A stretch of DNA of 64,000 nucleotides, taken from assembly GCA_035500095.1 (NCBI GenBank), contig DATJXN010000005.1, positions 1 to 64,000 on the forward strand. The letters are read 5' to 3'. How positions within the stretch are numbered: the stretch's first letter is position 1; each line of letters opens with the position of its first letter. The notes below the pieces were generated by a model. That model was not told the DNA's origin, made no database searches, and saw nothing but the letters and a program-made list of their open reading frames with translations. Below, in pieces: positions 1-64,000 of the stretch. Origin of the DNA: Candidatus Binataceae bacterium (GTDB lineage: Bacteria; Desulfobacterota; Binatia; Binatales; Binataceae). A program made the translations under genes and the position numbers.

Positions 1-1
1 C

Positions 2-140
2 GCGGGTGTGCTCGAAGCCGAGCGCCACTTCCGCAAAGTTGCTGGCTATCGCGCGCTGCCCAGACTTGCTGCGGTGCTTCATGCGCGTGATGTCTCGATC
101 GATCGTGCGCGCGGAGTTGATAATCGAAAACAGGCAGCCT
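2..140 (+). pseudogene. Probable transposase C-terminal fragment, cut by the window edge
   Basis: The open frame entering from the left edge reads EAERHFRKVAGYRALPRL followed by a basic, alanine-rich stretch. This resembles the C-terminal end of IS256/mutator-type transposases, where an ERxFRxxxGYRxxPxL segment closes the protein. The frame stays open to 412, but the resemblance fades after about position 140 and the rest looks like non-coding read-through. No terminal inverted repeat was recognised. It fits the mobile-element debris elsewhere in the first 10 kb. The family assignment rests on motif memory only and is tentative. Confidence 0.4.
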
Positions 141-288
141 ATATGACTATCGAACCGTCACTCAAAATCAACAGCGAAGTGGGCATTTCCGTGTTCGGGG
201 CGCAAGTCCACAGATCTATAAAATGGACAGCGGAATCGTCGCGGGATCCTATGCGGCATCCGCTGCATCTTGCGCGCGTTCCGGCAGT

Positions 289-1707
289 CTATCGAGCGCA
301 GTTTTCCTTGGTCTGCTGGTCGAGCACGGCCGCACGCCATTCACGTTTGGCGGGCAGGATTGGGGGCATCGGAGCAACATCCGGTTCAAGCGTCGGAGAA
401 GGGGTCGTGTAAGTATCCAGAACCTCTGAACCTTTACGCATAAATGAATTGTAGATGAGCCATTGCGTGCGATGTCTCTTGCCACGCCAGGGAAACCGGC
501 CGGCGATTGAAGATGTCGAATAAAAACCGCGGTACGCGTTGCGCAGACCGATTCGCAGGTCGTCCGTGGACATTTGCGCCGGGCGATAAACGACGTGGCC
601 CTGATCGTAAATCGACCAGTCGAAGGAAATGATGCGATTTGCCTTTTTCATTTCATACCATGTGAGCGTCCCTGGATATGGCGTGAGCGCGGAGTAGGCA
701 GCAGCATCGTATTGGGCGGCGATGTTGAATTTTACGGTTTCGTCGAACACCAATGGATCGTCGCCGTCGAAACCAAACATAAACAGACCGAACACCATTA
801 TTCCGTAGGAATGCACCTTCTCCAGGAGTGCGGCGAAAGTCTCCGGCCGATTGACGTGTTTATGTACGCTTTTGAGCGTGGCGCGAGAGATTGACTCGAA
901 GCCTATGCTGAGCATCGTGCAGCCGCTTTCGGCAGCCAGTTCGAGCATCCCGTCGTCTCCTGCGAGCTTGGAAGTGACGCCGGCCTGCCATTTGATACCG
1001 CGTCCTTTCAATGCGCGCATCAGCGCTTTTGGGTGTTCTGAAGTTCCGAAAAAATCGGCGTCGTTGATCGAGATGGTGCGTGAACCACAGTTCTCGATTT
1101 CGTTGATCACCTCGCTAACCGGTCTGTATCGAAACCTGAGTCCGTTCATCAATGGCTCGGCGCAGAATGTACAACCCTGATGACAGCCGCGCGACGTCTG
1201 GATAAACGTGCAATTCAGATAGCGATTCCTTTTCAAAAGGTCGTAGCGCGGCATCGGCATATTCACCATCGAATGCAAGGACTCAGATTTGTAAATTCCG
1301 TGCATCGATCTGTTCCTCAGATCGTCGAGCAGTCTATTCATCACGGGCTCGACCTCGCCGACGACGACCGCGTCGCAATGCCTCAACGCTTCTGCGGGCA
1401 TGAAGCTCGGATGCACGCCGCCCATCACGACGGGAACGCCTCTTGAGCGAAACTCGTCCGCGATTTCATAGCCCCGATTGACGTAACTCGTCATCGCGGA
1501 AATTCCAACCATATCCGCTTTCAAGTTGAAGTCGATCGGCTCGATGTTCTCGTCTGTGAGAACCACTTCATACTGGTCGCGCGAAATGGATGCGGCGACC
1601 GCCAGCAGGCCTGCAAGCGGCGAGTATAGTGCCCGCCGCAGATACAGGGGCCGGGTCGTAAGCGAATCCGTTTTCGGGTTGATGAGATGAATGAGATGGG
1701 TTCGCAC
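289..1707 (-). CDS. B12-binding-domain radical SAM protein
   Basis: A 472-residue protein with an N-terminal cobalamin-binding-like Rossmann domain (about residues 30-130, including VVVGEVE) and a radical SAM core. The core carries the CX3CX2C cluster motif as Cys175, Cys179 and Cys182 (CHQGCTFC), which binds a 4Fe-4S cluster and cleaves S-adenosylmethionine. The architecture is that of the large 'B12-binding domain/radical SAM' class, which includes methyltransferases, ring-modifying enzymes and hopanoid-modifying enzymes such as HpnJ/HpnP. The classical DxHxxG cobalamin-ligand motif is not evident, as in many members. Substrate cannot be told from sequence. It stands alone on the minus strand in an accessory region; the nearest likely gene is an AspH-like dioxygenase on the other strand. 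Confidence 0.85.
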   Translation of the reverse strand: MRTHLIHLINPKTDSLTTRPLYLRRALYSPLAGLLAVAASISRDQYEVVLTDENIEPIDFNLKADMVGISAMTSYVNRGYEIADEFRSRGVPVVMGGVHPSFMPAEALRHCDAVVVGEVEPVMNRLLDDLRNRSMHGIYKSESLHSMVNMPMPRYDLLKRNRYLNCTFIQTSRGCHQGCTFCAEPLMNGLRFRYRPVSEVINEIENCGSRTISINDADFFGTSEHPKALMRALKGRGIKWQAGVTSKLAGDDGMLELAAESGCTMLSIGFESISRATLKSVHKHVNRPETFAALLEKVHSYGIMVFGLFMFGFDGDDPLVFDETVKFNIAAQYDAAAYSALTPYPGTLTWYEMKKANRIISFDWSIYDQGHVVYRPAQMSTDDLRIGLRNAYRGFYSTSSIAGRFPWRGKRHRTQWLIYNSFMRKGSEVLDTYTTPSPTLEPDVAPMPPILPAKREWRAAVLDQQTKENCAR

Positions 1708-2173
1708 GACGATCTCCTTGCATCTGTGCTACTAGTTGGTATCGACAGCTCGAGCGGCCCATTTGATGAGACGATGCTTTTCCAGTGTTACACGCGCGTC
1801 AAACACGAACCAACGAGCTAAATTTGGAACAGCCTTATAGCCTCACAAAAATGACCACGGCTGCTCCAATGCTCACATTGCATGCTGCGACCCTGAAGAG
1901 CAGCTCAGGTGCCTTCAAGACGGCAGAACGCGGGCTGACCCTTGAAATTTGGGGCAACCTGCGCCACTGATGACAGGTTCCGGTCAGCGCCCTCGTCGCC
2001 GGTCATCACATCGGACCTCCGGTCAGTTCAATGGAGCGCCCTAAAATCGTAGGCGTTGGGTCGGTTTTTGTCTTTAACCTGAAGCGTGTAGATCAATGTT
2101 TTTGCTGGCGGAGTATTTGCCCTTTGGTTACTGATGTAGCAGATAGCGCACTGTCGCGCTCGTGCGGCGAGCC
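1708..2173. other. Intergenic stretch without a recognisable gene
   Basis: Composition is more AT-rich than the core part of the window. Only short unconvincing frames occur on either strand. It probably contains the promoter of the radical SAM gene near its left edge. I see no RNA gene, terminator or repeat that I can support here. Confidence 0.4.
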
Positions 2174-2515
2174 TCACGGCAGAGCATGGTTGCGGGAGTT
2201 CGCAGACCGGTGGTCGCATCTTAACAGGCACAATTTCGTCGAAGCTGGCGCGTCTCGCGGATCGGGGATGGACTTCAGCAGCTCGCGGAGCGCCGGGTTC
2301 AGAGGAGCAGCTTCGGTGTCATAAGAAAGGCGCAATTCTGCTTCGAGGCATTCCTGCAGGCCAGCGGCGACCGTCGAGTCTTCAAGCCAGCTTTTCTGAT
2401 CGAAGGTCGCCGGTTCCAAAGGAACGAACTCACTTGAATACGATAATAGGTTTCTCGCTGAACGTTCTATGCCTGTCGCTGGTGTTTGCGTTGATCGGTT
2501 CAGTTTTGTGGCCAA
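2174..2515 (-). CDS. Hypothetical small hydrophilic protein (uncertain)
   Basis: A 113-codon frame starting at TTG, with GGAG about ten bases upstream of the start. The middle is protein-like: acidic, followed by an amphipathic segment LRLSYDTEAAPLNPALRELL. That pattern (LRxxYDxxxxPxxPxLxxLL) faintly recalls short anti-sigma-factor helices, but too weakly to assign. It overlaps the start of the plus-strand frame at 2434 by 82 bases, so at most one of the two is likely to be real in its full length. I have no family match. Base composition is lower in GC than the core genes. Confidence 0.3.
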   Translation of the reverse strand: MATKLNRSTQTPATGIERSARNLLSYSSEFVPLEPATFDQKSWLEDSTVAAGLQECLEAELRLSYDTEAAPLNPALRELLKSIPDPRDAPASTKLCLLRCDHRSANSRNHALP

Positions 2516-2682
2516 TCATTTGTAAACTCCTGCGCGTTGCGCCTTGGAGTACCAGCATCGATGCCGTATTCATTATAACGGCTGCCAGCATTTTTATTAT
2601 GATTAGAGATTATGGACATATTTTGTCGGATCGCGTGAATAAGGCCAGATCTGCTTCCAAATGGCGAAAATCCGTCGGCTGA
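2434..2682 (+). CDS. Hypothetical small membrane protein (uncertain)
   Basis: An 82-codon frame from a TTG start with AAGGA upstream. It predicts two hydrophobic helices (about residues 6-30 and 42-57) and a basic C-terminal tail, so the product would be a small inner-membrane protein. It ends 59 bases before the AspH-like gene on the same strand, so the two could be co-transcribed. No family is recognised. It overlaps the opposing frame 2174-2515, which weakens both calls. Confidence 0.35.
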   Translation: MNTIIGFSLNVLCLSLVFALIGSVLWPIICKLLRVAPWSTSIDAVFIITAASIFIMIRDYGHILSDRVNKARSASKWRKSVG

Positions 2683-2741
2683 CGCTTATGCGAAGAGCGC
2701 ACTCGCATGACATCGCGATCAGATAACTGAGAGGCCTCTTT

Positions 2742-3611
2742 ATGAGAAATGCTTTGACACCAGGATTACCTGGATCTGTTTCCGATGCGACAAGATCGCA
2801 AACCAAAGGCAGCGCGTTCCACCCCGGCAAGGTCATTAGACTGCTCTGGCCTGTTGTATGGCTTAACGCTTTTTTCAACCGTTATACCGGTGGCTCGAGC
2901 CGACCCGCTTTCTTTGACATAGACCGTACATTCCCTGCTCTGAATCTGATCACTGAGCAGTGTGCGGTAATCAGGGAAGAATTGGAAGCGATACTAGCTA
3001 CGAAGAGTTCGATACCGAACTACCATGAGATTGACTTCATTCAATTTTCTATTTCAGCAAAGGTCGACAAGCACAGGAACTGGAAGATTTTCTTGCTCGA
3101 TGCAATGGGAGAGCGTCCAGCGGCGAACCGGGCCCTTTGCCCAAAAACCTGTGAACTGCTGGAGAGAATCCCCGATCTGTTTCAAGCCTTCTTTTCGATA
3201 TTGGATCCTGGGAAATCTATCCCGTCTCACACTGGGCCCTACAGTGGCTACCTGCGCTATCACTTAGGGTTAAAGGTCCCGCAGAAGGATCCTCCGTCGA
3301 TGCGCGTCAAGGACCAATGGTACGTTTGGCAGGAAGGTGGGGCCATATTGTTCGACGATACCTACGATCATGAGGTTCTCAACAAATCGGCCGAAGAACG
3401 GGTCGTTCTGGTCGTTGATGTACTGAGGCCAATGCCACCGTTGGCCCATTCGATAAATCGCCTGGTCCGAGTGGTTTCAAGGTATGTGTACGCAAAAGGG
3501 GTGATCAAAGTGTCCCCTGTCGTTTCGCGAATCTTCAAATATCTGGTGCCGAATGAGGATCGCAAGCGCGAATCGTGTCCGCTTGGTGGAAAAAATCGAT
3601 CCACTCAGTAG
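2742..3611 (+). CDS. Aspartyl/asparaginyl beta-hydroxylase family dioxygenase
   Basis: A 289-residue Fe(II)/2-oxoglutarate-dependent dioxygenase of the AspH/LpxO family. The catalytic half shows the family signature: His163 in HTGPYSGYLRYHLGL, FDDTYDHEVLN with His210, and ERVVLVVDVLRP with Arg220. His163 and His210 are the expected two-histidine iron ligands (spacing 47, against 46 in human AspH), and the following arginine would bind 2-oxoglutarate. Bacterial relatives hydroxylate lipid A acyl chains (LpxO) or peptide/ornithine-lipid substrates. The substrate here is unknown. A start with good spacing lies at the ATG (GAGGCC upstream). Codon use is less GC-biased than the core genes, consistent with acquired DNA. 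Confidence 0.82.
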   Translation: MRNALTPGLPGSVSDATRSQTKGSAFHPGKVIRLLWPVVWLNAFFNRYTGGSSRPAFFDIDRTFPALNLITEQCAVIREELEAILATKSSIPNYHEIDFIQFSISAKVDKHRNWKIFLLDAMGERPAANRALCPKTCELLERIPDLFQAFFSILDPGKSIPSHTGPYSGYLRYHLGLKVPQKDPPSMRVKDQWYVWQEGGAILFDDTYDHEVLNKSAEERVVLVVDVLRPMPPLAHSINRLVRVVSRYVYAKGVIKVSPVVSRIFKYLVPNEDRKRESCPLGGKNRSTQ

Positions 3612-4000
3612 CGCCGCAGAGCGGGATGGAGGGACCTCACCCGATGTGAGAAGCGCAGCTCAGCGTTGTGTCGGCGGAGCAGAAACAGCGCAGGCCGAAG
3701 GTCACGGTGTCAAATGGCGATCGCTTGTCTGACCTAATTAGCTTGCAACGTGACCGGGTACAATAGATTAACCGCGTCACGGAGTGCCTTTCGCAGAGCG
3801 GAAGCTCATTTGCGGGCCGAGGACAATTCCTGAAATCAGTGACATTCGAGCCCGCGTAGCGTGGTAGCTTCGCTCGCACGCATTGGATGGCCGCTTTCAG
3901 TGGTGTCGTAGCGTAAGGTTCATGGCAGTCGGCCCCTAAATGCGACGGATCGTCGGTCCTTGGTGTTGTGGAAATAAGTTTCATCGGAAGATCTCGAGGC
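3612..4000. other. Intergenic stretch without a recognisable gene
   Basis: Between the AspH-like gene and the inverted-repeat element at 4001. Short frames on the minus strand do not look like protein. I see no RNA gene or clear terminator. Confidence 0.4.
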
Positions 4001-4091
4001 TGTCATTCCGAGCGCAGCGAGGAATCCCGGTTTCCACGAAAAGCAAATAAAGATCCGGGATTCCTCGGTCGCAGACTCCCTCGGAATGACA
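4001..4091. repeat. Imperfect inverted-repeat intergenic element (TGTCATTC family, copy 1)
   Basis: The left arm starts TGTCATTCCGAG and runs to GAGGAATCCCGG (4001-4030). The right arm (4055-4091) starts CCGGGATTCCTC and ends CTCGGAATGACA. Together they form a long imperfect stem with a roughly 24-base AT-rich loop. A diverged second copy of the same family lies at 61156-61237. Elements with TGTCATTC...GAATC ends are scattered between genes in many bacterial genomes, so this is a dispersed repeat rather than a gene-specific signal. It may act as a bidirectional terminator or be a non-autonomous mobile element. Confidence 0.75.
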
Positions 4092-4285
4092 CCTTGACGC
4101 TTTTCCGTATATGCAAGTTATTTGCGGGACATCACACTAGCGGCGCATAGGAAAAGAGAGTCTTGGGAAGGGGGGGATCGCCTCCGAATCTAAACAGGGT
4201 TCCGAGCCGGAAAATTCCGATCGACAGTCTTTCGCGCAGAAGTTGAGTGCATAAGGAAATTCCGGTTCCAAAGAGGGAGGAGACA

Positions 4286-5470
4286 ATGCACCGCAGCGAA
4301 GGGCGCTTCTTGACCACACATGTGGGCAGCCTGCCGCGCAGCCCACGACTGTTGGCGATGTTGCTGGCGAAGGAACAAGGTGCGAACGTCGACGAGGCTG
4401 CCTTCAGACATCAGATCGAGCAGGACCTCAAAGCGGCGGTCGACCACCAATACAGGGCTGGCATCGATATCGCCGGCGACGGTGAGCTTCCGCGGATCGG
4501 ATTTTCCTTCTATGTCAAAGACCGCATGAGCGGCTTCGGCGGCGTGGCAAACCGCGGCACCGTGACCGATTTCGCGAAGTTTCCGGATTTTGCCGCGCTC
4601 AAGCTGGCCTCCGACAACAAGCTCGCCAAAAGCGCGACGGTTTATCAGGCACCGGAGTGCATTGCTCGAATCGAATACGATCCGCGCCAAGCCGCAGCGC
4701 GTCAGGAGTTGGATGCCTTCGCGCAAGCCTTAGCAACTTCCGGCGCCGCACAATTCCGCGAGACCTTCGTCACCGCCGCAACTCCTGGCATCATCTCGAC
4801 CACTCTACTACGTTCGCGGGAAAGACCGTCCTACGCCAGCGACCGTGATTATTTGTTCGCGCTCGCCGATGAATTGCGCAAGGAGTACGAGTTAATCGTC
4901 AGCCGTGGGCACGTGCTTCAACTCGACGCGCCAGACTTGGCGCTGGAAAGGCAGATCATGTTCGTCGATCAGCCGCTTGAGGCCTTTCTCGATCGAGTCG
5001 AGCTTCACATCGAAGCGCTCAACCGGGCTTTGAACAACATTCCGCCCGATCGAGTCCGGCTTCATGTGTGTTGGGGGAACTGGGACGGTCCGCATATAGA
5101 CGATGTTGAGTTGGAACCGCTCCTGCCGCTGCTTTATCAAGCCCGAGTGGGCGCGCTGAGCCTGGCAGGAGCCAATCCGCACCATCAGCACGACTATAAA
5201 CTATTCCGTCGAATACCACCGCCGCGGGAGATGATACTCATTCCCGGAGTGATCGATGTAACAAACAACTATCTGGAGCATCCCGAAGTGGTCGCGGATC
5301 GAATCGAACGCGTCGCGGAAGCGTTGGGCGACCGCTCCCGCGTGATCGCGAGTACCGATTGCGGCTTCAGCACCTTTGCTGGCTACGTGATGGTGGGCGA
5401 AGATGTGGCTTGGGAAAAGCTGAGGATTATGAGCGAAGGTGCTCGTCTGGCATCCAAAAGGCTTTGGTAG
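4286..5470 (+). CDS. MetE-like cobalamin-independent methyltransferase family protein
   Basis: A 394-residue protein related to the C-terminal catalytic domain of MetE (UROD/MetE-like barrel). It opens with TTHVGSLPR, typical of this stand-alone family. It keeps the zinc-site pattern: His and Cys in LHVCWGNW and the late Cys in STDCGFSTF. Known relatives transfer methyl groups to homocysteine or other thiols; stand-alone versions lack the N-terminal domain of MetE, and their methyl donor is often unknown. The ATG at 4286 is preferred over an in-frame GTG at 4247, because GGGAGGAG sits immediately before it. No partner gene is adjacent; the flanks are long non-coding stretches. Confidence 0.78.
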   Translation: MHRSEGRFLTTHVGSLPRSPRLLAMLLAKEQGANVDEAAFRHQIEQDLKAAVDHQYRAGIDIAGDGELPRIGFSFYVKDRMSGFGGVANRGTVTDFAKFPDFAALKLASDNKLAKSATVYQAPECIARIEYDPRQAAARQELDAFAQALATSGAAQFRETFVTAATPGIISTTLLRSRERPSYASDRDYLFALADELRKEYELIVSRGHVLQLDAPDLALERQIMFVDQPLEAFLDRVELHIEALNRALNNIPPDRVRLHVCWGNWDGPHIDDVELEPLLPLLYQARVGALSLAGANPHHQHDYKLFRRIPPPREMILIPGVIDVTNNYLEHPEVVADRIERVAEALGDRSRVIASTDCGFSTFAGYVMVGEDVAWEKLRIMSEGARLASKRLW

Positions 5471-5991
5471 TCGGTTGCAACTTGTCGATGATGATCACCC
5501 GTCTCAAGTTTTTCCGGTTATGGCCCGCAGCTTGCGGTAGGAGTTCGGTTGGTTCCGGGAAAGGAGGAACCTTCCCCCGTCAGGATTGCAACGCAGCGAC
5601 CACACTGCAGGGATAGCGTGAGAAATAGCGACTTGAGGTCCATCGACAGGGGAGGCTAAAGGCTCTCCTAATGGCCGCAATCGACAAGTTCAACCACGAC
5701 AACCCGCCCAAGGCATCTCTGGCCTACTACACTCGGATAACCTACGTGAGATGGGGCTTGATTAGTTGAGTCGGGAACCCGGCGTCGCCAAGGTCTCCGC
5801 CACGCCACGTGACGCATGGCAAATTCTGAGATCGCACTGGCTTGGCGTCCTCTTGCCCGACTCGAGAGTAGGAAGCTGAACCCTCACGGCCACGGCGAGT
5901 GCGCATGAAAACCTTGACGCGCCTGCCCAGCCTGTAAATACTCGGGCTGACCAGCTTACGAAAGCTCGAATCGAAGCAAGGTAGGCTCAAA
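5471..5991. other. Intergenic stretch; only a doubtful 32-codon frame
   Basis: No convincing gene. A 32-codon plus-strand frame begins at the ATG at 5671, 17-18 bases after GGGGAGG, but its product is unlike anything I know. The stretch probably contains the promoter of the amidohydrolase gene near its right end. Confidence 0.35.
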
Positions 5992-7167
5992 ATGGCACGC
6001 GTCGAAGGGAAAATTAACAAGCTCAAATATCCTGGCGCCATAGACGCCGACGGTCACATCCTGGAATCGGTCAAATGCTGGGAGGAGTACTGCGAGGCTA
6101 AGTACCGGGCTAATGCGGTCCGCATGAAGCAAGACAAGGATGGACTTGAGTATCTCGAAATCAACGGCGTGCCTTCGCGCGTCAGCCGGGGCGGCAACTT
6201 CGGCGCGGTTGCGCAGATGGGTCAGGTGACGCGTGAAAAAGGTGAATTCGATCCGCGGATAAAATATGGCGAGCGGCTTCCGCTTGGCGCCGCCGACGCC
6301 AAGGAGCGTGTCGAACGACTGGATCTTGAGGGCCTCGACGCCGCCATCATTTACCCGAGCCTCGAGCTGACGTGGGAAACCGAGTGCGACGACGTGGATT
6401 ATGCGCAGGCGATGTGCCGGGCGTACAACCGCTGGGTTACGGATTGGTGTACTGACAGCGGCGGACGTCTCATTCCGGTGGCCCACTTGTCATTGGGTGA
6501 TCCAAAGGCGGCCGCCAACGAACTCGAACGCGCCGTCAAGGACGGCCACAAGGGCGGCTGGGTTGTGCAGTTCACGATGAATCGCAAGCCCCACGCACAT
6601 ACCGACAACGACGTGCTTTTCGCCAAGGCGCAGGAACTTGACGTTCCGCTCGGCATCCACGTCTCGCTCGAGCCGCAATGGTGCTGGCCGGGCCGTTACG
6701 ATAAAGAGTATGTGCGCAAGCAGCATTGGTTCCTCAACGTCACCGCGTCCGACGCGATCCGCCACGCACTCGCGAGCTTCATGCAATATGGCACCTTCGA
6801 CAGGTTCCCGAAGCTCAAGATCGTGATTCTTGAAGTCGGTGCCGGCTGGATTCAATACTGGCTCGACCGGATGGACGCGGTCTACGACAGCGTCATTGGA
6901 CGCGACGTCCCGCTGAAGGAAAGGCCAAGCTTCTATTTCAAGCGCAACGTCTGGGTATCCGCCGATCCGGACGAAAAGTCACTGCCCGCGATGGTCGATC
7001 TGTGCGGCAGCGATCGCTTTTTCTGGGCGACCGACTTCCCGCATCCGGACCATACCGGCAACTATATCGAGGAGTTGGAGAAATTCGGCGCCAGGATCGC
7101 CGATCCACAGCGCCGGCGTGACGTCTTGGGCGACAACGTCCGCCGCGTCTACGGTCTGTCTGTCTGA
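5992..7167 (+). CDS. Amidohydrolase family protein (amidohydrolase_2/ACMSD-like)
   Basis: A 391-residue TIM-barrel metal-dependent hydrolase or decarboxylase of the amidohydrolase_2 family. It has the N-terminal DADGHILE segment, in which the usual metal-binding HxH is reduced to GH, a common variant in this subgroup. It ends with the ATDFPHPDHTG motif, whose aspartate is the conserved catalytic/metal residue. Relatives include 2-amino-3-carboxymuconate-semialdehyde decarboxylase and several decarboxylases of aromatic acids. The substrate is unknown. It is followed directly by mobile-element debris and has no co-directional partner. Confidence 0.82.
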   Translation: MARVEGKINKLKYPGAIDADGHILESVKCWEEYCEAKYRANAVRMKQDKDGLEYLEINGVPSRVSRGGNFGAVAQMGQVTREKGEFDPRIKYGERLPLGAADAKERVERLDLEGLDAAIIYPSLELTWETECDDVDYAQAMCRAYNRWVTDWCTDSGGRLIPVAHLSLGDPKAAANELERAVKDGHKGGWVVQFTMNRKPHAHTDNDVLFAKAQELDVPLGIHVSLEPQWCWPGRYDKEYVRKQHWFLNVTASDAIRHALASFMQYGTFDRFPKLKIVILEVGAGWIQYWLDRMDAVYDSVIGRDVPLKERPSFYFKRNVWVSADPDEKSLPAMVDLCGSDRFFWATDFPHPDHTGNYIEELEKFGARIADPQRRRDVLGDNVRRVYGLSV

Positions 7168-7306
7168 TTTCCGGAATCACCGCCGAATAGTTGCGGCGGC
7201 TCGCCAGATGCCGCTTCGATCACGCCTTGCAGACATAGCTAGCCGGCCTCGATCGCATTGCCCCTGGGCCGACCGTTGAATATACATTCCGATCCATCCG
7301 GTATCG

Positions 7307-7369
7307 TCACCCGCGCCGCTTGCCGTTGAACGATCCACAGTAGCCGTTCTCCCATGGGCTGCCCGGCTC
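7307..7369 (-). pseudogene. IS3-family transposase fragment
   Basis: The minus-strand frame ending at 7307 closes with EPGSPWENGYCGSFNGKRRG and a stop. SPWENGYxxSFNGKxR is the signature around the catalytic DDE glutamate region of IS3-family transposases (consensus GSPWENGYxESFNGKLRDE). Here the ExSFNGK glutamate has become Gly. Only about 20 codons survive. It abuts a different transposase remnant on the opposite strand. Non-functional. Confidence 0.65.
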
Positions 7370-7530
7370 GCCACGTCGAACGACTCGTCGGATCGATACG
7401 TCGCGAATGTCTCGACCACCTGATCGTGCTCGGCGAGGCGCACTTGCGCGGTGTCCTGAAGGCTTACGCTTCGTATTACACTGGATGGCGTACCGGCAAT
7501 ACGCCCCGATCGCGCCGCAGACAACGATCA
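7366..7530 (+). pseudogene. Integrase-core (rve) transposase fragment
   Basis: The plus-strand frame reads VERLVGSIRRECLDHLIVL and then EAHLRGVLKAYASYY. This is the conserved end of the integrase-core domain of IS481/IS3-type transposases (VERxIGSIRRECLDH, then the HLxxxLxxYxxYYN region). The expected RTHxxL continuation is scrambled, so only about 45 codons remain. It is a decayed insertion-sequence remnant, fused head to head with the fragment at 7307-7369. Confidence 0.7.
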
Positions 7531-7839
7531 ACTCCGGTCTGACGGTCGCGTTTCCGGATTTCCAAGATCGGTGGCAGGGAAACTAAACAAAGGCGGTGCC
7601 GGGGTAGATCTATTCGCGCTCACCGATTTTGTCCAGCGGCTGGCGCGGTCCATTACACGCCCGCCGTTCATCCAGCGCGCGCCAGGAAAGAGGAACGTTG
7701 CGCTCACGCGTATTATCCATTGCGGCGCGCCATCGGACCGCTTTACAAGGTCGTATGCGCCCTGCAGACCCAAATCTTGGGAGCCCAGCCATGGAGTACG
7801 GCACGAGTTGCAACCGCAGCGACCTCAAGCTGGCACTTC
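7531..7839. other. Non-coding debris between pseudogenes
   Basis: Frames on both strands are short and do not resemble proteins I recognise. It lies between transposase remnants and a truncated channel gene, so it is probably degraded coding or insertion-sequence sequence. Confidence 0.35.
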
Positions 7840-8297
7840 CTAAGGGGCGGTGCCGAACCACTTGTTGTAGATCCGCTGATAGGTGCCGTTCTCACGGAGT
7901 GCGATCAACGCGAGATTGATCTTTCTGCGCAATGGGCTCTCCAGCTGCACCATGATGGCGGCCGGCGCGGTGTTGAATTCAGGCCCGACGGTCTTCACCA
8001 GTCCCTTTCCCTGATTGGTTGCGTAGTAAAGCAGTATCGGCGTAGCGAATACCACGGCATCCACTTTCTTGTCACTTAGTGCTTTAAACATTTGGTCAGA
8101 CGTAGAGAACTCTTCGACCTGTGCGTTGACATTTCGAAGATAATCGGCGGAGGTGCTGCCCGCTACCGTGCCGACCTGCTTACCAGGCAAGTCGTCCGTC
8201 CCTCGATAGCGCCGCGAATCCGCTCGACGATCAAGGTGGTCGTCAGCTGTGCGGTATAGAACGCAACAAAAACCACACCGGCGGCCAGGCTGATGCC
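7840..8297 (-). pseudogene. Truncated, frameshifted glutamate-receptor-like channel/substrate-binding protein
   Basis: The minus strand encodes the last transmembrane helix and C-terminal ligand-binding lobe of a prokaryotic ionotropic glutamate-receptor-like (GluR0-type) protein. One frame gives GISLAAGVVFVAFYTAQL plus TTTLIVERIRGAIEG. After a frameshift near 8196-8206 the next frame continues DDLPGKQVGTVAGSTSADYL and ends QRIYNKWFGTAP. The distal part is a type 3 periplasmic-binding-protein fold. The N-terminal binding lobe and pore are missing, replaced at about 8280-8297 by the remains of a cyclase gene. Clearly non-functional. Confidence 0.75.
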
Positions 8298-9338
8298 TTG
8301 CCGTGCGATACCGAATAGGCCTCAAACTCTGCAATCGCTCGGAAGCGTCGCCTTGAACTCATTAGACAAGTCGCGACTTGCCGGCGCCCGCCTCGGCCAC
8401 GATGGCGACGGCTCGCCCATGCCCGCTCATCGCCAGTTCCAGCACGCGCCTCAACTCGCCGAGCTCGCGCGCGCGGCCGACGAAGTGCGTGAGCCCGCGC
8501 CGCACCGCGAGCTCGAAGTGCGCGCGCAGCGGCCCCGCACGCACCACCTCGTACACTTCCACCGGCGCGTCGAGTCCCTTAATCGGGGTTGGCCCCAGCG
8601 CCCGAAACTCGAAGTAGCCCTCGCCCAGCCGGCGCGTGGCTTCGCTGGCCGCGATTGATCCGCTCGGCGCCGCCGTCTGCATTCGCGCGGCCAGATTCGT
8701 GACGTGGCCTATCGGCGTGTATTCGGTATGGCCGCCGGTCTCGATTGTCCGCACCACCACCTCGCCCGTATTGAGGCCCACCCGCGCTTCGACTGCAGGC
8801 TTGCCCTCACCCCGCAGCCGCTCGGCATAGCGCCGCAACTCCTCCTGCATCGCCAGCGCCGCATAAAGCGCGCGCTGCGGATGGTCCTCGTGCGCGACGG
8901 GTGCGCCGAACAGCGCGAAGATGCCGTCGCCGGTCGATTGCGCGACGTAGCCGCCGTACCGATGCACCGCCGCCATCATCAGATGGGATCGACGATCGCG
9001 CGCGCCTCTTCGGGGTCGAGATCGCGCTCCAGCTCGGTCGACCCCTTGATGTCGGCGAACAGCGCGGTCACGGTCTTGCGCTCGCCTTCAAGTGCGAGCG
9101 AAGGATCGGCTTGTTCCGGTGTGACCCGAATCCCTTGTGCAGTCTGACCAGCCGCGGAAGCTCTGGACGCGTCTGGAGAAACCGTGCCGACGAACGCCGC
9201 GCCGCAATCGCCACAGAAACTGGCGTCGAGCGGGTTGTCAGAGCCGCACTTCGGGCAGCGGGGAGTGAGCGCGCTACCGCACCGAACGCAGAACTTCTTG
9301 CCCGCGGCGTTCTCGAAGTTGCAGCTTGAGCAGCGCAT
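8280..9338 (-). pseudogene. Disrupted zinc-ribbon/class III adenylate cyclase/AAA ATPase gene
   Basis: The first frame (9338 to 8979) has double zinc ribbons (CSSC, CVRCG, CPKCG, CGDCG) and the start of a class III cyclase domain (TVTALFADIKGSTELE). It stops at IVDPI. The next frame resumes at MMAAVHRYGGYVAQSTGDGI, carries the rest of the cyclase and reaches a P-loop AEAGAGKSRLV at 8362. It is broken again by an extra base. A third frame gives EFKATLPSDCRV and a fourth EAYSVSHGKASAW, the normal continuation of this ATPase family. The gene is then lost at about 8280-8297, where channel sequence begins. At least three frameshifts plus truncation make this a dead gene. Confidence 0.8.
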
Positions 9339-9499
9339 AGGCGTCGGCTCGACTGAAACGAATGTCCCGCATCTTTTATCACGTCTGCGCTTCGAAAGGC
9401 ATTTGCCGGTTCAGGGGGCTCGCGAAGTGCCGGTCCCCTCTGAGGTTTGCCTTAAAGCTCGAGGAGAGGCGGGCCCAGGCTTCATGGCCGATTCTGCAG

Positions 9500-10642
9500 A
9501 TGCAGAGGCACGTGTGGTGGTTCAAGTTCCGCTTCGAGGGCCAGGTGATCCGTGAGTCGGCCAACACCAACTCAAAAACGCTTGCCCGAGACGCTGAGCG
9601 AGCGCGTAGACGCGAGCTTGAGACGGCGGTTAACCGGATTCACAAGCGCGAACGAATGCCGCTATTCTCGGTTGCGGCGCGCGAGTGGGTCAAGACGAAG
9701 GCGACGCTCGCTCCTAAGAGCGTTGAGCGCTTCGAGCATCACATCACTACGCTCTGCTGCGAATTTGGTGGACGGCTTGTCTGCGACCTCGGGCCTCAAG
9801 ATATCGCCGCACTTCAACGCAAGCGCACAGCGGAAGGCAAGGCAGGGCGCACGGTGAACTACGAGATTGGAGTGCTGCGCCAAATTCTCAAGTCGCGCGG
9901 ACTTTGGGGCTCGCTCTCTGACCGCGTGAAATCGCTTCGTGAGCGTCATGACGCTGGCCGCTCGATACGGCGAGAAGACGAAGTTAAACTCATGCATGCG
10001 ATCTCTGCCTGCCGCTCGCTCGCTATGTTGCCTGTGTTTATCCTGGCAATTGACACCGGTCTGCGTGCCTCTGAAGTCCGCTCTCTCCGTCGCAAAGACT
10101 TGTCACTCGAATGGCGCGACGGTGTGATCGTTGCAGGATCGCTGACCGTCCCAAGGTCTAAGACCGAAGCTGGGACTGGCCGCATGGTCCCACTCACGCG
10201 GCGCGTCTGTGCCGCTCTTACGCTTTGGCTTGCGCGCTTCCCGGAAGCGACGCAGGACAGTTTTGTATTCCCGCGCCATAAGGTCGGCCTAGGCGGGAAG
10301 GATCGAACTGCTCGGATTTGGGACGTGCAACTCGACAAGCCGATTGGAGAGTGGAAGAAAACCTGGGAGCGAGTGCGTCGGCTCGCCGCTGTCGATTACC
10401 GATGGCATGATCTCAGACACACATTCATCACGCGGTTAGCCGAGAATCCCAATGTCAGTGAAGAAACAATTCGAGCGCTCGCAGGGCACGTGAGTCGGAG
10501 GATGCTGGAGCGGTATAGCCATATACGGACTCGCGCAAAGGAAGAAGCAATTAGAACGCTTGAACCCCTCGAAATTCAGGCTGATGGGGCACAAAATTGG
10601 GCACAGTCATCGGAAATCGAGAATCAAACCCTTGCTAACTAG
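9500..10642 (+). CDS. Tyrosine recombinase/phage-type integrase
   Basis: A site-specific recombinase with an N-terminal arm-binding/core-binding part (WWFKFRFEGQVIRESANT, then a SAM-like helical domain). Its catalytic domain shows the tyrosine-recombinase set: Arg in DTGLRASEVRSL, HxxR in WHDLRHTF, His in AGHVSRR and the nucleophile Tyr in MLERYSHI. The ATG at 9500 is chosen because homologous sequence starts there; the frame is open back to an ATG at 9362, whose extra 46 residues look non-coding. The gene points at and ends ten bases before the 3' end of tRNA-Val, the normal arrangement for an integrase that targets a tRNA gene. It looks intact. Confidence 0.85.
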   Translation: MQRHVWWFKFRFEGQVIRESANTNSKTLARDAERARRRELETAVNRIHKRERMPLFSVAAREWVKTKATLAPKSVERFEHHITTLCCEFGGRLVCDLGPQDIAALQRKRTAEGKAGRTVNYEIGVLRQILKSRGLWGSLSDRVKSLRERHDAGRSIRREDEVKLMHAISACRSLAMLPVFILAIDTGLRASEVRSLRRKDLSLEWRDGVIVAGSLTVPRSKTEAGTGRMVPLTRRVCAALTLWLARFPEATQDSFVFPRHKVGLGGKDRTARIWDVQLDKPIGEWKKTWERVRRLAAVDYRWHDLRHTFITRLAENPNVSEETIRALAGHVSRRMLERYSHIRTRAKEEAIRTLEPLEIQADGAQNWAQSSEIENQTLAN

Positions 10643-10652
10643 CTGATTTCAT

Positions 10653-10727
10653 TGGTGGGCGGTGCAGGTTTCGAACCTGCGACCCTCGGCTTGTAAGGCC
10701 GATGCTCTACCGCTGAGCTAACCGCCC
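10653..10727 (-). tRNA. tRNA-Val (anticodon TAC)
   Basis: The minus strand folds as a complete cloverleaf: acceptor GGGCGGT/ACCGCCC, D-arm GCTC...GAGC, anticodon stem TCGGC/GCCGA with loop CTTACAA (anticodon TAC, valine) and T-arm GCAGG-TTTCGAA-CCTGC. Length is 75 bases including an encoded CCA tail (72 without). It lies downstream of hup on the same strand and its 3' end faces the integrase gene. Confidence 0.96.
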
Positions 10728-10741
10728 TCGCAGACAAGCGA

Positions 10742-10768
10742 ACGCCGCGCCCGGCGCGGGCGCGGCGT
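10742..10768 (-). terminator. GC-rich hairpin between hup and tRNA-Val
   Basis: Perfect 11-base arms (ACGCCGCGCCC and GGGCGCGGCGT) enclose a five-base loop, 35 bases downstream of the hup stop codon. There is no T-tract on either side, so it is a terminator or RNA-processing candidate rather than a classic intrinsic terminator. Confidence 0.5.
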
Positions 10769-10803
10769 CTGCCGCCACTATCGCTTCGCCGCGCGCCGCG
10801 GGC

Positions 10804-11121
10804 TCAGGCCGACGGCGCGCTCGGCTGCGAGCCGCCGTCCGGAGCGGCGTCGTTGAGCGAGTCCTTCAGCTGCTTGCCCGCGCGAAACTTGGCCGAGCGG
10901 CTCGCCGAAATCTGGATCGCCTCGCCGGTCTTCGGATTGCGCCCGGTGCGAGAGGCCCGCTCCGATACCGAAAACGTCCCGAAGCCCGAGATGTTCACCC
11001 GCTCGCCCTGCTTAAGCGCGGCGACGATGTCGTCGAGCAGGACATTGATCGCTTTCTCGGCTTCAGCCTTGTTGAGGTTGAGCTTGTTGGCCAGTCCCTC
11101 GATTAGTTCGGCCTTTGTCAT
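10804..11121 (-). CDS. hup: DNA-binding protein HU
   Basis: A 105-residue histone-like protein that bends and compacts DNA as a dimer. The sequence is typical HU beta: N-terminal KAELIEGLANK, the GFGTFSVSERASRTGRNPKTG beta-arm segment and a following basic stretch. It is about 15 residues longer than the usual 90 because of a Pro/Ser/Gly-rich C-terminal tail (from about residue 91). It is the last gene of the tig-clpP-clpX-lon-hup series, the same order as in many proteobacteria, and is separated from lon by 118 bases, so it probably has its own promoter. Confidence 0.95.
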   Translation of the reverse strand: MTKAELIEGLANKLNLNKAEAEKAINVLLDDIVAALKQGERVNISGFGTFSVSERASRTGRNPKTGEAIQISASRSAKFRAGKQLKDSLNDAAPDGGSQPSAPSA

Positions 11122-11239
11122 TTATCCGTCCCGTTCCCCGTGACACCTGGATTTGCCTGATTAAAGCTGCGCGCCGGCGCGATGCGCCCCGCGCGCGGCA
11201 ATCTACCTTGTATTATTCCGGCCGCGTTTCGCCAAGCCC

Positions 11240-13735
<2,496 letters not shown>

Positions 13736-13757
13736 CGGTTATCTATTCCCGGGATGT

Positions 13758-15008
<1,251 letters not shown>

Positions 15009-15027
15009 TAATGCCTCCCGCCGCCCT

Positions 15028-15624
15028 TCACTTGGAGGATCCCCGCCTAACGATTACCTCATCGATCAGTCCGTATTCAACCGCCTGCTCGGGTGACATG
15101 AACAGGTCGCGATCGGTGTCCTTCTCGATGCGGGCGAGCTTTTGCCCGGTGTGGCGAACGAAGATGTTGTTGATCTCCTCGCGCATGCGCAAAATCTCGC
15201 GCGCCTGGATGTCGAGGTCGACCGCCTGCCCCTGCGCACCGCCGAGCGGCTGATGCAGCATGACCCGGGAGTGCGGCAGCGCGTAGCGCCGCCCCTTCTG
15301 CCCCGCCGTCAGCAGCACCGCGCCCATGCTCGCCGCCTGCCCGAGGCAGAGCGTCGAGACCGGCGGCTTGATGAACAGCATCGTGTCGTAGATCGCCAGC
15401 CCCGCGGTGACCGATCCGCCCGGAGAGTTGATGTAGAAGCTGATCTCCTTTTCAGGATCCTCGGACTCGAGGAACAGGAACTGCGCGGTGATCAGGTTGG
15501 CGACGTCGTCGTTGACCTCGGTGCCGAGGAAAACGATGCGGTCCTTGAGCAGGCGAGAGTAGATGTCGTAGGAGCGTTCGCCGCGCCCGGTCTGTTCGAC
15601 GACGATCGGAACCAGACTGCTCAT
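15028..15624 (-). CDS. clpP: ATP-dependent Clp protease proteolytic subunit ClpP
   Basis: A 198-residue serine protease forming the tetradecameric barrel of ClpXP. The catalytic serine is in GQAASMGA, the histidine in [11 protein letters not shown] and the aspartate in [10 protein letters not shown]. The Gly-rich SPGGSVTAG loop is present. The frame is open upstream to 15879, but the conserved N terminus ([20 protein letters not shown]) begins three residues after the ATG at 15624, so that start is used. Between trigger factor and clpX in the usual order. Confidence 0.95.
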
Positions 15625-15733
15625 AGAACCCCGGCCTGGAGCGACCGGTGATAATTTATCCGTGCAGGCACTCCAGTAAAATTCTATCCAGTTTGGGATA
15701 GCGCGGCAACCTGAAATCTGCCGCGTGCGGCCA

Positions 15734-17053
15734 TCACTGCGTGTCGGCGGGCGGCTCGCTCGCCGCCTCTGCGCTCTCGGACTGCGCGCGCTCGAGCAGG
15801 ACGTCGAGCGTCTTCTCGCGGCGCATCGATTGCTTGAGCTGCGCGCGATGCTCTTCGCTGCGGTAGTGCTCGGCCACATGATCGCGCTCGCGCCCGGCGC
15901 TGCGAGTCACGATATGCGCCACGCGCGCGGCGAGTTCGTCGTCGCTCACCTCGATTTTTTCCTGCTCGGCAATCGCGTCGACGATGAGCGAGCTAAGCGC
16001 GCGCTTGCGGGCGCGCGTGCGGATCTCGTCGGCGCTGTTGCCCACCCGTTCGGCCGCGGCCTCGCGCGACATTCCCGCGGCCACCAGCGCGCTCGCCATC
16101 TCGGACTCCATCAGCTCGCGCTCGCGATCGTCGAGCGACTGCGGCACCTCGATCGGATTGCGCTCGATCACGAGGTCGAGCAGGCCCTGGCGCGCGCGCA
16201 TGTCGGCCTCCTCGCGCGCGCGCTGCATCAGCTGCTCGCGCACCTTCTCGCGTAGCTCGTCGAGCGAGGCGAGGTCGCCGAGATCCTTGGCGAATTCGTC
16301 GTCGAGCGCGGGCAGCACCCGGGTATAGATTTCCTTGACCGCGGCGCGCCACTCGACGCCCTTGCCGGCGAGATCCTTCTCGGCGTAATCGGCGGGATAG
16401 CTCCGCGTCGCGCTTGCCGGATGGCCAACCTCCGCGCCCGCCAGCAACTCGTCGAGCCCGTGCGCCAGGCGGTCGGGAGAAACCTCGACGATGCGCTGGC
16501 CGAGCTTGGCGCCCTCGAACGGCTTGCCGTCGACGAAGCCTTCTATTTCGGCGAGCACGAGGTCGCCGCGCTCGACCCGGGTGCGATCCTCGATCTTCTT
16601 GAGCGTGGCCGAGCGCTCGCGCAGATCCTCGAGCGCCTTCTGCAGCTGTTCGTCGCTGACCTCGACCAGGGAGCGCGGCACGCGCAGCCCCTGGTAGTCG
16701 CGCACCACGATCTCGGGGCGCAGATCGAAAGTCGCGCTGAAGCGCAGCGCCTTGGCGAGGTCGCTTTCCTCGGTGACGATCTCGGGCGGCAGCAGGGGCT
16801 TGAGGTTCTGTTCCTCCAGCGCCTTGTCGGTGTATTCCTTGATCAGCTTCTGCACGATCTCGCCGCGGACCCGGTCGCCGAATAGCCGCTCGAGCATCGT
16901 GCGCGGGGCGCGCCCGGGGCGGAAGCCCTTGAGCACCACGTTGCGGCGCAAATCGTTGTAGGCGCGGTCGAGTTCGGTCTTGATCTCGGCCGGTTCGAGT
17001 TCGATGGTCAGTTTGCGCCGAAGCGCCGAAGGGCTCTCAAGATTGACATTCAT
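15734..17053 (-). CDS. tig: Trigger factor
   Basis: A 439-residue ribosome-associated chaperone and peptidyl-prolyl isomerase. The N-terminal ribosome-binding domain includes the signature-like [17 protein letters not shown], which docks on L23. A central FKBP-type domain (about 150-240, [17 protein letters not shown]) and a long helical C-terminal arm follow, and the tail is Glu/Ala-rich. First gene of the tig-clpP-clpX-lon-hup series, with 109 bases to the clpP start. Its 5' flank is shared with the divergent H+-pyrophosphatase gene. Confidence 0.95.
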
Positions 17054-17424
17054 AGTTGGTGGAATGATCAGCTAAACACACCAGCCACGGGGCGATCAAT
17101 CCGCGCGTCCAAAGAAGCTGTGCAAAGACGCGCGCGCTTTTGCACACACGCCGAATGCGCGGCGGTGATTCGTGCCGGTGATTCGTGTCCGGGGCGACGG
17201 ATTTTCCCCGGCTCGCGGATCGTTATTACGGAGGTTTTTTTTCCTCCCTTGGGGCACGGCGCGACGGCTGGACACAGAGCCGGCGAATCCCTAGACTTCA
17301 TCGGTTGATCCAAGTAACTAAGCGCCGTAGACCGCAACGCTCGCGCGGTACAGCTATTGGGGGCCGGCCGATGACCGGCGCGGCGGCGCTGTAAGCGTCA
17401 GATTTTCAGGAGACCCAGACACAG
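17054..17424. promoter_or_regulatory. Divergent intergenic region between tig and hppA
   Basis: A 371-base gap separates two divergently transcribed housekeeping genes, so promoters for both must lie here. An AT-rich patch (GGAGGTTTTTTTTCC near 17230) stands out in a GC-rich background. TCAGGAGACCC gives a good ribosome-binding site before the hppA ATG. I cannot assign -35/-10 boxes with confidence. No gene is seen. Confidence 0.45.
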
Positions 17425-19701
<2,277 letters not shown>

Positions 19702-19723
19702 AACAAGGCCGCACTTACGACAA

Positions 19724-19758
19724 AAGGCCGGGCGCAATCGTCGCCCGGCCTTTTTTTT
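19724..19758 (+). terminator. Intrinsic terminator of hppA
   Basis: A strong GC-rich hairpin (AAGGCCGGGCG ... CGCCCGGCC with a short loop) followed by eight T residues, about 25 bases after the hppA stop codon. Textbook rho-independent terminator. Confidence 0.92.
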
Positions 19759-19902
19759 GCCGCTCCCCTGGGATGCGGCCCACGGCGCGATTTCGATCGG
19801 CGCCGGGCTTTCGCGCCGGCACTTTGTGCGCGCCACGCCGTCGCGTTAGGTTGGTCTCGCAGCTTTCAGAAGCTCCTCGCATCGCAAGGGAGATCTCCAT
19901 CG

Positions 19903-20775
19903 ATGGAAATCGCGTGGATAGGAACCGGAATCATGGGCGCGCCGATGGCGCGCAACCTGATGCGCGCGGGCCATCGCCTGCGGCTGCACAACCGTACGGC
20001 CAAAAGAGCCGTCGCGCTTGCCGCGGAAGGCTCCGAAGTGACCGTCGCGGCCGACCCGGCCACCGCGGCCGGCGGCGCCGAAGCCGTGTTCATCATGGTG
20101 CCCGACACGCCCGAAGTCGAAAGCGTAGTCGCGCGGATCGAACCCGCGCTGCACAAGGGTCAAATGGTGATCGATATGAGCACCGTCGCGCCCGCCGCCG
20201 AACGCGCGATCGCCGGGCGTCTCGCCCGCGCCGGAGTGGACTATCTCGACGCCCCGGTTTCGGGCGGCGAGAGCGGCGCAATCGACGGGACGCTGACGAT
20301 CATGGTGGGCGGCGCCGAGCCGGCCTACATGCGGGCGCTTCCGTTGTTCGAGAAGCTGGGGCGGCGCGTTACGCACATGGGCGGCGCGGGCGCGGGTCAG
20401 ATGACCAAGCTCGCCAATCAGGTGGCGGTTGCGCTGACCCTCGAAGCAGCGGCAGAAGCGCTCGCGCTCGCGGAGAGCGGCGGGCTGGATCGCGCGCGCG
20501 TGCTCGAGGCGATCGGCGCAGGCGCCGCCGGCTCATGGCAGCTCGCCAATCTCGGCCCGAAGATAATCGCGCACGACTGGCGTCCCGGCTTCTTCATAAA
20601 GCTTATCCGCAAGGACCTGCGCCTGGTCTCCGACGCCGCGCGCGAGGGCGGCCTCGCGCTGCCGGGCCTTTCGTTGATGCAATCGATGTTCAACGCGGCG
20701 GCCGCGCTGGGCCACGACCTCGATGGCACGCAGGCGGTCGCTGCTGCGCTCGACCGTCTGGCCCGCTTGAAGTGA
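19903..20775 (+). CDS. NAD(P)-dependent beta-hydroxyacid dehydrogenase
   Basis: A 290-residue member of the 3-hydroxyisobutyrate dehydrogenase/tartronate-semialdehyde reductase family. It has an N-terminal Rossmann fold (IAWIGTGIMGAPMARNLMRA), the substrate-binding DAPVSGGESGA motif and the catalytic lysine in GQMTKLANQ. The C-terminal all-helical domain is complete. Substrate within the family (3-hydroxyisobutyrate, 2-hydroxy-3-oxopropionate, glyoxylate or succinic semialdehyde) cannot be fixed. It starts 145 bases after the hppA terminator and is its own unit; the ATG at 19903 gives the exact N terminus of the Rossmann fold. Confidence 0.9.
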   Translation: MEIAWIGTGIMGAPMARNLMRAGHRLRLHNRTAKRAVALAAEGSEVTVAADPATAAGGAEAVFIMVPDTPEVESVVARIEPALHKGQMVIDMSTVAPAAERAIAGRLARAGVDYLDAPVSGGESGAIDGTLTIMVGGAEPAYMRALPLFEKLGRRVTHMGGAGAGQMTKLANQVAVALTLEAAAEALALAESGGLDRARVLEAIGAGAAGSWQLANLGPKIIAHDWRPGFFIKLIRKDLRLVSDAAREGGLALPGLSLMQSMFNAAAALGHDLDGTQAVAAALDRLARLK

Positions 20776-20812
20776 CGCGCGAACGAAGACCTTCAGTGCC
20801 GCGCAAACCTGA

Positions 20813-20953
20813 TCATACGAGGGGGATCTCGATCTGGGCAGGTGACGTAACCGGCTCGCCAAGCCGGACGTTTGGCCGAGGGTTGGCGACTGCCATCAGG
20901 TTGAAGGCCAGTCCGAACAGGACACCGCAGAGCAAGACGATCGAGTTTCGCAT
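20813..20953 (-). CDS. Hypothetical small secreted or membrane peptide
   Basis: A 46-codon frame on the minus strand starts with a signal-like segment, MRNSIVLLCGVLFGLAFNLM followed by AVANP, then a short polar tail. A weak AGGCGG precedes the ATG at 20953; the frame is open further upstream to 21019, but the hydrophobic start argues for the shorter form. No family recognised. Could be a small exported peptide or a spurious frame. Confidence 0.35.
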   Translation of the reverse strand: MRNSIVLLCGVLFGLAFNLMAVANPRPNVRLGEPVTSPAQIEIPLV

Positions 20954-21305
20954 AATCCGCCTAACCGGTTGGAGGGTCTGAAGTAACCGTCGTAAAGCGA
21001 GCTGAACCGAAAGCCGCATTCATCCTTTGGCAGGCTATGACTTGCTATTTAAATCTATAAAAAATTATTGATCCGATTGCAAGAGAAAACGAGGTTGCGT
21101 CCGACGAAAGGCACTTCAGGACTTGTGTAGACACGTTAAAAATCTAAAAATGGTGTCAGGGCGGACGCCAAGAAAAATCGCTAGAAGGTCTGACGGACAG
21201 AAGGTCTCAGGAATGTGATTTGAGGTTGTTAGCGGGGCTGTCGACAGTCGCAGTGCTGTCGAGGTAGACGGTGCCGGGGGGGGTGCCTCGCTACCAAATG
21301 GTCAG
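20954..21305. other. AT-rich intergenic stretch
   Basis: Contains a markedly AT-rich patch (around 21040-21085) in an otherwise GC-rich region. No gene, RNA or clear repeat is seen. It may hold promoters for the small genes on either side. Confidence 0.4.
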
Positions 21306-21668
21306 ATGCGGCGCAGGCATATCGTTCCAGGGTCGGTGAAGATCTTCGGTCTCCCGAACACCAGCAGCCACTTCGGGATTCAGGACAACGGCAACGGCCA
21401 GATGTGGTCTGAAACCAGGCACGTCGGCAAAATCAACTATTGGACCGGCGATGTAGTCCTCAAGCAGGAGTACGTTCCGAAAACTCGCATGTTCGACGGA
21501 TTGTTCGGCCTGCTCGGGTTCAAGAATCCCGAGGAACAGATCAGCATGGAATTCGAGTGCGAGTACAAGGTGTCGCTGCTGGACCTTCGGCCCGTGAGAG
21601 AGTCGCAGACGACGGGTTTGACTTTGACCGGCGACCTGACCATGACCGGAACTCGCCGCAAAAAATAG
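21306..21668 (+). CDS. Hypothetical protein
   Basis: A 120-codon frame whose product looks protein-like (for example NGQMWSETRHVGKINYWTGD and a hydrophobic-charged alternation suggesting beta strands) but matches no family I know. No signal peptide or membrane helix. The start is uncertain; the ATG at 21306 has no strong ribosome-binding site. It sits among short genes between core genes. Confidence 0.5.
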   Translation: MRRRHIVPGSVKIFGLPNTSSHFGIQDNGNGQMWSETRHVGKINYWTGDVVLKQEYVPKTRMFDGLFGLLGFKNPEEQISMEFECEYKVSLLDLRPVRESQTTGLTLTGDLTMTGTRRKK

Positions 21669-21748
21669 CTGCGTCCCTTACTCCTCCCAAACCAGTTTCA
21701 TACCGCGCCACGAGGCGGGAGTGGCGGTTGCGCTAAGGAATCTCGGCT

Positions 21749-21955
21749 CTACTTGGCGCCAAGCAAACTGGTATTCAGAATCTGGACGCCGCTGCGGCCG
21801 GACTCTTCCGCCCAATCCTGGCTGTCCGCGCATTTCCAATGGCCGTCCAAGAGGATCCAGCGACGCATAAGCACGTCGAGCCCGGAACCCCAGTTGTCCA
21901 GGGCGATGCTGAACTTGCTGCCTGTTCGGGTTTGTAACTCGACGATCTGCCGCAT
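21749..21955 (-). CDS. Hypothetical small protein
   Basis: A 68-codon frame beginning MRQIVELQTRTGSKFSIALD and containing a Trp-rich segment (DNWGSGLDVLMRRWILLDGH). The ATG at 21955 is preceded by AGAGGTGACGCT, a good ribosome-binding site at normal spacing, which supports a real gene. No family is recognised. An AT-rich putative promoter lies just upstream (about 21960-22020). Confidence 0.5.
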   Translation of the reverse strand: MRQIVELQTRTGSKFSIALDNWGSGLDVLMRRWILLDGHWKCADSQDWAEESGRSGVQILNTSLLGAK

Positions 21956-22149
21956 AGCGTCACCTCTGATATCCTATCAGCAGTTTGTTTATGATATTTT
22001 AATTTATATTAAGCAATATTTAGCTTTGACGTCCTCAAATCCTCCAATCTTTGCTGTCTTTCTCTCCCAGGGCATTCTTCGCCGGTTTGCCAGAACTCGC
22101 CGATCCGTGGGATATGTCCGCAGGCGACCGCCAATCGACGAGGAGCTTT

Positions 22150-22953
22150 ATGGCAAACGAACATCTGCTGGCCGAACGCCGCGACGGCGTGCTCAGCCTG
22201 ACGCTCAATCAGCCCGACAAGCTCAACGCGCTCAGCGACCAGATGATCGCTGGGTTGCTCGACGAACTCGGCCGCGCGGCTCACGACGCCGAGGTACGAT
22301 GCGTCGTCGTGAGCGGTGCGGGACGCGGGTTCTGCTCCGGCGGCGACGTGAGCCGGATGCGCGAGCGCAACGAGGGTGACGGCCCCGGCCTCACGGTGGA
22401 ACAGCGGATGGCGAGTTTGCGTCGTGCCGAGGAGGTGAGCCTGATGCTGCACGAACTGCCGAAGCCGACGATCGCGGCGATTAACGGGGCGGCGGCCGGC
22501 GCGGGGCTCAGCGTCGCGCTCGCGTGCGACCTGCGCATCGCCGCCGATTCGGCGCGGCTTGTAACCGCCTTCGCCCGCGTGGGGTTTTCCGGCGACTTCG
22601 GCGGCACCTGGCTGATGACGCGGCTGGTCGGCCCCGCGCGCGCCAAGGAATTCTACTTTCTCGCCGATCCGATCGATGCGAATCAGGCGCTTGCGCTGGG
22701 GCTGGTCAATCGCGTGGTGCCGGCGGCGTCGCTGATGGTTGAAGCCGCGGTGCTGGCCAACCGGCTCGCCTCGGGCCCCGCGATCGCCTACGGCTACATG
22801 AAAGCCAACATCAACGCCGCGCTAACGGCCGACTTGCGCACGCTGCTCGATCGCGAGGCGGTCGGCCAGACGCTTACCGGACGCACCGAAGATCACCGGG
22901 AAGCGGTCAAGGCGTTTCTGGAAAAGCGCCAGCCCACCTTTAAGGGGCGCTAG
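22150..22953 (+). CDS. Enoyl-CoA hydratase/isomerase family protein
   Basis: A 267-residue crotonase-fold enzyme. The oxyanion-hole motifs are present: SGAGRGFCSGGD and NGAAAGAGLSVALACDLRIA, with FSGDFGGTWLMTRLVG covering the catalytic-glutamate region. In that region a Gly-Asp-Phe-Gly-Gly sequence replaces the usual Glu-containing one, so isomerase/hydratase activity is not certain. The ATG at 22150 follows GACGAGGAGC and matches the family N terminus; the open frame extends back to 22051. It ends 13 bases before the nitronate monooxygenase gene, so the two are probably one operon, used in acyl-CoA breakdown. Confidence 0.9.
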   Translation: MANEHLLAERRDGVLSLTLNQPDKLNALSDQMIAGLLDELGRAAHDAEVRCVVVSGAGRGFCSGGDVSRMRERNEGDGPGLTVEQRMASLRRAEEVSLMLHELPKPTIAAINGAAAGAGLSVALACDLRIAADSARLVTAFARVGFSGDFGGTWLMTRLVGPARAKEFYFLADPIDANQALALGLVNRVVPAASLMVEAAVLANRLASGPAIAYGYMKANINAALTADLRTLLDREAVGQTLTGRTEDHREAVKAFLEKRQPTFKGR

Positions 22954-22966
22954 GGAGGCGCACGCC

Positions 22967-23977
22967 ATGTGGAAGACCAGGTTCTGCGAACTGTTCGGCG
23001 TCGAGTTGCCGATCATGCTCGCCGGAATGGGCACGATCGCGCTCGCCGATCTCGCCGCCGCGGTCTCCGAGGCCGGCGGGATGGGCACCGTGGGGCTCGC
23101 CGGTCTCTCTCCCGAGGGAATTTACAACGAACTCGCCGCGGCGCGGCAGTTGACCAAAATGCCGCTCGCCTGCAACCAGCTGATTCCATTTATCGGGCCG
23201 GGCGTGGCCGAGGCGATCGCTGCTGCGCCAGTCGACGCGGTGACGCTCTTCTGGGGCGAGCCCGCCGAGTACATCGGGCGCTACAAGGCCGCGGGCAAGA
23301 AAGTCATCTGGCAGTGCGGCTCGGCTGACGAGGCCGCCGCCGCCAAGCGCGCCGGCGCCGACATGATTATTGCGCAGGGCGTGGAGTCAGGCGGCCACGT
23401 GCGCGGACTCACTTCGACGATGGTGCTGGTGCCGCAGGTGCGCGACGCGATCGGCGATCTGCCGATGCTCGCCGCGGGCGGCATGGCCGACGGCCGCGGA
23501 CTCGCCGCGGCGCTGGCGCTCGGGGCCGACGGCGCGGTCTTCGGCACGCGCTTGCTTGCCTCCCGCGAATCGGCGGCCCATCAGGTTTACAAGGACCGCG
23601 TCGTCAACGCGCGCGCCGAGGACACCGTGCATACCAAGCTCTTCGACATGGGATGGCCCGACGCGGCGCATCGCGTGCTGCGCACCGCTGTTTACGAAGA
23701 ATGGGAGCGGGCGGGACGTCCGGCGAGCGGCAAGCGGCCGGGCGAGGGCAAAGTGGTGGGTACGCTCAAGCACGCCGGGATGGCGATGCCGCCACTGGTG
23801 AAGTACACGGTGATGCCGGCGGCCGAATACGTCGAGGGCGAGCTTGACGAGTTTGTGTTTTACGCCGGGATGTCGTGCGCGCTCATCAATGATATCGCGC
23901 CCGCGGGCGAGATCGTGCGGCGGATCGCGGCCGAGGCGCGCGAGCTGATCGGAAAGCGGCTCGCACCGCTCGCCTGA
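22967..23977 (+). CDS. Nitronate monooxygenase family FMN protein
   Basis: A 336-residue TIM-barrel flavoprotein of the NMO/2-nitropropane dioxygenase family. The N-terminal LFGVELPIMLAGMGTIALAD, the catalytic-His/FMN segment GVESGGHVRG and the phosphate-binding LAAGGMADGRGLAAALALGA are all conserved. Such enzymes oxidise alkyl nitronates; many homologues in acyl-CoA operons have unknown or enoyl-reductase-like roles. A strong ribosome-binding site (AGGGAGG) precedes the ATG. Co-directional and 13 bases after the enoyl-CoA hydratase gene. Confidence 0.9.
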   Translation: MWKTRFCELFGVELPIMLAGMGTIALADLAAAVSEAGGMGTVGLAGLSPEGIYNELAAARQLTKMPLACNQLIPFIGPGVAEAIAAAPVDAVTLFWGEPAEYIGRYKAAGKKVIWQCGSADEAAAAKRAGADMIIAQGVESGGHVRGLTSTMVLVPQVRDAIGDLPMLAAGGMADGRGLAAALALGADGAVFGTRLLASRESAAHQVYKDRVVNARAEDTVHTKLFDMGWPDAAHRVLRTAVYEEWERAGRPASGKRPGEGKVVGTLKHAGMAMPPLVKYTVMPAAEYVEGELDEFVFYAGMSCALINDIAPAGEIVRRIAAEARELIGKRLAPLA

Positions 23978-23992
23978 CGAGTCAACGCTTCG

Positions 23993-24535
23993 TCAGTAAC
24001 CGCCGCCCGAAGGCGCGACCGGCATCGCCGGTGCTGACGGCGCACCCGGCACTGACGGAGCTCCAGGCACAGAGGGAGCGCCGGGCACCGAGGGCACGCC
24101 GGGCACTGAGGGAGCTCCGGGCAGCGAGGGCACGCCGGGCATCGACGACGCGCCGGGCACCGCGGGCACACCGGGCACAGACGGCGCACCGGGCACCGAC
24201 GGAACTCCGGGCATCGAGGAAGCGCCCGGCACTGAAGGCACGCTTGGTGCCGAGGGAATGCCCGGCACTGCGTTGGGCATCGAGGGAGCGCCCGGCGCCG
24301 AAGGTGCGCCAGCCGCGACCGCAGCGGGGGCGGCCGCCGGCGAGGCAGCCGGCGAGGCCATCATCGCGGAACCCATATTCTGCAGCATTTGCCCCCCGGC
24401 ATTCTCGCCGGCCTGCTTGGCCGCGCCCATCGCGGCCGAGCCTATCCCGCCCGCCGCGGATTGCGCCTGCGCGCGAAGCGGAACAGACGCAAGTACGAGT
24501 GCGAGGGCCATGCCAGCCAAAGATCGTATCTTCAT
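23993..24535 (-). CDS. Secreted Pro/Gly/Ser-repeat protein
   Basis: A 180-residue protein with a signal peptide (MKIRSLAGMALALVLASVPL, then RAQAQ) and a glycine/alanine-rich stretch. About 95 residues of imperfect hexapeptide repeats follow, based on VPGAPS/VPGVPS/MPGVPS, ending in a GGGY tail. The repeats have Pro-Gly at every sixth residue, which resembles elastin-like or structural cell-surface proteins rather than an enzyme. A GGAGGG site lies seven bases before the ATG. The opposite strand is also open because of the repeat structure, but only this frame has a signal peptide and ribosome-binding site. Function unknown; likely exported. Confidence 0.7.
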   Translation of the reverse strand: MKIRSLAGMALALVLASVPLRAQAQSAAGGIGSAAMGAAKQAGENAGGQMLQNMGSAMMASPAASPAAAPAAVAAGAPSAPGAPSMPNAVPGIPSAPSVPSVPGASSMPGVPSVPGAPSVPGVPAVPGASSMPGVPSLPGAPSVPGVPSVPGAPSVPGAPSVPGAPSAPAMPVAPSGGGY

Positions 24536-24715
24536 GGGAACGCCCTCCGGGGCTGCGGATTTTCGACGCCGAGGAGATCGAGAGAATGCGAATCGGCGAA
24601 GGCGCGAACCTGAGATCGCGAATCAAGTTCGACCGGCGATCCTTTTCACATCGTCGATGGTGCGTCAAACCGCCCCGCGTTTCGGACAGGTTCGTTTCGT
24701 AGCCGACGGCAACCC

Positions 24716-25471
24716 TTAGAGCATCACGTCGCCGCCGTTGGGGCTGAGGCACTGCCCGACGAAGTGGCGCGCCTCGTCGGAGGCGAGGAAGACGTAGGCC
24801 GGGACGATCTCGTCGATCGTCCCGAGCCGCCGTTTCGGGATCGACGCCAGGATCGAATCCATCAGGTCCTTGTCGATCCCCTCGACCATCCGGGTCTGCG
24901 TGGCGCCGGGCGCGACGCAGTTGGCGGTGATGTTGCTGGTGCCGATCTCGTGCGAGAGCGAGCGGGTAAATGCGATTATCCCGGCCTTGGCCGCGCAGTA
25001 GTGCGCAAGTCCCGCGCCGCCTTTGTAGGCGAGTTGAGAGGCGGTGCTGATGATCCTGCCGTAGTCTTGGCGGTACATGATCGGCAGCACGAAGTGCGTG
25101 CACAGGAAGACGCTGCGCAGGTTGACCGCGAGCATCCGGTCCCACTGGCTCGGTGCCATCGCCTCGACGCGCGCGACGTTGCCGATACCCGCGTTGTTGA
25201 CCAGGATGTCGATGCGGCCGAAATTTCGCTGCACCGTTTCAACCAGCGTCTGCGCTTCGTGCTCGAGCGAGACGTCGGCGCGCATGGCGAGCGTTTGCGC
25301 ACCCAGCCGTTCGATTTCGGCGCGCACCGCCTCCGCGTTCTGCGCCTCGGACTCGTCGGGATAGTTGATGATGACCTTGGCGCCCTCGCGCGCGAAGGCG
25401 AGCGCGACGCCGCGTCCGATACCCGAGCTTGAGCCGGTGACAAGCGCGACCTTGTCCTGCAATTTGCCCAT
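24716..25471 (-). CDS. Short-chain dehydrogenase/reductase (FabG-like)
   Basis: A 251-residue classical SDR. The NAD(P)-binding TGSSSGIG motif, the NNAG motif in ILVNNAGIGN, the catalytic Ser in ISTASQ and the YxxxK pair in HYCAAKAG are all present. Substrate is not predictable (3-ketoacyl-ACP/CoA reductase, glucose dehydrogenase and many others share this form). It stands alone on the minus strand between the repeat protein and thiE, with 74 bases to thiE. Confidence 0.92.
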   Translation of the reverse strand: MGKLQDKVALVTGSSSGIGRGVALAFAREGAKVIINYPDESEAQNAEAVRAEIERLGAQTLAMRADVSLEHEAQTLVETVQRNFGRIDILVNNAGIGNVARVEAMAPSQWDRMLAVNLRSVFLCTHFVLPIMYRQDYGRIISTASQLAYKGGAGLAHYCAAKAGIIAFTRSLSHEIGTSNITANCVAPGATQTRMVEGIDKDLMDSILASIPKRRLGTIDEIVPAYVFLASDEARHFVGQCLSPNGGDVML

Positions 25472-25545
25472 CGCTCAAACCTCCCGAAGCTTTCGCCAGG
25501 GCCGTGATGAGGACCCGCGGCGAATTCCGCCCCAGCGTGCGCGAT

Positions 25546-26163
25546 TCAGGGCGAGGGATGCAAGGCCAGCAGCGCTTTCACTTTGGCCGCGACGTCGCCG
25601 GCGCGTACGATGTCAGTGATGATGGCGCAGGCGTCCGCGCCCGCGGCGAGCGCCTCGGGCATCGTCGCCTCGGTGATGCCGCCGATCGCGACGATCGGGA
25701 TTTTCACCGCCGCGCGCACCTCGCGCAGCATGGCGAGTCCCTTGCCCGCGGGGTTATTGCGCAGACCGCCCGCGTAAAGCGGTCCGAAGCCGATATAGTC
25801 GGCGCCGCCGCGCTCCGCGGCGACCGCCTGTTTGACGCTATGAGTGGAGATTCCGACCAGCAGATCGCGGCCGACGAGGCGGCGCGCGGCCTCCAGCGGC
25901 AGGTCTTCCTGGCCGAGATGGACGCCGGCGGCCCCGGAAAGCATCGCGATATCCGAGCGATCGTCAACGATGAGCATCGCGCCGCGCTCGCGGCACAACG
26001 CGGCGATCGCGCGCGCCGCGGCGAGCAGCTCGCGGCCCGGCGCGTTTTTCAACCGCAACTGCATCATCCGCGCGCCGGAATCGAGCAGGATGCGCGCGAG
26101 CGCAAGCGGCTCGTGGCCGCCCGCCGGATCGACCATCGCATAGAAATGCGAGGGAAACTTCAT
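25546..26163 (-). CDS. thiE: Thiamine-phosphate synthase
   Basis: A 205-residue TIM-barrel enzyme joining HMP-pyrophosphate and thiazole phosphate to thiamine phosphate. Recognised by QLRLKNA, the Mg-binding VDDRSDIA, GVHLGQEDLP, VGISTHS, DYIGFGPLYA and PIVAIGGIT. The loop after GFGP, normally TxTK and involved in phosphate contacts, here reads AGGLRNNPAGKG, a noticeable change. The gene is 42 bases downstream of the NtrC-like regulator on the same strand. No TPP riboswitch was recognised upstream, and no other thiamine genes are in the window. Confidence 0.88.
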   Translation of the reverse strand: MKFPSHFYAMVDPAGGHEPLALARILLDSGARMMQLRLKNAPGRELLAAARAIAALCRERGAMLIVDDRSDIAMLSGAAGVHLGQEDLPLEAARRLVGRDLLVGISTHSVKQAVAAERGGADYIGFGPLYAGGLRNNPAGKGLAMLREVRAAVKIPIVAIGGITEATMPEALAAGADACAIITDIVRAGDVAAKVKALLALHPSP

Positions 26164-26205
26164 CGGGCAAGGCCGCGCAGGCGGCGCGGCTAGTCCAGGG
26201 ACATC

Positions 26206-27711
26206 CTAATCCAGGGACATTTTGCGGGTTGCGATTCCGAGGTCCACGAGCTTCTTGCGCAGCGTGTTGCGGTTGAGCCCGAGGATGCGCGCGGCGCGCA
26301 CCTGGTTGCCGTCCGCCCGCCGCATCGCCTGTTCGATAAGCGGGCGTTCAATTTCGGCCACCAGCTTCTGGTAAAGTCCGCGCGGTTCCTCGTCGTTGGA
26401 CTTCTCGAGATACTGCGCGACGCGGCGTCCGATGAGTTCGGCAAACGAATCGCCGGCGGCGCCCTCAATACCGGCGGCGGCCGCCGCGCTTGCGGGGCCG
26501 CGCGCGAGCGAGATATCGTCGGCGCGGATGGTGTTGCCCGAGGCGAGCAGCGCCGCCCGCAGCATCGTGTTCTCCAGCTCGCGCACGTTGCCAGGCCAGT
26601 CGTAGGCCTGCAGCTTCGCCCGCGCCTCCGGGCTGACCGCGGTCACGCGCGAGCCCATTTCGCTGACCGCTTTGGCGACGAAGAAATCGGTCAGCTCGGG
26701 GATGTCCTCGCGGCGCTGGCGCAGGGGCGGCAGGTGGATCAGGATCACGCGCAGGCGGAAGTAGAGGTCCTCGCGGAAGCGGCGCGCGGCGACTGCGGTT
26801 TCAAGGTCCTGGTTGGTCGCGGCGATAATGCGGGCCTGCAGGCGCTGAGTATCGGTGCCGCCGACCCGGATGAATTCGCGCTCCTGGAGCGCGCGGAGCA
26901 GCTTGGGCTGCAACTCGAGCGGCAAATCGCCGATTTCGTCCAGGAAGAGCGTGCCCGCGCCGGCCAATTCGAACTTGCCCGCGCGCCGCTCGCTCGCGCC
27001 CGTGAACGCGCCACGCTCGTGGCCGAACAGTTCGCTTTCAACCAGGCCGTGGGGTATCGCCGAGCAGTTGACCGGGACGAAGGGCTCGCGCAGGCGCGAC
27101 TCATTATGAATCTTGCGCGCCACCAGCTCCTTGCCGGTGCCGCTTTCGCCCCAGACCAGGACGACGTCGATCTTGTCGTTGCTCACAACGCGCCCGATGA
27201 GCTTGTAGACCTCCTGCATCGCGGCGCTGTGGCCGATGATCTCGCCGCCGACCAGCTTGCGGTCGAGCTCTTTCTTGACCCGTTCCAGTTCGGAGGCCTG
27301 CGCTGCGGTTTCGGCCGCGCGCGCGGCGGTCGTCACCACCAGGTCGAGGTTCTCGAAGGGCTTGGTCAGATAATCGCGAGCGCCGCGCTTGAGCGCCTCG
27401 ATCGCGTTGTTCATCGTGCTAGCCGCGGTGATCACGACGATCGGCGTCGCGCATCCCCGCTCGCGGGCGGTCGTCAGCACCTCGAGGCCGCCGATGCCCG
27501 GCATGATGATATCGACCAGGGCGACGGCGAATCGCTCGCTGGTGAGCGCTTCGAGGGCGGCGGCGCTGTCGGCGGCCTCTTCGATTTGCCATCCTTCGGC
27601 CTCCAGCCGATGGCGCAGGACGAGCCGGATGGCCGGGTCGTCGTCGGCAATCAGCGCACGGATCGTGTGCGACTCGGCTACATCGCCGAGATTTGCTTCA
27701 ATCTGATTCAT
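26206..27711 (-). CDS. Sigma-54-dependent response regulator (NtrC family)
   Basis: A 501-residue activator. It has an N-terminal receiver domain with phospho-acceptor Asp67 in [10 protein letters not shown] and an AAA+ domain with Walker A GESGTGKE, the sigma-54-contacting GAFTGA loop ([18 protein letters not shown]), Walker [11 protein letters not shown] and arginine fingers. A C-terminal Fis-type helix-turn-helix ([20 protein letters not shown]) binds enhancer DNA. All catalytic elements are intact. The cognate kinase gene lies immediately upstream (103-base gap), so they form a two-component pair resembling NtrBC. Targets are unknown. Confidence 0.95.
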
Positions 27712-27814
27712 CTGGGTTCCATGGTAACAGTATCGGTAGATGCGGCAACGGCAGCAAAGCCGCGGATTTTACTTTCGATGCGCTCCTCGCCGGCTACGAC
27801 TGTTATCCGATGCG

Positions 27815-29005
27815 TCATGCGGCCTCCGACGGTTCTGGATCGCGCGGGCCCACTGGCAGCGTGACCTTGAAGGTCATCCCGCGCACGCGATGCTCTTCGA
27901 GGTGTGCATGCCGGCCGTGATGGGGCTCGGCCAGGTGGATAGCCTGCGTCGGGCGTGCGGGGGGAGAAACCCCGCCGGCCTCGGCCCAGAGTTTGCCGCC
28001 GTGGGCTGCGACTATCCGCTGGCTTAGCACCAGTCCAAGCCCGGTGCCCGAGGGCTTGGTGGTGAAGAATGGCGTGAACAGCTGCGCCAGTTCGGCCGCG
28101 CTCATCCCGCGCCCGCTGTCGCACACCTCTACCCGCAGGAACTGGCGGCGGCGTCCCTCTGCGGTGAGGCGAAACTCGGTCTCCATCCGTGTCCGCAGGC
28201 GAATCGTCCCGCTCGGGCCGATCGCTTCGGCGGCGTTGCGCACGAGATTAAGGAAGGTACGCTCGAGCGCCGCGGCGTCGGCGCTGATCTCGGGCAGACT
28301 GGGATCGAAAAGTTGTTCAATCGTCACTCCCTCGGGCGGATGCGGATGCAGCCCAGCCATCCTGAGCGCCTGGTGGAGCACGCGATGGATATTGACCGGC
28401 TCGAAATTGAGCCGCTGTGGGGCGCTTGCCGTCAGCACCTGCTCGACCAGCGCCGTGATCCGGTTGACTCCCTCCAGAATAAGCCCGCAATACTGCAAGG
28501 CGCGGGGGTCGGCACCGAGCCGCCCGGCGAGCAGCTCGGCGGCGCCCTTTATCCCGGTCAGCGGGTTTTTGACCTCGTGCGCGAGGCCGGCGGGCGATAA
28601 TTTCAAATCGAGTTCACCCGTCCCGAGCGCCTGGGCGGCGCCGCGATGAAGCGCGAGGTCGTGGAACAGGACAACCGCTCCGCGGCTTGTTCCGCCGGCC
28701 GCCAGAAGCGGCGAAACCTCGACCCCGACAGAGGCAGACCGGGAGCCGAGACTGAGTCCTGCATCGGCGTCAGCGACGTTTTGCCCGCTGATTAGGCAGT
28801 TTTCGACCATCCGCAGGAGCCACTCGTTGCTCCGCAGCATCGCGCCGACCGCGGCCTCGTTGAGGTGCGAGACTCCGAAGAGCGTTTCCGCCGCCTGATT
28901 CATGGCAATGAGGGCTAGATCCGAACCAAAGACGACGACAGCGTCGCTCAAGCTGTCGACGATTTCCCGCCAAAGACCCACGGGAATTGAGGGAGGCTTA
29001 TGCAT
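27815..29005 (-). CDS. NtrB-like sensor histidine kinase
   Basis: A soluble kinase with no membrane helix. An N-terminal PAS domain (SLSDAVVVFGSDLALIAMNQ) is followed by the phosphorylated histidine in LAHEVKNPLTGIKGAAELL, the N-box LERTFLNLVRNAAEA and the G-box GTGLGLVLSQR. The layout equals NtrB/GlnL. The start is uncertain: ATG at 29005 (MHKPPS) or an in-frame GTG at 29035; neither has a strong ribosome-binding site. It is upstream of, and probably transcribed with, the NtrC-like regulator. An AT-rich segment with a poly-T run (about 29100-29130) upstream may hold its promoter. Confidence 0.92.
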   Translation of the reverse strand: MHKPPSIPVGLWREIVDSLSDAVVVFGSDLALIAMNQAAETLFGVSHLNEAAVGAMLRSNEWLLRMVENCLISGQNVADADAGLSLGSRSASVGVEVSPLLAAGGTSRGAVVLFHDLALHRGAAQALGTGELDLKLSPAGLAHEVKNPLTGIKGAAELLAGRLGADPRALQYCGLILEGVNRITALVEQVLTASAPQRLNFEPVNIHRVLHQALRMAGLHPHPPEGVTIEQLFDPSLPEISADAAALERTFLNLVRNAAEAIGPSGTIRLRTRMETEFRLTAEGRRRQFLRVEVCDSGRGMSAAELAQLFTPFFTTKPSGTGLGLVLSQRIVAAHGGKLWAEAGGVSPPARPTQAIHLAEPHHGRHAHLEEHRVRGMTFKVTLPVGPRDPEPSEAA

Positions 29006-29203
29006 CGTGCCGGTGACCAAATCGCAAGGTATCACAAAGCATGCGATGGCCTAAGAATCTGCCTCGTGGATGATAAGAATACATCGTCAGCTAATGAATC
29101 TGACAAAGAATATTAGTTTTTTTTACAGAAAACCAGCTTCTGTGGTGTTGATTATGATCCCTCGGGGCCGGTAGGGTTTGGCCGGGTCGAGTTACGGTTC
29201 GGC

Positions 29204-30229
29204 ATGCGGGGGAATCTTGTCATACGACTAGCGGTGGTTTGTTTGGTGGGCGCAGCCCTTGCCGGTTGTGGATCGACTACGCCCCTGGACGACGCCGCAT
29301 CCAATCCTGGCGACCACTTCGGTCTGGTCGCAACGGCTCCTGTCGGTCGATCGAGCAATCCCATAAAGGCAGGCGCGGGCGCAGAGGCTACTTCGCCCTC
29401 GGACGGCGACGGTGTCAACATGGACGCGGCAATAGACCTCGCGCAGGGGCTTCCTTACGTCCGCAGCGGCCCGCATAAAGTAGCGCCCTTTCCGCTCGCT
29501 CTGAATCAGACCGTCCAGCGCTACGTAGATGCCTACACGGAGCATAACGAGGGCATCAGGGGGTCTTTCCGCCGCAGCCGTCCGTACCTGTCGATGATGG
29601 TCAAGGTGCTCGAGAGCCACAATCTCCCGCCGGAACTTGTTTACCTTTCGTTCGCTGAAAGCTCCTTTTCCAGCAAAGGCGCCGGCCCATGGCAGCTGAG
29701 TGTCGCGACGGCGCGACGGTTCAATCTCAGGGTAAACCATTACATCGACGAGCGCCGCGACCCGATCAAATCCACGCACGCCGCGGCCCAATATCTCGCC
29801 ACGCTGCACGATGAGGTCGGCGACTGGCGCGTGGCGCTGGTGGGTTGGAACCGAGGCGAGACGGCGATGAACGACTATTGGTCGCTCCGCGGCGTCAATT
29901 ACAGCCGTCTGACCGCGAACCTGCCGCATAATACGCGCTCGCTCCTCGACCGTTTCATGGCGGTCGCGATCATCGCCCATCAGCCCGAGCGCTACGGGCT
30001 TGAGCCTGTCAGTTACACCCAGCCGGAGAAGTTCCGTGTGGTCAGGGTTAAGGGCGGCACGACGCTCGCCGCGGCGGCCCGCAGCACGGGAGTCTCGGTC
30101 AAGGTTCTGCGCGAGTACAATCCGGCTATATTGCACGATCGCGTACCGCCTGGGTCGGGTTACGATCTGCGGCTTCCCCTCCAGGAAAGCGCCGACGCGC
30201 GCGATACCGCGAGCGACCTGATTTTCTAG
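29204..30229 (+). CDS. Lipoprotein lytic transglycosylase (MltD-like)
   Basis: A 341-residue lipoprotein: signal sequence with lipobox LAGC (Cys22), a low-complexity linker and a Goose-lysozyme/SLT domain. The catalytic Glu152 lies in LSFAESSFSSKGAGPWQLS, matching the ES...GxWQ pattern of family 1 transglycosylases. After it comes a LysM-like peptidoglycan-binding domain (VKGGTTLAAAARSTGVSVK). It would cleave peptidoglycan at the outer membrane to allow growth or insertion of cell-envelope machinery. Single gene, with the ATG at the lipoprotein start. Confidence 0.9.
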   Translation: MRGNLVIRLAVVCLVGAALAGCGSTTPLDDAASNPGDHFGLVATAPVGRSSNPIKAGAGAEATSPSDGDGVNMDAAIDLAQGLPYVRSGPHKVAPFPLALNQTVQRYVDAYTEHNEGIRGSFRRSRPYLSMMVKVLESHNLPPELVYLSFAESSFSSKGAGPWQLSVATARRFNLRVNHYIDERRDPIKSTHAAAQYLATLHDEVGDWRVALVGWNRGETAMNDYWSLRGVNYSRLTANLPHNTRSLLDRFMAVAIIAHQPERYGLEPVSYTQPEKFRVVRVKGGTTLAAAARSTGVSVKVLREYNPAILHDRVPPGSGYDLRLPLQESADARDTASDLIF

Positions 30230-30364
30230 GTCCGACTTCTGCTCGTATTCCCCTTAGTTGCGCCGGTGTCAGCTTTCGTCCGGCAGCTTGGCTGGCGCTC
30301 AAATCGGCCGCGGGCTATGGTTCAAATCAGGCCGGGGCTCGACACAGGCCCAAGGCTCGACAGA

Positions 30365-31627
30365 ATGACCAGCGCCGACCAGGCCCTCCAACTGGTACTC
30401 GAAAACGTGACGCCGCTTGGCGTCGAGCGCGTGCCGATCCTCGATGCGCTCGGCCGCGTGATCGCCGAGGAAATCCGCTCGCCGCGCGACATCCCCGGCT
30501 TCGACAATTCAGCGATGGACGGGTACGCGGTGCGGGCCGCTGATGTCGCCCGTGCGAGCGCGTCGAACCCGGCGCGGCTGCGCGTGCTGGGCACCGTGGC
30601 CGCGGGTGCGATGCCGGCCACCGGGGTCGAGACGGGCGCCGCGATGCGCACGATGACGGGCGCGCCGGTTGCCCAAGGCGCCGACGCGATCGTGCCGGTC
30701 GAGCAGACGCGCGCCGACGGCGACTGGGTCGAAATCCTCTCCGCCGCCGAGCCGCACGCCTTCGTCCGCCCGCGCGGCGAAGACCTGCGCGAGGGCGAGT
30801 TGGTGATGGAACCGGGCAAGCGGCTCGGTGCGGCGGACCTTGGGATGCTCGCGTCCCTCAACCGCTCGATGATCGAAGTTTACCGCGCGCCGCGGGTAGC
30901 GATTATGACGACGGGCGACGAACTGGTTGACGTCGACCAGCGTCCGGCCGGCGCGCAAGTCGTCAACTCGAGCGCGTACGCGCTGGCGGGCGCGGTGCGC
31001 GAGGCGGGCGGCCAAACCGCGATCCTGAAAGTCGCGCGCGATCGCCCCGAAGAAATCCGCGCGCGTCTTGCCGAGGCGTTCGCCTTCGACGCGGTGCTTA
31101 CCACCGGCGGCGTATCGGTCGGCCAGTTCGACCACGTCAAGGGCGCGCTCGACGAACTCGGCCTGCGGCAGATCTTTCACGGTGTAGCGCAGCGGCCCGG
31201 GCGTCCGCTCAAGTTCGGCCTCGTCGGCGGGCGCCCGATTTTCGGCCTGCCGGGGAACCCGGTCTCGACGATGGTATGTTTCTACCTGTACGCGCGCCCT
31301 GCGCTGCTGAAGATGGGCGGGCGGCGCGACCTCGGCCTGCCGCGCGTGGCGGTACGATGTGCCGTCGATATCAGGACCGCGAAGGATCTTACCGAGTTCG
31401 TGCGCGTGCGCTTGCGGCGCGAGGGCGGCGAGTTCTATGCCACTCCGACCGGCAACCAGGGCTCCGGAATCCTGAGCTCGCTCTCGCGCGCCGACGCGCT
31501 ACTCATCGGCCCGGCGGACGCGACCGTGCTCAAGGCCGGCGCTCAGGCGACGGTTTTGGTGCTGTCGGCGGAAGCGGTGGAAGCGACGGAGCCGCTTTTC
31601 GAGCCTCCTCTGCGCCACAGGAACTGA
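30365..31627 (+). CDS. moeA: Molybdopterin molybdenumtransferase MoeA
   Basis: A 420-residue enzyme inserting molybdenum into adenylylated molybdopterin. Key segments: RDIPGFDNSAMDGYAVR, the TGAPVAQGADAIVPVEQT loop, IMTTGDELVD, TTGGVSVGQFD and FGLPGNPVSTM. All four domains are present. The start at 30365 (MTSADQAL) gives the normal N terminus; the frame stays open back to 30266 with non-conserved residues. No strong ribosome-binding site is visible at either. Its 3' end overlaps the convergent LapA-like gene by 85 bases. Other cofactor genes are not in the window. Confidence 0.92.
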   Translation: MTSADQALQLVLENVTPLGVERVPILDALGRVIAEEIRSPRDIPGFDNSAMDGYAVRAADVARASASNPARLRVLGTVAAGAMPATGVETGAAMRTMTGAPVAQGADAIVPVEQTRADGDWVEILSAAEPHAFVRPRGEDLREGELVMEPGKRLGAADLGMLASLNRSMIEVYRAPRVAIMTTGDELVDVDQRPAGAQVVNSSAYALAGAVREAGGQTAILKVARDRPEEIRARLAEAFAFDAVLTTGGVSVGQFDHVKGALDELGLRQIFHGVAQRPGRPLKFGLVGGRPIFGLPGNPVSTMVCFYLYARPALLKMGGRRDLGLPRVAVRCAVDIRTAKDLTEFVRVRLRREGGEFYATPTGNQGSGILSSLSRADALLIGPADATVLKAGAQATVLVLSAEAVEATEPLFEPPLRHRN

Positions 31628-31830
31628 ACTGCCAGCGTGGCGACGCATCCAAAGAGTGCGGCGCCGATAATCACCGAGGAGACCTTGAGCTGGGTCGGTT
31701 TGACGAAAGGGATGAGCTGGATGTCGATCGGGTTGAGCCGGTGGTTCCAGTACACGACATAGGCGACCCACAAGGAGACGATCGCGCCGCCAATGAACTT
31801 GGGATTTTTAACGAATGCCGGTGCGGCCAC
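31543..31830 (-). CDS. LapA-domain (DUF1049)-like small membrane protein
   Basis: A 95-residue protein with two hydrophobic helices (FIGGAIVSLWVAYVVYW and VSSVIIGAALFGCVATLAV) and a Ser/Thr-rich tail. This is the layout of LapA/YciS-type proteins of the lipopolysaccharide assembly machinery. The GTG start at 31830 is chosen because AGGAGGAGAC stands directly before it; the open frame begins at 31896. The 3' end overlaps moeA by 85 bases on the opposite strand, so both genes must tolerate convergent overlap. Family assignment is moderate. Confidence 0.6.
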   Translation of the reverse strand: MAAPAFVKNPKFIGGAIVSLWVAYVVYWNHRLNPIDIQLIPFVKPTQLKVSSVIIGAALFGCVATLAVQFLWRRGGSKSGSVASTASADSTKTVA

Positions 31831-31969
31831 GTCTCCTCCTGGCGCCCGTAGCAACGGACTGCGTAAAAGCTTGGCCGCCCTCCTGAGTATTGTCAACGCG
31901 CGCGCGCCGCTTCGGCGGGCCGCGCGCCTGTCCGCCGTCTATCGCGGAATATCAAGGGGGGTCTAAGCG

Positions 31970-32449
31970 ATGCGGCTTAGGGTAGGGCAGGGCTTCGACT
32001 TCCATCCGATGCGGCCCGGCCGTGAGCTTAAACTCGGCGGCGTGACGGTGCCCCATGACGAAGGGCTCCTCGGACACTCCGACGCCGACGTCGCCGCCCA
32101 TGCGCTCGCCAATGCGATTCTCGGCGCGCTCGGCGAGGGTGACCTGGGCCGCCACTTCCCCGACAGCGACCCGCGTTACAAAAACGCCGACAGCATCGGG
32201 CTGCTCGCCGAAGTCTTTAAGCTCGCGCGCGAGCGCGGATGGAGGCTCGTCAACGCCGACCTGACGATCTTCGCGCAGCGCCCGCGGCTTTCGCCCTACG
32301 TCGCGGAGATGCGCGAGCGTCTGGCCGGCGCGCTCGGCGCGGACCCCGCGCTGCTCAACGTCAAGGCCTCGAGCCCCGAGGGGTTGGGCGCGCTTGGGCG
32401 CGGCGAGGGGATGGCGGCGGCGGCCGTGGTGCTGCTGGAAGCCGACTAG
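31970..32449 (+). CDS. ispF: 2-C-methyl-D-erythritol 2,4-cyclodiphosphate synthase
   Basis: A 159-residue trimeric enzyme of the MEP isoprenoid pathway. Metal ligands Asp10 and His12 (GFDFH) and His36 (LLGHSDADV) are present, and the HFPDSDPRYKNADS loop is typical. The usual KATTTE nucleotide-binding motif is KASSPE here, a mild variation. A stand-alone gene; ispD, often adjacent or fused, is not in the window. A GGGGGTC site precedes the ATG. Confidence 0.95.
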   Translation: MRLRVGQGFDFHPMRPGRELKLGGVTVPHDEGLLGHSDADVAAHALANAILGALGEGDLGRHFPDSDPRYKNADSIGLLAEVFKLARERGWRLVNADLTIFAQRPRLSPYVAEMRERLAGALGADPALLNVKASSPEGLGALGRGEGMAAAAVVLLEAD

Positions 32450-32525
32450 CCTGTTACCGGCGACAACGGAGTTGAACGAAAAAACCCGACGCTGCCACGG
32501 GCGGCGCACGGCATGGGGAGAGCCG

Positions 32526-33125
32526 ATGAAAAACTGGATCTTGCGAACCCTGATGGCCCTGGTACTGATGAGCGCCGCGCCGCTCGCCGCGGCGGCGGAT
32601 ACCTGGCAGATCGATCCCGGCCACACCACGGTCGGATTCACCGTGCGGCACATGACGATCTCGAGCGTCAGGGGCCAGTTCGACAAGGTCGCGGGCACGA
32701 TCACCGCCAACGGCACCGATCCCGCCTCGGTCATGATCGAGGCGACGATCGATACCGCGTCGATCGACACGCGCTCGCTCGACCGCGACGCTGATCTGAA
32801 AAGCGCCAATTTCCTCGACGTGGCGAAGTACCCGACGATGACCTTCAAGTCGAAGAAGATCGAACCGGCGGGCGAGGGCAAGTACAACGTCGTCGGCGAC
32901 CTGACGCTCCATGGCGTCACCAGGGAAGTCACGCTCGCGGTCGAAGTGGCGGGCGCCCCAATCAAGGATCCGTGGGGCAACACGCGCGCCGGCGCCTCCG
33001 CAACCACCACCATCAGCCGCAAGGACTTCGGGCTTACCTGGAACAAGATGATCGAGGCGGGCGGCGCCGTAGTCGGCGACAAGGTCTCGGTCGAGATCGA
33101 CGTCGAAGCGGTAAAGAAGAAGTGA
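32526..33125 (+). CDS. YceI family periplasmic lipid-binding protein
   Basis: A 199-residue protein with a cleavable signal (MKNWILRTLMALVLMSAAPL, then AAAADT) and the YceI lipocalin-like fold: WQIDPGHTTVGFTVRHM, a conserved TITANGTDPAS strand and TFKSKKIEPAGEGKYNVVGD. The family binds isoprenoid or amphiphilic molecules in the periplasm. GGGGAG precedes the ATG at 32526. It follows ispF by 76 bases on the same strand, which could reflect a shared isoprenoid link, though that is inference. Confidence 0.9.
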   Translation: MKNWILRTLMALVLMSAAPLAAAADTWQIDPGHTTVGFTVRHMTISSVRGQFDKVAGTITANGTDPASVMIEATIDTASIDTRSLDRDADLKSANFLDVAKYPTMTFKSKKIEPAGEGKYNVVGDLTLHGVTREVTLAVEVAGAPIKDPWGNTRAGASATTTISRKDFGLTWNKMIEAGGAVVGDKVSVEIDVEAVKKK

Positions 33126-33178
33126 GCCGACGCGGCGGTCGCGCCAGCCACTGACGCGACAGGTCTGTCCCCGCGCCG

Positions 33179-34174
33179 TCAGGGGCGGCCGAGGCGCGTG
33201 AAAAGTTCCTGCTCGGCCGTCGCGATCGGCGACGAGCGCCGCTCCTTGAGCAGGCGATGGTAGAGCGGCGAGCCGGCTGCCTGCTCGGCGGCCCATCTTT
33301 TCGCGAAAGTCCCGTCGCGAATCTCGTCGATCGCTCTCCGCATCAGCGCGTCCACGGCGGCGAGTTTATCGGCGCCGTGGGTGAGCTGTCCGAACTGGCT
33401 CGTATGTGAGTGCAGCTTGAGCTGGTTCCACACCCCTAGCGTCGCCATCGCGCGGCCGATCTCGCCGAGCTCGCCCGACGCGTAAAGCTCGAGCAGCGCG
33501 ACCTCCTTGCTCACGCCCGCCTCGACCAGCAGCTTGAACGCGCGGTCGAGCAGAAAAAGCATCGCGCCCGCCCACGTGTGCTCGGAGAAGAGATCGACCA
33601 GCGTCTCCTCTTCAAAGCTCGATTCGACCACTGCGCCATGCGGCAGGAAGGCGCCGATGCCCTTGGTGATCGCAAGTGCGGTCGCAAGCGCGTGCCCACT
33701 GAAATCCTGGCTGACGCCGACCAGCACCGGGAAACCCTCGCCGCGCGTCGGCAGGTCGAGCACGCCCTGCCCGATCATCCGCGGGGCGACCAGCACCACG
33801 TCGGACTCGCGCGGCGGCGCGATGAACTTGTAGGTGATGTTGTAGCCGCTGGCAAAGACCAGGGTCTTGCCGCCGCGCAAAAGATGCGGCGCGATAAGCT
33901 CGCGGTAGGCGGCCGGCGCGACCTCGTCCGGCAGCAGCAGCATCACGACGTCCGCGCGTGCCGCGGCCGCGTCCATCGCGAGCGTCTCGAAGCCGTCCTC
34001 GCGGGCCTGCCGCCAGCTTTGGTCTTCCTGGTTGCCGACGATTACCTGGTGGTCAAACCGGCGCAGGTTGATCGCCTGCGCGCGTCCCTGGTTGCCGTAA
34101 CCGATGACCGCGATCGTTTTGCCCTTGAGCAGCGCCGGATCGGCCTCGGCCGCCGCGAAGAATCTCGCCATCAA
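33179..34174 (-). CDS. Divergent ketol-acid reductoisomerase-like protein
   Basis: A 331-residue protein of the IlvC family by its N-terminal NADP domain (GKTIAVIGYGNQGRAQAINL), the aPKxxG-like APRMIGQGVLDL stretch, GFPVLVGVSQDFSGHA and the metal/substrate segment VDLFSEHTWAG. The DxxxE metal pair (DLFSE) is intact. The C-terminal knot is altered: the FESLHELKLI-type stretch with two metal-binding Glu reads LELYASGELGEIGR, so the second glutamate does not align at the usual spacing. It may be a paralogue with a changed reaction rather than the leucine/valine pathway enzyme. No other ilv genes are adjacent. Confidence 0.75.
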   Translation of the reverse strand: MMARFFAAAEADPALLKGKTIAVIGYGNQGRAQAINLRRFDHQVIVGNQEDQSWRQAREDGFETLAMDAAAARADVVMLLLPDEVAPAAYRELIAPHLLRGGKTLVFASGYNITYKFIAPPRESDVVLVAPRMIGQGVLDLPTRGEGFPVLVGVSQDFSGHALATALAITKGIGAFLPHGAVVESSFEEETLVDLFSEHTWAGAMLFLLDRAFKLLVEAGVSKEVALLELYASGELGEIGRAMATLGVWNQLKLHSHTSQFGQLTHGADKLAAVDALMRRAIDEIRDGTFAKRWAAEQAAGSPLYHRLLKERRSSPIATAEQELFTRLGRP

Positions 34175-34228
34175 TCTCTTCCTTTGAGCGGGTTTGCTTT
34201 GCGCGATTTTGCTTTGCGCGGCCAGGCG

Positions 34229-34594
34229 CTACAGATCGTCTCCGCCATCGTCGCCGCCGCCGTCGTCGTCCAGACCGCCGCCCCTTTCCAGTTGGTCCAC
34301 CGCCTCGTCGAACTCCGGACCGCCCATCTCGTCGCCCATTTCCTTGCCCATCCTTCTAAGGGCGCGCGCGACGCTGCGCGGGTCGTTTTCGTCGACGTCG
34401 GAGAAGCCTGCGGGATTCGACAGCGCGTCCATCCGCGACTCTTCGCTGCGCGGCGCCGCGAAGCGCGACATCAGCCGGCGCATCCGCTTGCTTCCGCAGT
34501 GTTCGCACACCGCCTCGACGCGCTCGCTCACGCGCATCGTGAGCACGCTGGTACGTTTGCGGCATTTCTCGCATTGATATTCGTAGATAGGCAT
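34229..34594 (-). CDS. FmdB-family zinc-ribbon protein
   Basis: A 121-residue protein opening MPIYEYQCEKCRK with a second CEHCG pair, the zinc ribbon of FmdB/CxxC-SSSS regulatory proteins, followed by an acidic, Gly/Asp-rich tail (GGGLDDDGGGDDGGDD). Originally linked to formamidase/amidase regulation; the general role is unknown. The conserved N terminus fixes the ATG at 34594. It lies 54 bases upstream of the KARI-like gene on the same strand and may be co-transcribed with it. Confidence 0.85.
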   Translation of the reverse strand: MPIYEYQCEKCRKRTSVLTMRVSERVEAVCEHCGSKRMRRLMSRFAAPRSEESRMDALSNPAGFSDVDENDPRSVARALRRMGKEMGDEMGGPEFDEAVDQLERGGGLDDDGGGDDGGDDL

Positions 34595-34760
34595 AGATCC
34601 CGACTTCGCTTCGCGGAATATGACTCGATTTTCGCTGCCGCGCGAGCTTGGGGCAAGCGCCGTCCGGCGTCGGCGAAATCCGATGGGGCCCGCTTGATCG
34701 GCGGATCGTTGACAGGATACTGCTTGGCGTCGAGATGAGCGCGAGAGCGAAAAAAGCACG

Positions 34761-35546
34761 ATGAGAGAGCTCGGCGCCATGTGGCGCAATACGCGGATGG
34801 TCGTGCTGTGCGCGATCTCGGCTGCGCTCTACGCCGCCGTGCTGGTGCCGTTCAAGGTGGTGCCTCTCATTCCGGGCGTGACCGAACTGCGCCCCGCTAA
34901 TGCCATTCCGATCGTCTGCTCATTCCTCTTCGGGCCCGCCGCCGGCTGGGGTTCGGCGATCGGCAACATGATCGGCGATTTCTTCGGCGGCGTCGGCCCG
35001 GGTGACGTCTTCGGCTTCGTGGCCAACCTTTTTTACGGCTATCTCCCGTACAAGGTCTGGAACGTGATCGCCGGGCGGCAAAGCCCGGTTGCGCGATTGC
35101 CTGGCGCGATCGCCATCTACGTGGCCTCCTGCCTTGCCGCGAGCGTGCTCTGCGCCGACATCGTCGGATGGGGCGACAACCTGCTGGGCCTGCGGCCGTT
35201 CAGCATCCTTGGCAACGTGATCGTGTTCAACAACATGGCGTCGGCGCTGGTGCTCTCTCCGCTCATCCTTAGCGCCGTCTATCCCCGCGTCGCGCGCGGC
35301 CGGATGCTTTATACCGACGTGATGCCCGAATTCACGGAGCGCCGATGGAGCGTGCGCGCCCTGGGCCTCGCGATCCTGGTCGTAGGTGAGGGAGGCGCGT
35401 GGCTGATGGGCAACCTAGTTTCCACGGGCTATTGGACTCCCGGGTTCCTGTCCGCGGCAATGACCCAGCCGCCATATGACAAGGCGATCGCGATCGTCGT
35501 GAGCCCGTTCATCCTGTTGGCCGTGTTCGGCGTGGGGCTGATGTGA
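34761..35546 (+). CDS. ECF transporter S component-like membrane protein
   Basis: A 261-residue membrane protein with about six helices. The first third contains ALYAAVLVPFKVVPLIPGVT followed by LRPANAIPIVCSFLFGPAAG, typical of substrate-specificity subunits of energy-coupling-factor transporters. The fused ATPase and EcfT genes follow without gaps (GTG overlapping the stop by four bases, then ATG overlapping by one), so this is the S subunit of a dedicated ECF importer. The vitamin or metal is not evident; no riboswitch was recognised upstream. Confidence 0.8.
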   Translation: MRELGAMWRNTRMVVLCAISAALYAAVLVPFKVVPLIPGVTELRPANAIPIVCSFLFGPAAGWGSAIGNMIGDFFGGVGPGDVFGFVANLFYGYLPYKVWNVIAGRQSPVARLPGAIAIYVASCLAASVLCADIVGWGDNLLGLRPFSILGNVIVFNNMASALVLSPLILSAVYPRVARGRMLYTDVMPEFTERRWSVRALGLAILVVGEGGAWLMGNLVSTGYWTPGFLSAAMTQPPYDKAIAIVVSPFILLAVFGVGLM

Positions 35547-37309
35547 AAGATGCGAGTTCCGCTTGGGGAGCGGCCGGCGCTGTGAGTCTCGACGGCGGCG
35601 AGGCTACTCCGCACGCCGCCGAACTCGAGGACGTAAGCTTCACCTATACCGGCGGCGAACGTCCAGCGCTCGGCCGCGTGAGCTTCATCGCCAGGCCGGG
35701 CGAGATGGTGGGCGTGATGGGCGCTTCCGGCGCCGGCAAATCGACGCTCGCCAAATGCCTCAACCGTATCGTCCCGGAATTCGAAGGCGGGACGTTTACC
35801 GGCGTCGTGCGGATCGGCGGGCAGCCGCTCGACAGCACGCGCGTATGCGAAGTCGCGCCGCGGGTCGGGATGGTCTTTCAGGATTTCGAGGCGCAGCTTT
35901 TTTCCACCAACGTCGCGCACGAGGTCGCGTTCGCGATGGAACAGGTCGGGATGGAGCGCGAGGAGATGCTGCGCCGCATCCGCCCGGCGCTCGAGGCGGT
36001 CGGCCTCGCCGGCTTCGAACGCCGCGACCCGACCTCGCTCTCCGGCGGCGAAAAGCAGCGCCTCGCGATCGCCTCGGTGCTGGCGCTGCGTCCGTCGGTG
36101 ATCGTGCTCGACGAACCGACCACCGACCTCGACCCCGAGGGTAAGGCCGAAGTCTTCGCGCTGATTCGGAGCCTTCGCGGTCAGGGATTCAGCCTGATCG
36201 TAATCGAGCATGAGGCCGAGGTGCTGCGCGACGCCGACCGCCTGGTGCTGCTCCGCGAGGGCGAGACAATCGCCGAGGGCGCCCCGCGCGACTTGATGAC
36301 CCGGCTCGACCTGCTCGAAGAGTGCGGAGTTCATCCGCCCGATTTGAACCGCGTGCTCGTGAAAGCGGGAATCGCGGCGCACGCCGCCGGCCTGGACGAC
36401 GCCGAAGCGATGATTCGCCGCGCCCTCCCGCATCTAGGCGCTTCGCCCGCTCTGCCGGGCGCCGTGGCGGATCCGCCATCCATGAACGCGGCGGATGCGG
36501 GCGGCGCGGCGCCGCTGGCCGAGGTTCGCGCGCTCAGTTTCAACTATCCTGACGGCCCGCCGGTGCTCGATTCGATCGATCTGCGGATCGCGCCGGGCGA
36601 GTTCGTCGCGATCATCGGCCAGAATGGTTCGGGCAAAACCACGCTCGCCAAGCATCTGGTGGGCCTGCTCCGTCCCACCGCCGGCGTGGTGATGCTTAAC
36701 GGGCGCGACCGCGCGGCGATGCTCCCGGCCGAGACCGCGGCCGAAGCCGGTTACGTGTTTCAGAACCCGGACCATCAGATTTTCGCCGCGACCGTCGAGG
36801 ACGAGGTCGCCTTCGGCCCGCGCAACTTCGATCTGGCGCCGGGCGAGATTCGGCGCCGATGCGAGGAAGTCCTTCGCGCCGTGGGTTTGCAGAACGCGCG
36901 CGCGCTCGACCCTTTCCTTCTCAGCAAGGGCGAGCGCCAGCGCCTGGCGGTGGCGAGCGTGCTCGCGCTGCGTCCGCGCCTGCTGATCCTCGACGAACCG
37001 ACGACCGGGCTGGATTATCGCGAGCAGCGCCGGATGATGGCGCTGGTGACGGAGCTTAACCGCGACGGGATCGCGATCGTGATGATCACGCATACGCCGT
37101 GGCTGGTCGCCGAATACGCGCGCCGCGTGGTGCTGATGCGCCGCGGGCGCAAGCTTTACGACGGCGGCGTGCGCGAATTCTTTACCCGCGCCGAGCTGCT
37201 CGCCTCCTCTTCGTTTCGCGCGCCCGAGTCAACCGAACTCTCGCGCCGCTTCGGCACGGTCGCGCTCACGCCCGATGAATTTGCCGCATGGCTGAGGGCG
37301 CAGGGCTGA
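35543..37309 (+). CDS. Fused duplicated ECF transporter ATPase (EcfA-EcfA)
   Basis: 588 residues containing two full ABC ATPase domains in tandem. Domain 1: Walker A GASGAGKST, signature LSGGEKQRLAIASVLALRP and Walker B VIVLDEPTTDLDP. Domain 2: Walker A GQNGSGKTT, signature LSKGERQRLAVASVLALRP and LLILDEPTTGLD. It is thus the A and A' energy subunits on one chain. The GTG start overlaps the upstream S-component stop, and the stop codon overlaps the ecfT start by one base, showing translational coupling. Confidence 0.95.
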   Translation: MKDASSAWGAAGAVSLDGGEATPHAAELEDVSFTYTGGERPALGRVSFIARPGEMVGVMGASGAGKSTLAKCLNRIVPEFEGGTFTGVVRIGGQPLDSTRVCEVAPRVGMVFQDFEAQLFSTNVAHEVAFAMEQVGMEREEMLRRIRPALEAVGLAGFERRDPTSLSGGEKQRLAIASVLALRPSVIVLDEPTTDLDPEGKAEVFALIRSLRGQGFSLIVIEHEAEVLRDADRLVLLREGETIAEGAPRDLMTRLDLLEECGVHPPDLNRVLVKAGIAAHAAGLDDAEAMIRRALPHLGASPALPGAVADPPSMNAADAGGAAPLAEVRALSFNYPDGPPVLDSIDLRIAPGEFVAIIGQNGSGKTTLAKHLVGLLRPTAGVVMLNGRDRAAMLPAETAAEAGYVFQNPDHQIFAATVEDEVAFGPRNFDLAPGEIRRRCEEVLRAVGLQNARALDPFLLSKGERQRLAVASVLALRPRLLILDEPTTGLDYREQRRMMALVTELNRDGIAIVMITHTPWLVAEYARRVVLMRRGRKLYDGGVREFFTRAELLASSSFRAPESTELSRRFGTVALTPDEFAAWLRAQG

Positions 37310-38094
37310 TGCCGATTTTTCTCTACATCGAGCGCCCGACCTTCATCCATCGGCTCCATCCGACGGTCAAGGTCTTTGCGCTGTTCGTGATGTTCTGGTC
37401 GGTCTATTGGGTCGATCATCCGCTGGCTCTGCTGCCGCTCGGTCTCTTGATGCTCGCGCTCGCGGAATTCACCGGCGCATGGCCGAACTTCTACCGCCTG
37501 CGATGGCTCTTCATCCTGGTGATCCTGACTACCACGCTCGCCTGGATGGTCTTCTATCGCCGGGGTCCGGCGCTGATCGATCTTCCGCTTATCCATTTGA
37601 GCCGCGCCTCGCTGGTCTTCGGCCTCGGGCGCGGCCTCAAGCTCGCCGAGTTGCTGGCGACCTCGGTGCTGTTCCTCTCGACCACCAAGGTCGAGGAATT
37701 CACGGCCGGCCTCGCGCGCCTGGGTGTTCCGTATCGCCTCGGCTTCGCGATCACGCTCGCGTTCCGCCTGGTGCCGCTGTTTATCGATTCGGCGCTGACC
37801 GTGGTCCAGGCGCAGAACCTGCGCGGCTACGACTTCAACCGCGGCGGCCCGCTGCAGCGGGTCAAGCGCTACGTGCCGGTGGTGATCCCGGTCTTTATGG
37901 GAGCGCTGCGCAAGGCCAATTCGATGGCGATGGCGCTCGAGGCGCGCGGCTTCGGGATGAGCCGTCGGCCCACCAGCTTCGTCGAGTATCCGGTCGAGGC
38001 AAGCGACGTCGCGGCAACCGTGGCGCTGTTCGCGCTGGGCGCCGCCTACTTCATGATTTACTACACGGGCCATGGCGCGATTTCGCCGAAGTGA
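37309..38094 (+). CDS. ECF transporter transmembrane subunit EcfT
   Basis: A 261-residue coupling subunit with several membrane helices and the two ATPase-contacting Arg-Gly motifs, AQNLRGYDF and ALEARGFGM, separated by the usual spacing. The ATG at 37309 overlaps the preceding stop as TGATG. It connects the ATPase pair to the S component and completes the three-gene ECF operon. Confidence 0.93.
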   Translation: MPIFLYIERPTFIHRLHPTVKVFALFVMFWSVYWVDHPLALLPLGLLMLALAEFTGAWPNFYRLRWLFILVILTTTLAWMVFYRRGPALIDLPLIHLSRASLVFGLGRGLKLAELLATSVLFLSTTKVEEFTAGLARLGVPYRLGFAITLAFRLVPLFIDSALTVVQAQNLRGYDFNRGGPLQRVKRYVPVVIPVFMGALRKANSMAMALEARGFGMSRRPTSFVEYPVEASDVAATVALFALGAAYFMIYYTGHGAISPK

Positions 38095-38199
38095 CGCGGG
38101 GCGGAGTGCTCTCGCGTGTCGCTGCGTAAACCCGCGAGCGGGCGCTTGGGCGGCGCGCGCCGCGCGTGCTAACTTCGCGCTGAGCCAGGAGGAGCCGGC

Positions 38200-38472
38200 A
38201 TGCTGTTCGTAATCATCGGCCACGACGGGCCCAACGGCGCGGCGCTCAGACCTGCCGTTCGCCCGCGTCATCTCGCGTACGTCGGACCGCTCGCCGAAAG
38301 CGGCAAAATGCTGATCGGCGGCCCGTTCACCGACGGCACCGGCAGCCTGATGATCGTCGATATGGAGAGCGAGGCGGCGGTGGGCGAGTTCGCGCGCAAC
38401 GATCCCTATGCTCGCGAAGGCGTATTCGAGCGGGTCGAGATCAAGCCGTTCCGCAAGGTGTTGCCCGAATAA
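38200..38472 (+). CDS. YciI family protein
   Basis: A 90-residue ferredoxin-like alpha/beta-barrel protein. It carries the conserved RPRHLAYVGPLAESGKMLIGGPF pattern in pieces: RHLAYV with its histidine and GPF with a following Asp, and then NDPYAREGVFERVEIKPF, where the NDP aspartate is conserved. The function is usually unknown; some YciI proteins act as dehydrochlorinases or muconolactone-isomerase-like enzymes. AGGAGGAG stands right before the ATG. It begins the catabolic gene series that continues with two CoA-transferases. Confidence 0.88.
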   Translation: MLFVIIGHDGPNGAALRPAVRPRHLAYVGPLAESGKMLIGGPFTDGTGSLMIVDMESEAAVGEFARNDPYAREGVFERVEIKPFRKVLPE

Positions 38473-38492
38473 TCGGGTGGTGGTGGGTCTGG

Positions 38493-39701
38493 ATGGCCGG
38501 AGCGCTTTCAGGACTTAGAATCGTCGAACTGGGCGAGATGGTCGCCGCGCCCTACGCGGCCAAGCTGATGGCCGACATGGGCGCCGAGGTGATCAAGATC
38601 GAACCGCCGGGTGGCGGCGATCGCTCGCGTTTGCGCGGCCCGTTTCCCGGCGGCGCGGCGCATCCGGAAAAAAGCGGTCTCTATCTCTACCTCAATACGA
38701 ACAAGCTCGGCATCACGCTCGACGTTTCGCGGCCCGAGGGCTTCGCGCTGCTCGAGCGCCTGGCCGCGGACGCCGACGTTCTGATTCACAACCTCGTCCC
38801 GTCCGATATGGACCGTATCGGGCTCGCCTTCGAGCGCCTGCGCGCCCGCAATCCGCGCCTGGTGATGAGCTCGATCACGCCGTGGGGGCTTTCCGGTCCC
38901 AAGCGCGATTGGCGCGCCGAGGATCTGACGCTCTGGAGCGCAAGCGGGCTTTGCTACATCAACGGCGGCGGCCACGAGCATCCCGAAATGCCGCCGCTTA
39001 AGCCCTTCGGCCAGCAGGCCGGCTTCCAGGGCGGCGTACACGCGGCGGTGGCGACGATGGGCGCGGTGTTCGCCCAGATGCGCGACGGCGAAGGCCAGCA
39101 CATCGACGTCTCAATCTACGAATCGCTCGCCTCGCAGATGGAGCTGTTCTTCGAGTTCTGGCCCTATATGAACATGGTCGCGTCGCGGCTCGGGCAGAAG
39201 CCGATCCAGCCGCTCGAAGTGATGGAATGCCGCGACGGCTATATCTTCGTCTGCTGCGTCGAGGAGCATCAGTGGCGCAACTTCGTCGAGCTGATGGGCA
39301 ATCCGGAATGGGCGGGGGAGGAGATTTTCGCCGACCGGCTGAAGCGCGGCGTCAACTGGGACGCGCTCAAGGTTTTTCTCGAAGACTGGCTCAAGGACCA
39401 GAGCGCGCTCGACCTTTACAAGAAGGCGCAGGCGCGGCGGATCCCGTTTGCGCCGGTCTCGACGATGGGCGACCTTCTGAGTTCGAATCACCTGAAGCAG
39501 CGCGGCTTCTTCGTCGAGATTGCGCATCCGGTGGCGGGCACGCACAAGTATCCCGGCGCGCCGCTCAAGTACGGCCGCACGCCATGGGAGATCCGCCGCC
39601 CGGCGCCGACGCTCGGGCAGCATAACGAGGAGATTTTCGGCACGCGCCTGGGTTTGACGTCCGCGCGTCTGGAAGAGCTCCGCCGCGCCGGCATGATTTG
39701 A
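38493..39701 (+). CDS. CoA-transferase family III (CaiB/BaiF)
   Basis: A 402-residue family III CoA-transferase. The catalytic aspartate is in EGQHIDVSIYESL; other family marks are GDRSRLRGPFPGG, NTNKLGITLDVSRPEG and the siSpwGlsGp-like SSITPWGLSGPKRDW. It would move CoA between carboxylic acids. A second, divergent member follows 25 bases downstream on the same strand, so the pair could act on two acids or as a heteromer. The substrate is unknown. Confidence 0.93.
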   Translation: MAGALSGLRIVELGEMVAAPYAAKLMADMGAEVIKIEPPGGGDRSRLRGPFPGGAAHPEKSGLYLYLNTNKLGITLDVSRPEGFALLERLAADADVLIHNLVPSDMDRIGLAFERLRARNPRLVMSSITPWGLSGPKRDWRAEDLTLWSASGLCYINGGGHEHPEMPPLKPFGQQAGFQGGVHAAVATMGAVFAQMRDGEGQHIDVSIYESLASQMELFFEFWPYMNMVASRLGQKPIQPLEVMECRDGYIFVCCVEEHQWRNFVELMGNPEWAGEEIFADRLKRGVNWDALKVFLEDWLKDQSALDLYKKAQARRIPFAPVSTMGDLLSSNHLKQRGFFVEIAHPVAGTHKYPGAPLKYGRTPWEIRRPAPTLGQHNEEIFGTRLGLTSARLEELRRAGMI

Positions 39702-39726
39702 GCTTGGGGGCGGACGGGAACTGACG

Positions 39727-40965
39727 ATGGCCAAGCTACCGCTTGAGGGCGTGAGAATAGCCGACTTCACCTGGGTCTGGGCCGGGCCGTATTGCACCCT
39801 TCAGCTGGCCCATCTTGGCGCCGACGTTATCCGGATCGAGACGCGGACGCGGCCGTGCGTGACGCGGCTTTTGCCGCCGTGGCCGGAGGGCAAACCGGGC
39901 ATCAACCGCTCCGGGTATTTCAACCAATACAATCAGGGCAAGCGTTCGCTGACGCTCAACTACGCCAAGCCGGGCGCGCTCGAAATCGCGCATCGGCTGG
40001 TCGAAAAGAGCGACGTCGTCACGAACAATTTCGCGTCGGGCGTGATGGACAAGATGGGCCTGGGCTACGAGGAGCTGCGCAAAATCAAGCCCGACCTGAT
40101 CATGATCTCGCTCTCCGGCTACGGCGACACCGGGCCGTTTCACGAATACGTCGCGTACGGGCCGGCCCAGGTGCCGCTTTCGGGGCTTTCCGCGCTGACC
40201 GGATACAAGGGATGGCCGCCGATGCATGCCGGGTTCAGCTACGCCGATCCCAACGCCGGCGTGCACGGCGCGTTCGCGATCCTCGCCGCTCTGTACCATC
40301 GCAAAAAAGCCGGCGAGGGCCAGTACATCGACATGAGCCAGTGGGAATGCGCGATGGGGCTGCTGCCCGAGGGCATCATGGACTACACGATGAACGGGAT
40401 CGAACCGGCGCGCGACGGAAATCGCGACCGCTGCCTCGCGCCGCACGGCGTCTTCCCCTCCAGCGATCGCTTCGAGAACACCGGCGTGATGATCGACATG
40501 TGGGTGTCGATCGTGGCCGCCGACGACGCGGAGTTCGCCCGCCTGGCGGAAGCCATCGGCAAGCCCGCGATGGCGTCCGATCCGCGCTTCGCCACCGCCG
40601 CGGCACGCAAGCGCAACGAGGACGAACTCGAGGCCGAGATTGCCGCCTGGACCTCGCAGCGCACCGCCGCCGACGCGGAGCGGATCCTGCAAGCGGCGGG
40701 CGTCGCAGCCTCGATATGCGCGCCCAACAAATTCGTCTCCGAGGACACGCATCTCAAAGAACGCGGCTACTGGGTCTACCTCGACCATCCGGAAGTCGGC
40801 CGCCGGCAGCATTGCGGAATGCCGTGGCGGATGAGCCGCACCGGCACTCCGGTGCGCGCCCCGGCGCCGCTTATCGGACAGCATACCGACGAGGTCCTCA
40901 CGCAAGTGCTAGGCTTGAGCGAAGATGAGGTCGCGCGGCTGCGGGCGGCCGGCGCGCTGGAATAG
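39727..40965 (+). CDS. CoA-transferase family III (CaiB/BaiF), second copy
   Basis: 412 residues, same family as the gene before. The catalytic aspartate is in EGQYIDMSQWECA. Conserved elements: DFTWVWAGPYCTLQLAHLGA, NYAKPGALEI, VVTNNFASGVMDKMGLGYEE and ISLSGYGDTGPFHEYVAYGP. The divergence suggests a different substrate from its neighbour. It is 45 bases upstream of the SMP-30 gene, all on the same strand. Confidence 0.93.
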   Translation: MAKLPLEGVRIADFTWVWAGPYCTLQLAHLGADVIRIETRTRPCVTRLLPPWPEGKPGINRSGYFNQYNQGKRSLTLNYAKPGALEIAHRLVEKSDVVTNNFASGVMDKMGLGYEELRKIKPDLIMISLSGYGDTGPFHEYVAYGPAQVPLSGLSALTGYKGWPPMHAGFSYADPNAGVHGAFAILAALYHRKKAGEGQYIDMSQWECAMGLLPEGIMDYTMNGIEPARDGNRDRCLAPHGVFPSSDRFENTGVMIDMWVSIVAADDAEFARLAEAIGKPAMASDPRFATAAARKRNEDELEAEIAAWTSQRTAADAERILQAAGVAASICAPNKFVSEDTHLKERGYWVYLDHPEVGRRQHCGMPWRMSRTGTPVRAPAPLIGQHTDEVLTQVLGLSEDEVARLRAAGALE

Positions 40966-41010
40966 CAACCACCAAAGCGACGCGCGAACGCGCGAATTCG
41001 GAGGAGAGCC

Positions 41011-41853
41011 ATGCGACAGTTCAAAACCCTGCTCGACAACCTGGCCTTCGGTGAAGGGCCGCGATGGCACGACAACAAGCTCTACTACTCCGACATGCAC
41101 GCCCATACGGTGAATGCGGTCGATTTGCAGGGGCACAACACGACGATCGCCGAGGTCGCGGCGTGGCCGTCGGGCCTGGGATGGCTTCCGGACGGGCGGA
41201 TGCTGGTGGTTTCGATGACCGACCGCAAGCTCTTGCGCCAGGAAGCCGGCGGGCTCAAGATGCACGCCGACTTGACCGGGCTTGCATCCCATCACTGCAA
41301 CGACATGGTGGTCGACAGCCGCGGCCGCGCCTATGTCGGCAACTTCGGCTACGACATCATCGCCAACGCACCGCAGAAGCCGGCGGAAATGGTGATGGTC
41401 GAGCCCGACGGCGCGGCGCGCGTGGTCGCGCGCGATCTCGCGTTTCCCAACGGCACGGTGATCACGCCCGACGGCAAGACGCTGGTGGTGGGTGAGTCGA
41501 TGGGCCATCGGCTGACCGCGTTCGACGTCGCCGCCGACGGTTCACTCAGCAATCGGCGCGTGTGGGCCGACCTGGGCGAGGGCGTGCCCGACGGAATCGC
41601 GCTCGACGCTGAAGGAGCGATCTGGGTGGCCTCGCCGTTCACGCACGAGCTTCTGCGCGTGAAAGAGGGCGGGCATGTCGCCGAGCGGATCAAGCGCGAG
41701 CAGATGCCGATCGCGTGCATGCTGGGCGGTCCCGCGCGCCGCATGCTCTTTTTGCTGACCTCCGAATCGATCGATCCTGAAGTGCTGCGCGCCAAGCGCA
41801 ACTCGCGGATCGAAACGACCGAGGTCGAGGTCGGCGGCGCGGGCCTTCCGTAG
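41011..41853 (+). CDS. SMP-30/gluconolactonase-like six-bladed propeller protein
   Basis: A 280-residue beta-propeller. The first metal ligand Glu is in FGEGPRWHDNKLYYSD, the central Asn in GNFGYDI and NGTVITPDGKTLVVGES, and the late Asp in EGVPDGIALDAEGAIWV; these are typical of calcium-dependent lactonases. AGGAGAG precedes the ATG. It could hydrolyse a lactone in the same catabolic set as the two upstream CoA-transferases. Substrate unknown. Confidence 0.88.
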   Translation: MRQFKTLLDNLAFGEGPRWHDNKLYYSDMHAHTVNAVDLQGHNTTIAEVAAWPSGLGWLPDGRMLVVSMTDRKLLRQEAGGLKMHADLTGLASHHCNDMVVDSRGRAYVGNFGYDIIANAPQKPAEMVMVEPDGAARVVARDLAFPNGTVITPDGKTLVVGESMGHRLTAFDVAADGSLSNRRVWADLGEGVPDGIALDAEGAIWVASPFTHELLRVKEGGHVAERIKREQMPIACMLGGPARRMLFLLTSESIDPEVLRAKRNSRIETTEVEVGGAGLP

Positions 41854-41881
41854 GCGGCGCCGCAAAACCAGGGGCGGCGGC

Positions 41882-43210
41882 TTGAGTGCGGCGAATCAAA
41901 ACGGCCGGGCGGAAATCTTAAGGGATCGGCGCGCGCGCTTCATGGCCGGAATTGGCGCCGGGGCGGTGGCGATTCTCCCGAGCGCGCCGGTCGCGATTCG
42001 CTCCAACGACGTCGAATTCATCTTCCGCCAGGACAGCGATTTCTACTACCTGACCGGATTCGCCGAGCCCGAGTCGGTGGCGTTGTTCGCGCCCGGTCAC
42101 AAGGATGGCGAGGTCGTGATGTTCGTGCGGCCGCGCGACCGCGAGCGCGAAACCTGGACCGGACGGCGCGCCGGAATCGAGGGCGCGATGCTCGAGTACG
42201 GCGCCGACAAGGCCTACGTCATCGACGAGCTCGACCGCGTACTGCCGCGTTACCTCGAAGGCGTCGAGCGCGTGTACTACCCGCTCGGCATCAACGAGCG
42301 GATGAATGCGCGCGTGCTCGAGCTGATGCGGGGGGCGCAGGCAATGCGCCCGCGCACCGGCTCTGGACCGGTGGCGATGCTCGATCCGCGCGAGCTGATT
42401 CATGAGGCGCGCCTTAAGAAGCGGCCCGAGGAGCTCGACGCGATGCGTCGCGCGATCGCGATTTCAGGCGAGGCACACAAGGAGGCGATGCGCCGGGCGC
42501 GGGGCGGCATGATGGAATGGGAAGTCGAGGCGCTGGTCGACTACACGTTTCGCTCGCGCGGCGCGGCCGGGCCGAGCTACCCGTCGATCATCGCCTCGGG
42601 CCCCAACGCCGCTACGCTTCATTACATAAACAACGATCGTTGCATGCTCGGCGGCGACCTGCTGCTGATCGACGCAGGATGCGAGGTCGATTTTTACGCC
42701 TCCGACGTGACCCGCACCTTCCCGGTCGGCGCGCGCTTCAATTCCGCGCAGCGCGCGCTCTACTCGGTCGTGCTCGCCGCGCAGCTCCGCGGAATCGACG
42801 CGGTAAAGCCGGGCGCGCGCTTCGACGACGTGCATGAAGCGGCGCTCCGCGTGCTGGTCGAGGGCATGATCGACCTGGGGCTCATCAAGGGTCCGCTCGA
42901 CGACGCGCTCGCGACGGCCGCCTACCGCCGCTACTATATGCATCGCACCAGCCACTGGCTCGGGATGGACGTGCATGACGTGGGCCTCTACCGCGTCGGC
43001 GGAGAGTCGCGCGCGCTGGAGCCCTCGATGGTGCTGACGGTCGAGCCGGGAATCTACATCGCGCCCGACGACGAGAGCGCACCCGAGGCGATGCGCGGCG
43101 TCGGTATCAGGATCGAAGACGACGTTCTGGTGACGGCGGACGGCCATGAAGTTCTTACCGCGGCGATTCCGAAAACGATCGACGAGGTCGAGGCCCTGAC
43201 CGCGGCGTAG
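41882..43210 (+). CDS. Aminopeptidase P family metallopeptidase (M24B)
   Basis: A 442-residue Xaa-Pro aminopeptidase-like protein. The N-terminal AMP_N domain (FIFRQDSDFYYLTGFAEPES) is followed by the pita-bread domain with all five metal ligands: Asp in LLIDAGCEVD, Asp in YASDVTRTFP, His in SHWLGMDVHDVG, Glu in VEPGIYI and Glu in GIRIEDDVL. The start is taken at TTG 41882, 28 bases after the SMP-30 gene, because the domain begins soon after; a later ATG at 41942 is possible. Cytoplasmic. Confidence 0.92.
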   Translation: MSAANQNGRAEILRDRRARFMAGIGAGAVAILPSAPVAIRSNDVEFIFRQDSDFYYLTGFAEPESVALFAPGHKDGEVVMFVRPRDRERETWTGRRAGIEGAMLEYGADKAYVIDELDRVLPRYLEGVERVYYPLGINERMNARVLELMRGAQAMRPRTGSGPVAMLDPRELIHEARLKKRPEELDAMRRAIAISGEAHKEAMRRARGGMMEWEVEALVDYTFRSRGAAGPSYPSIIASGPNAATLHYINNDRCMLGGDLLLIDAGCEVDFYASDVTRTFPVGARFNSAQRALYSVVLAAQLRGIDAVKPGARFDDVHEAALRVLVEGMIDLGLIKGPLDDALATAAYRRYYMHRTSHWLGMDVHDVGLYRVGGESRALEPSMVLTVEPGIYIAPDDESAPEAMRGVGIRIEDDVLVTADGHEVLTAAIPKTIDEVEALTAA

Positions 43211-43217
43211 TGAAGCT

Positions 43218-44405
43218 CTAGCTGCCCTTGGGCAATCCCAATACGCGCTCGCCGATGATGTTGCGCTGGATCTCGCTCGAGCCGGCCGCGATCGTGAGCC
43301 CGCGCGAGGCGAGCAGCCGGTAGAGCCATCGCCCCTCGGCGATCGCGAACGGCGCGTCGAGTTCGATCTGGCCGTACGCGCCGAGCAGCTCGGTCGCGAA
43401 GGTGTTTATCGCGAGGTTTACTTCGGTCGTCACGACCTTGACGATCGAGCTCTCCGGCCCGGGCGGCAGGCCCTTCAACTGGCGCGTCAACTGGCGCAGG
43501 TTGAGCAGCCTGAGAGCGCTGACATCGCAGGCGAATTTGGCGACCTGCTGGCGGACGTCCTCGTCCTCCCATGCGGCGCGGCCATTGCGCCTCACCGTTT
43601 TTGCCAGTTCCGCCAGCTCGCCGATGCTGTTGTCCAGGCCGCGATAGCGCCGTTCGTACATCAGCGTCGTCAGCGCGACCAGCCATCCGTTGTTCTTCTC
43701 GCCGACCACGTTCCTCTTGGGCACGCGCACGTCCTCGAAGAAGACCTCGTTGAAGCCGGTGTCGCGCGTCATCTGGGTCAGCGGACGCACGGTGATGCCC
43801 GGGCTGTGCATGTCCACGAGGAGGTAGCTGATGCCCTTGTGCTTGGGCGCGTCGGGGTCCGTGCGCACGAGCAGAAAACACATATCGGCGTGGTGCGCGT
43901 CGGAGGTCCAGACCTTCTGCCCGTTGACGATGAAGTCGTCGCCGTCCTCGACGGCGCGGGTCTGCAACGAGGCGAGGTCGGAGCCCGAGCCGGGCTCCGA
44001 GTATCCCTGGCACCAGATTTCTTCCGCCGCGAGCATCGGCGACATGTAGCGGCGGCGCTGCTCCTCGGTGCCCCAGAGCATCAGGGTCGGTCCGACGAGG
44101 CCGATTCCCTGGGCGTTGACCAGCATCGGTCCGCGTGCCCGCTCGAGCTCCTCCTGGTAGATCATCTGCTGGGTGAGCGTCGCGCCGCGTCCGCCATACT
44201 CTTTCGGCCAGTGCACCGCGACCCATCCGGCCGCGTGCATCTTCTTGTGCCAGGCGACGCGCCGCGTCCATTCGTCGCCGGCCTCGCTGTGCATGAATTC
44301 GAGCGAGAATCGGTTGCGCCGTTCGCCGGCGGGCAGATTCGCCTCGAGCCACGAGCGCAGCTCCTTACGAAACGCTTCGTCCTCCGCGCTGAGCTTGAAA
44401 TCCAT
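43218..44405 (-). CDS. Acyl-CoA dehydrogenase family protein
   Basis: A 395-residue FAD-dependent acyl-CoA dehydrogenase. Marks: EEIWCQGYSEPGSGSDLASL, FIVNGQKVWTSDAHHADMCF, AGSSEIQRNIIGERVLGLP at the C terminus. It is convergent with the peptidase gene (7 bases between the stops) and follows a close paralogue 45 bases upstream, so they probably form an operon. The two may dehydrogenate different acyl or steroid-type CoA thioesters. No electron-transfer flavoprotein is nearby. Confidence 0.94.
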   Translation of the reverse strand: MDFKLSAEDEAFRKELRSWLEANLPAGERRNRFSLEFMHSEAGDEWTRRVAWHKKMHAAGWVAVHWPKEYGGRGATLTQQMIYQEELERARGPMLVNAQGIGLVGPTLMLWGTEEQRRRYMSPMLAAEEIWCQGYSEPGSGSDLASLQTRAVEDGDDFIVNGQKVWTSDAHHADMCFLLVRTDPDAPKHKGISYLLVDMHSPGITVRPLTQMTRDTGFNEVFFEDVRVPKRNVVGEKNNGWLVALTTLMYERRYRGLDNSIGELAELAKTVRRNGRAAWEDEDVRQQVAKFACDVSALRLLNLRQLTRQLKGLPPGPESSIVKVVTTEVNLAINTFATELLGAYGQIELDAPFAIAEGRWLYRLLASRGLTIAAGSSEIQRNIIGERVLGLPKGS

Positions 44406-44450
44406 CGTATCTAGTTTTTTGCCTTGCTTTTTCGCGGGCGCCCGCCGCGC

Positions 44451-45644
44451 TCAGCCCTTGGGCAGGCCGAGCACGCGCTCGCCGATGATGTTGTGCTGGA
44501 TCTCGCTGGTCCCGCCGGCGATCGTGTAGGCGCGAGCGCCGAGCATCCGGTAGCTCCAGACGCCGCGCCCGAGCGCGAAAGGCGCCTTGTGCTCGAGCTG
44601 GCTGTAGGGTCCGAGCAGCTCCATCGCGAACTTGGTCATCCGCAGATGAAGTTCGCTCGAGCCGAGTTTCATCACTGAACCCTCGGGTCCCGGCGGGCGT
44701 CCCTTGAGCCGGCGCGTGATCTGGCGATAGCCGGTGTACTTGAGCGCCGCCGCTTCGGCCGCGAATTGCGCGATCCGCTGGCGCACGCCCGTGTCGTCCC
44801 ATGCGCTGCCGCTGCCGCGGGGCATTGCCTGCGCGAGGCGCGCCAGCTCCAGCACCTGGTTGGTGTTCATGTTGGGGTCGCCGACGCCGGTGCGCTCGAA
44901 CATCAGCGTCGTGATCGCGACCTGCCATCCCTGGTTCTTCTCGCCGACGATATTCTTGCGTGGGACGCGCACGTCCTCGAAGAAGACCTCGTTAAAGCCG
45001 CGCTCGCCCGTGATCTGGGTCAGCGGGCGTACCGTGATACCGGAGCTGTGCATGTCCACCAGGATGTAGCTGATGCCTTTGTGCTTGGGCGCGTCGGGAG
45101 CGGTGCGCACGAGCAGGATACACATGTCGGCGTGATGCGCGTCGGAGGTCCAGACCTTCTGCCCGTTGATGACGAAGTAGTCGCCGTCCTCGACCGCGCG
45201 GGTCTGCAGCGAGGCGACGTCCGAGCCGGAGTTGGGTTCGGAGTATCCCTGGCACCAGATCTCTTCGGCCGCGAGGATCTTCGGCACGTGGCGTTTTTTT
45301 TGCTCCTCGGTGCCCCACTGGATGAGCGTCGGGCCGACCAGCATCGTGCCGAGCTGGTTGACCAGCGCCGGCGCGTGCGCGCGGCTCATCTCTTCGCCAT
45401 AAACCAGCTGCTGGGTAAGCGTGGCGCCGCGGCCGCCGTATTCCTTCGGCCAGCTGATGCCGACCCAGCCGCCGGCGTGCATCTGCTTGTGCCACTTAAG
45501 CCGGCGTTCCCAGTTGCTCTCGTTTCCTTCGGCGAAGGGCTCTTCGGCGTCCTCGCTGCGCTCGCGCCGCGGCAGATTGGCCTCGAGCCAGGTCCTGAGC
45601 TCCGCGCGGAAAGCCTCGTCGTCTGCGCTGAACTTGAAATCCAT
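44451..45644 (-). CDS. Acyl-CoA dehydrogenase family protein, tandem paralogue
   Basis: 397 residues, strikingly similar to its downstream neighbour and to the protein at 56270-57451: EEIWCQGYSEPNSGSDVASL, FVINGQKVWTSDAHHADMCI and GGTSEIQHNIIGERVLGLP. The repeated motif order shows recent duplication within one subfamily. Whether the pair forms an alpha2-beta2 heteromer, as known for some steroid acyl-CoA dehydrogenases, is a guess. First gene of its two-gene unit. Confidence 0.94.
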   Translation of the reverse strand: MDFKFSADDEAFRAELRTWLEANLPRRERSEDAEEPFAEGNESNWERRLKWHKQMHAGGWVGISWPKEYGGRGATLTQQLVYGEEMSRAHAPALVNQLGTMLVGPTLIQWGTEEQKKRHVPKILAAEEIWCQGYSEPNSGSDVASLQTRAVEDGDYFVINGQKVWTSDAHHADMCILLVRTAPDAPKHKGISYILVDMHSSGITVRPLTQITGERGFNEVFFEDVRVPRKNIVGEKNQGWQVAITTLMFERTGVGDPNMNTNQVLELARLAQAMPRGSGSAWDDTGVRQRIAQFAAEAAALKYTGYRQITRRLKGRPPGPEGSVMKLGSSELHLRMTKFAMELLGPYSQLEHKAPFALGRGVWSYRMLGARAYTIAGGTSEIQHNIIGERVLGLPKG

Positions 45645-45780
45645 GGGGCCTCGCTATTCCAACGCGATACTCGTGCGGAATCCGCCGAAAATACTCGCAC
45701 AGAATCATCGATCGGCGCAAAAAGCCGCGAGGCGGGCGGCGCAAAATGCCGCAAGCGGCTCGCCGCCCGAAACATAGGGT

Positions 45781-45816
45781 TCCCTCCTCCTTTCAGGGAG
45801 AGGGGTTAGGGGTGAG
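45781..45816. repeat. Common intergenic repeat/hairpin (CCCTCTCC type)
   Basis: TCCCTCCTCCTTTCAGGGAG followed by AGGGGTTAGGGGTGAG. This pattern recurs between genes in many GC-rich genomes. CTCC...GGGAG arms allow a short stem. It lies just downstream of the aldehyde dehydrogenase stop codon (45843, minus strand), so it could help terminate transcription. Confidence 0.5.
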
Positions 45817-45842
45817 CTTGCCCGGTTTGCCGCGCGGAGGCT

Positions 45843-47288
45843 TCAGGAGCGGCCGCGCAGGCTCAGCACCAGCATCCGCGGCTCGGTCATCGACTCCATC
45901 GCCCAGCGCACGCCCTCGCGGCCCAGCCCCGAGCCCTTCACGCCGCCGAACGGATAGGTGTCCACGCGGAAGACGCCGGTGTCGCCGACGATCACGGCGC
46001 CGGCCTCGATCTCGCGAAACGCCTTGAAGGCGTGTTCGAGATTGGGCGTGAAGACGCCCGACTGCAGGCCGTAGGGCGAATCGTTGGTCAGCGCGATTCC
46101 CTCGGCGAATGAATTGATCGGCTCGACCGTCGCGACCGGTCCGAAGATCTCTTCGCACCAGACGCGCAGCCGATGGAGCTTCGGCTCGGAAAGCTCGACC
46201 AGCGTCGGCGCGATCACGTTGTCGACGCGCCGGTCGCCGGTCAGGATTCCGGCGCCGGCCGCCTTGGCCTCGCCGATCCATTCCATCACGCGGTCGGCCG
46301 CCGCGCTCGAGACGAGTGGGCCGACCACCGTCCGCTCGTCCATCGGATCGCCAACGCCGAGCCGCTCGGTCGCATCGATCAGGTGCTTGAGGAACGCGAA
46401 ATAGACGTTGCGATGGACGAAGATGCGCTGGACCGAGAGGCAGACCTGGCCGGCGTTGACGAACGCGCCGCGCGCCGTGCGCGTCGCGGCGTATTCCAGG
46501 TCGGCGCCGTCATCGACGATCAGGGCGCCGTTGCCGCCGAGCTCGAGCGCCACGCGCCTGGTCCCGGCAATCGCCTTGAGCGCCCATCCGACCTTGGCGC
46601 TGCCGGTGAAACTGACCATCTTGACCCGTTCGTCGGTGGCCAGGCGCTCGGCGACCGGCGGGTCGGCCGAAACCACGTTGAGCGCGCCCTTGGGCAATCC
46701 TGCGCCGGCGGCCAATTCGGCCAGCATCAGGGCCGGCCCCGGACACTGCGGCGGCGGCTTGACCACGATCGTGTTGCCGGTCGCGATCGCCGGGGCGACC
46801 TTATGCGTGACGAGGTTGAGCGGAAAGTTGAACGGCGCGATCGCGGAGATAGGGCCGATCGGGAAACGCTCGACCAGTCCGACCGCGCCGGCATTTGCGG
46901 CCTCGAAATCGATCGGCTCGGCGTTCTCGCCGAAACGTTTGACCTCTTCGGCGGCGAGCGCAAGCACGCCCACCGTGCGGCCGACCTCGGCACGGGCGTA
47001 GTCGATCGGCTTGCCCGTGCCGAGCGTGATCGCGCGTTCGAAGTCTGCGCGACGCTCGGCCACGCCGCGGCTCATCGCGTTCAGAATGTCGGCGCGCCGC
47101 CCGCGTCCCATCCGGCGCGTTTCCGCATAGGCGCGCGCTGCGCTCGCAATCGCCGCGTCGATCTCGGCCTCGCCGGCGCGGGCGACCGTGCCGACGACCT
47201 CGCCGTTGAAGGGATAGCGCAGGTCGTAATGGTCGGAAGTATCGACCGCCTGGCCGTCGATAAAGAGCGGATATGCCGGAACCGCCAT
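45843..47288 (-). CDS. NAD(P)-dependent aldehyde dehydrogenase
   Basis: A 481-residue ALDH-superfamily enzyme. Catalytic Cys in FVNAGQVCLSVQR, general-base Glu in VALELGGNGALIV, the cofactor motif in FTGSAKVGWAL and the oxyanion Asn in IAPFNFPLNLV are all present; it resembles the GAPN/succinate-semialdehyde type. GGGAGGTCC lies at good spacing before the ATG at 47288. A 37-bp element 47 bases upstream is also found before the selenoprotein candidate, so both may share regulation. Confidence 0.94.
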   Translation of the reverse strand: MAVPAYPLFIDGQAVDTSDHYDLRYPFNGEVVGTVARAGEAEIDAAIASAARAYAETRRMGRGRRADILNAMSRGVAERRADFERAITLGTGKPIDYARAEVGRTVGVLALAAEEVKRFGENAEPIDFEAANAGAVGLVERFPIGPISAIAPFNFPLNLVTHKVAPAIATGNTIVVKPPPQCPGPALMLAELAAGAGLPKGALNVVSADPPVAERLATDERVKMVSFTGSAKVGWALKAIAGTRRVALELGGNGALIVDDGADLEYAATRTARGAFVNAGQVCLSVQRIFVHRNVYFAFLKHLIDATERLGVGDPMDERTVVGPLVSSAAADRVMEWIGEAKAAGAGILTGDRRVDNVIAPTLVELSEPKLHRLRVWCEEIFGPVATVEPINSFAEGIALTNDSPYGLQSGVFTPNLEHAFKAFREIEAGAVIVGDTGVFRVDTYPFGGVKGSGLGREGVRWAMESMTEPRMLVLSLRGRS

Positions 47289-47974
47289 GACAAGGACCTC
47301 CCGCAAAGCCCCCCGCCGCGAGCCTTTTGGCCGCGCTTATTTATCGCGCACTTGCGCGCAGCAAAAAAGAGCTTCGGGGGCCTGGCCGGCCTCCTCAAAC
47401 CGGCAGATCTTCCTAAATCGGACTGGCCTTCCCAAACTGGACAAGTTTTGCCGATCTCCAGCCCCAGCGCATGAATCAGCCGTCCGTAGCCGACGAAGGT
47501 CACGATTCTGAAGCCCAGGTCTATGATCTCGCCTTCGGTAAAGTGCTTGCGCAAGCCATCGAAGGTCTCCTGCGAGGCCTGCCGATGGTCGCCGGCTAAT
47601 ATTGTGGCGAAGCGAATCGCCGCTTTTTCCTGGTCAGTCAATTTGCGGCTGCTTTCGAAATTGGGCAGCTCGGCGATCAGTTCCTCGGTCAGTCCTTGTT
47701 GCCTTGCCAAGGCAAATCGGGCGCCCATTCACAACGCGCACTCGTTCTTTTCCGCGACCTTCAGCCGCGCGAGCTCGATCAGCTTCATGTTGACTGCGCC
47801 GCGCGTCGTGCTCACCAGGGGGAAGTAGAATTTGATGAAGTCCTTGAAGACCTCGGGTGCGTGGGCCAGGACCTGCACGAATCCGGAGCCGCCGAGTTCC
47901 ACGTCGTACTCGTGCATCACGGCTTGAAGCTCCGGATCGATCCTTTCGAACGGGAGAGAACTGAGCCGCGCCAT
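47081..47974 (-). CDS. Candidate selenoprotein: carboxymuconolactone decarboxylase/AhpD-like, CxxU
   Basis: The minus-strand frame from 47974 reads ELARLKVAEKNECAL, then TGA (47731-47729), then MGARFALARQQGLTEELIAE in the same frame, ending in the family's FVGYGRLIHALGLE. Members of this family (AhpD/CMD fold) have a CxxC redox pair at this place; here Cys79 pairs with the TGA codon as residue 82. A hairpin with a GGC loop begins right after it. Read-through as selenocysteine gives a coherent protein. A strong GAAGGAGG site precedes the ATG. The frame has no stop after the expected end and runs to 47081, overlapping the aldehyde dehydrogenase start by 208 bases; the true end may be earlier if there is an indel near 47430. 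Alternatives are a nonsense mutation or sequencing error; the exact CxxU position and hairpin argue against these. Role probably peroxide/thiol redox chemistry. Confidence 0.72.
47336..47372 (-). promoter_or_regulatory. 37-bp palindrome-bearing element upstream of aldehyde dehydrogenase (copy A)
   Basis: 33 of 37 bases match copy B at 48011-48047. The core, read on the minus strand, is a TTTTTTGC run followed by GCGCA-AG-TGCGC, a 5+5 palindrome with two central bases, and then GATAAATAAG. It ends 47 bases before the ALDH ATG. Conservation in the same position before two genes suggests an operator or promoter element rather than chance. Confidence 0.6.
47699..47731 (-). promoter_or_regulatory. 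Candidate bacterial SECIS element with the UGA it would recode
   Basis: On the minus strand the TGA (47731-47729) is followed, after 13 bases, by a perfect 7-bp stem TTGCCTT/AAGGCAA with loop GGC (47715-47699). The loop starts 20 bases after the TGA and begins with G. This matches the general form of bacterial SECIS elements: inside the coding region, directly downstream of UGA, with a short loop beginning in G. It would recruit SelB-Sec-tRNA. Not experimentally known. Confidence 0.65.
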
Positions 47975-48010
47975 CGGTGGCCTCCTTCGCGGGCGTCCAT
48001 TGCGACTGGC

Positions 48011-48047
48011 CCTACTTATCGCGCACTTGCGCCCGGCAAAAAAGAGC
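48011..48047 (-). promoter_or_regulatory. 37-bp palindrome-bearing element upstream of the selenoprotein candidate (copy B)
   Basis: Same element as at 47336-47372, in the same orientation, 36 bases before the ATG of the CMD/AhpD-like gene. It contains the identical GCGCAAGTGCGC palindrome and TTTTTTGC run. It lies in the short gap behind the RND transporter gene, which ends at 48071. Confidence 0.6.
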
Positions 48048-48070
48048 GCGGTGGAGGCGGACGGCGCGCG

Positions 48071-51000
48071 CTAGGACGCGGCGCGCCGGCGCGGCGGCGC
48101 TTCTTCGGTACGCCTGCCGCCCGGCAGCAGATGAGGTTCGGTCTCGCCGCGGCGCCGGCGCCGCAATGACGTGACCCAGTCGTGGAACGACTCCATGTAG
48201 GTGTAGATGACGGGCGTGATGTACAGCGTGAGCAGCTGCGAGAAGAAGAGCCCGCCCACCACCGCCACGCCGAGCGGCCGGCGCGAGTCGGCGCCCGCGC
48301 CGATCCCGAGCGCGATCGGCAGCGTGCCCATCAGCGCCGCCATCGTGGTCATCATGATTGGCCGGAAGCGGACGATGCTGCCCTCGAAGATCGCCTCGGC
48401 CGGGCTCTTGCCCTCGGTGCGCTGGGCGTCGAGCGCGAAGTCGATCATCATGATGGCGTTTTTCTTGACCAGGCCGACCAGCATGATGATGCCGACGAAG
48501 GCGAGCAGGTCGAGGTCCATGTGAAAGATCATCAGCGTGAGCAGCGCGCCGAAGCCGGCCGCGGGCAATCCCGAGAGGATCGTCACCGGATGGATGAAGC
48601 TTTCGTAGAGCACGCCGAGCACGATGTAGATGACGAGGATCGCCATCACCAGAAGGAGTCCGAGGTTGCGCATCGAGGACTGGAATTCCTCGGCAGTGCC
48701 CTGGAAGCCGGTGCTGATGCTCGCCGGCACGGTGTCAGTGGCGAGTCCCTTGACGTCGGCGAGCGCTTTGCCCAGCGAGACGCCGGGCGCGACGTTGAAC
48801 GAGATGGTGACAGAGGTGAGCTGGCCCGAGTGGTTGATCGCAAGCGGCCCCAGCGTGCGCTGCAGGCGCGCGACGGTATCGAGCGGGACCAGGGCGCCGT
48901 TTTGCGCGCGCACGTAAAGCAGCGCGAGCGTCGCCGGATTGGCCATGTACTGCGGCTCGACTTCCAGGATCACGTGGTATTCGTTGTTGGGCGCGTAGAT
49001 GGTCGAGATCTGGCGTTCGCCATAGGCGCTGTCCAGCGCGTCCTCGATCGATTGGGCCGAGATGCCGAGCGAGTGGGCCTTATCGCGGTCGATTACGACG
49101 TTGACCTGAGGATTGGAGATCTGGAGATCGCTGGTTATGTCGGTCAGCTCGCGCATCCCGTGCATCTTGTGCTCGAGGATCTGCGCGTACTTGTACAATT
49201 CATCGGTGTTGGGACTTTGCAGCGTAAGCTGGTAGGTGGCTTCGGTGAACTTGGCGCCGATCTGGATCGGCGGCGGATTCTGCAGAAACGCGATGATCCC
49301 CGGGACCGCGGCGAGCTTGGGCCGCATCTCGTCCATCACCTGGTCCACGCTCAGCTTGCGCCCGGGGCGCGGCTTCAGATGCGCGAACAGGATGCCGGTG
49401 TTGCCGGCGCCGCTGAAACCGGTCGCGCCGGCGCTGGAGAAGTAGGTGGTGACGTTGGGATCGCGGCGGATGATGTCGGCGAGCGCCTCCTGATGCTTCA
49501 CCATCGCGTCGTATGAAATTCCCTGCGCCGCCTTGGTGAACATCAGCACCTGGCCCTGATCCTCGCTGGGCAGAAAGCCCTTGGGGATCACGGCGAGCAG
49601 ATAGAGCGTCCCCATCAGCAGTCCGACTGCCAGCGCGAGTGTCGCCCGGCGGTGGCGCATCACCACGGTCAGGCTGCGGCGGTAGCCCTCGAGTATGCGG
49701 TCGAAGCCGCGTTCGATCGTCATGTAGAGGCGGCCGTGGCGCTCGCCCACGTGCGGGCGCAGGAAGCGGCTGCACAGCATCGGCGTGAGGCTCAGCGAGA
49801 CGAAGCCCGAGACCAGGATGGCGGCCGCGATGGTGACCGCGAACTCATGCAGCAGACGGCCCATGATCCCGCCGAGAAAGAGCACCGGGATGAAAACCGC
49901 GGCCAGCGAAAAGGTCATCGAGAGAATCGTGAACGCGATCTCGCGCGAGCCGTCGAGCGCCGCCTCCATCACGCTCTTGCCCATCTCCATGTGGCGCACG
50001 ATGTTTTCGAGCATCACGATCGCGTCGTCAACCACGAAGCCGACCGACAGCGTGATCGCTAGCAGCGAGAGATTGTCCACCGTGTAGTTGAGCGCCCACA
50101 TCACCGCGAAGGTCCCGATAATCGACATCGGCAGCGCGGCGCTGGGGATAACGGTAGCGGAGAGATTGCGCAGGAACAGGAAAATCACCATCACGACCAG
50201 GAACACGGTCAGCAGCAGCGTGAACTGGACGTCGGAGACCGAAGCCTCGATCGAATCCGCGCGCGAGTAGAGGTTGGTGATGCTGACCGAAGCCGGCAAC
50301 TGCTCGCGGAACGAGGGCAAGAGGCGATAGATCGCGTTGACCACCTCGACCGTGTTCGTCCCCGGCTGGCGCTGGATCGCGAGCACCACCGCGCGCTGGT
50401 CGCCGACCCATCCGGCCACCTTGTCGTTCTCGACGCCGTCGAGCACGCGGCCCACTTCCTCGAGCCGCACGGGTGCGCCGTTGCGGTAGGCGACGATTAC
50501 CGGCCGGTAGGCGGCCGCGTTGGTAAGCTGGCCGTTGGCATGGACGGTCACCGCTTCATGCGTGCCGTAGAGCGTGCCGGTCGGCAGGTTGACGTTGGCG
50601 TTCTCGACCGCCTGCGCAACTTCGTCGATGCCGATTCCGCGATAGGCGAGCGCTTGCGGATCGACCTGGATGCGCACCGCGTATTTCTGCGATCCGTAAA
50701 CCACTACCTGCGCCACGCCGCTGATCATCGAAATGCGTTCGGCGAGGTAGGTTTCGGCGTACTCGTCCACCTGCGAGAGCGGAAGGGTCGGCGAGCTGAG
50801 CCCCAGATAGAGCACGGCCTTGTCGGCCGGGTTGACCTTCTCGTACGACGGCGGACTCGGCATCCCCTGCGGCAGCAGGGAGAGTGCCGCGGTGATCGCC
50901 GCCTGCACGTCCTGCGCGGCGGCGTCGATGCTGCGATCGAGCGTGAACTGGAGCGTGATGCTGGTCTGGCCCTGCATGCTGGTCGAGGACATCTGGTCGA

Positions 51001-51229
51001 GCCCGGCGATGGTCGAGAACTGGCGCTCGAGCGGCGTTGCGATCGACGAAGCCATCGTCTCGGGGCTGGCGCCGGACAGAGAGGCATTGACCACGATGGT
51101 GGGGAAGTCAACGTTGGGCAGATCGCTCACCGGCAATTGCCGGTAAGCCATCAGTCCGAAGAAGACGATCGCCAGCGAAATCAGCGTCGTCATCACCGGG
51201 CGGCGGATGAAGCCTTCGGCCAGGTTCAC
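48071..51229 (-). CDS. RND efflux transporter permease (HAE1 family, MdtB/C-like)
   Basis: A 1052-residue inner-membrane proton/drug antiporter. Two repeats of six helices with large periplasmic loops; the proton-relay Asp pair in VGFVVDDAIVMLENIVRHME, the partner Lys in MLVGLVKKNAIMMIDFA and the N-terminal FIRRPVMTTLISLAI are all present. Sequence style fits MdtB/MdtC/MuxB. It overlaps the membrane-fusion gene by four bases, so they form an operon; no outer-membrane channel gene is beside them. Likely exports drugs, bile-type or lipophilic compounds. Confidence 0.96.
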   Translation of the reverse strand: MNLAEGFIRRPVMTTLISLAIVFFGLMAYRQLPVSDLPNVDFPTIVVNASLSGASPETMASSIATPLERQFSTIAGLDQMSSTSMQGQTSITLQFTLDRSIDAAAQDVQAAITAALSLLPQGMPSPPSYEKVNPADKAVLYLGLSSPTLPLSQVDEYAETYLAERISMISGVAQVVVYGSQKYAVRIQVDPQALAYRGIGIDEVAQAVENANVNLPTGTLYGTHEAVTVHANGQLTNAAAYRPVIVAYRNGAPVRLEEVGRVLDGVENDKVAGWVGDQRAVVLAIQRQPGTNTVEVVNAIYRLLPSFREQLPASVSITNLYSRADSIEASVSDVQFTLLLTVFLVVMVIFLFLRNLSATVIPSAALPMSIIGTFAVMWALNYTVDNLSLLAITLSVGFVVDDAIVMLENIVRHMEMGKSVMEAALDGSREIAFTILSMTFSLAAVFIPVLFLGGIMGRLLHEFAVTIAAAILVSGFVSLSLTPMLCSRFLRPHVGERHGRLYMTIERGFDRILEGYRRSLTVVMRHRRATLALAVGLLMGTLYLLAVIPKGFLPSEDQGQVLMFTKAAQGISYDAMVKHQEALADIIRRDPNVTTYFSSAGATGFSGAGNTGILFAHLKPRPGRKLSVDQVMDEMRPKLAAVPGIIAFLQNPPPIQIGAKFTEATYQLTLQSPNTDELYKYAQILEHKMHGMRELTDITSDLQISNPQVNVVIDRDKAHSLGISAQSIEDALDSAYGERQISTIYAPNNEYHVILEVEPQYMANPATLALLYVRAQNGALVPLDTVARLQRTLGPLAINHSGQLTSVTISFNVAPGVSLGKALADVKGLATDTVPASISTGFQGTAEEFQSSMRNLGLLLVMAILVIYIVLGVLYESFIHPVTILSGLPAAGFGALLTLMIFHMDLDLLAFVGIIMLVGLVKKNAIMMIDFALDAQRTEGKSPAEAIFEGSIVRFRPIMMTTMAALMGTLPIALGIGAGADSRRPLGVAVVGGLFFSQLLTLYITPVIYTYMESFHDWVTSLRRRRRGETEPHLLPGGRRTEEAPPRRRAAS

Positions 51230-52617
51230 GAAGGCACCTGCTGCGCCGGTTGATCGAGTCCCTGTTTGACCTTCACCTTGGCGCCGGGAAAGAGGCGCAG
51301 TTGGCCGTCGGTGACCACCGTCTCCCCGGCTTTCAGACCGCTCTTGATCACAGTTTTGCCGTCGAGTGAATCGCCCACGATCACCGGCCGCGCCTTGGCT
51401 GACATATCGCGTTCGACCACGAACACGAACGATCCGTCCTGACTTGTCTGCACCGCCTGCGACGGCACCAGAATTGTGTCCGGGAGCTCGCTGAGAGTCA
51501 AAGTGACGTCCACGTACTGGCCGGGCCAGAGCCGTTCTTCGGCGTTCGCGAACAAGCCCTTGAGCTCGAACGTGCCGGTGGTGGCGTTGACGGTGTTGTC
51601 GATAAAGCTGAGCGTGCCGTTCTCGGGCGCGGGCTCGAGTTCGCGGCTGCGCGGCCGCGCGAGCACGGCAAGCTGATGCCCGTTCATGTCGCGGCGCACC
51701 TCGTCGAGATCCTTCTCGGGCACGTTGAAATCGACGTAGATGGGTTTGATCTGATTGATCGTCACGATCGCGCCGGTCGCGTCGTTGGCCTTGACCAGGT
51801 TGCCCGGATGCAGCATCAGGTTGCCGGTGCGTCCGTCGATCGGTGAGCGGATTTCAGTGTAATCGAGGTTGATCTTCGCCGTCTGGACGGCGGCTTCGTC
51901 GGCCATCACGGTCGCCCGCAAGGCCTGCGCGGTGGCATGGGCCTGGTCAGATTGCTCGCGCGAGCCTACGCCCTGCTCGAGGAGGTAGGCGAAGCGCTTC
52001 TCGTCGTTGGCGGCCTGCGCCATCTGCGCGCGGTCGCGGGCGAGATTAGCCTCGGCCTGACGGAGCGCGGCTTGGAACGGCCGGGGGTCGATCGTGACCA
52101 GTAGGTCGCCCTTTTTCACGTCCTGGCCTTCGTGGAAATGAGCCTCTGCGATCTTGCCGTCCACCTGCGAGCGCACCGAGACGGTCGAGTAGGCCTCGAC
52201 CGTGCCGATCGCATGGAGCTGGACCGGGACGGTTTTGAGCATTGCCTGTGCGATGAGTACCGGGACGGGCCCGCTCATGAAACCGCCGCCTGCCCCCTGA
52301 GAGTCCGATTTCGAGCACCCGACCAAGCTGGCGGCGATCGCGAGCAGGACCGCGGCGGCGCGAGCCGCGACGCAAAACGATCGACCGGCGGGGCGGGCGA
52401 TTCGATCGAGGGCGAACGGGATCGGCTTGCCGTGATTGTGAGCGGGCGAGCACGGTCGGCCCGACAGGCTGTGTGCGGTCAAATTAAGTCTATCCTCGCA
52501 GTCCGTAGTCCAAGCTTCGCGAAGTCTTCGAAGTCCCGGCTTTACGCGCAAACTCCTGCAGATACTATCAGGCTTGGCGAAGGCGAGGAAAATCGCCCCC
52601 GCACCCGCCCAGGTCAT
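51226..52617 (-). CDS. RND efflux periplasmic adaptor (membrane fusion protein)
   Basis: The lipoprotein adaptor linking the RND pump to an outer-membrane channel. Lipobox-like LLAIAASLVGC is followed by the biotinyl-lipoyl-like domain (VRSQVDGKIAEAHFHEGQDV), alpha-hairpin, and beta-barrel. The start is uncertain: the frame opens with an ATG at 52617, but the first 70 residues look unlike a signal; the mature lipoprotein cysteine lies at about residue 101 of this frame, and a TTG at 52482 or another alternative start is likely. Overlaps the pump gene by four bases. Confidence 0.85.
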   Translation of the reverse strand: MTWAGAGAIFLAFAKPDSICRSLRVKPGLRRLREAWTTDCEDRLNLTAHSLSGRPCSPAHNHGKPIPFALDRIARPAGRSFCVAARAAAVLLAIAASLVGCSKSDSQGAGGGFMSGPVPVLIAQAMLKTVPVQLHAIGTVEAYSTVSVRSQVDGKIAEAHFHEGQDVKKGDLLVTIDPRPFQAALRQAEANLARDRAQMAQAANDEKRFAYLLEQGVGSREQSDQAHATAQALRATVMADEAAVQTAKINLDYTEIRSPIDGRTGNLMLHPGNLVKANDATGAIVTINQIKPIYVDFNVPEKDLDEVRRDMNGHQLAVLARPRSRELEPAPENGTLSFIDNTVNATTGTFELKGLFANAEERLWPGQYVDVTLTLSELPDTILVPSQAVQTSQDGSFVFVVERDMSAKARPVIVGDSLDGKTVIKSGLKAGETVVTDGQLRLFPGAKVKVKQGLDQPAQQVPS

Positions 52618-52641
52618 CGATTTGGTTGCAGACGCACGCTC

Positions 52642-54399
52642 TCAGCGAGGAATCACCGGCAGTACGACGCGCGAGCCGTAGCGGCGGTCGTGGAAGACTG
52701 CCTGATGCGCTCGCTCGAGCGCGGCGTCGGCAAAAAGCTCGTGCCCGGTGTTGGGATTTCGGTCGTAGCGGGGAAAGTTGCTCGACGAAACCTCGAGCCG
52801 CAGGCGGTGCCCGGCCTTGAACAGATGGCTCGTGGCCCAAAGGTCGAGCCGGTATTCGTACACCCGCTCGGGCACGATCGGCGATGGTGCAGAGAGCGAG
52901 TCGCGAAACCGCGCGCGCACCACGCCCTCGACGATATTCTGCACATAGCCGTCCGGACGCACGTCGCAGAGCTTGGCCGTGAAGTCGGTGTCCGGCGCTG
53001 ACGACGCCGCGTACAGAACCATCGTCACCGGCCCCGTCACTTCCAGGTCGCTTGCGAGCGTCTCGCCGGTATAGACCAGCACGTCGCTGCGCTGCTCGAT
53101 CTCGCGCTGATCGAAGACTCCGGCCTTAAGTCCCAGCGTCGTACCGCCGCGCGTCGGGACCGGATCGGCGGGGTCATAGACGTATCGGTCGGCCGGCTCG
53201 TCGCCCGGGCGCGCGGAGCCGAGCGTTCCATCGCCCGCGAGGGTATTGGCATGTCCGCCGCTGTGCAGGAACATTTCGGCGTATCGCGTGCGCGCGAGCG
53301 GCCATTCGTCTTCGTCACGCCATCGGTTCTCGCCCATCACGAACAGCCGTACCGGGGGCTCTTCGATCACTCCGTTTTGCGCGTCCTTGAGAAAGTGATC
53401 GAACCATCGCAACTGGAACGCGTGCAGTTCGATTGCCGCCTCCGGGCCGAAGTCGATATCTCCGGTGCCGCGCGAGGTGGGAATCGAATAAGGCAGCAGA
53501 TGCGCCCAGGGACCCATCATCAGTTTCTGCGCGCGCCGCGTATTTGGGCTGCGCGCGCCGTCGCGCATCCCGAGATACATCGCAAACGTGTCGTACTGGA
53601 AAGCGTCGTACCATGAGCCTACGTGAAGCATCGGCGTGTCGAACTCGCCGAAGCGCGGACGCAAGTCGGTCGCGGCCCAATAGGGACCCTCCGTCGAATG
53701 ACGAAGATAGTCGGCGAAAAACGGAGCGCCGTCCTTCAAGCGCTCGCCCCAATCGCGGACCGGCAGGTGGTGATAGGCCTCGCGCTTGAGCGGAGCCATC
53801 GGGATGTCCGGGCGCGAGACATAGCTGTCCAGCCGCGCTCGATGCTGCTCGTAGATGCCCTTGCGCGCCAGCGTGTCGCGCGCCATGAACATGAAGTACG
53901 CGAGCATCCATCCCAGCTCGAGCGCGCCGCGCCGGTAGGCGAAATTCTCGAAATAGGTGACTGGGGCCGAGACGGGCGCGGCGACGCGGAGATGCGGCGG
54001 GCGCACAACGGCGGCGTAATACTGCACCAGCGCAAGATACGACTGCCCGACCATCCCGACCTTGCCGTCCGACCAGGGCAGCGCCGCCGCCCACTCGACG
54101 GCGTCGTAACCGTCGTGCGCTTCGTGGATGAACGGGTAGAACTCGCCTTCCGAACTGTGACGTCCTCGGGTGTCCTGCACGACCACGACATAGCCGCGCG
54201 GCGGGAAAAAATCCTTCTCGGTCAGCGCCATCCCCGCGCCCTTGTCATAAGGAGTCCGCAGCAGCAGCACGGGAAAGCGGCCCGGCGCGTCGGGCCGATA
54301 TACGTCGGCCCGAAGCGTTACGCCGTCGCGCGTGCGCATCGCCTGATCCCTTTCCACCAGGACCTTGTAAACCGGTTCGCTCGGATTCGGATTCGCCAT
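52642..54399 (-). CDS. CocE/NonD family X-Pro dipeptidyl-peptidase-like hydrolase
   Basis: A 585-residue alpha/beta hydrolase of the S15/CocE family. Nucleophile Ser in GMVGQSYLALVQ, oxyanion region in LLLRTPYDKGAG, and the C-terminal jelly-roll (PepX_C) domain with LEVSSSNFPRYDRNP NTG-type end (LEVSSSNFPRYDRNPNTG). Family members cleave esters such as cocaine, glutaryl-7-ACA or dipeptides; substrate here unknown. Single gene; an AT-poor intergenic region separates it from the divergent activator gene at 54860. Confidence 0.9.
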   Translation of the reverse strand: MANPNPSEPVYKVLVERDQAMRTRDGVTLRADVYRPDAPGRFPVLLLRTPYDKGAGMALTEKDFFPPRGYVVVVQDTRGRHSSEGEFYPFIHEAHDGYDAVEWAAALPWSDGKVGMVGQSYLALVQYYAAVVRPPHLRVAAPVSAPVTYFENFAYRRGALELGWMLAYFMFMARDTLARKGIYEQHRARLDSYVSRPDIPMAPLKREAYHHLPVRDWGERLKDGAPFFADYLRHSTEGPYWAATDLRPRFGEFDTPMLHVGSWYDAFQYDTFAMYLGMRDGARSPNTRRAQKLMMGPWAHLLPYSIPTSRGTGDIDFGPEAAIELHAFQLRWFDHFLKDAQNGVIEEPPVRLFVMGENRWRDEDEWPLARTRYAEMFLHSGGHANTLAGDGTLGSARPGDEPADRYVYDPADPVPTRGGTTLGLKAGVFDQREIEQRSDVLVYTGETLASDLEVTGPVTMVLYAASSAPDTDFTAKLCDVRPDGYVQNIVEGVVRARFRDSLSAPSPIVPERVYEYRLDLWATSHLFKAGHRLRLEVSSSNFPRYDRNPNTGHELFADAALERAHQAVFHDRRYGSRVVLPVIPR

Positions 54400-54826
54400 C
54401 GTTGTCGCCTCGGCGGGCGCGTCGCTGCCTTTGCACGGGCGACTTTCGGACGCGCCTGCTGTTTCGGTTCGGGTCTGGACTTAACCAAGGATGTAGAACA
54501 TCCGCTCGCAAAAAAGCCAGCGAGTTTTCCGATCGGATGAGAGACATCCATGCGCATGGACTGCGCTTCGCAGCCACAGAAATTGAGCGGATTGGACATG
54601 TCTCGGATCAGTTCATCGGATCGGTTCGACGGAATATTCGCTTCCTGTCGTTTCTGCCGTACCGAGCGCACGGATGAGTAATTTCGCCGTTTCAACTTTT
54701 CGTCGCGGGCAAGGGCAAACGCGACCCCTGCTCCGCTTGTTTGGGTTCTACCGCTCCGCTCGCTTGGTATCCGCCTTGCACGCTTATCGATTCGCTGCCC
54801 CGGAGCATTTGCGGGACAGGCTTTGC

Positions 54827-54858
54827 GGGGATTCGGCGGGGATTCGGCGGGGATTCGA
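54827..54858. repeat. Short tandem repeat (11 bp x 3)
   Basis: Three head-to-tail units of GGGGATTCGGC, the last imperfect (GGGGATTCGAG), directly before the chosen start codon of the activator-like gene. It could vary in copy number. Its position just ahead of the ATG suggests an effect on translation or simply a replication-slippage site. Confidence 0.55.
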
Positions 54859-54859
54859 G

Positions 54860-56146
54860 ATGAAAGACGGGATGAAAGATCGGGCGAACACGGAAATCGC
54901 CACAACCGGCGAGGCGCGGGCGAGCGCCGAGCGGATATGGGTTGCGCCGGCGTTGACGCGGTCGATGGAGCCGCTGCTGGCCGGCCTCGGTATCGAGTTG
55001 CTTGAACCGGGCGAGCGCGATCGCGCGACGATTCGGATGGAACTGGCCGCCGGAGAGGCCGGCGTCTCTGCAGGACGCGTGCGAATCGAGAGCGTTGGCG
55101 GCCCGGCGCATGGAAAAGATGTGCAGAATCTGCAGGATTCGCGGAATCTGAAGGAGGCGATCGAATTCGACGGGCCCGGCGTCTGGGCTGCGGCGAGCTT
55201 TGTGGTGTCGCAGGTTTTCGGGCTCTCGCCGCCGCTGTTGACCGCCGATCCGGCAATGTTTGCGGTCATTCGCGCGGCCGCGCGCGCCGGCCAGGTCGAC
55301 TCGCCGATTCTGGTCACCGGTGAGACCGGCACCGGCAAAGAATTGCTGGTGCATCTGAATCCACGCCGCGAGCCGGGCATGGGCGGATTGATTTCCGTCA
55401 ACTGTCCGGCGCTCAACGGCGCGATCCTGACGAATGCGCCGCGCGACACCGAAAGGTTCGACGAAGAAGGCCGGCTCTGCGAATTGTGCGCCACCGCAGA
55501 CGCCACGCTCTTTCTCGACCAGGTCTCCGAACTCTCGCGCGCTACGCAGACGCGCGTCTTGCACGCGATTCTGCACGCCGGCAATGCCGAGGCGAATGAT
55601 TCCGCCGGGCAGTTGCGGACGGGTGCGCGCCTGGTCTCGGCGACCAACCGGCCGTTGGCGCCGATGCTGCTCGGCGGCGAGTTCAGACGCGAGCTTTACG
55701 ATCGCCTTTCCGTGTTGACGCTTGGCGTGCCGCCGCTCCGCGAGCGGCGCGGGGATATTGCGATGCTCGCGGAGAGCTTCCTGCGCCTGGCGGCGCCGCA
55801 ATTGCGCTTCTCGCCCGGGGCGCTCAAGGCGCTCGCCAACTATTCGTTTCCCGGCAATGTGCGTGAGTTGCACAACCTGGTAACGCGATTTGCGATCATG
55901 CAGCGCGACGCGGCGAACCGCCTTATCCACGCCGCCGACGTTCGCCCTGAACTGGCGGGCGCTCCGCTCGGGCCGTCGATATGGAAGTCGAGCCCGTTCC
56001 GGATGCGGCGGGAGATGGTGTTGGAGGCGCTGATGGTCTGCGGCGGTGACCGGGCCGCGGCCGCGCGCAAGCTGGGCATCAGCGTCCGCGCGCTCCAGCA
56101 GCACGTGGCGTCGGGCGCTGGCCCCGGTGCGCCTCGCGCGCGCTAG
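54860..56146 (+). CDS. Degenerate sigma-54-activator-like AAA+ protein lacking the GAFTGA loop
   Basis: 428 residues resembling NtrC-type activators. Walker A is intact (GETGTGKELLVHL) and VNCPALNGA follows as usual. The next part, normally ESELFGHxxGAFTGA, is replaced by unrelated residues (APRDTERFDEEGRLCELC), so the sigma-54-contact loop is absent. Walker B reads TLFLDQVSEL, with Gln instead of the catalytic Glu. The arginine-finger region RRELYDRLSVL, sensor II GNVRELHN and the C-terminal Fis helix-turn-helix are kept. The N-terminal 120 residues are not a receiver domain. The ATG at 54860 is chosen; the frame is open to 54674. Probably a DNA-binding regulator without normal sigma-54 activation. 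Confidence 0.75.
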   Translation: MKDGMKDRANTEIATTGEARASAERIWVAPALTRSMEPLLAGLGIELLEPGERDRATIRMELAAGEAGVSAGRVRIESVGGPAHGKDVQNLQDSRNLKEAIEFDGPGVWAAASFVVSQVFGLSPPLLTADPAMFAVIRAAARAGQVDSPILVTGETGTGKELLVHLNPRREPGMGGLISVNCPALNGAILTNAPRDTERFDEEGRLCELCATADATLFLDQVSELSRATQTRVLHAILHAGNAEANDSAGQLRTGARLVSATNRPLAPMLLGGEFRRELYDRLSVLTLGVPPLRERRGDIAMLAESFLRLAAPQLRFSPGALKALANYSFPGNVRELHNLVTRFAIMQRDAANRLIHAADVRPELAGAPLGPSIWKSSPFRMRREMVLEALMVCGGDRAAAARKLGISVRALQQHVASGAGPGAPRAR

Positions 56147-56175
56147 AGCCGATGCGCCTCGCGCGCGCCAGAGCT
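56129..56175. repeat. Tandem duplication of 24 bp across the activator-like stop codon
   Basis: Unit TGCGCCTCGCGCGCGCTAGA plus GCCGA at 56129-56152 is repeated almost exactly at 56153-56175. The first unit contains the TAG stop codon of the activator-like gene. Likely a slippage duplication of no functional weight. Confidence 0.5.
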
Positions 56176-56269
56176 AGACCGCGAGGTAATCCGCGGCGGA
56201 GAAGGCCGAACCGCTGCGAACCCGGGTCCGATCGCGCTCGCCGCGGATGCTGCGCGAGCGCTACGCGAC

Positions 56270-57451
56270 CTATCCTTTGGGCAGGCCGAGTACGCGTTCG
56301 CCGATGATGTTGTGCTGAATCTGGTTGGTTCCAGCGTAGATCGTCGGCCCGCGGGCCGCCAGCATCCGATGCGACCACACGCCGTGGTCAATTGCGAACA
56401 CCGCGCCGTTCTCGAGCTGGCTGTACGGCCCCAAAAGCTCCATCGCGAACATCGCAATCCTCAATCCCAGTTCGGTCGCGCAGAGCTTCATCAGCGAGCC
56501 CTCGGGCCCCGGCGGCAGACCCTTGAGCTGGCGTGTCAGGTTGCGAAAGGCCGTGTACTTTATCGCTTCGACCTCCATCGCAAACTGCGCGATTCGCTGC
56601 CGCACGCCGGTGTCGTCCCATGCGCTCCGCCCGTTGCGCACCAGCTGCTTCGCGAGCGCAGCCAACTCATGCACCTGCCGCATCATCCCGCGGTCATGAC
56701 TGCCCGATCGCTCGAACATCAGTGTGGTGATCGCGACGTGCCATCCCTGGTTCTTCTGTCCGACGATATTCGTCTTGGGCACGCGGACATCCTCGAAGAA
56801 AACCTGGTTGAAGCCGCGCGCGCCGGTCATCTGGACCAGCGGCCGCACTTCCACTCCGGGCGTCTTCATATCGACCAGCAGGTAGGTGATGCCCTTGTGT
56901 TTGGGCGCCGCGGGGTCGGTGCGGGTGAGCAGAAATATCCAGTCGGCGTGATGCGCCGCGGAGGTCCAGATTTTCGATCCGTTGACGATGAAGTAGTCGC
57001 CGTCCTCCACCGCGCGCGTCTGCACCGAGGCCAGGTCTGAGCCCGAGTTGGGCTCCGAGTAGCCCTGACACCAGATCTCCTCGGCGGTGAGAATTTTCGG
57101 CACGTGGCGGCGCTTCTGCTCCTCGGTGCCCCAATGAATTAGCGTGGGGCCGAGCAGCGAGACGCCGAAGCCGACGAAAGGCACGATGGTGCCCGCGCGT
57201 TCGAGCTCCTGCTCATAGATGAGGTTCTGCATCAGGGTGGCGCCGCGGCCGCCGTACTCTCTGGGCCAGTTAAGACCGATCCATCCGCCCTCGTTGAGCT
57301 TGCGATGCCATCGCAGGCGCGCATCCCAATCGCCGTCGGCTTCGTCCGCGAGCGCCTCGCGCAGCGGAATTGCGTATTGCCGGTTTGCTTCGAGCCAGGC
57401 GCGGAACTCGACGCGGAACGTCTCATCGTCGGGGCTGTAGTTGAAGTCCAT
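56270..57451 (-). CDS. Acyl-CoA dehydrogenase family protein, third paralogue
   Basis: A 393-residue FAD-dependent enzyme of the same subfamily as the pair at 43.2-45.6 kb: EEIWCQGYSEPNSGSDLASV, YFIVNGSKIWTSAAHHADWI and AGTNQIQHNIIGERVLGLP. The ATG at 57451 follows GAGGTCGG and matches the MDFxxSxxDExFR N terminus of its relatives; the frame opens further upstream at 57610. It stands alone, divergent from the glyoxalase gene. Confidence 0.93.
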   Translation of the reverse strand: MDFNYSPDDETFRVEFRAWLEANRQYAIPLREALADEADGDWDARLRWHRKLNEGGWIGLNWPREYGGRGATLMQNLIYEQELERAGTIVPFVGFGVSLLGPTLIHWGTEEQKRRHVPKILTAEEIWCQGYSEPNSGSDLASVQTRAVEDGDYFIVNGSKIWTSAAHHADWIFLLTRTDPAAPKHKGITYLLVDMKTPGVEVRPLVQMTGARGFNQVFFEDVRVPKTNIVGQKNQGWHVAITTLMFERSGSHDRGMMRQVHELAALAKQLVRNGRSAWDDTGVRQRIAQFAMEVEAIKYTAFRNLTRQLKGLPPGPEGSLMKLCATELGLRIAMFAMELLGPYSQLENGAVFAIDHGVWSHRMLAARGPTIYAGTNQIQHNIIGERVLGLPKG

Positions 57452-57687
57452 TTGACCGACCTCTGAGCTCCTCCTGCGTACCGCTTTCATCGCGATACGC
57501 AAGGGTTGTCGAAAAATGCATAGCACATCCGGTTTCCAAAGCCTTGTCTTCGCCGCGCGATTGACATGCTGCGGCCAATCGCGGAAAAAGAGCCAGGGGC
57601 AAAGAGCCAACAGGCGGCCGCCGGCGAAGCGGAATAGACGCGCAAGACGGACGGGTAAGGGAAAAGCGAAGAAGCGAGACGTGAAAG

Positions 57688-58356
57688 GTGAAAGTCACGC
57701 TCGACCTTCCCGCTGACGTTTTCGACGGCGCCTTTACCGAGGACCGGTTCGCCGAACGCGTGCGGCAGTGGGCGATCCTGGTCCTGCTTGACGCGCATCG
57801 CCTGCACGAACACGAGGCGGCAAAGATCCTCGGGGTCGAGCGCTGGGAATTGGTCGCGCGGATGGAAGCCGAGGGCATGCGCCCGACGGAGAAGGTGTTC
57901 GAGGAAATCCGCGGCGAACTTGGCCGCGCGGTCGCCGCGCGCGGCGAGAGGTCGCGACAAGGGAGAACAGTGATGCGCTTTCTGCACACGATGATCCGGG
58001 TCAACGATCTCGACCAGACGCTCAAGTTCTATTGTGGCCCGCTCGGGATGAAGCTGCTCAGCCGCAAGGACTACCCCGACGGCAAATTCACGCTCGCGTT
58101 CGTCGGCTACGGCGACGAGAACTCCAATACGGTAGTCGAGCTCACTCACAACTGGGACACCAAGAGCTACGACCAAGGCAGCGCGTTCGGCCATCTGGCG
58201 ATCGGCGTGGACGACATCTACAAGACCTGCGACGAGCTCAAGCGCCAGGGCGTCAAGGTCACGCGCGAGCCCGGCCCGATGAAGTTCGGCAGCACGGTAA
58301 TCGCGTTTGTCGAAGATCCCAACGGCTACAAGATCGAGCTGATCGAGCGCAAATAG
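57688..58356 (+). CDS. UPF0175-like domain fused to glyoxalase I (GloA)
   Basis: One open frame of 222 residues. Residues 1-75 match the UPF0175 form (VTLDLPADVFDG, LLDAHRLHEHEAAKILGVER), small DNA-binding/antitoxin-like proteins. Residues 96-222 are a complete lactoylglutathione lyase: MRFLHTMIRVNDLDQTLKFY, metal ligands His in FLHTM, Glu in VVELTH, His in FGHLAIGV and Glu in YKIELIER. An internal ATG at 57973 with AGGGAGAAC before it could start GloA alone, so two products are possible. GloA detoxifies methylglyoxal with glutathione. The GTG at 57688 lacks a strong ribosome-binding site. Confidence 0.85.
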   Translation: MKVTLDLPADVFDGAFTEDRFAERVRQWAILVLLDAHRLHEHEAAKILGVERWELVARMEAEGMRPTEKVFEEIRGELGRAVAARGERSRQGRTVMRFLHTMIRVNDLDQTLKFYCGPLGMKLLSRKDYPDGKFTLAFVGYGDENSNTVVELTHNWDTKSYDQGSAFGHLAIGVDDIYKTCDELKRQGVKVTREPGPMKFGSTVIAFVEDPNGYKIELIERK

Positions 58357-58724
58357 CCCGGCGCGAACGCTTCAAACGCCCAGCGAAATGCGGGAGGGGC
58401 CGGCGGCGGTTCGATGAAAGCCGCGGCCTATAAGAAGCCCAGCGAGATGGCCGTGAGCGACGTGCCTGGCCTCGAGGCGTGCTCTGCCGCCTGCTCGATC
58501 CGCATCGAGCGCCGCGCCGATACGCTCACAGCGTCCAGTTTCCATCGATGCCGACATTATTCGAGCGGTACGCCCGCCCAGACGCGGTGCATAATACTCA
58601 TCAAATATCCAAGCGAAATAACAAATAAGTAAACGGATGCTCGCCGGTCGCGGCGGGACAGCTTCGGATCGTTTCTTGCGGCCTCTGCCGTCGCATCACT
58701 CTACGGTCAGGAGTTGTCTCGAAA
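58357..58724. other. Intergenic stretch with a possible alcohol-dehydrogenase N-terminal remnant
   Basis: At 58414 a plus-strand ATG starts MKAAAYKKPSEMAVSDVP, which looks like the N terminus of a zinc-type alcohol dehydrogenase (MKAAVYxxPGxxxVxDVP), but the resemblance ends after about 18 codons and nothing more of that family follows. The rest, with an AT-rich part near 58550-58630, shows no gene; it may contain the promoter of the NHL-repeat gene. Confidence 0.4.
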
Positions 58725-61166
58725 ATGACTTTTCATCCGGTGCCCCCGGATTCGCGACGCAATAGTGGTTTTTTTCTGGCTACTCTCGTCGGCGCTATGG
58801 CAATTGGGCTGGTGTTGTCACCTGTGCGCCCGGTCGATGCGGGCACACCCGGAAGCACCGGTGATACGACCGCGGATCGCGAGCTTGGGCAGACCGATTT
58901 CACGCACACCATGTTCGATTTCGGGGGCGCGGCTGCGCTTTCCGGTCTCTCGGGGGTGGCGGTTGATTCGTCCGGGCATCTGTATGTCAGCGACTCGATT
59001 AACAATCGCATCCTCGGATGGACCAGCGCTGGCGCATTCGCGAACGGCGACCCTGCGCAGCTGGTAATCGGACAGCCTGACTTCTACAGCTATCGATGCG
59101 ACGACGGGACCGCGGTCGGCGACGTCGAGGGGACCGGCGCGGACAGCCTATGCGGACCCGAAGGGAGCGCGGTCGACGGCGCCGGCAATCTCTACGTTGC
59201 CGACACGATCGACAGCCGGGTGCTGGAATTCGCGAGACCCTTTCTAAGTGGCGTTACGAGCGGCCAGTCGGCGGCAGCGGTTTTCGGTCATCACGGCAGC
59301 TTCGTCGCCACGACCTGCAACGACGGTGGTGCCAGCGCCTCGAACCTTTGCGATCCGCGCGGCCTTGCGCTGGACGCGGCCGGCAATCTGTATATCGCCG
59401 ATAGCGGCGAGAGCCGCGTCCTCGAATATAATACCCCCCTCAACCCGAGCAGCGGCGAAACGGGCGCCGGAGACACAATCGCCGACGCGGTGTTCGGCCA
59501 GAACGGTATCTTCGGGACCAGGGGTGCAATGATGGCACTGCCGTGGGCGACGTCGGCGGGCGAGGCCGCGATTCCCTGTGCGGTCCGGTCGGTGTCGCCA
59601 TCGACGCAAACGGAAATCTTTACGTATCCGACACCAACAACAATCGCGTGCTCGAGTACAACACGCCGCTGAACCCGAGCAGCGATGACCCAGGCGCCGG
59701 CGATGCGATCGCCGACAATGTCTTTGGACAAAACGGCAGCTTTACCACTGGTGCGGGCAATGACGGCACCGGCGTGGGCGATGTCGGCGGACTAGGTCCC
59801 GACAGTCTTTTCGAGCCGCAAGGGCTGCTCGCCGAGGGTGCCGGCAATCTCTACGTTGCCGATGCGGGCAACAACCGCCTGCTGGAGTGCAACACGCCGC
59901 TTAACCCCGCCAGCGATGAAACCGACGCCGGCGACGCGGTGGCGGACACGGTGTTCGGCCAAGGCGGTAGTTTTCACGACCGCGCTCTGCAATGGTTCCG
60001 ACAGCGATCTGGTGGCCGGCTTCGGCGTCATGATCGACGCGAGCGCCCTCTGCTTTCCGGCCGCCGTGGCGCTCGACTCGACGGGCAATCTTTACGCCGC
60101 GGACTCGGACAACAACCGGATGCTCGCCTTCAATACGCCGCTCAATGCTAGCAGCGGCGAGCCGGGCGCCGGCGATACGGTCGCCGACCGCGAACTTGGC
60201 CAGATGGATCTCGTCCACAACATGGAGAACTTCGGCGGCGCGCAGGCGCTGGAGTTGGCCAATCCGTCGTCCACCAACGTCACGGCCGCGAATCCCGCGA
60301 TCGACGCTACTCCAACCGCGACGGCAACCCCGTCAGCGACCGCGACGCCCACGCCCTCTGCGACGGCCACGCCGGCTCCCACGCCGACGCCAGCGTCAAC
60401 ACCGACGATTTCGACGCCGACGCCAACGCCGACTCCGGTGCCTGGCGGAAGGCTCTCGGTCGCCTCGTCGCTGACATTCGGTCCGGTGGGTATCGGCGTG
60501 TCTCCTAAAACCGAAGTGTTGAAGGTCCACAATCTCCATCGGCGCAAGACACTTACGGTGTCGCTCGCCGCGCTGGCGCCGCCCTTTGCGTTGCTCTCGG
60601 GAACGGGGCCTTTCGCGATCGCTCCGCTGCATGCGAAGTCCGTGAGGATCGAGTTCACGCCGGCCGCGGCCGGCAGAGCGGTTGAGAATCTGAACCTCAT
60701 AAGCAGCGACCCGCGTCATCCAACCTTCACGGTCGCGCTCGCGGGCCGCGGCGCCGGAGGGCATCTGACGGTCAATCTGCAAGCGCCATCGCCGCCAGCG
60801 ACGCTGCGGACGCTCGTCTTCGGCGCGATACCGGAGAACATGGCGCTCGCGCGGCGCTTCAGCACAACCAACACCGGACTGGGAGTGCTGACCGGCAGCG
60901 TCGATGCGTTCGCCGGCGGGAGTCCGTTCAGTCTTACCCTGGGCGGCGGAGCGTTCACGCTCCTGCCCGGACAGAACCTAAAGATCGGCGTGCGATTCGC
61001 GCCGACGGCCGCAGGCAAGGCGAGCGGAACGCTGACTATAACGGACGACGCGCCGGGGACCCCACCGTCGGTGAGTGTCCTCGTGACCGGCCGCGGAAAA
61101 TGGTCCGAAGAGCGGCCGCGCAAGAGGCCTGGCGAACCTCTGCACAAGCCAAGGTTGTCATTCTGA
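58725..61166 (+). CDS. NHL-repeat/choice-of-anchor D secreted protein, two frameshifts
   Basis: The N terminus has a signal-like segment (GFFLATLVGAMAIGLVLSPV), then NHL-propeller blades such as GVAVDSSGHLYVSDSINNRI. Reading must shift at about 59520-59535 and again near 59970 to keep the same blade pattern (DANGNLYVSDTNNNRVLEYN, then FPAAVALDSTGNLYAADSDN). Each shift lies in a homopolymer: a GGGG run (one G short) and a TTTT run (one T extra), so the original frame returns. After the propeller comes a Thr/Pro-rich linker and two choice-of-anchor D domains (FGPVGIGVSPKTEVLKV, FTPAAAGRAVENLNL). It would be a surface or periplasmic protein. Frameshifts may be assembly errors, phase variation or decay. 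Confidence 0.75.
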
Positions 61167-61237
61167 GCTTGCGAAGAATCCCGAAAAAGCCCGGCACCGG
61201 GACCCATTCGCTAGAGCAGCTTTCGCTCAGGGTGACA
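61156..61237. repeat. Inverted-repeat intergenic element (TGTCATTC family, copy 2)
   Basis: Starts TGTCATTCTGAGC...GCGAAGAATCCC and ends with CTTTCGCTCAGGGTGACA, an imperfect inverted repeat with a GC-rich centre (CCCGGCACCGGG). It is a diverged relative of the element at 4001-4091. Its first bases overlap the end of the NHL gene: the TGA stop codon (61164-61166) lies inside the element, so the last few codons come from the repeat. Confidence 0.7.
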
Positions 61238-61272
61238 CAATCCGGTGACACCCCGCCTTCTGCAGAGGTGGC

Positions 61273-62106
61273 CTAGAGGCCGAAGAAACTCTTGATCGCG
61301 TCCAGCGCTTCCGGCTCGACCAGCGAAGGCGCGTGCGCGACGCCGGGAACCTCGACCAGGCGCACGCCGCGCTGCACCTTGACCATCCGCGCAGCCGTGT
61401 CGCGCGAGAGGATGTCGCTCTCGACGCCGCGCACGATCAGGATCGGCGCGATTACGCGATTATACGGCAGCCACAGATCGATCGGCCGCGCCGCCGAGCC
61501 GCCGCGCGGGGGGCGCCGCACCGCCGGATCCATCTTCCACGTGAGCCCGCGGTTTTCGGCCGGCTTGACCGACCATCGCACCCACTCGCTTAGCTCAGCG
61601 TCGGAAAGTTTTGCCGCCGGCGGGTAGGTCGCGCGATAGTAGGCCGAGACCTCGGTCATGTCCTTGAAGCGCTCGGGCGCCTGGCTTACATAGGCCATGA
61701 TTCGGACGAGGCCGGCCGGATCGATCTCGGGCCCGATGTCATTCAGCACCAGGCGCTCGACGGTCTCCGGATAGCCGCCGGCATACATCATCGAGATAAT
61801 CCCGCCCATCGAGGTTCCGACGAGGCTTACGCGTTTGATCCCGAGCGCGTCGAGGAATTCCTTGAGGTCGCTGACGTAGACCTGCGGATTGTAGTCGAGC
61901 GGAGCGCCCCACGCGCTGTCGCCGCGGCCGCGGACGTCCACTGAGAGCACGCGGTAGCGTGCGGCCAGCTGGGGGGCGAGGGCGTCGAAATTGTGCGCGT
62001 TGCCCGTCAGTCCGTGGATACAGACCAGCACGGGCTTTCCCTCGCCGCCGAAGTCGAGATAGTGCAGCTTTAAGCCGCCGGCGAGCTGAAACTTGTCTTC
62101 TGGCAT
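61273..62106 (-). CDS. Alpha/beta hydrolase
   Basis: A 277-residue hydrolase. Oxyanion loop HGLTGNAHNFD, nucleophile Ser in LVGTSMGGIIS, acid Asp in RGVESDILSRD and His in PGVAHAPSLVEP form a complete triad. A cap segment lies at about 130-200. The ATG at 62106 (MPEDKFQLAG) follows GAGGAG; the frame opens upstream at 62142. Substrate unknown; relatives act on esters, haloalkanes or ring-cleavage products. Confidence 0.9.
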   Translation of the reverse strand: MPEDKFQLAGGLKLHYLDFGGEGKPVLVCIHGLTGNAHNFDALAPQLAARYRVLSVDVRGRGDSAWGAPLDYNPQVYVSDLKEFLDALGIKRVSLVGTSMGGIISMMYAGGYPETVERLVLNDIGPEIDPAGLVRIMAYVSQAPERFKDMTEVSAYYRATYPPAAKLSDAELSEWVRWSVKPAENRGLTWKMDPAVRRPPRGGSAARPIDLWLPYNRVIAPILIVRGVESDILSRDTAARMVKVQRGVRLVEVPGVAHAPSLVEPEALDAIKSFFGL

Positions 62107-62364
62107 CTCGGCAAAACTCCTCGCGGCGGCGCCGCGCTGCAAAATCTGCGATTTGACCAGCGACTCGCGCTCGTAATCCGGGTTTAACGAACGGACGAAA
62201 AGTCCGAACTAAAGAAGGGCCCGGACGAGGGTAAGACTCTTCAGCAATCGGGCGTCGATTTCAAGTTCCGCCGCGCGCGCCCGCGCGTGCGCGCCGCCGC
62301 GCCATTTTGCATCCCGATTCATTTTGGACAATTAATGGCGGAAACCGGCGTGACGGGAGATCGC

Positions 62365-63402
62365 ATGATGAAATTCGGTATCGGCCCCTTCAATCTGCAG
62401 GCGCCTCACGGCTCTGGCAAGCCGCATACGCAGGTTTACCGTGAGATGCTCGAGCAGGCTGAACTTGCGGAGGAACTGGGTTTCGACTCCGCCTGGCTCA
62501 TCGAGCACCACTTCAAGGAAGACGGCGAGTGCCCGTCGGTGCTGCTTACGGCGGCCGCGATGGCGGCGCGCACCAGCAAAATAAAGATCGGCACGGCGAT
62601 GCTCCTGCTGCCGCTCCATCGCCCGGTCCGCGTCGCCGAGGACGTTGCAGTACTCGACAATATCGCCAATGGCCGCCTTATCGTCGGAGTCGCGGCCGGC
62701 TACCGTCCGATCGAGTTCGAAGGGTTGGGAGAGGCGCGCAAGGGGCGGGAGGCGCGGATGGAAGAGCAGCTGGAAATCCTGATCAACGCCTGGACCAGGG
62801 ATTCGTTCGCGCACAACGGCAGGCACTACCAGTTTCCGGAAATCTCGGTGATGCCCAAGCCCGCCCAAAAGCCGCATCCGCCGATCTGGATCGGCGCTTC
62901 GACCGAGGGCGGCTTTCGCCGGGCGGCGAAATGGGCGGACGCGCTTTGCTCCTCGCCGCGCCATCACCTGAGCGATCTGAAGAATCATTATGCCAGTTAT
63001 CGGCGCTATCTCGGCGAATTTGGCCGCGAGGAGGTCTGCACGCCGGTCATCCGCGAGGTTTATTGTGCCGAGACCATGGAGCGCGCCGAGCGTGAGGGCG
63101 GTCCTGGGATGATCTATATCCAAGCCGGGATGTACGGACGCTGGGCGCAGGTGCGCGAACTTAAGGACGACCGCGGCCGGCCGGTTGCGGGCGCCGGAGG
63201 CGTAAGCCTGGAAACCTTCCGCGAGCGCTTCATCCTGGGCGATCCGGACCATTGCATCCGCGAGATCGAGAAATACCAGCGCGAACTCGGGATGGATTAC
63301 CTGCAGTGCATGATGGACTTTCCCAACGTGGATGCGGAGTTGACGAAGAAGTCGATGCGGCTGTTCGCGCGCGAAGTGATGCCGCACTTCAGGCCGCGCT
63401 GA
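62365..63402 (+). CDS. LLM-class flavin-dependent oxidoreductase (luciferase-like)
   Basis: A 345-residue TIM-barrel enzyme using FMN or F420. Family elements: MMKFGIGPFNLQAPHGSG, AEELGFDSAWLIEHHFKEDG, KIKIGTAMLLLPLHRPVRVA, NGRLIVGVAAGYRPIEFEG and PHPPIWIGAST. These are typical of group-A flavin monooxygenases and F420 oxidoreductases; which cofactor is used cannot be fixed. The ATG at 62365 follows ACGGGAGATCGC and matches the N terminus of relatives; an upstream start at 62335 is less likely. Single gene. Confidence 0.93.
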   Translation: MMKFGIGPFNLQAPHGSGKPHTQVYREMLEQAELAEELGFDSAWLIEHHFKEDGECPSVLLTAAAMAARTSKIKIGTAMLLLPLHRPVRVAEDVAVLDNIANGRLIVGVAAGYRPIEFEGLGEARKGREARMEEQLEILINAWTRDSFAHNGRHYQFPEISVMPKPAQKPHPPIWIGASTEGGFRRAAKWADALCSSPRHHLSDLKNHYASYRRYLGEFGREEVCTPVIREVYCAETMERAEREGGPGMIYIQAGMYGRWAQVRELKDDRGRPVAGAGGVSLETFRERFILGDPDHCIREIEKYQRELGMDYLQCMMDFPNVDAELTKKSMRLFAREVMPHFRPR

Positions 63403-63471
63403 CGATACGATCGACCGTTGTGCGCCGTGGCGGATTCCGCTGGTTGCGCTGTACCCGGTATGGCCGGTTTA

Positions 63472-64000
63472 TCAAACGGGCCGCGCCTTCGCTTGAATCG
63501 GTCTTGACGCTTGCTCCGGTCCTGACGCTTGAGTCGCCCTTGGTGCTTGAATCGGTTTTGGCGAGGATTGTGCGCCGCCGTTGGTCTGGTTGTCGGTCGG
63601 AGTGCTTGGTCTGGCGCCATGCACCAGCGCGAGCAGTTCTTGCGGGACGATGATGAGGCGACGCCCGTCGCGGATGATCACGCCGATGCGCTCGAATTCG
63701 CTGAGCTGCTCGGTGATGCGCTGGCGCGAGGCGCCCACCAGTTCGGCGAGATCGCTATGGGTGAGTTTCAGCGTCAGCAACTGGCCGCGCGCGTCCTCGG
63801 CGCCGAACTTGGTTCCCAATTCCAGCAACGCGCCCGCAAGGCGCTCGCGGAGCGCGAGCCCCACGAAATTGGTGTACCGGAGCAGCATCGTCCACCATCG
63901 GCCCACCGTCAGGTCGAGCACTCGGCTTAAATCCTCAAGCCGTATTCCCAACGTCGCGTCGACGAAGGCCTGCGGGCTAGTGACGCCGACCAGACAGTCG
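63472..64000 (-). CDS. Crp/Fnr-family transcriptional regulator (partial, continues beyond window)
   Basis: The C-terminal half of a cyclic-nucleotide/oxygen-type regulator. The right edge enters in the effector domain (DCLVGVTSPQAFVDATLG), followed by the dimerisation helix (WWTMLLRYTNFVGLALRERL) and a winged helix (LKLTHSDLAELVGASRQRIT). A Pro/Gln/Ala/Ser-rich tail of about 45 residues follows the winged helix and comes from short imperfect DNA repeats. The effector is unknown. The start codon lies outside the window. Confidence 0.88.
   Translation of the reverse strand, partial: DCLVGVTSPQAFVDATLGIRLEDLSRVLDLTVGRWWTMLLRYTNFVGLALRERLAGALLELGTKFGAEDARGQLLTLKLTHSDLAELVGASRQRITEQLSEFERIGVIIRDGRRLIIVPQELLALVHGARPSTPTDNQTNGGAQSSPKPIQAPRATQASGPEQASRPIQAKARPV

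Follow-up and report, generated by a model that had tools for sequence, protein, structure and literature searches.

A candidate AhpD-like selenoprotein of the CMD superfamily in Binatia, with an in-frame TGA at the second cysteine position of the redox pair

Is the TGA which interrupts a gene related to carboxymuconolactone decarboxylase (CMD) and AhpD proteins a stop, or is it read as selenocysteine (Sec, U), the selenium-containing amino acid? The gene was detected in a 64,000-nucleotide stretch of DNA, here called the window, from a genome of Binatia, a little-studied class of mostly uncultured bacteria. The original prediction located the TGA at the second cysteine of a CxxC pair and stated no strand; the gene lies on the minus strand, and its main features, in window coordinates, are the following.

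47435..47974, minus strand: homologous core of the predicted selenoprotein coding sequence, residues 1-180 including U82 (the CMD match extends over the TGA; Sec relatives are 24-76% identical here)
47981..47987, minus strand: Shine-Dalgarno (SD) sequence AAGGAGG, identified from the sequence
47774..47776, minus strand: Glu67 codon, AhpD Glu118 equivalent (12 residues ahead of Cys79; no variation in the close clade; motif in PMC3141380)
47738..47740, minus strand: Cys79 codon, first of the CxxU pair, AhpD Cys130 equivalent (at least 90% conserved in alignment A1)
47729..47731, minus strand: TGA, putative Sec codon (U82; TGA or a Cys codon in this column among relatives)
47717..47719, minus strand: Arg86 codon (U+4), at the position of the AhpD relay His137 (codon-level comparison of relatives)

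An ORF of 81 codons (47974-47729, 81 aa) runs from the ATG at 47974 to the TGA at 47731-47729, past which the frame continues without a stop from 47728 until a second TGA ends it at 47081. By translating the first TGA as a residue, the sequence ...IELARLKVAEKNECALUMGARFALARQQGLTEE... is obtained, whose motif is Glu67 ... Cys79-Ala-Leu-U82 ... Arg86, with Cys79 and U82 in the predicted positions. The Pfam CMD domain (PF02627) matches residues 40-123, and hence spans the TGA, with E 2e-8 and a score of 34.4 bits, above the gathering cut-off of 23 which defines the superfamily; the codon is therefore embedded in CMD/AhpD-type sequence, as had been proposed. The AAGGAGG is located 7-13 nt 5' of the ATG at 47974, and inspection of the window sequence revealed nothing SD-like before the ATG directly following the TGA, in agreement with the claim that a good ribosome-binding site precedes the upstream start only.

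A search of the source genome for selA, selB, selC and selD had been indicated as a check. All four, as expected for the host of a bacterial selenoprotein, are present in this genome (3.6 Mb, 156 contigs): selA (561 bits), selB (377 bits), selD (385 bits), which adjoins selB (L016, G000:C9:8452-9378), and tRNA-Sec (68.6 bits), called by ARAGORN as tRNA-SeC(tca), anticodon TCA. The selD gene itself contains an in-frame TGA at the known UxxK site (GUAGK), which is an independent sign of Sec use by the host. At the level of the class, selB is nearly universal (120 of 148 genomes), so that its comparison with the count of TGA-bearing genomes is uninformative; it was unmatched in about 5 of the 50 TGA-bearing genomes of the class, several of which are incomplete bins, but one of which (G449) is listed as 99% complete. 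A genome-wide reassignment of TGA to Trp, Gly or Cys, in favor of which nothing speaks except the in-frame TGA itself, was tested and rejected as having a negligible probability, because among ordinary stops in the window TGA is the most frequent, ending 24 of the 44 large ORFs, the column is Cys in relatives and the Sec machinery is complete.

The identity of column 82 was then evaluated in related loci. A class-wide search gave matches in 80 of 148 genomes, and the closest relatives in the class (50-76% identity) all contain one internal TGA. At codon level, 57 of the 67 inspected loci have TGA in this column, while the others have Cys, as in L064 and L066, or Glu, found in a branch with a YEWTQH-type motif. 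A second genome collection, for which a first scan with a single protein had given no match, provided 80 loci, 34 with TGA and 46 with TGC or TGT; the two sets overlap partly, some TGA loci being the same contigs. Thus all 46 non-TGA relatives of the second collection (sphingomonads, Pseudonocardia and others) carry a Cys codon here, which answers in the affirmative the question, also raised with the prediction, of whether Cys fills the column. TGA-bearing related loci amount to dozens and are mostly from Binatia; a search of viral contigs detected no relative, and one of plasmids detected low-identity homologues only. Two marks of bacterial selenoproteins, an in-frame UGA at a functional site of a conserved gene and Cys homologues in the UGA column, are hence found together. 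Where dS is unsaturated, pairwise dN/dS lies at about 0.03-0.13 upstream of the TGA and not above about 0.16 downstream, low values which indicate that the sequence is kept as protein both before and after the codon.

Some loci depart from the common pattern. The TGA is kept and the first Cys of the pair is lost (AKPU, SPYU) in L050 and L146, from the same contig, and in L030. A distant second AhpD-like gene of the host genome (L105, G000:C24:14634-15158) contains an in-frame TGA within a CPFU motif, and is probably also a selenoprotein.

The sequence immediately following the TGA folds into a short hairpin.

47699..47715, minus strand: SECIS-like hairpin, 7-bp stem, GGC loop (7/7 pairs covary; loop GG invariant, 26 sequences)

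In the 26 sequences, which are divergent, a distance of 16 nt separates the T of the TGA from the start of the stem, which encloses a 3-base loop, GGC, GGT or GGG; changes on both sides are observed at each of the seven pairs. Paired cells are 97.8% at the true position versus 34-51% in slid controls, a comparison that leans towards the stem, because its position was picked from folds of the same sequences; the covariation in divergent branches is independent of this choice. When the same proteins are synonymously recoded, a mean of 3.5 stem pairs is expected versus 6.1 observed. Given its base composition, the region has an unremarkable total folding energy (MFE; mean z about 0), and the evidence was for this reason limited to the stem at its fixed position and to the covariation of the stem. 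The hairpin is missing in Cys homologues, which form only 0 to 4 of the 7 pairs at this position. Some of the other Sec branches (CPFU, CGxU, gammaproteobacterial MAGs) have few pairs at the fixed position, and several seem by eye to have a stem displaced by a few bases. When a covariance model of the hairpin region was built with the window sequence included, it detected the window site with E 2.5e-12 and nothing else in the genome below E 1. A further mark of bacterial selenoproteins, a bSECIS hairpin just 3' of the UGA with a G in the apical loop, is therefore recognizable, and its clean alignment may be used to find further members.

These data also bear on the concern, expressed with the prediction, that re-sequencing might turn the TGA into TGC or TGT. 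The sequence comes from a single metagenome-type assembly and its C-terminal reading frame is abnormal, both of which would fit a sequencing or assembly error; re-sequencing was here replaced by the comparison of many independent genomes, and dozens of independent assemblies proved to have TGA at this codon, the covarying hairpin being found only beside TGA, so that an error was rejected as scarcely conceivable. A true stop, resulting in an 81-aa product and a separate, re-initiated downstream protein, or else in a decaying pseudogene, is only a little less improbable. It could be suggested by the ATG directly after the TGA in the window (TGAATG) and by a gene 3' end devoid of the stop of the family, but in many relatives the codon after the TGA is CTG, AAG, AGG, CAG or GGC, and not ATG. 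Furthermore, purifying selection acts similarly before and after the TGA, the CMD domain extends across it, the second ATG has no SD, and Cys homologues are one continuous protein; this explanation was also rejected.

The original reading of the TGA as Sec is, in turn, supported by the sel genes, the Cys column, the independent genomes with TGA and the covarying SECIS-like hairpin, to which computation adds selection across the TGA and the fold described below. Judging from sequence, the gene very probably encodes an AhpD-like (CMD superfamily) selenoprotein, a redox enzyme in which UGA codon 82 would be decoded as Sec by means of the hairpin.

The 3' part of the ORF needs separate consideration.

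47081..47434, minus strand: C-terminal in-frame non-homologous run-on (end of relatives at about residue 180-200; pLDDT <50 over residues 176-188)
48016..48047, minus strand: 32-bp repeat, upstream copy, palindrome GCGCAAGTGCGC, before the selenoprotein gene (one of two genome copies)
47341..47372, minus strand: 32-bp repeat, downstream copy, before an aldehyde dehydrogenase-like gene (one of two genome copies)

Family sequence had been proposed on both sides of the TGA in the ORF reported at 47081-47974. This holds up to about residue 180, where the homology to relatives ends, while the last 117 codons or so are a run-on: 216 codons follow U in the window ORF, versus about 95-119 in relatives. 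The run-on crosses a copy of the repeat and overlaps, out of frame, the start of the aldehyde dehydrogenase-like gene; it may derive from a lost stop or from an assembly indel. The 32-bp sequence is a direct repeat present only twice in the genome, each time shortly 5' of a start codon, and the pair may represent a common operator/promoter element or the scar of a gene insertion. The genes neighboring the selenoprotein gene in the window are acyl-CoA dehydrogenase-like, aldehyde dehydrogenase-like and RND genes; a comparison for operon logic showed that the neighborhoods of close orthologues are unrelated, with no conserved neighbor such as AhpC.

An AF2 model obtained from a 47-sequence alignment (pLDDT 87.5) is all-helical, with Cys79 in the turn preceding a helix (80-92) and U82 near the helix start. 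Best Foldseek matches are AhpD-type structures, with TM (query) of 0.63-0.78; structural and profile matches include the AhpD-type proteins 6K40, 2PRR, 2GMY and 2O4D, and also the debrominase Bmp8. The AhpD relay is formed by Glu118, Cys130, His132, Cys133 and His137, the His being invariant in the structurally studied family (PMC3141380). In comparison with that description, the predicted model has the all-helical AhpD fold and the protein has the CxxC/CxxU pair with the upstream Glu (Glu67, Cys79, U82), but the residue four positions after the second Cys is Arg86 and not His. At this U+4 position Arg is found in 42 of 57 Sec relatives, and His in one. Since Arg occupies it in most Sec relatives and also in the Cys homologues of the second collection, the absent relay His characterizes the subfamily, and Sec was rejected as the cause of its loss. 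Both His132 and His137 being absent (Leu81, Arg86), AhpD catalysis cannot be assumed. Column 82 does not vary within the close clade, one member of which (L050, AKPU) lacks Cys79; such a pattern would be anticipated for Sec as the attacking residue. No variation is seen in that clade at Cys178 either, a residue close to the C-terminus that might, speculatively, act as a resolving thiol.

According to the proposed mechanism, a ribosome assisted by SelB and Sec-tRNA would read UGA codon 82 as Sec owing to the short downstream hairpin, and in the folded all-helical protein Sec82 would be placed at the N-end of a helix, beside Cys79. Sec82 would most likely be the attacking selenol of a thiol/selenol redox cycle, reducing a substrate, presumably peroxide or similar, and then forming a selenenylsulfide with Cys79, which a putative cellular thiol donor would reduce again. 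By analogy of fold and motif, the function is most likely that of a thiol/selenol peroxidase or oxidoreductase.

It is unlikely, though deserving of some weight, that Sec is inserted into an enzyme other than a peroxidase, namely a Bmp8-like protein of the reductive dehalogenase type within the CMD superfamily, a decarboxylase or an isomerase. The occurrence of Bmp8 among the matches, the Arg in place of the relay His and the nature of the neighboring genes, in a non-conserved neighborhood, would agree with such an activity; AhpD-type peroxidase-related structures, however, are matched at least as closely as Bmp8, nothing genetic was seen to connect the gene with halogenated compounds, and the conserved CxxU pair favors thiol redox chemistry. 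Somewhat more doubtful still is the idea of a Binatia-centered radiation of Sec-dependent CMD proteins, marked by Glu...CxxU-x3-Arg and Cys178 and reaching six members per genome, that would perform a reaction different from that of AhpD on peroxide, for example reductive dehalogenation or another lipid/xenobiotic redox step. A thiol/selenol peroxidase or oxidoreductase remains the preferred prediction.

Genomes of family f108 contain up to six TGA-bearing CMD paralogues each (L039-L046, L068-L080), an unusual expansion of a single selenoprotein family. The window protein groups with sequences from f108, f112 and a few from f1, the family of its own genome, in which close relatives are patchy; this distribution suggests transfer or loss. 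An expanded set of Sec-dependent CMD proteins is thus placed in Binatia. As ordinary gene callers halt at TGA, splitting or truncating the protein, the annotation of this clade of redox enzymes would be wrong throughout.

The original prediction spoke of a new candidate selenoprotein, which is appropriate for the gene and its clade, but not for the kind: CxxU selenoproteins were reported in 2005 from the Sargasso Sea, both CMD domain-containing (4 sequences) and AhpD-like (27 sequences; PMC1088965), and both are also in a 2026 list (Table 1 of PMC13188914). A literature search for Binatia selenoproteins, with most subscription papers outside its reach, found no description, and the large Binatia CMD/AhpD-like Sec clade, to which the window gene belongs, is apparently undescribed. 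With the Sargasso Sea CMD selenoproteins (PF02627; PMC1088965, PMC13188914), as they are described, it shares the fold family and Sec as second residue of the CxxC pair. Superfamily and motif are also common to the AhpD-like selenoprotein (TIGR01926 peroxidase-related enzyme, CxxU; PMC1088965, PMC13188914), but the window protein scores 46.7 bits with TIGR01926, whose curated cut-off is 81.8, and falls outside it. The best NCBIfam match, over residues 1-154, is NF053654 (GroundWater_YciW, YciW-related (seleno)protein), weakly matched by all 47 aligned relatives; at 54.5 bits versus a cut-off of 310, the protein is not a member, and it is far below the cut-off of each of several related '(seleno)protein' models. 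The Cys CMD proteins of Novosphingobium, Pseudonocardia and others (NQCRSCMAIRY) are full-length homologues (32-41% identity) with the same CxxC position and Arg at +4, and differ by having TGC/TGT for TGA and no hairpin. AhpD of M. tuberculosis and PA0269 (2O4D, 2IJC; PMC3141380) are all-helical and share the Glu-(x11)-Cys-x-x-Cys arrangement, seen here as Glu67, Cys79 and Sec82, whereas the window protein has the predicted Sec for the second Cys, Leu81 for His132, Arg86 for His137 and no ahpC neighbor. Against these known systems the principle is unchanged, CMD-domain and AhpD-like CxxU selenoproteins having been known since 2005; what appears new is a clade in Binatia that has Arg in the place of the AhpD relay His and reaches six Sec paralogues in one genome.
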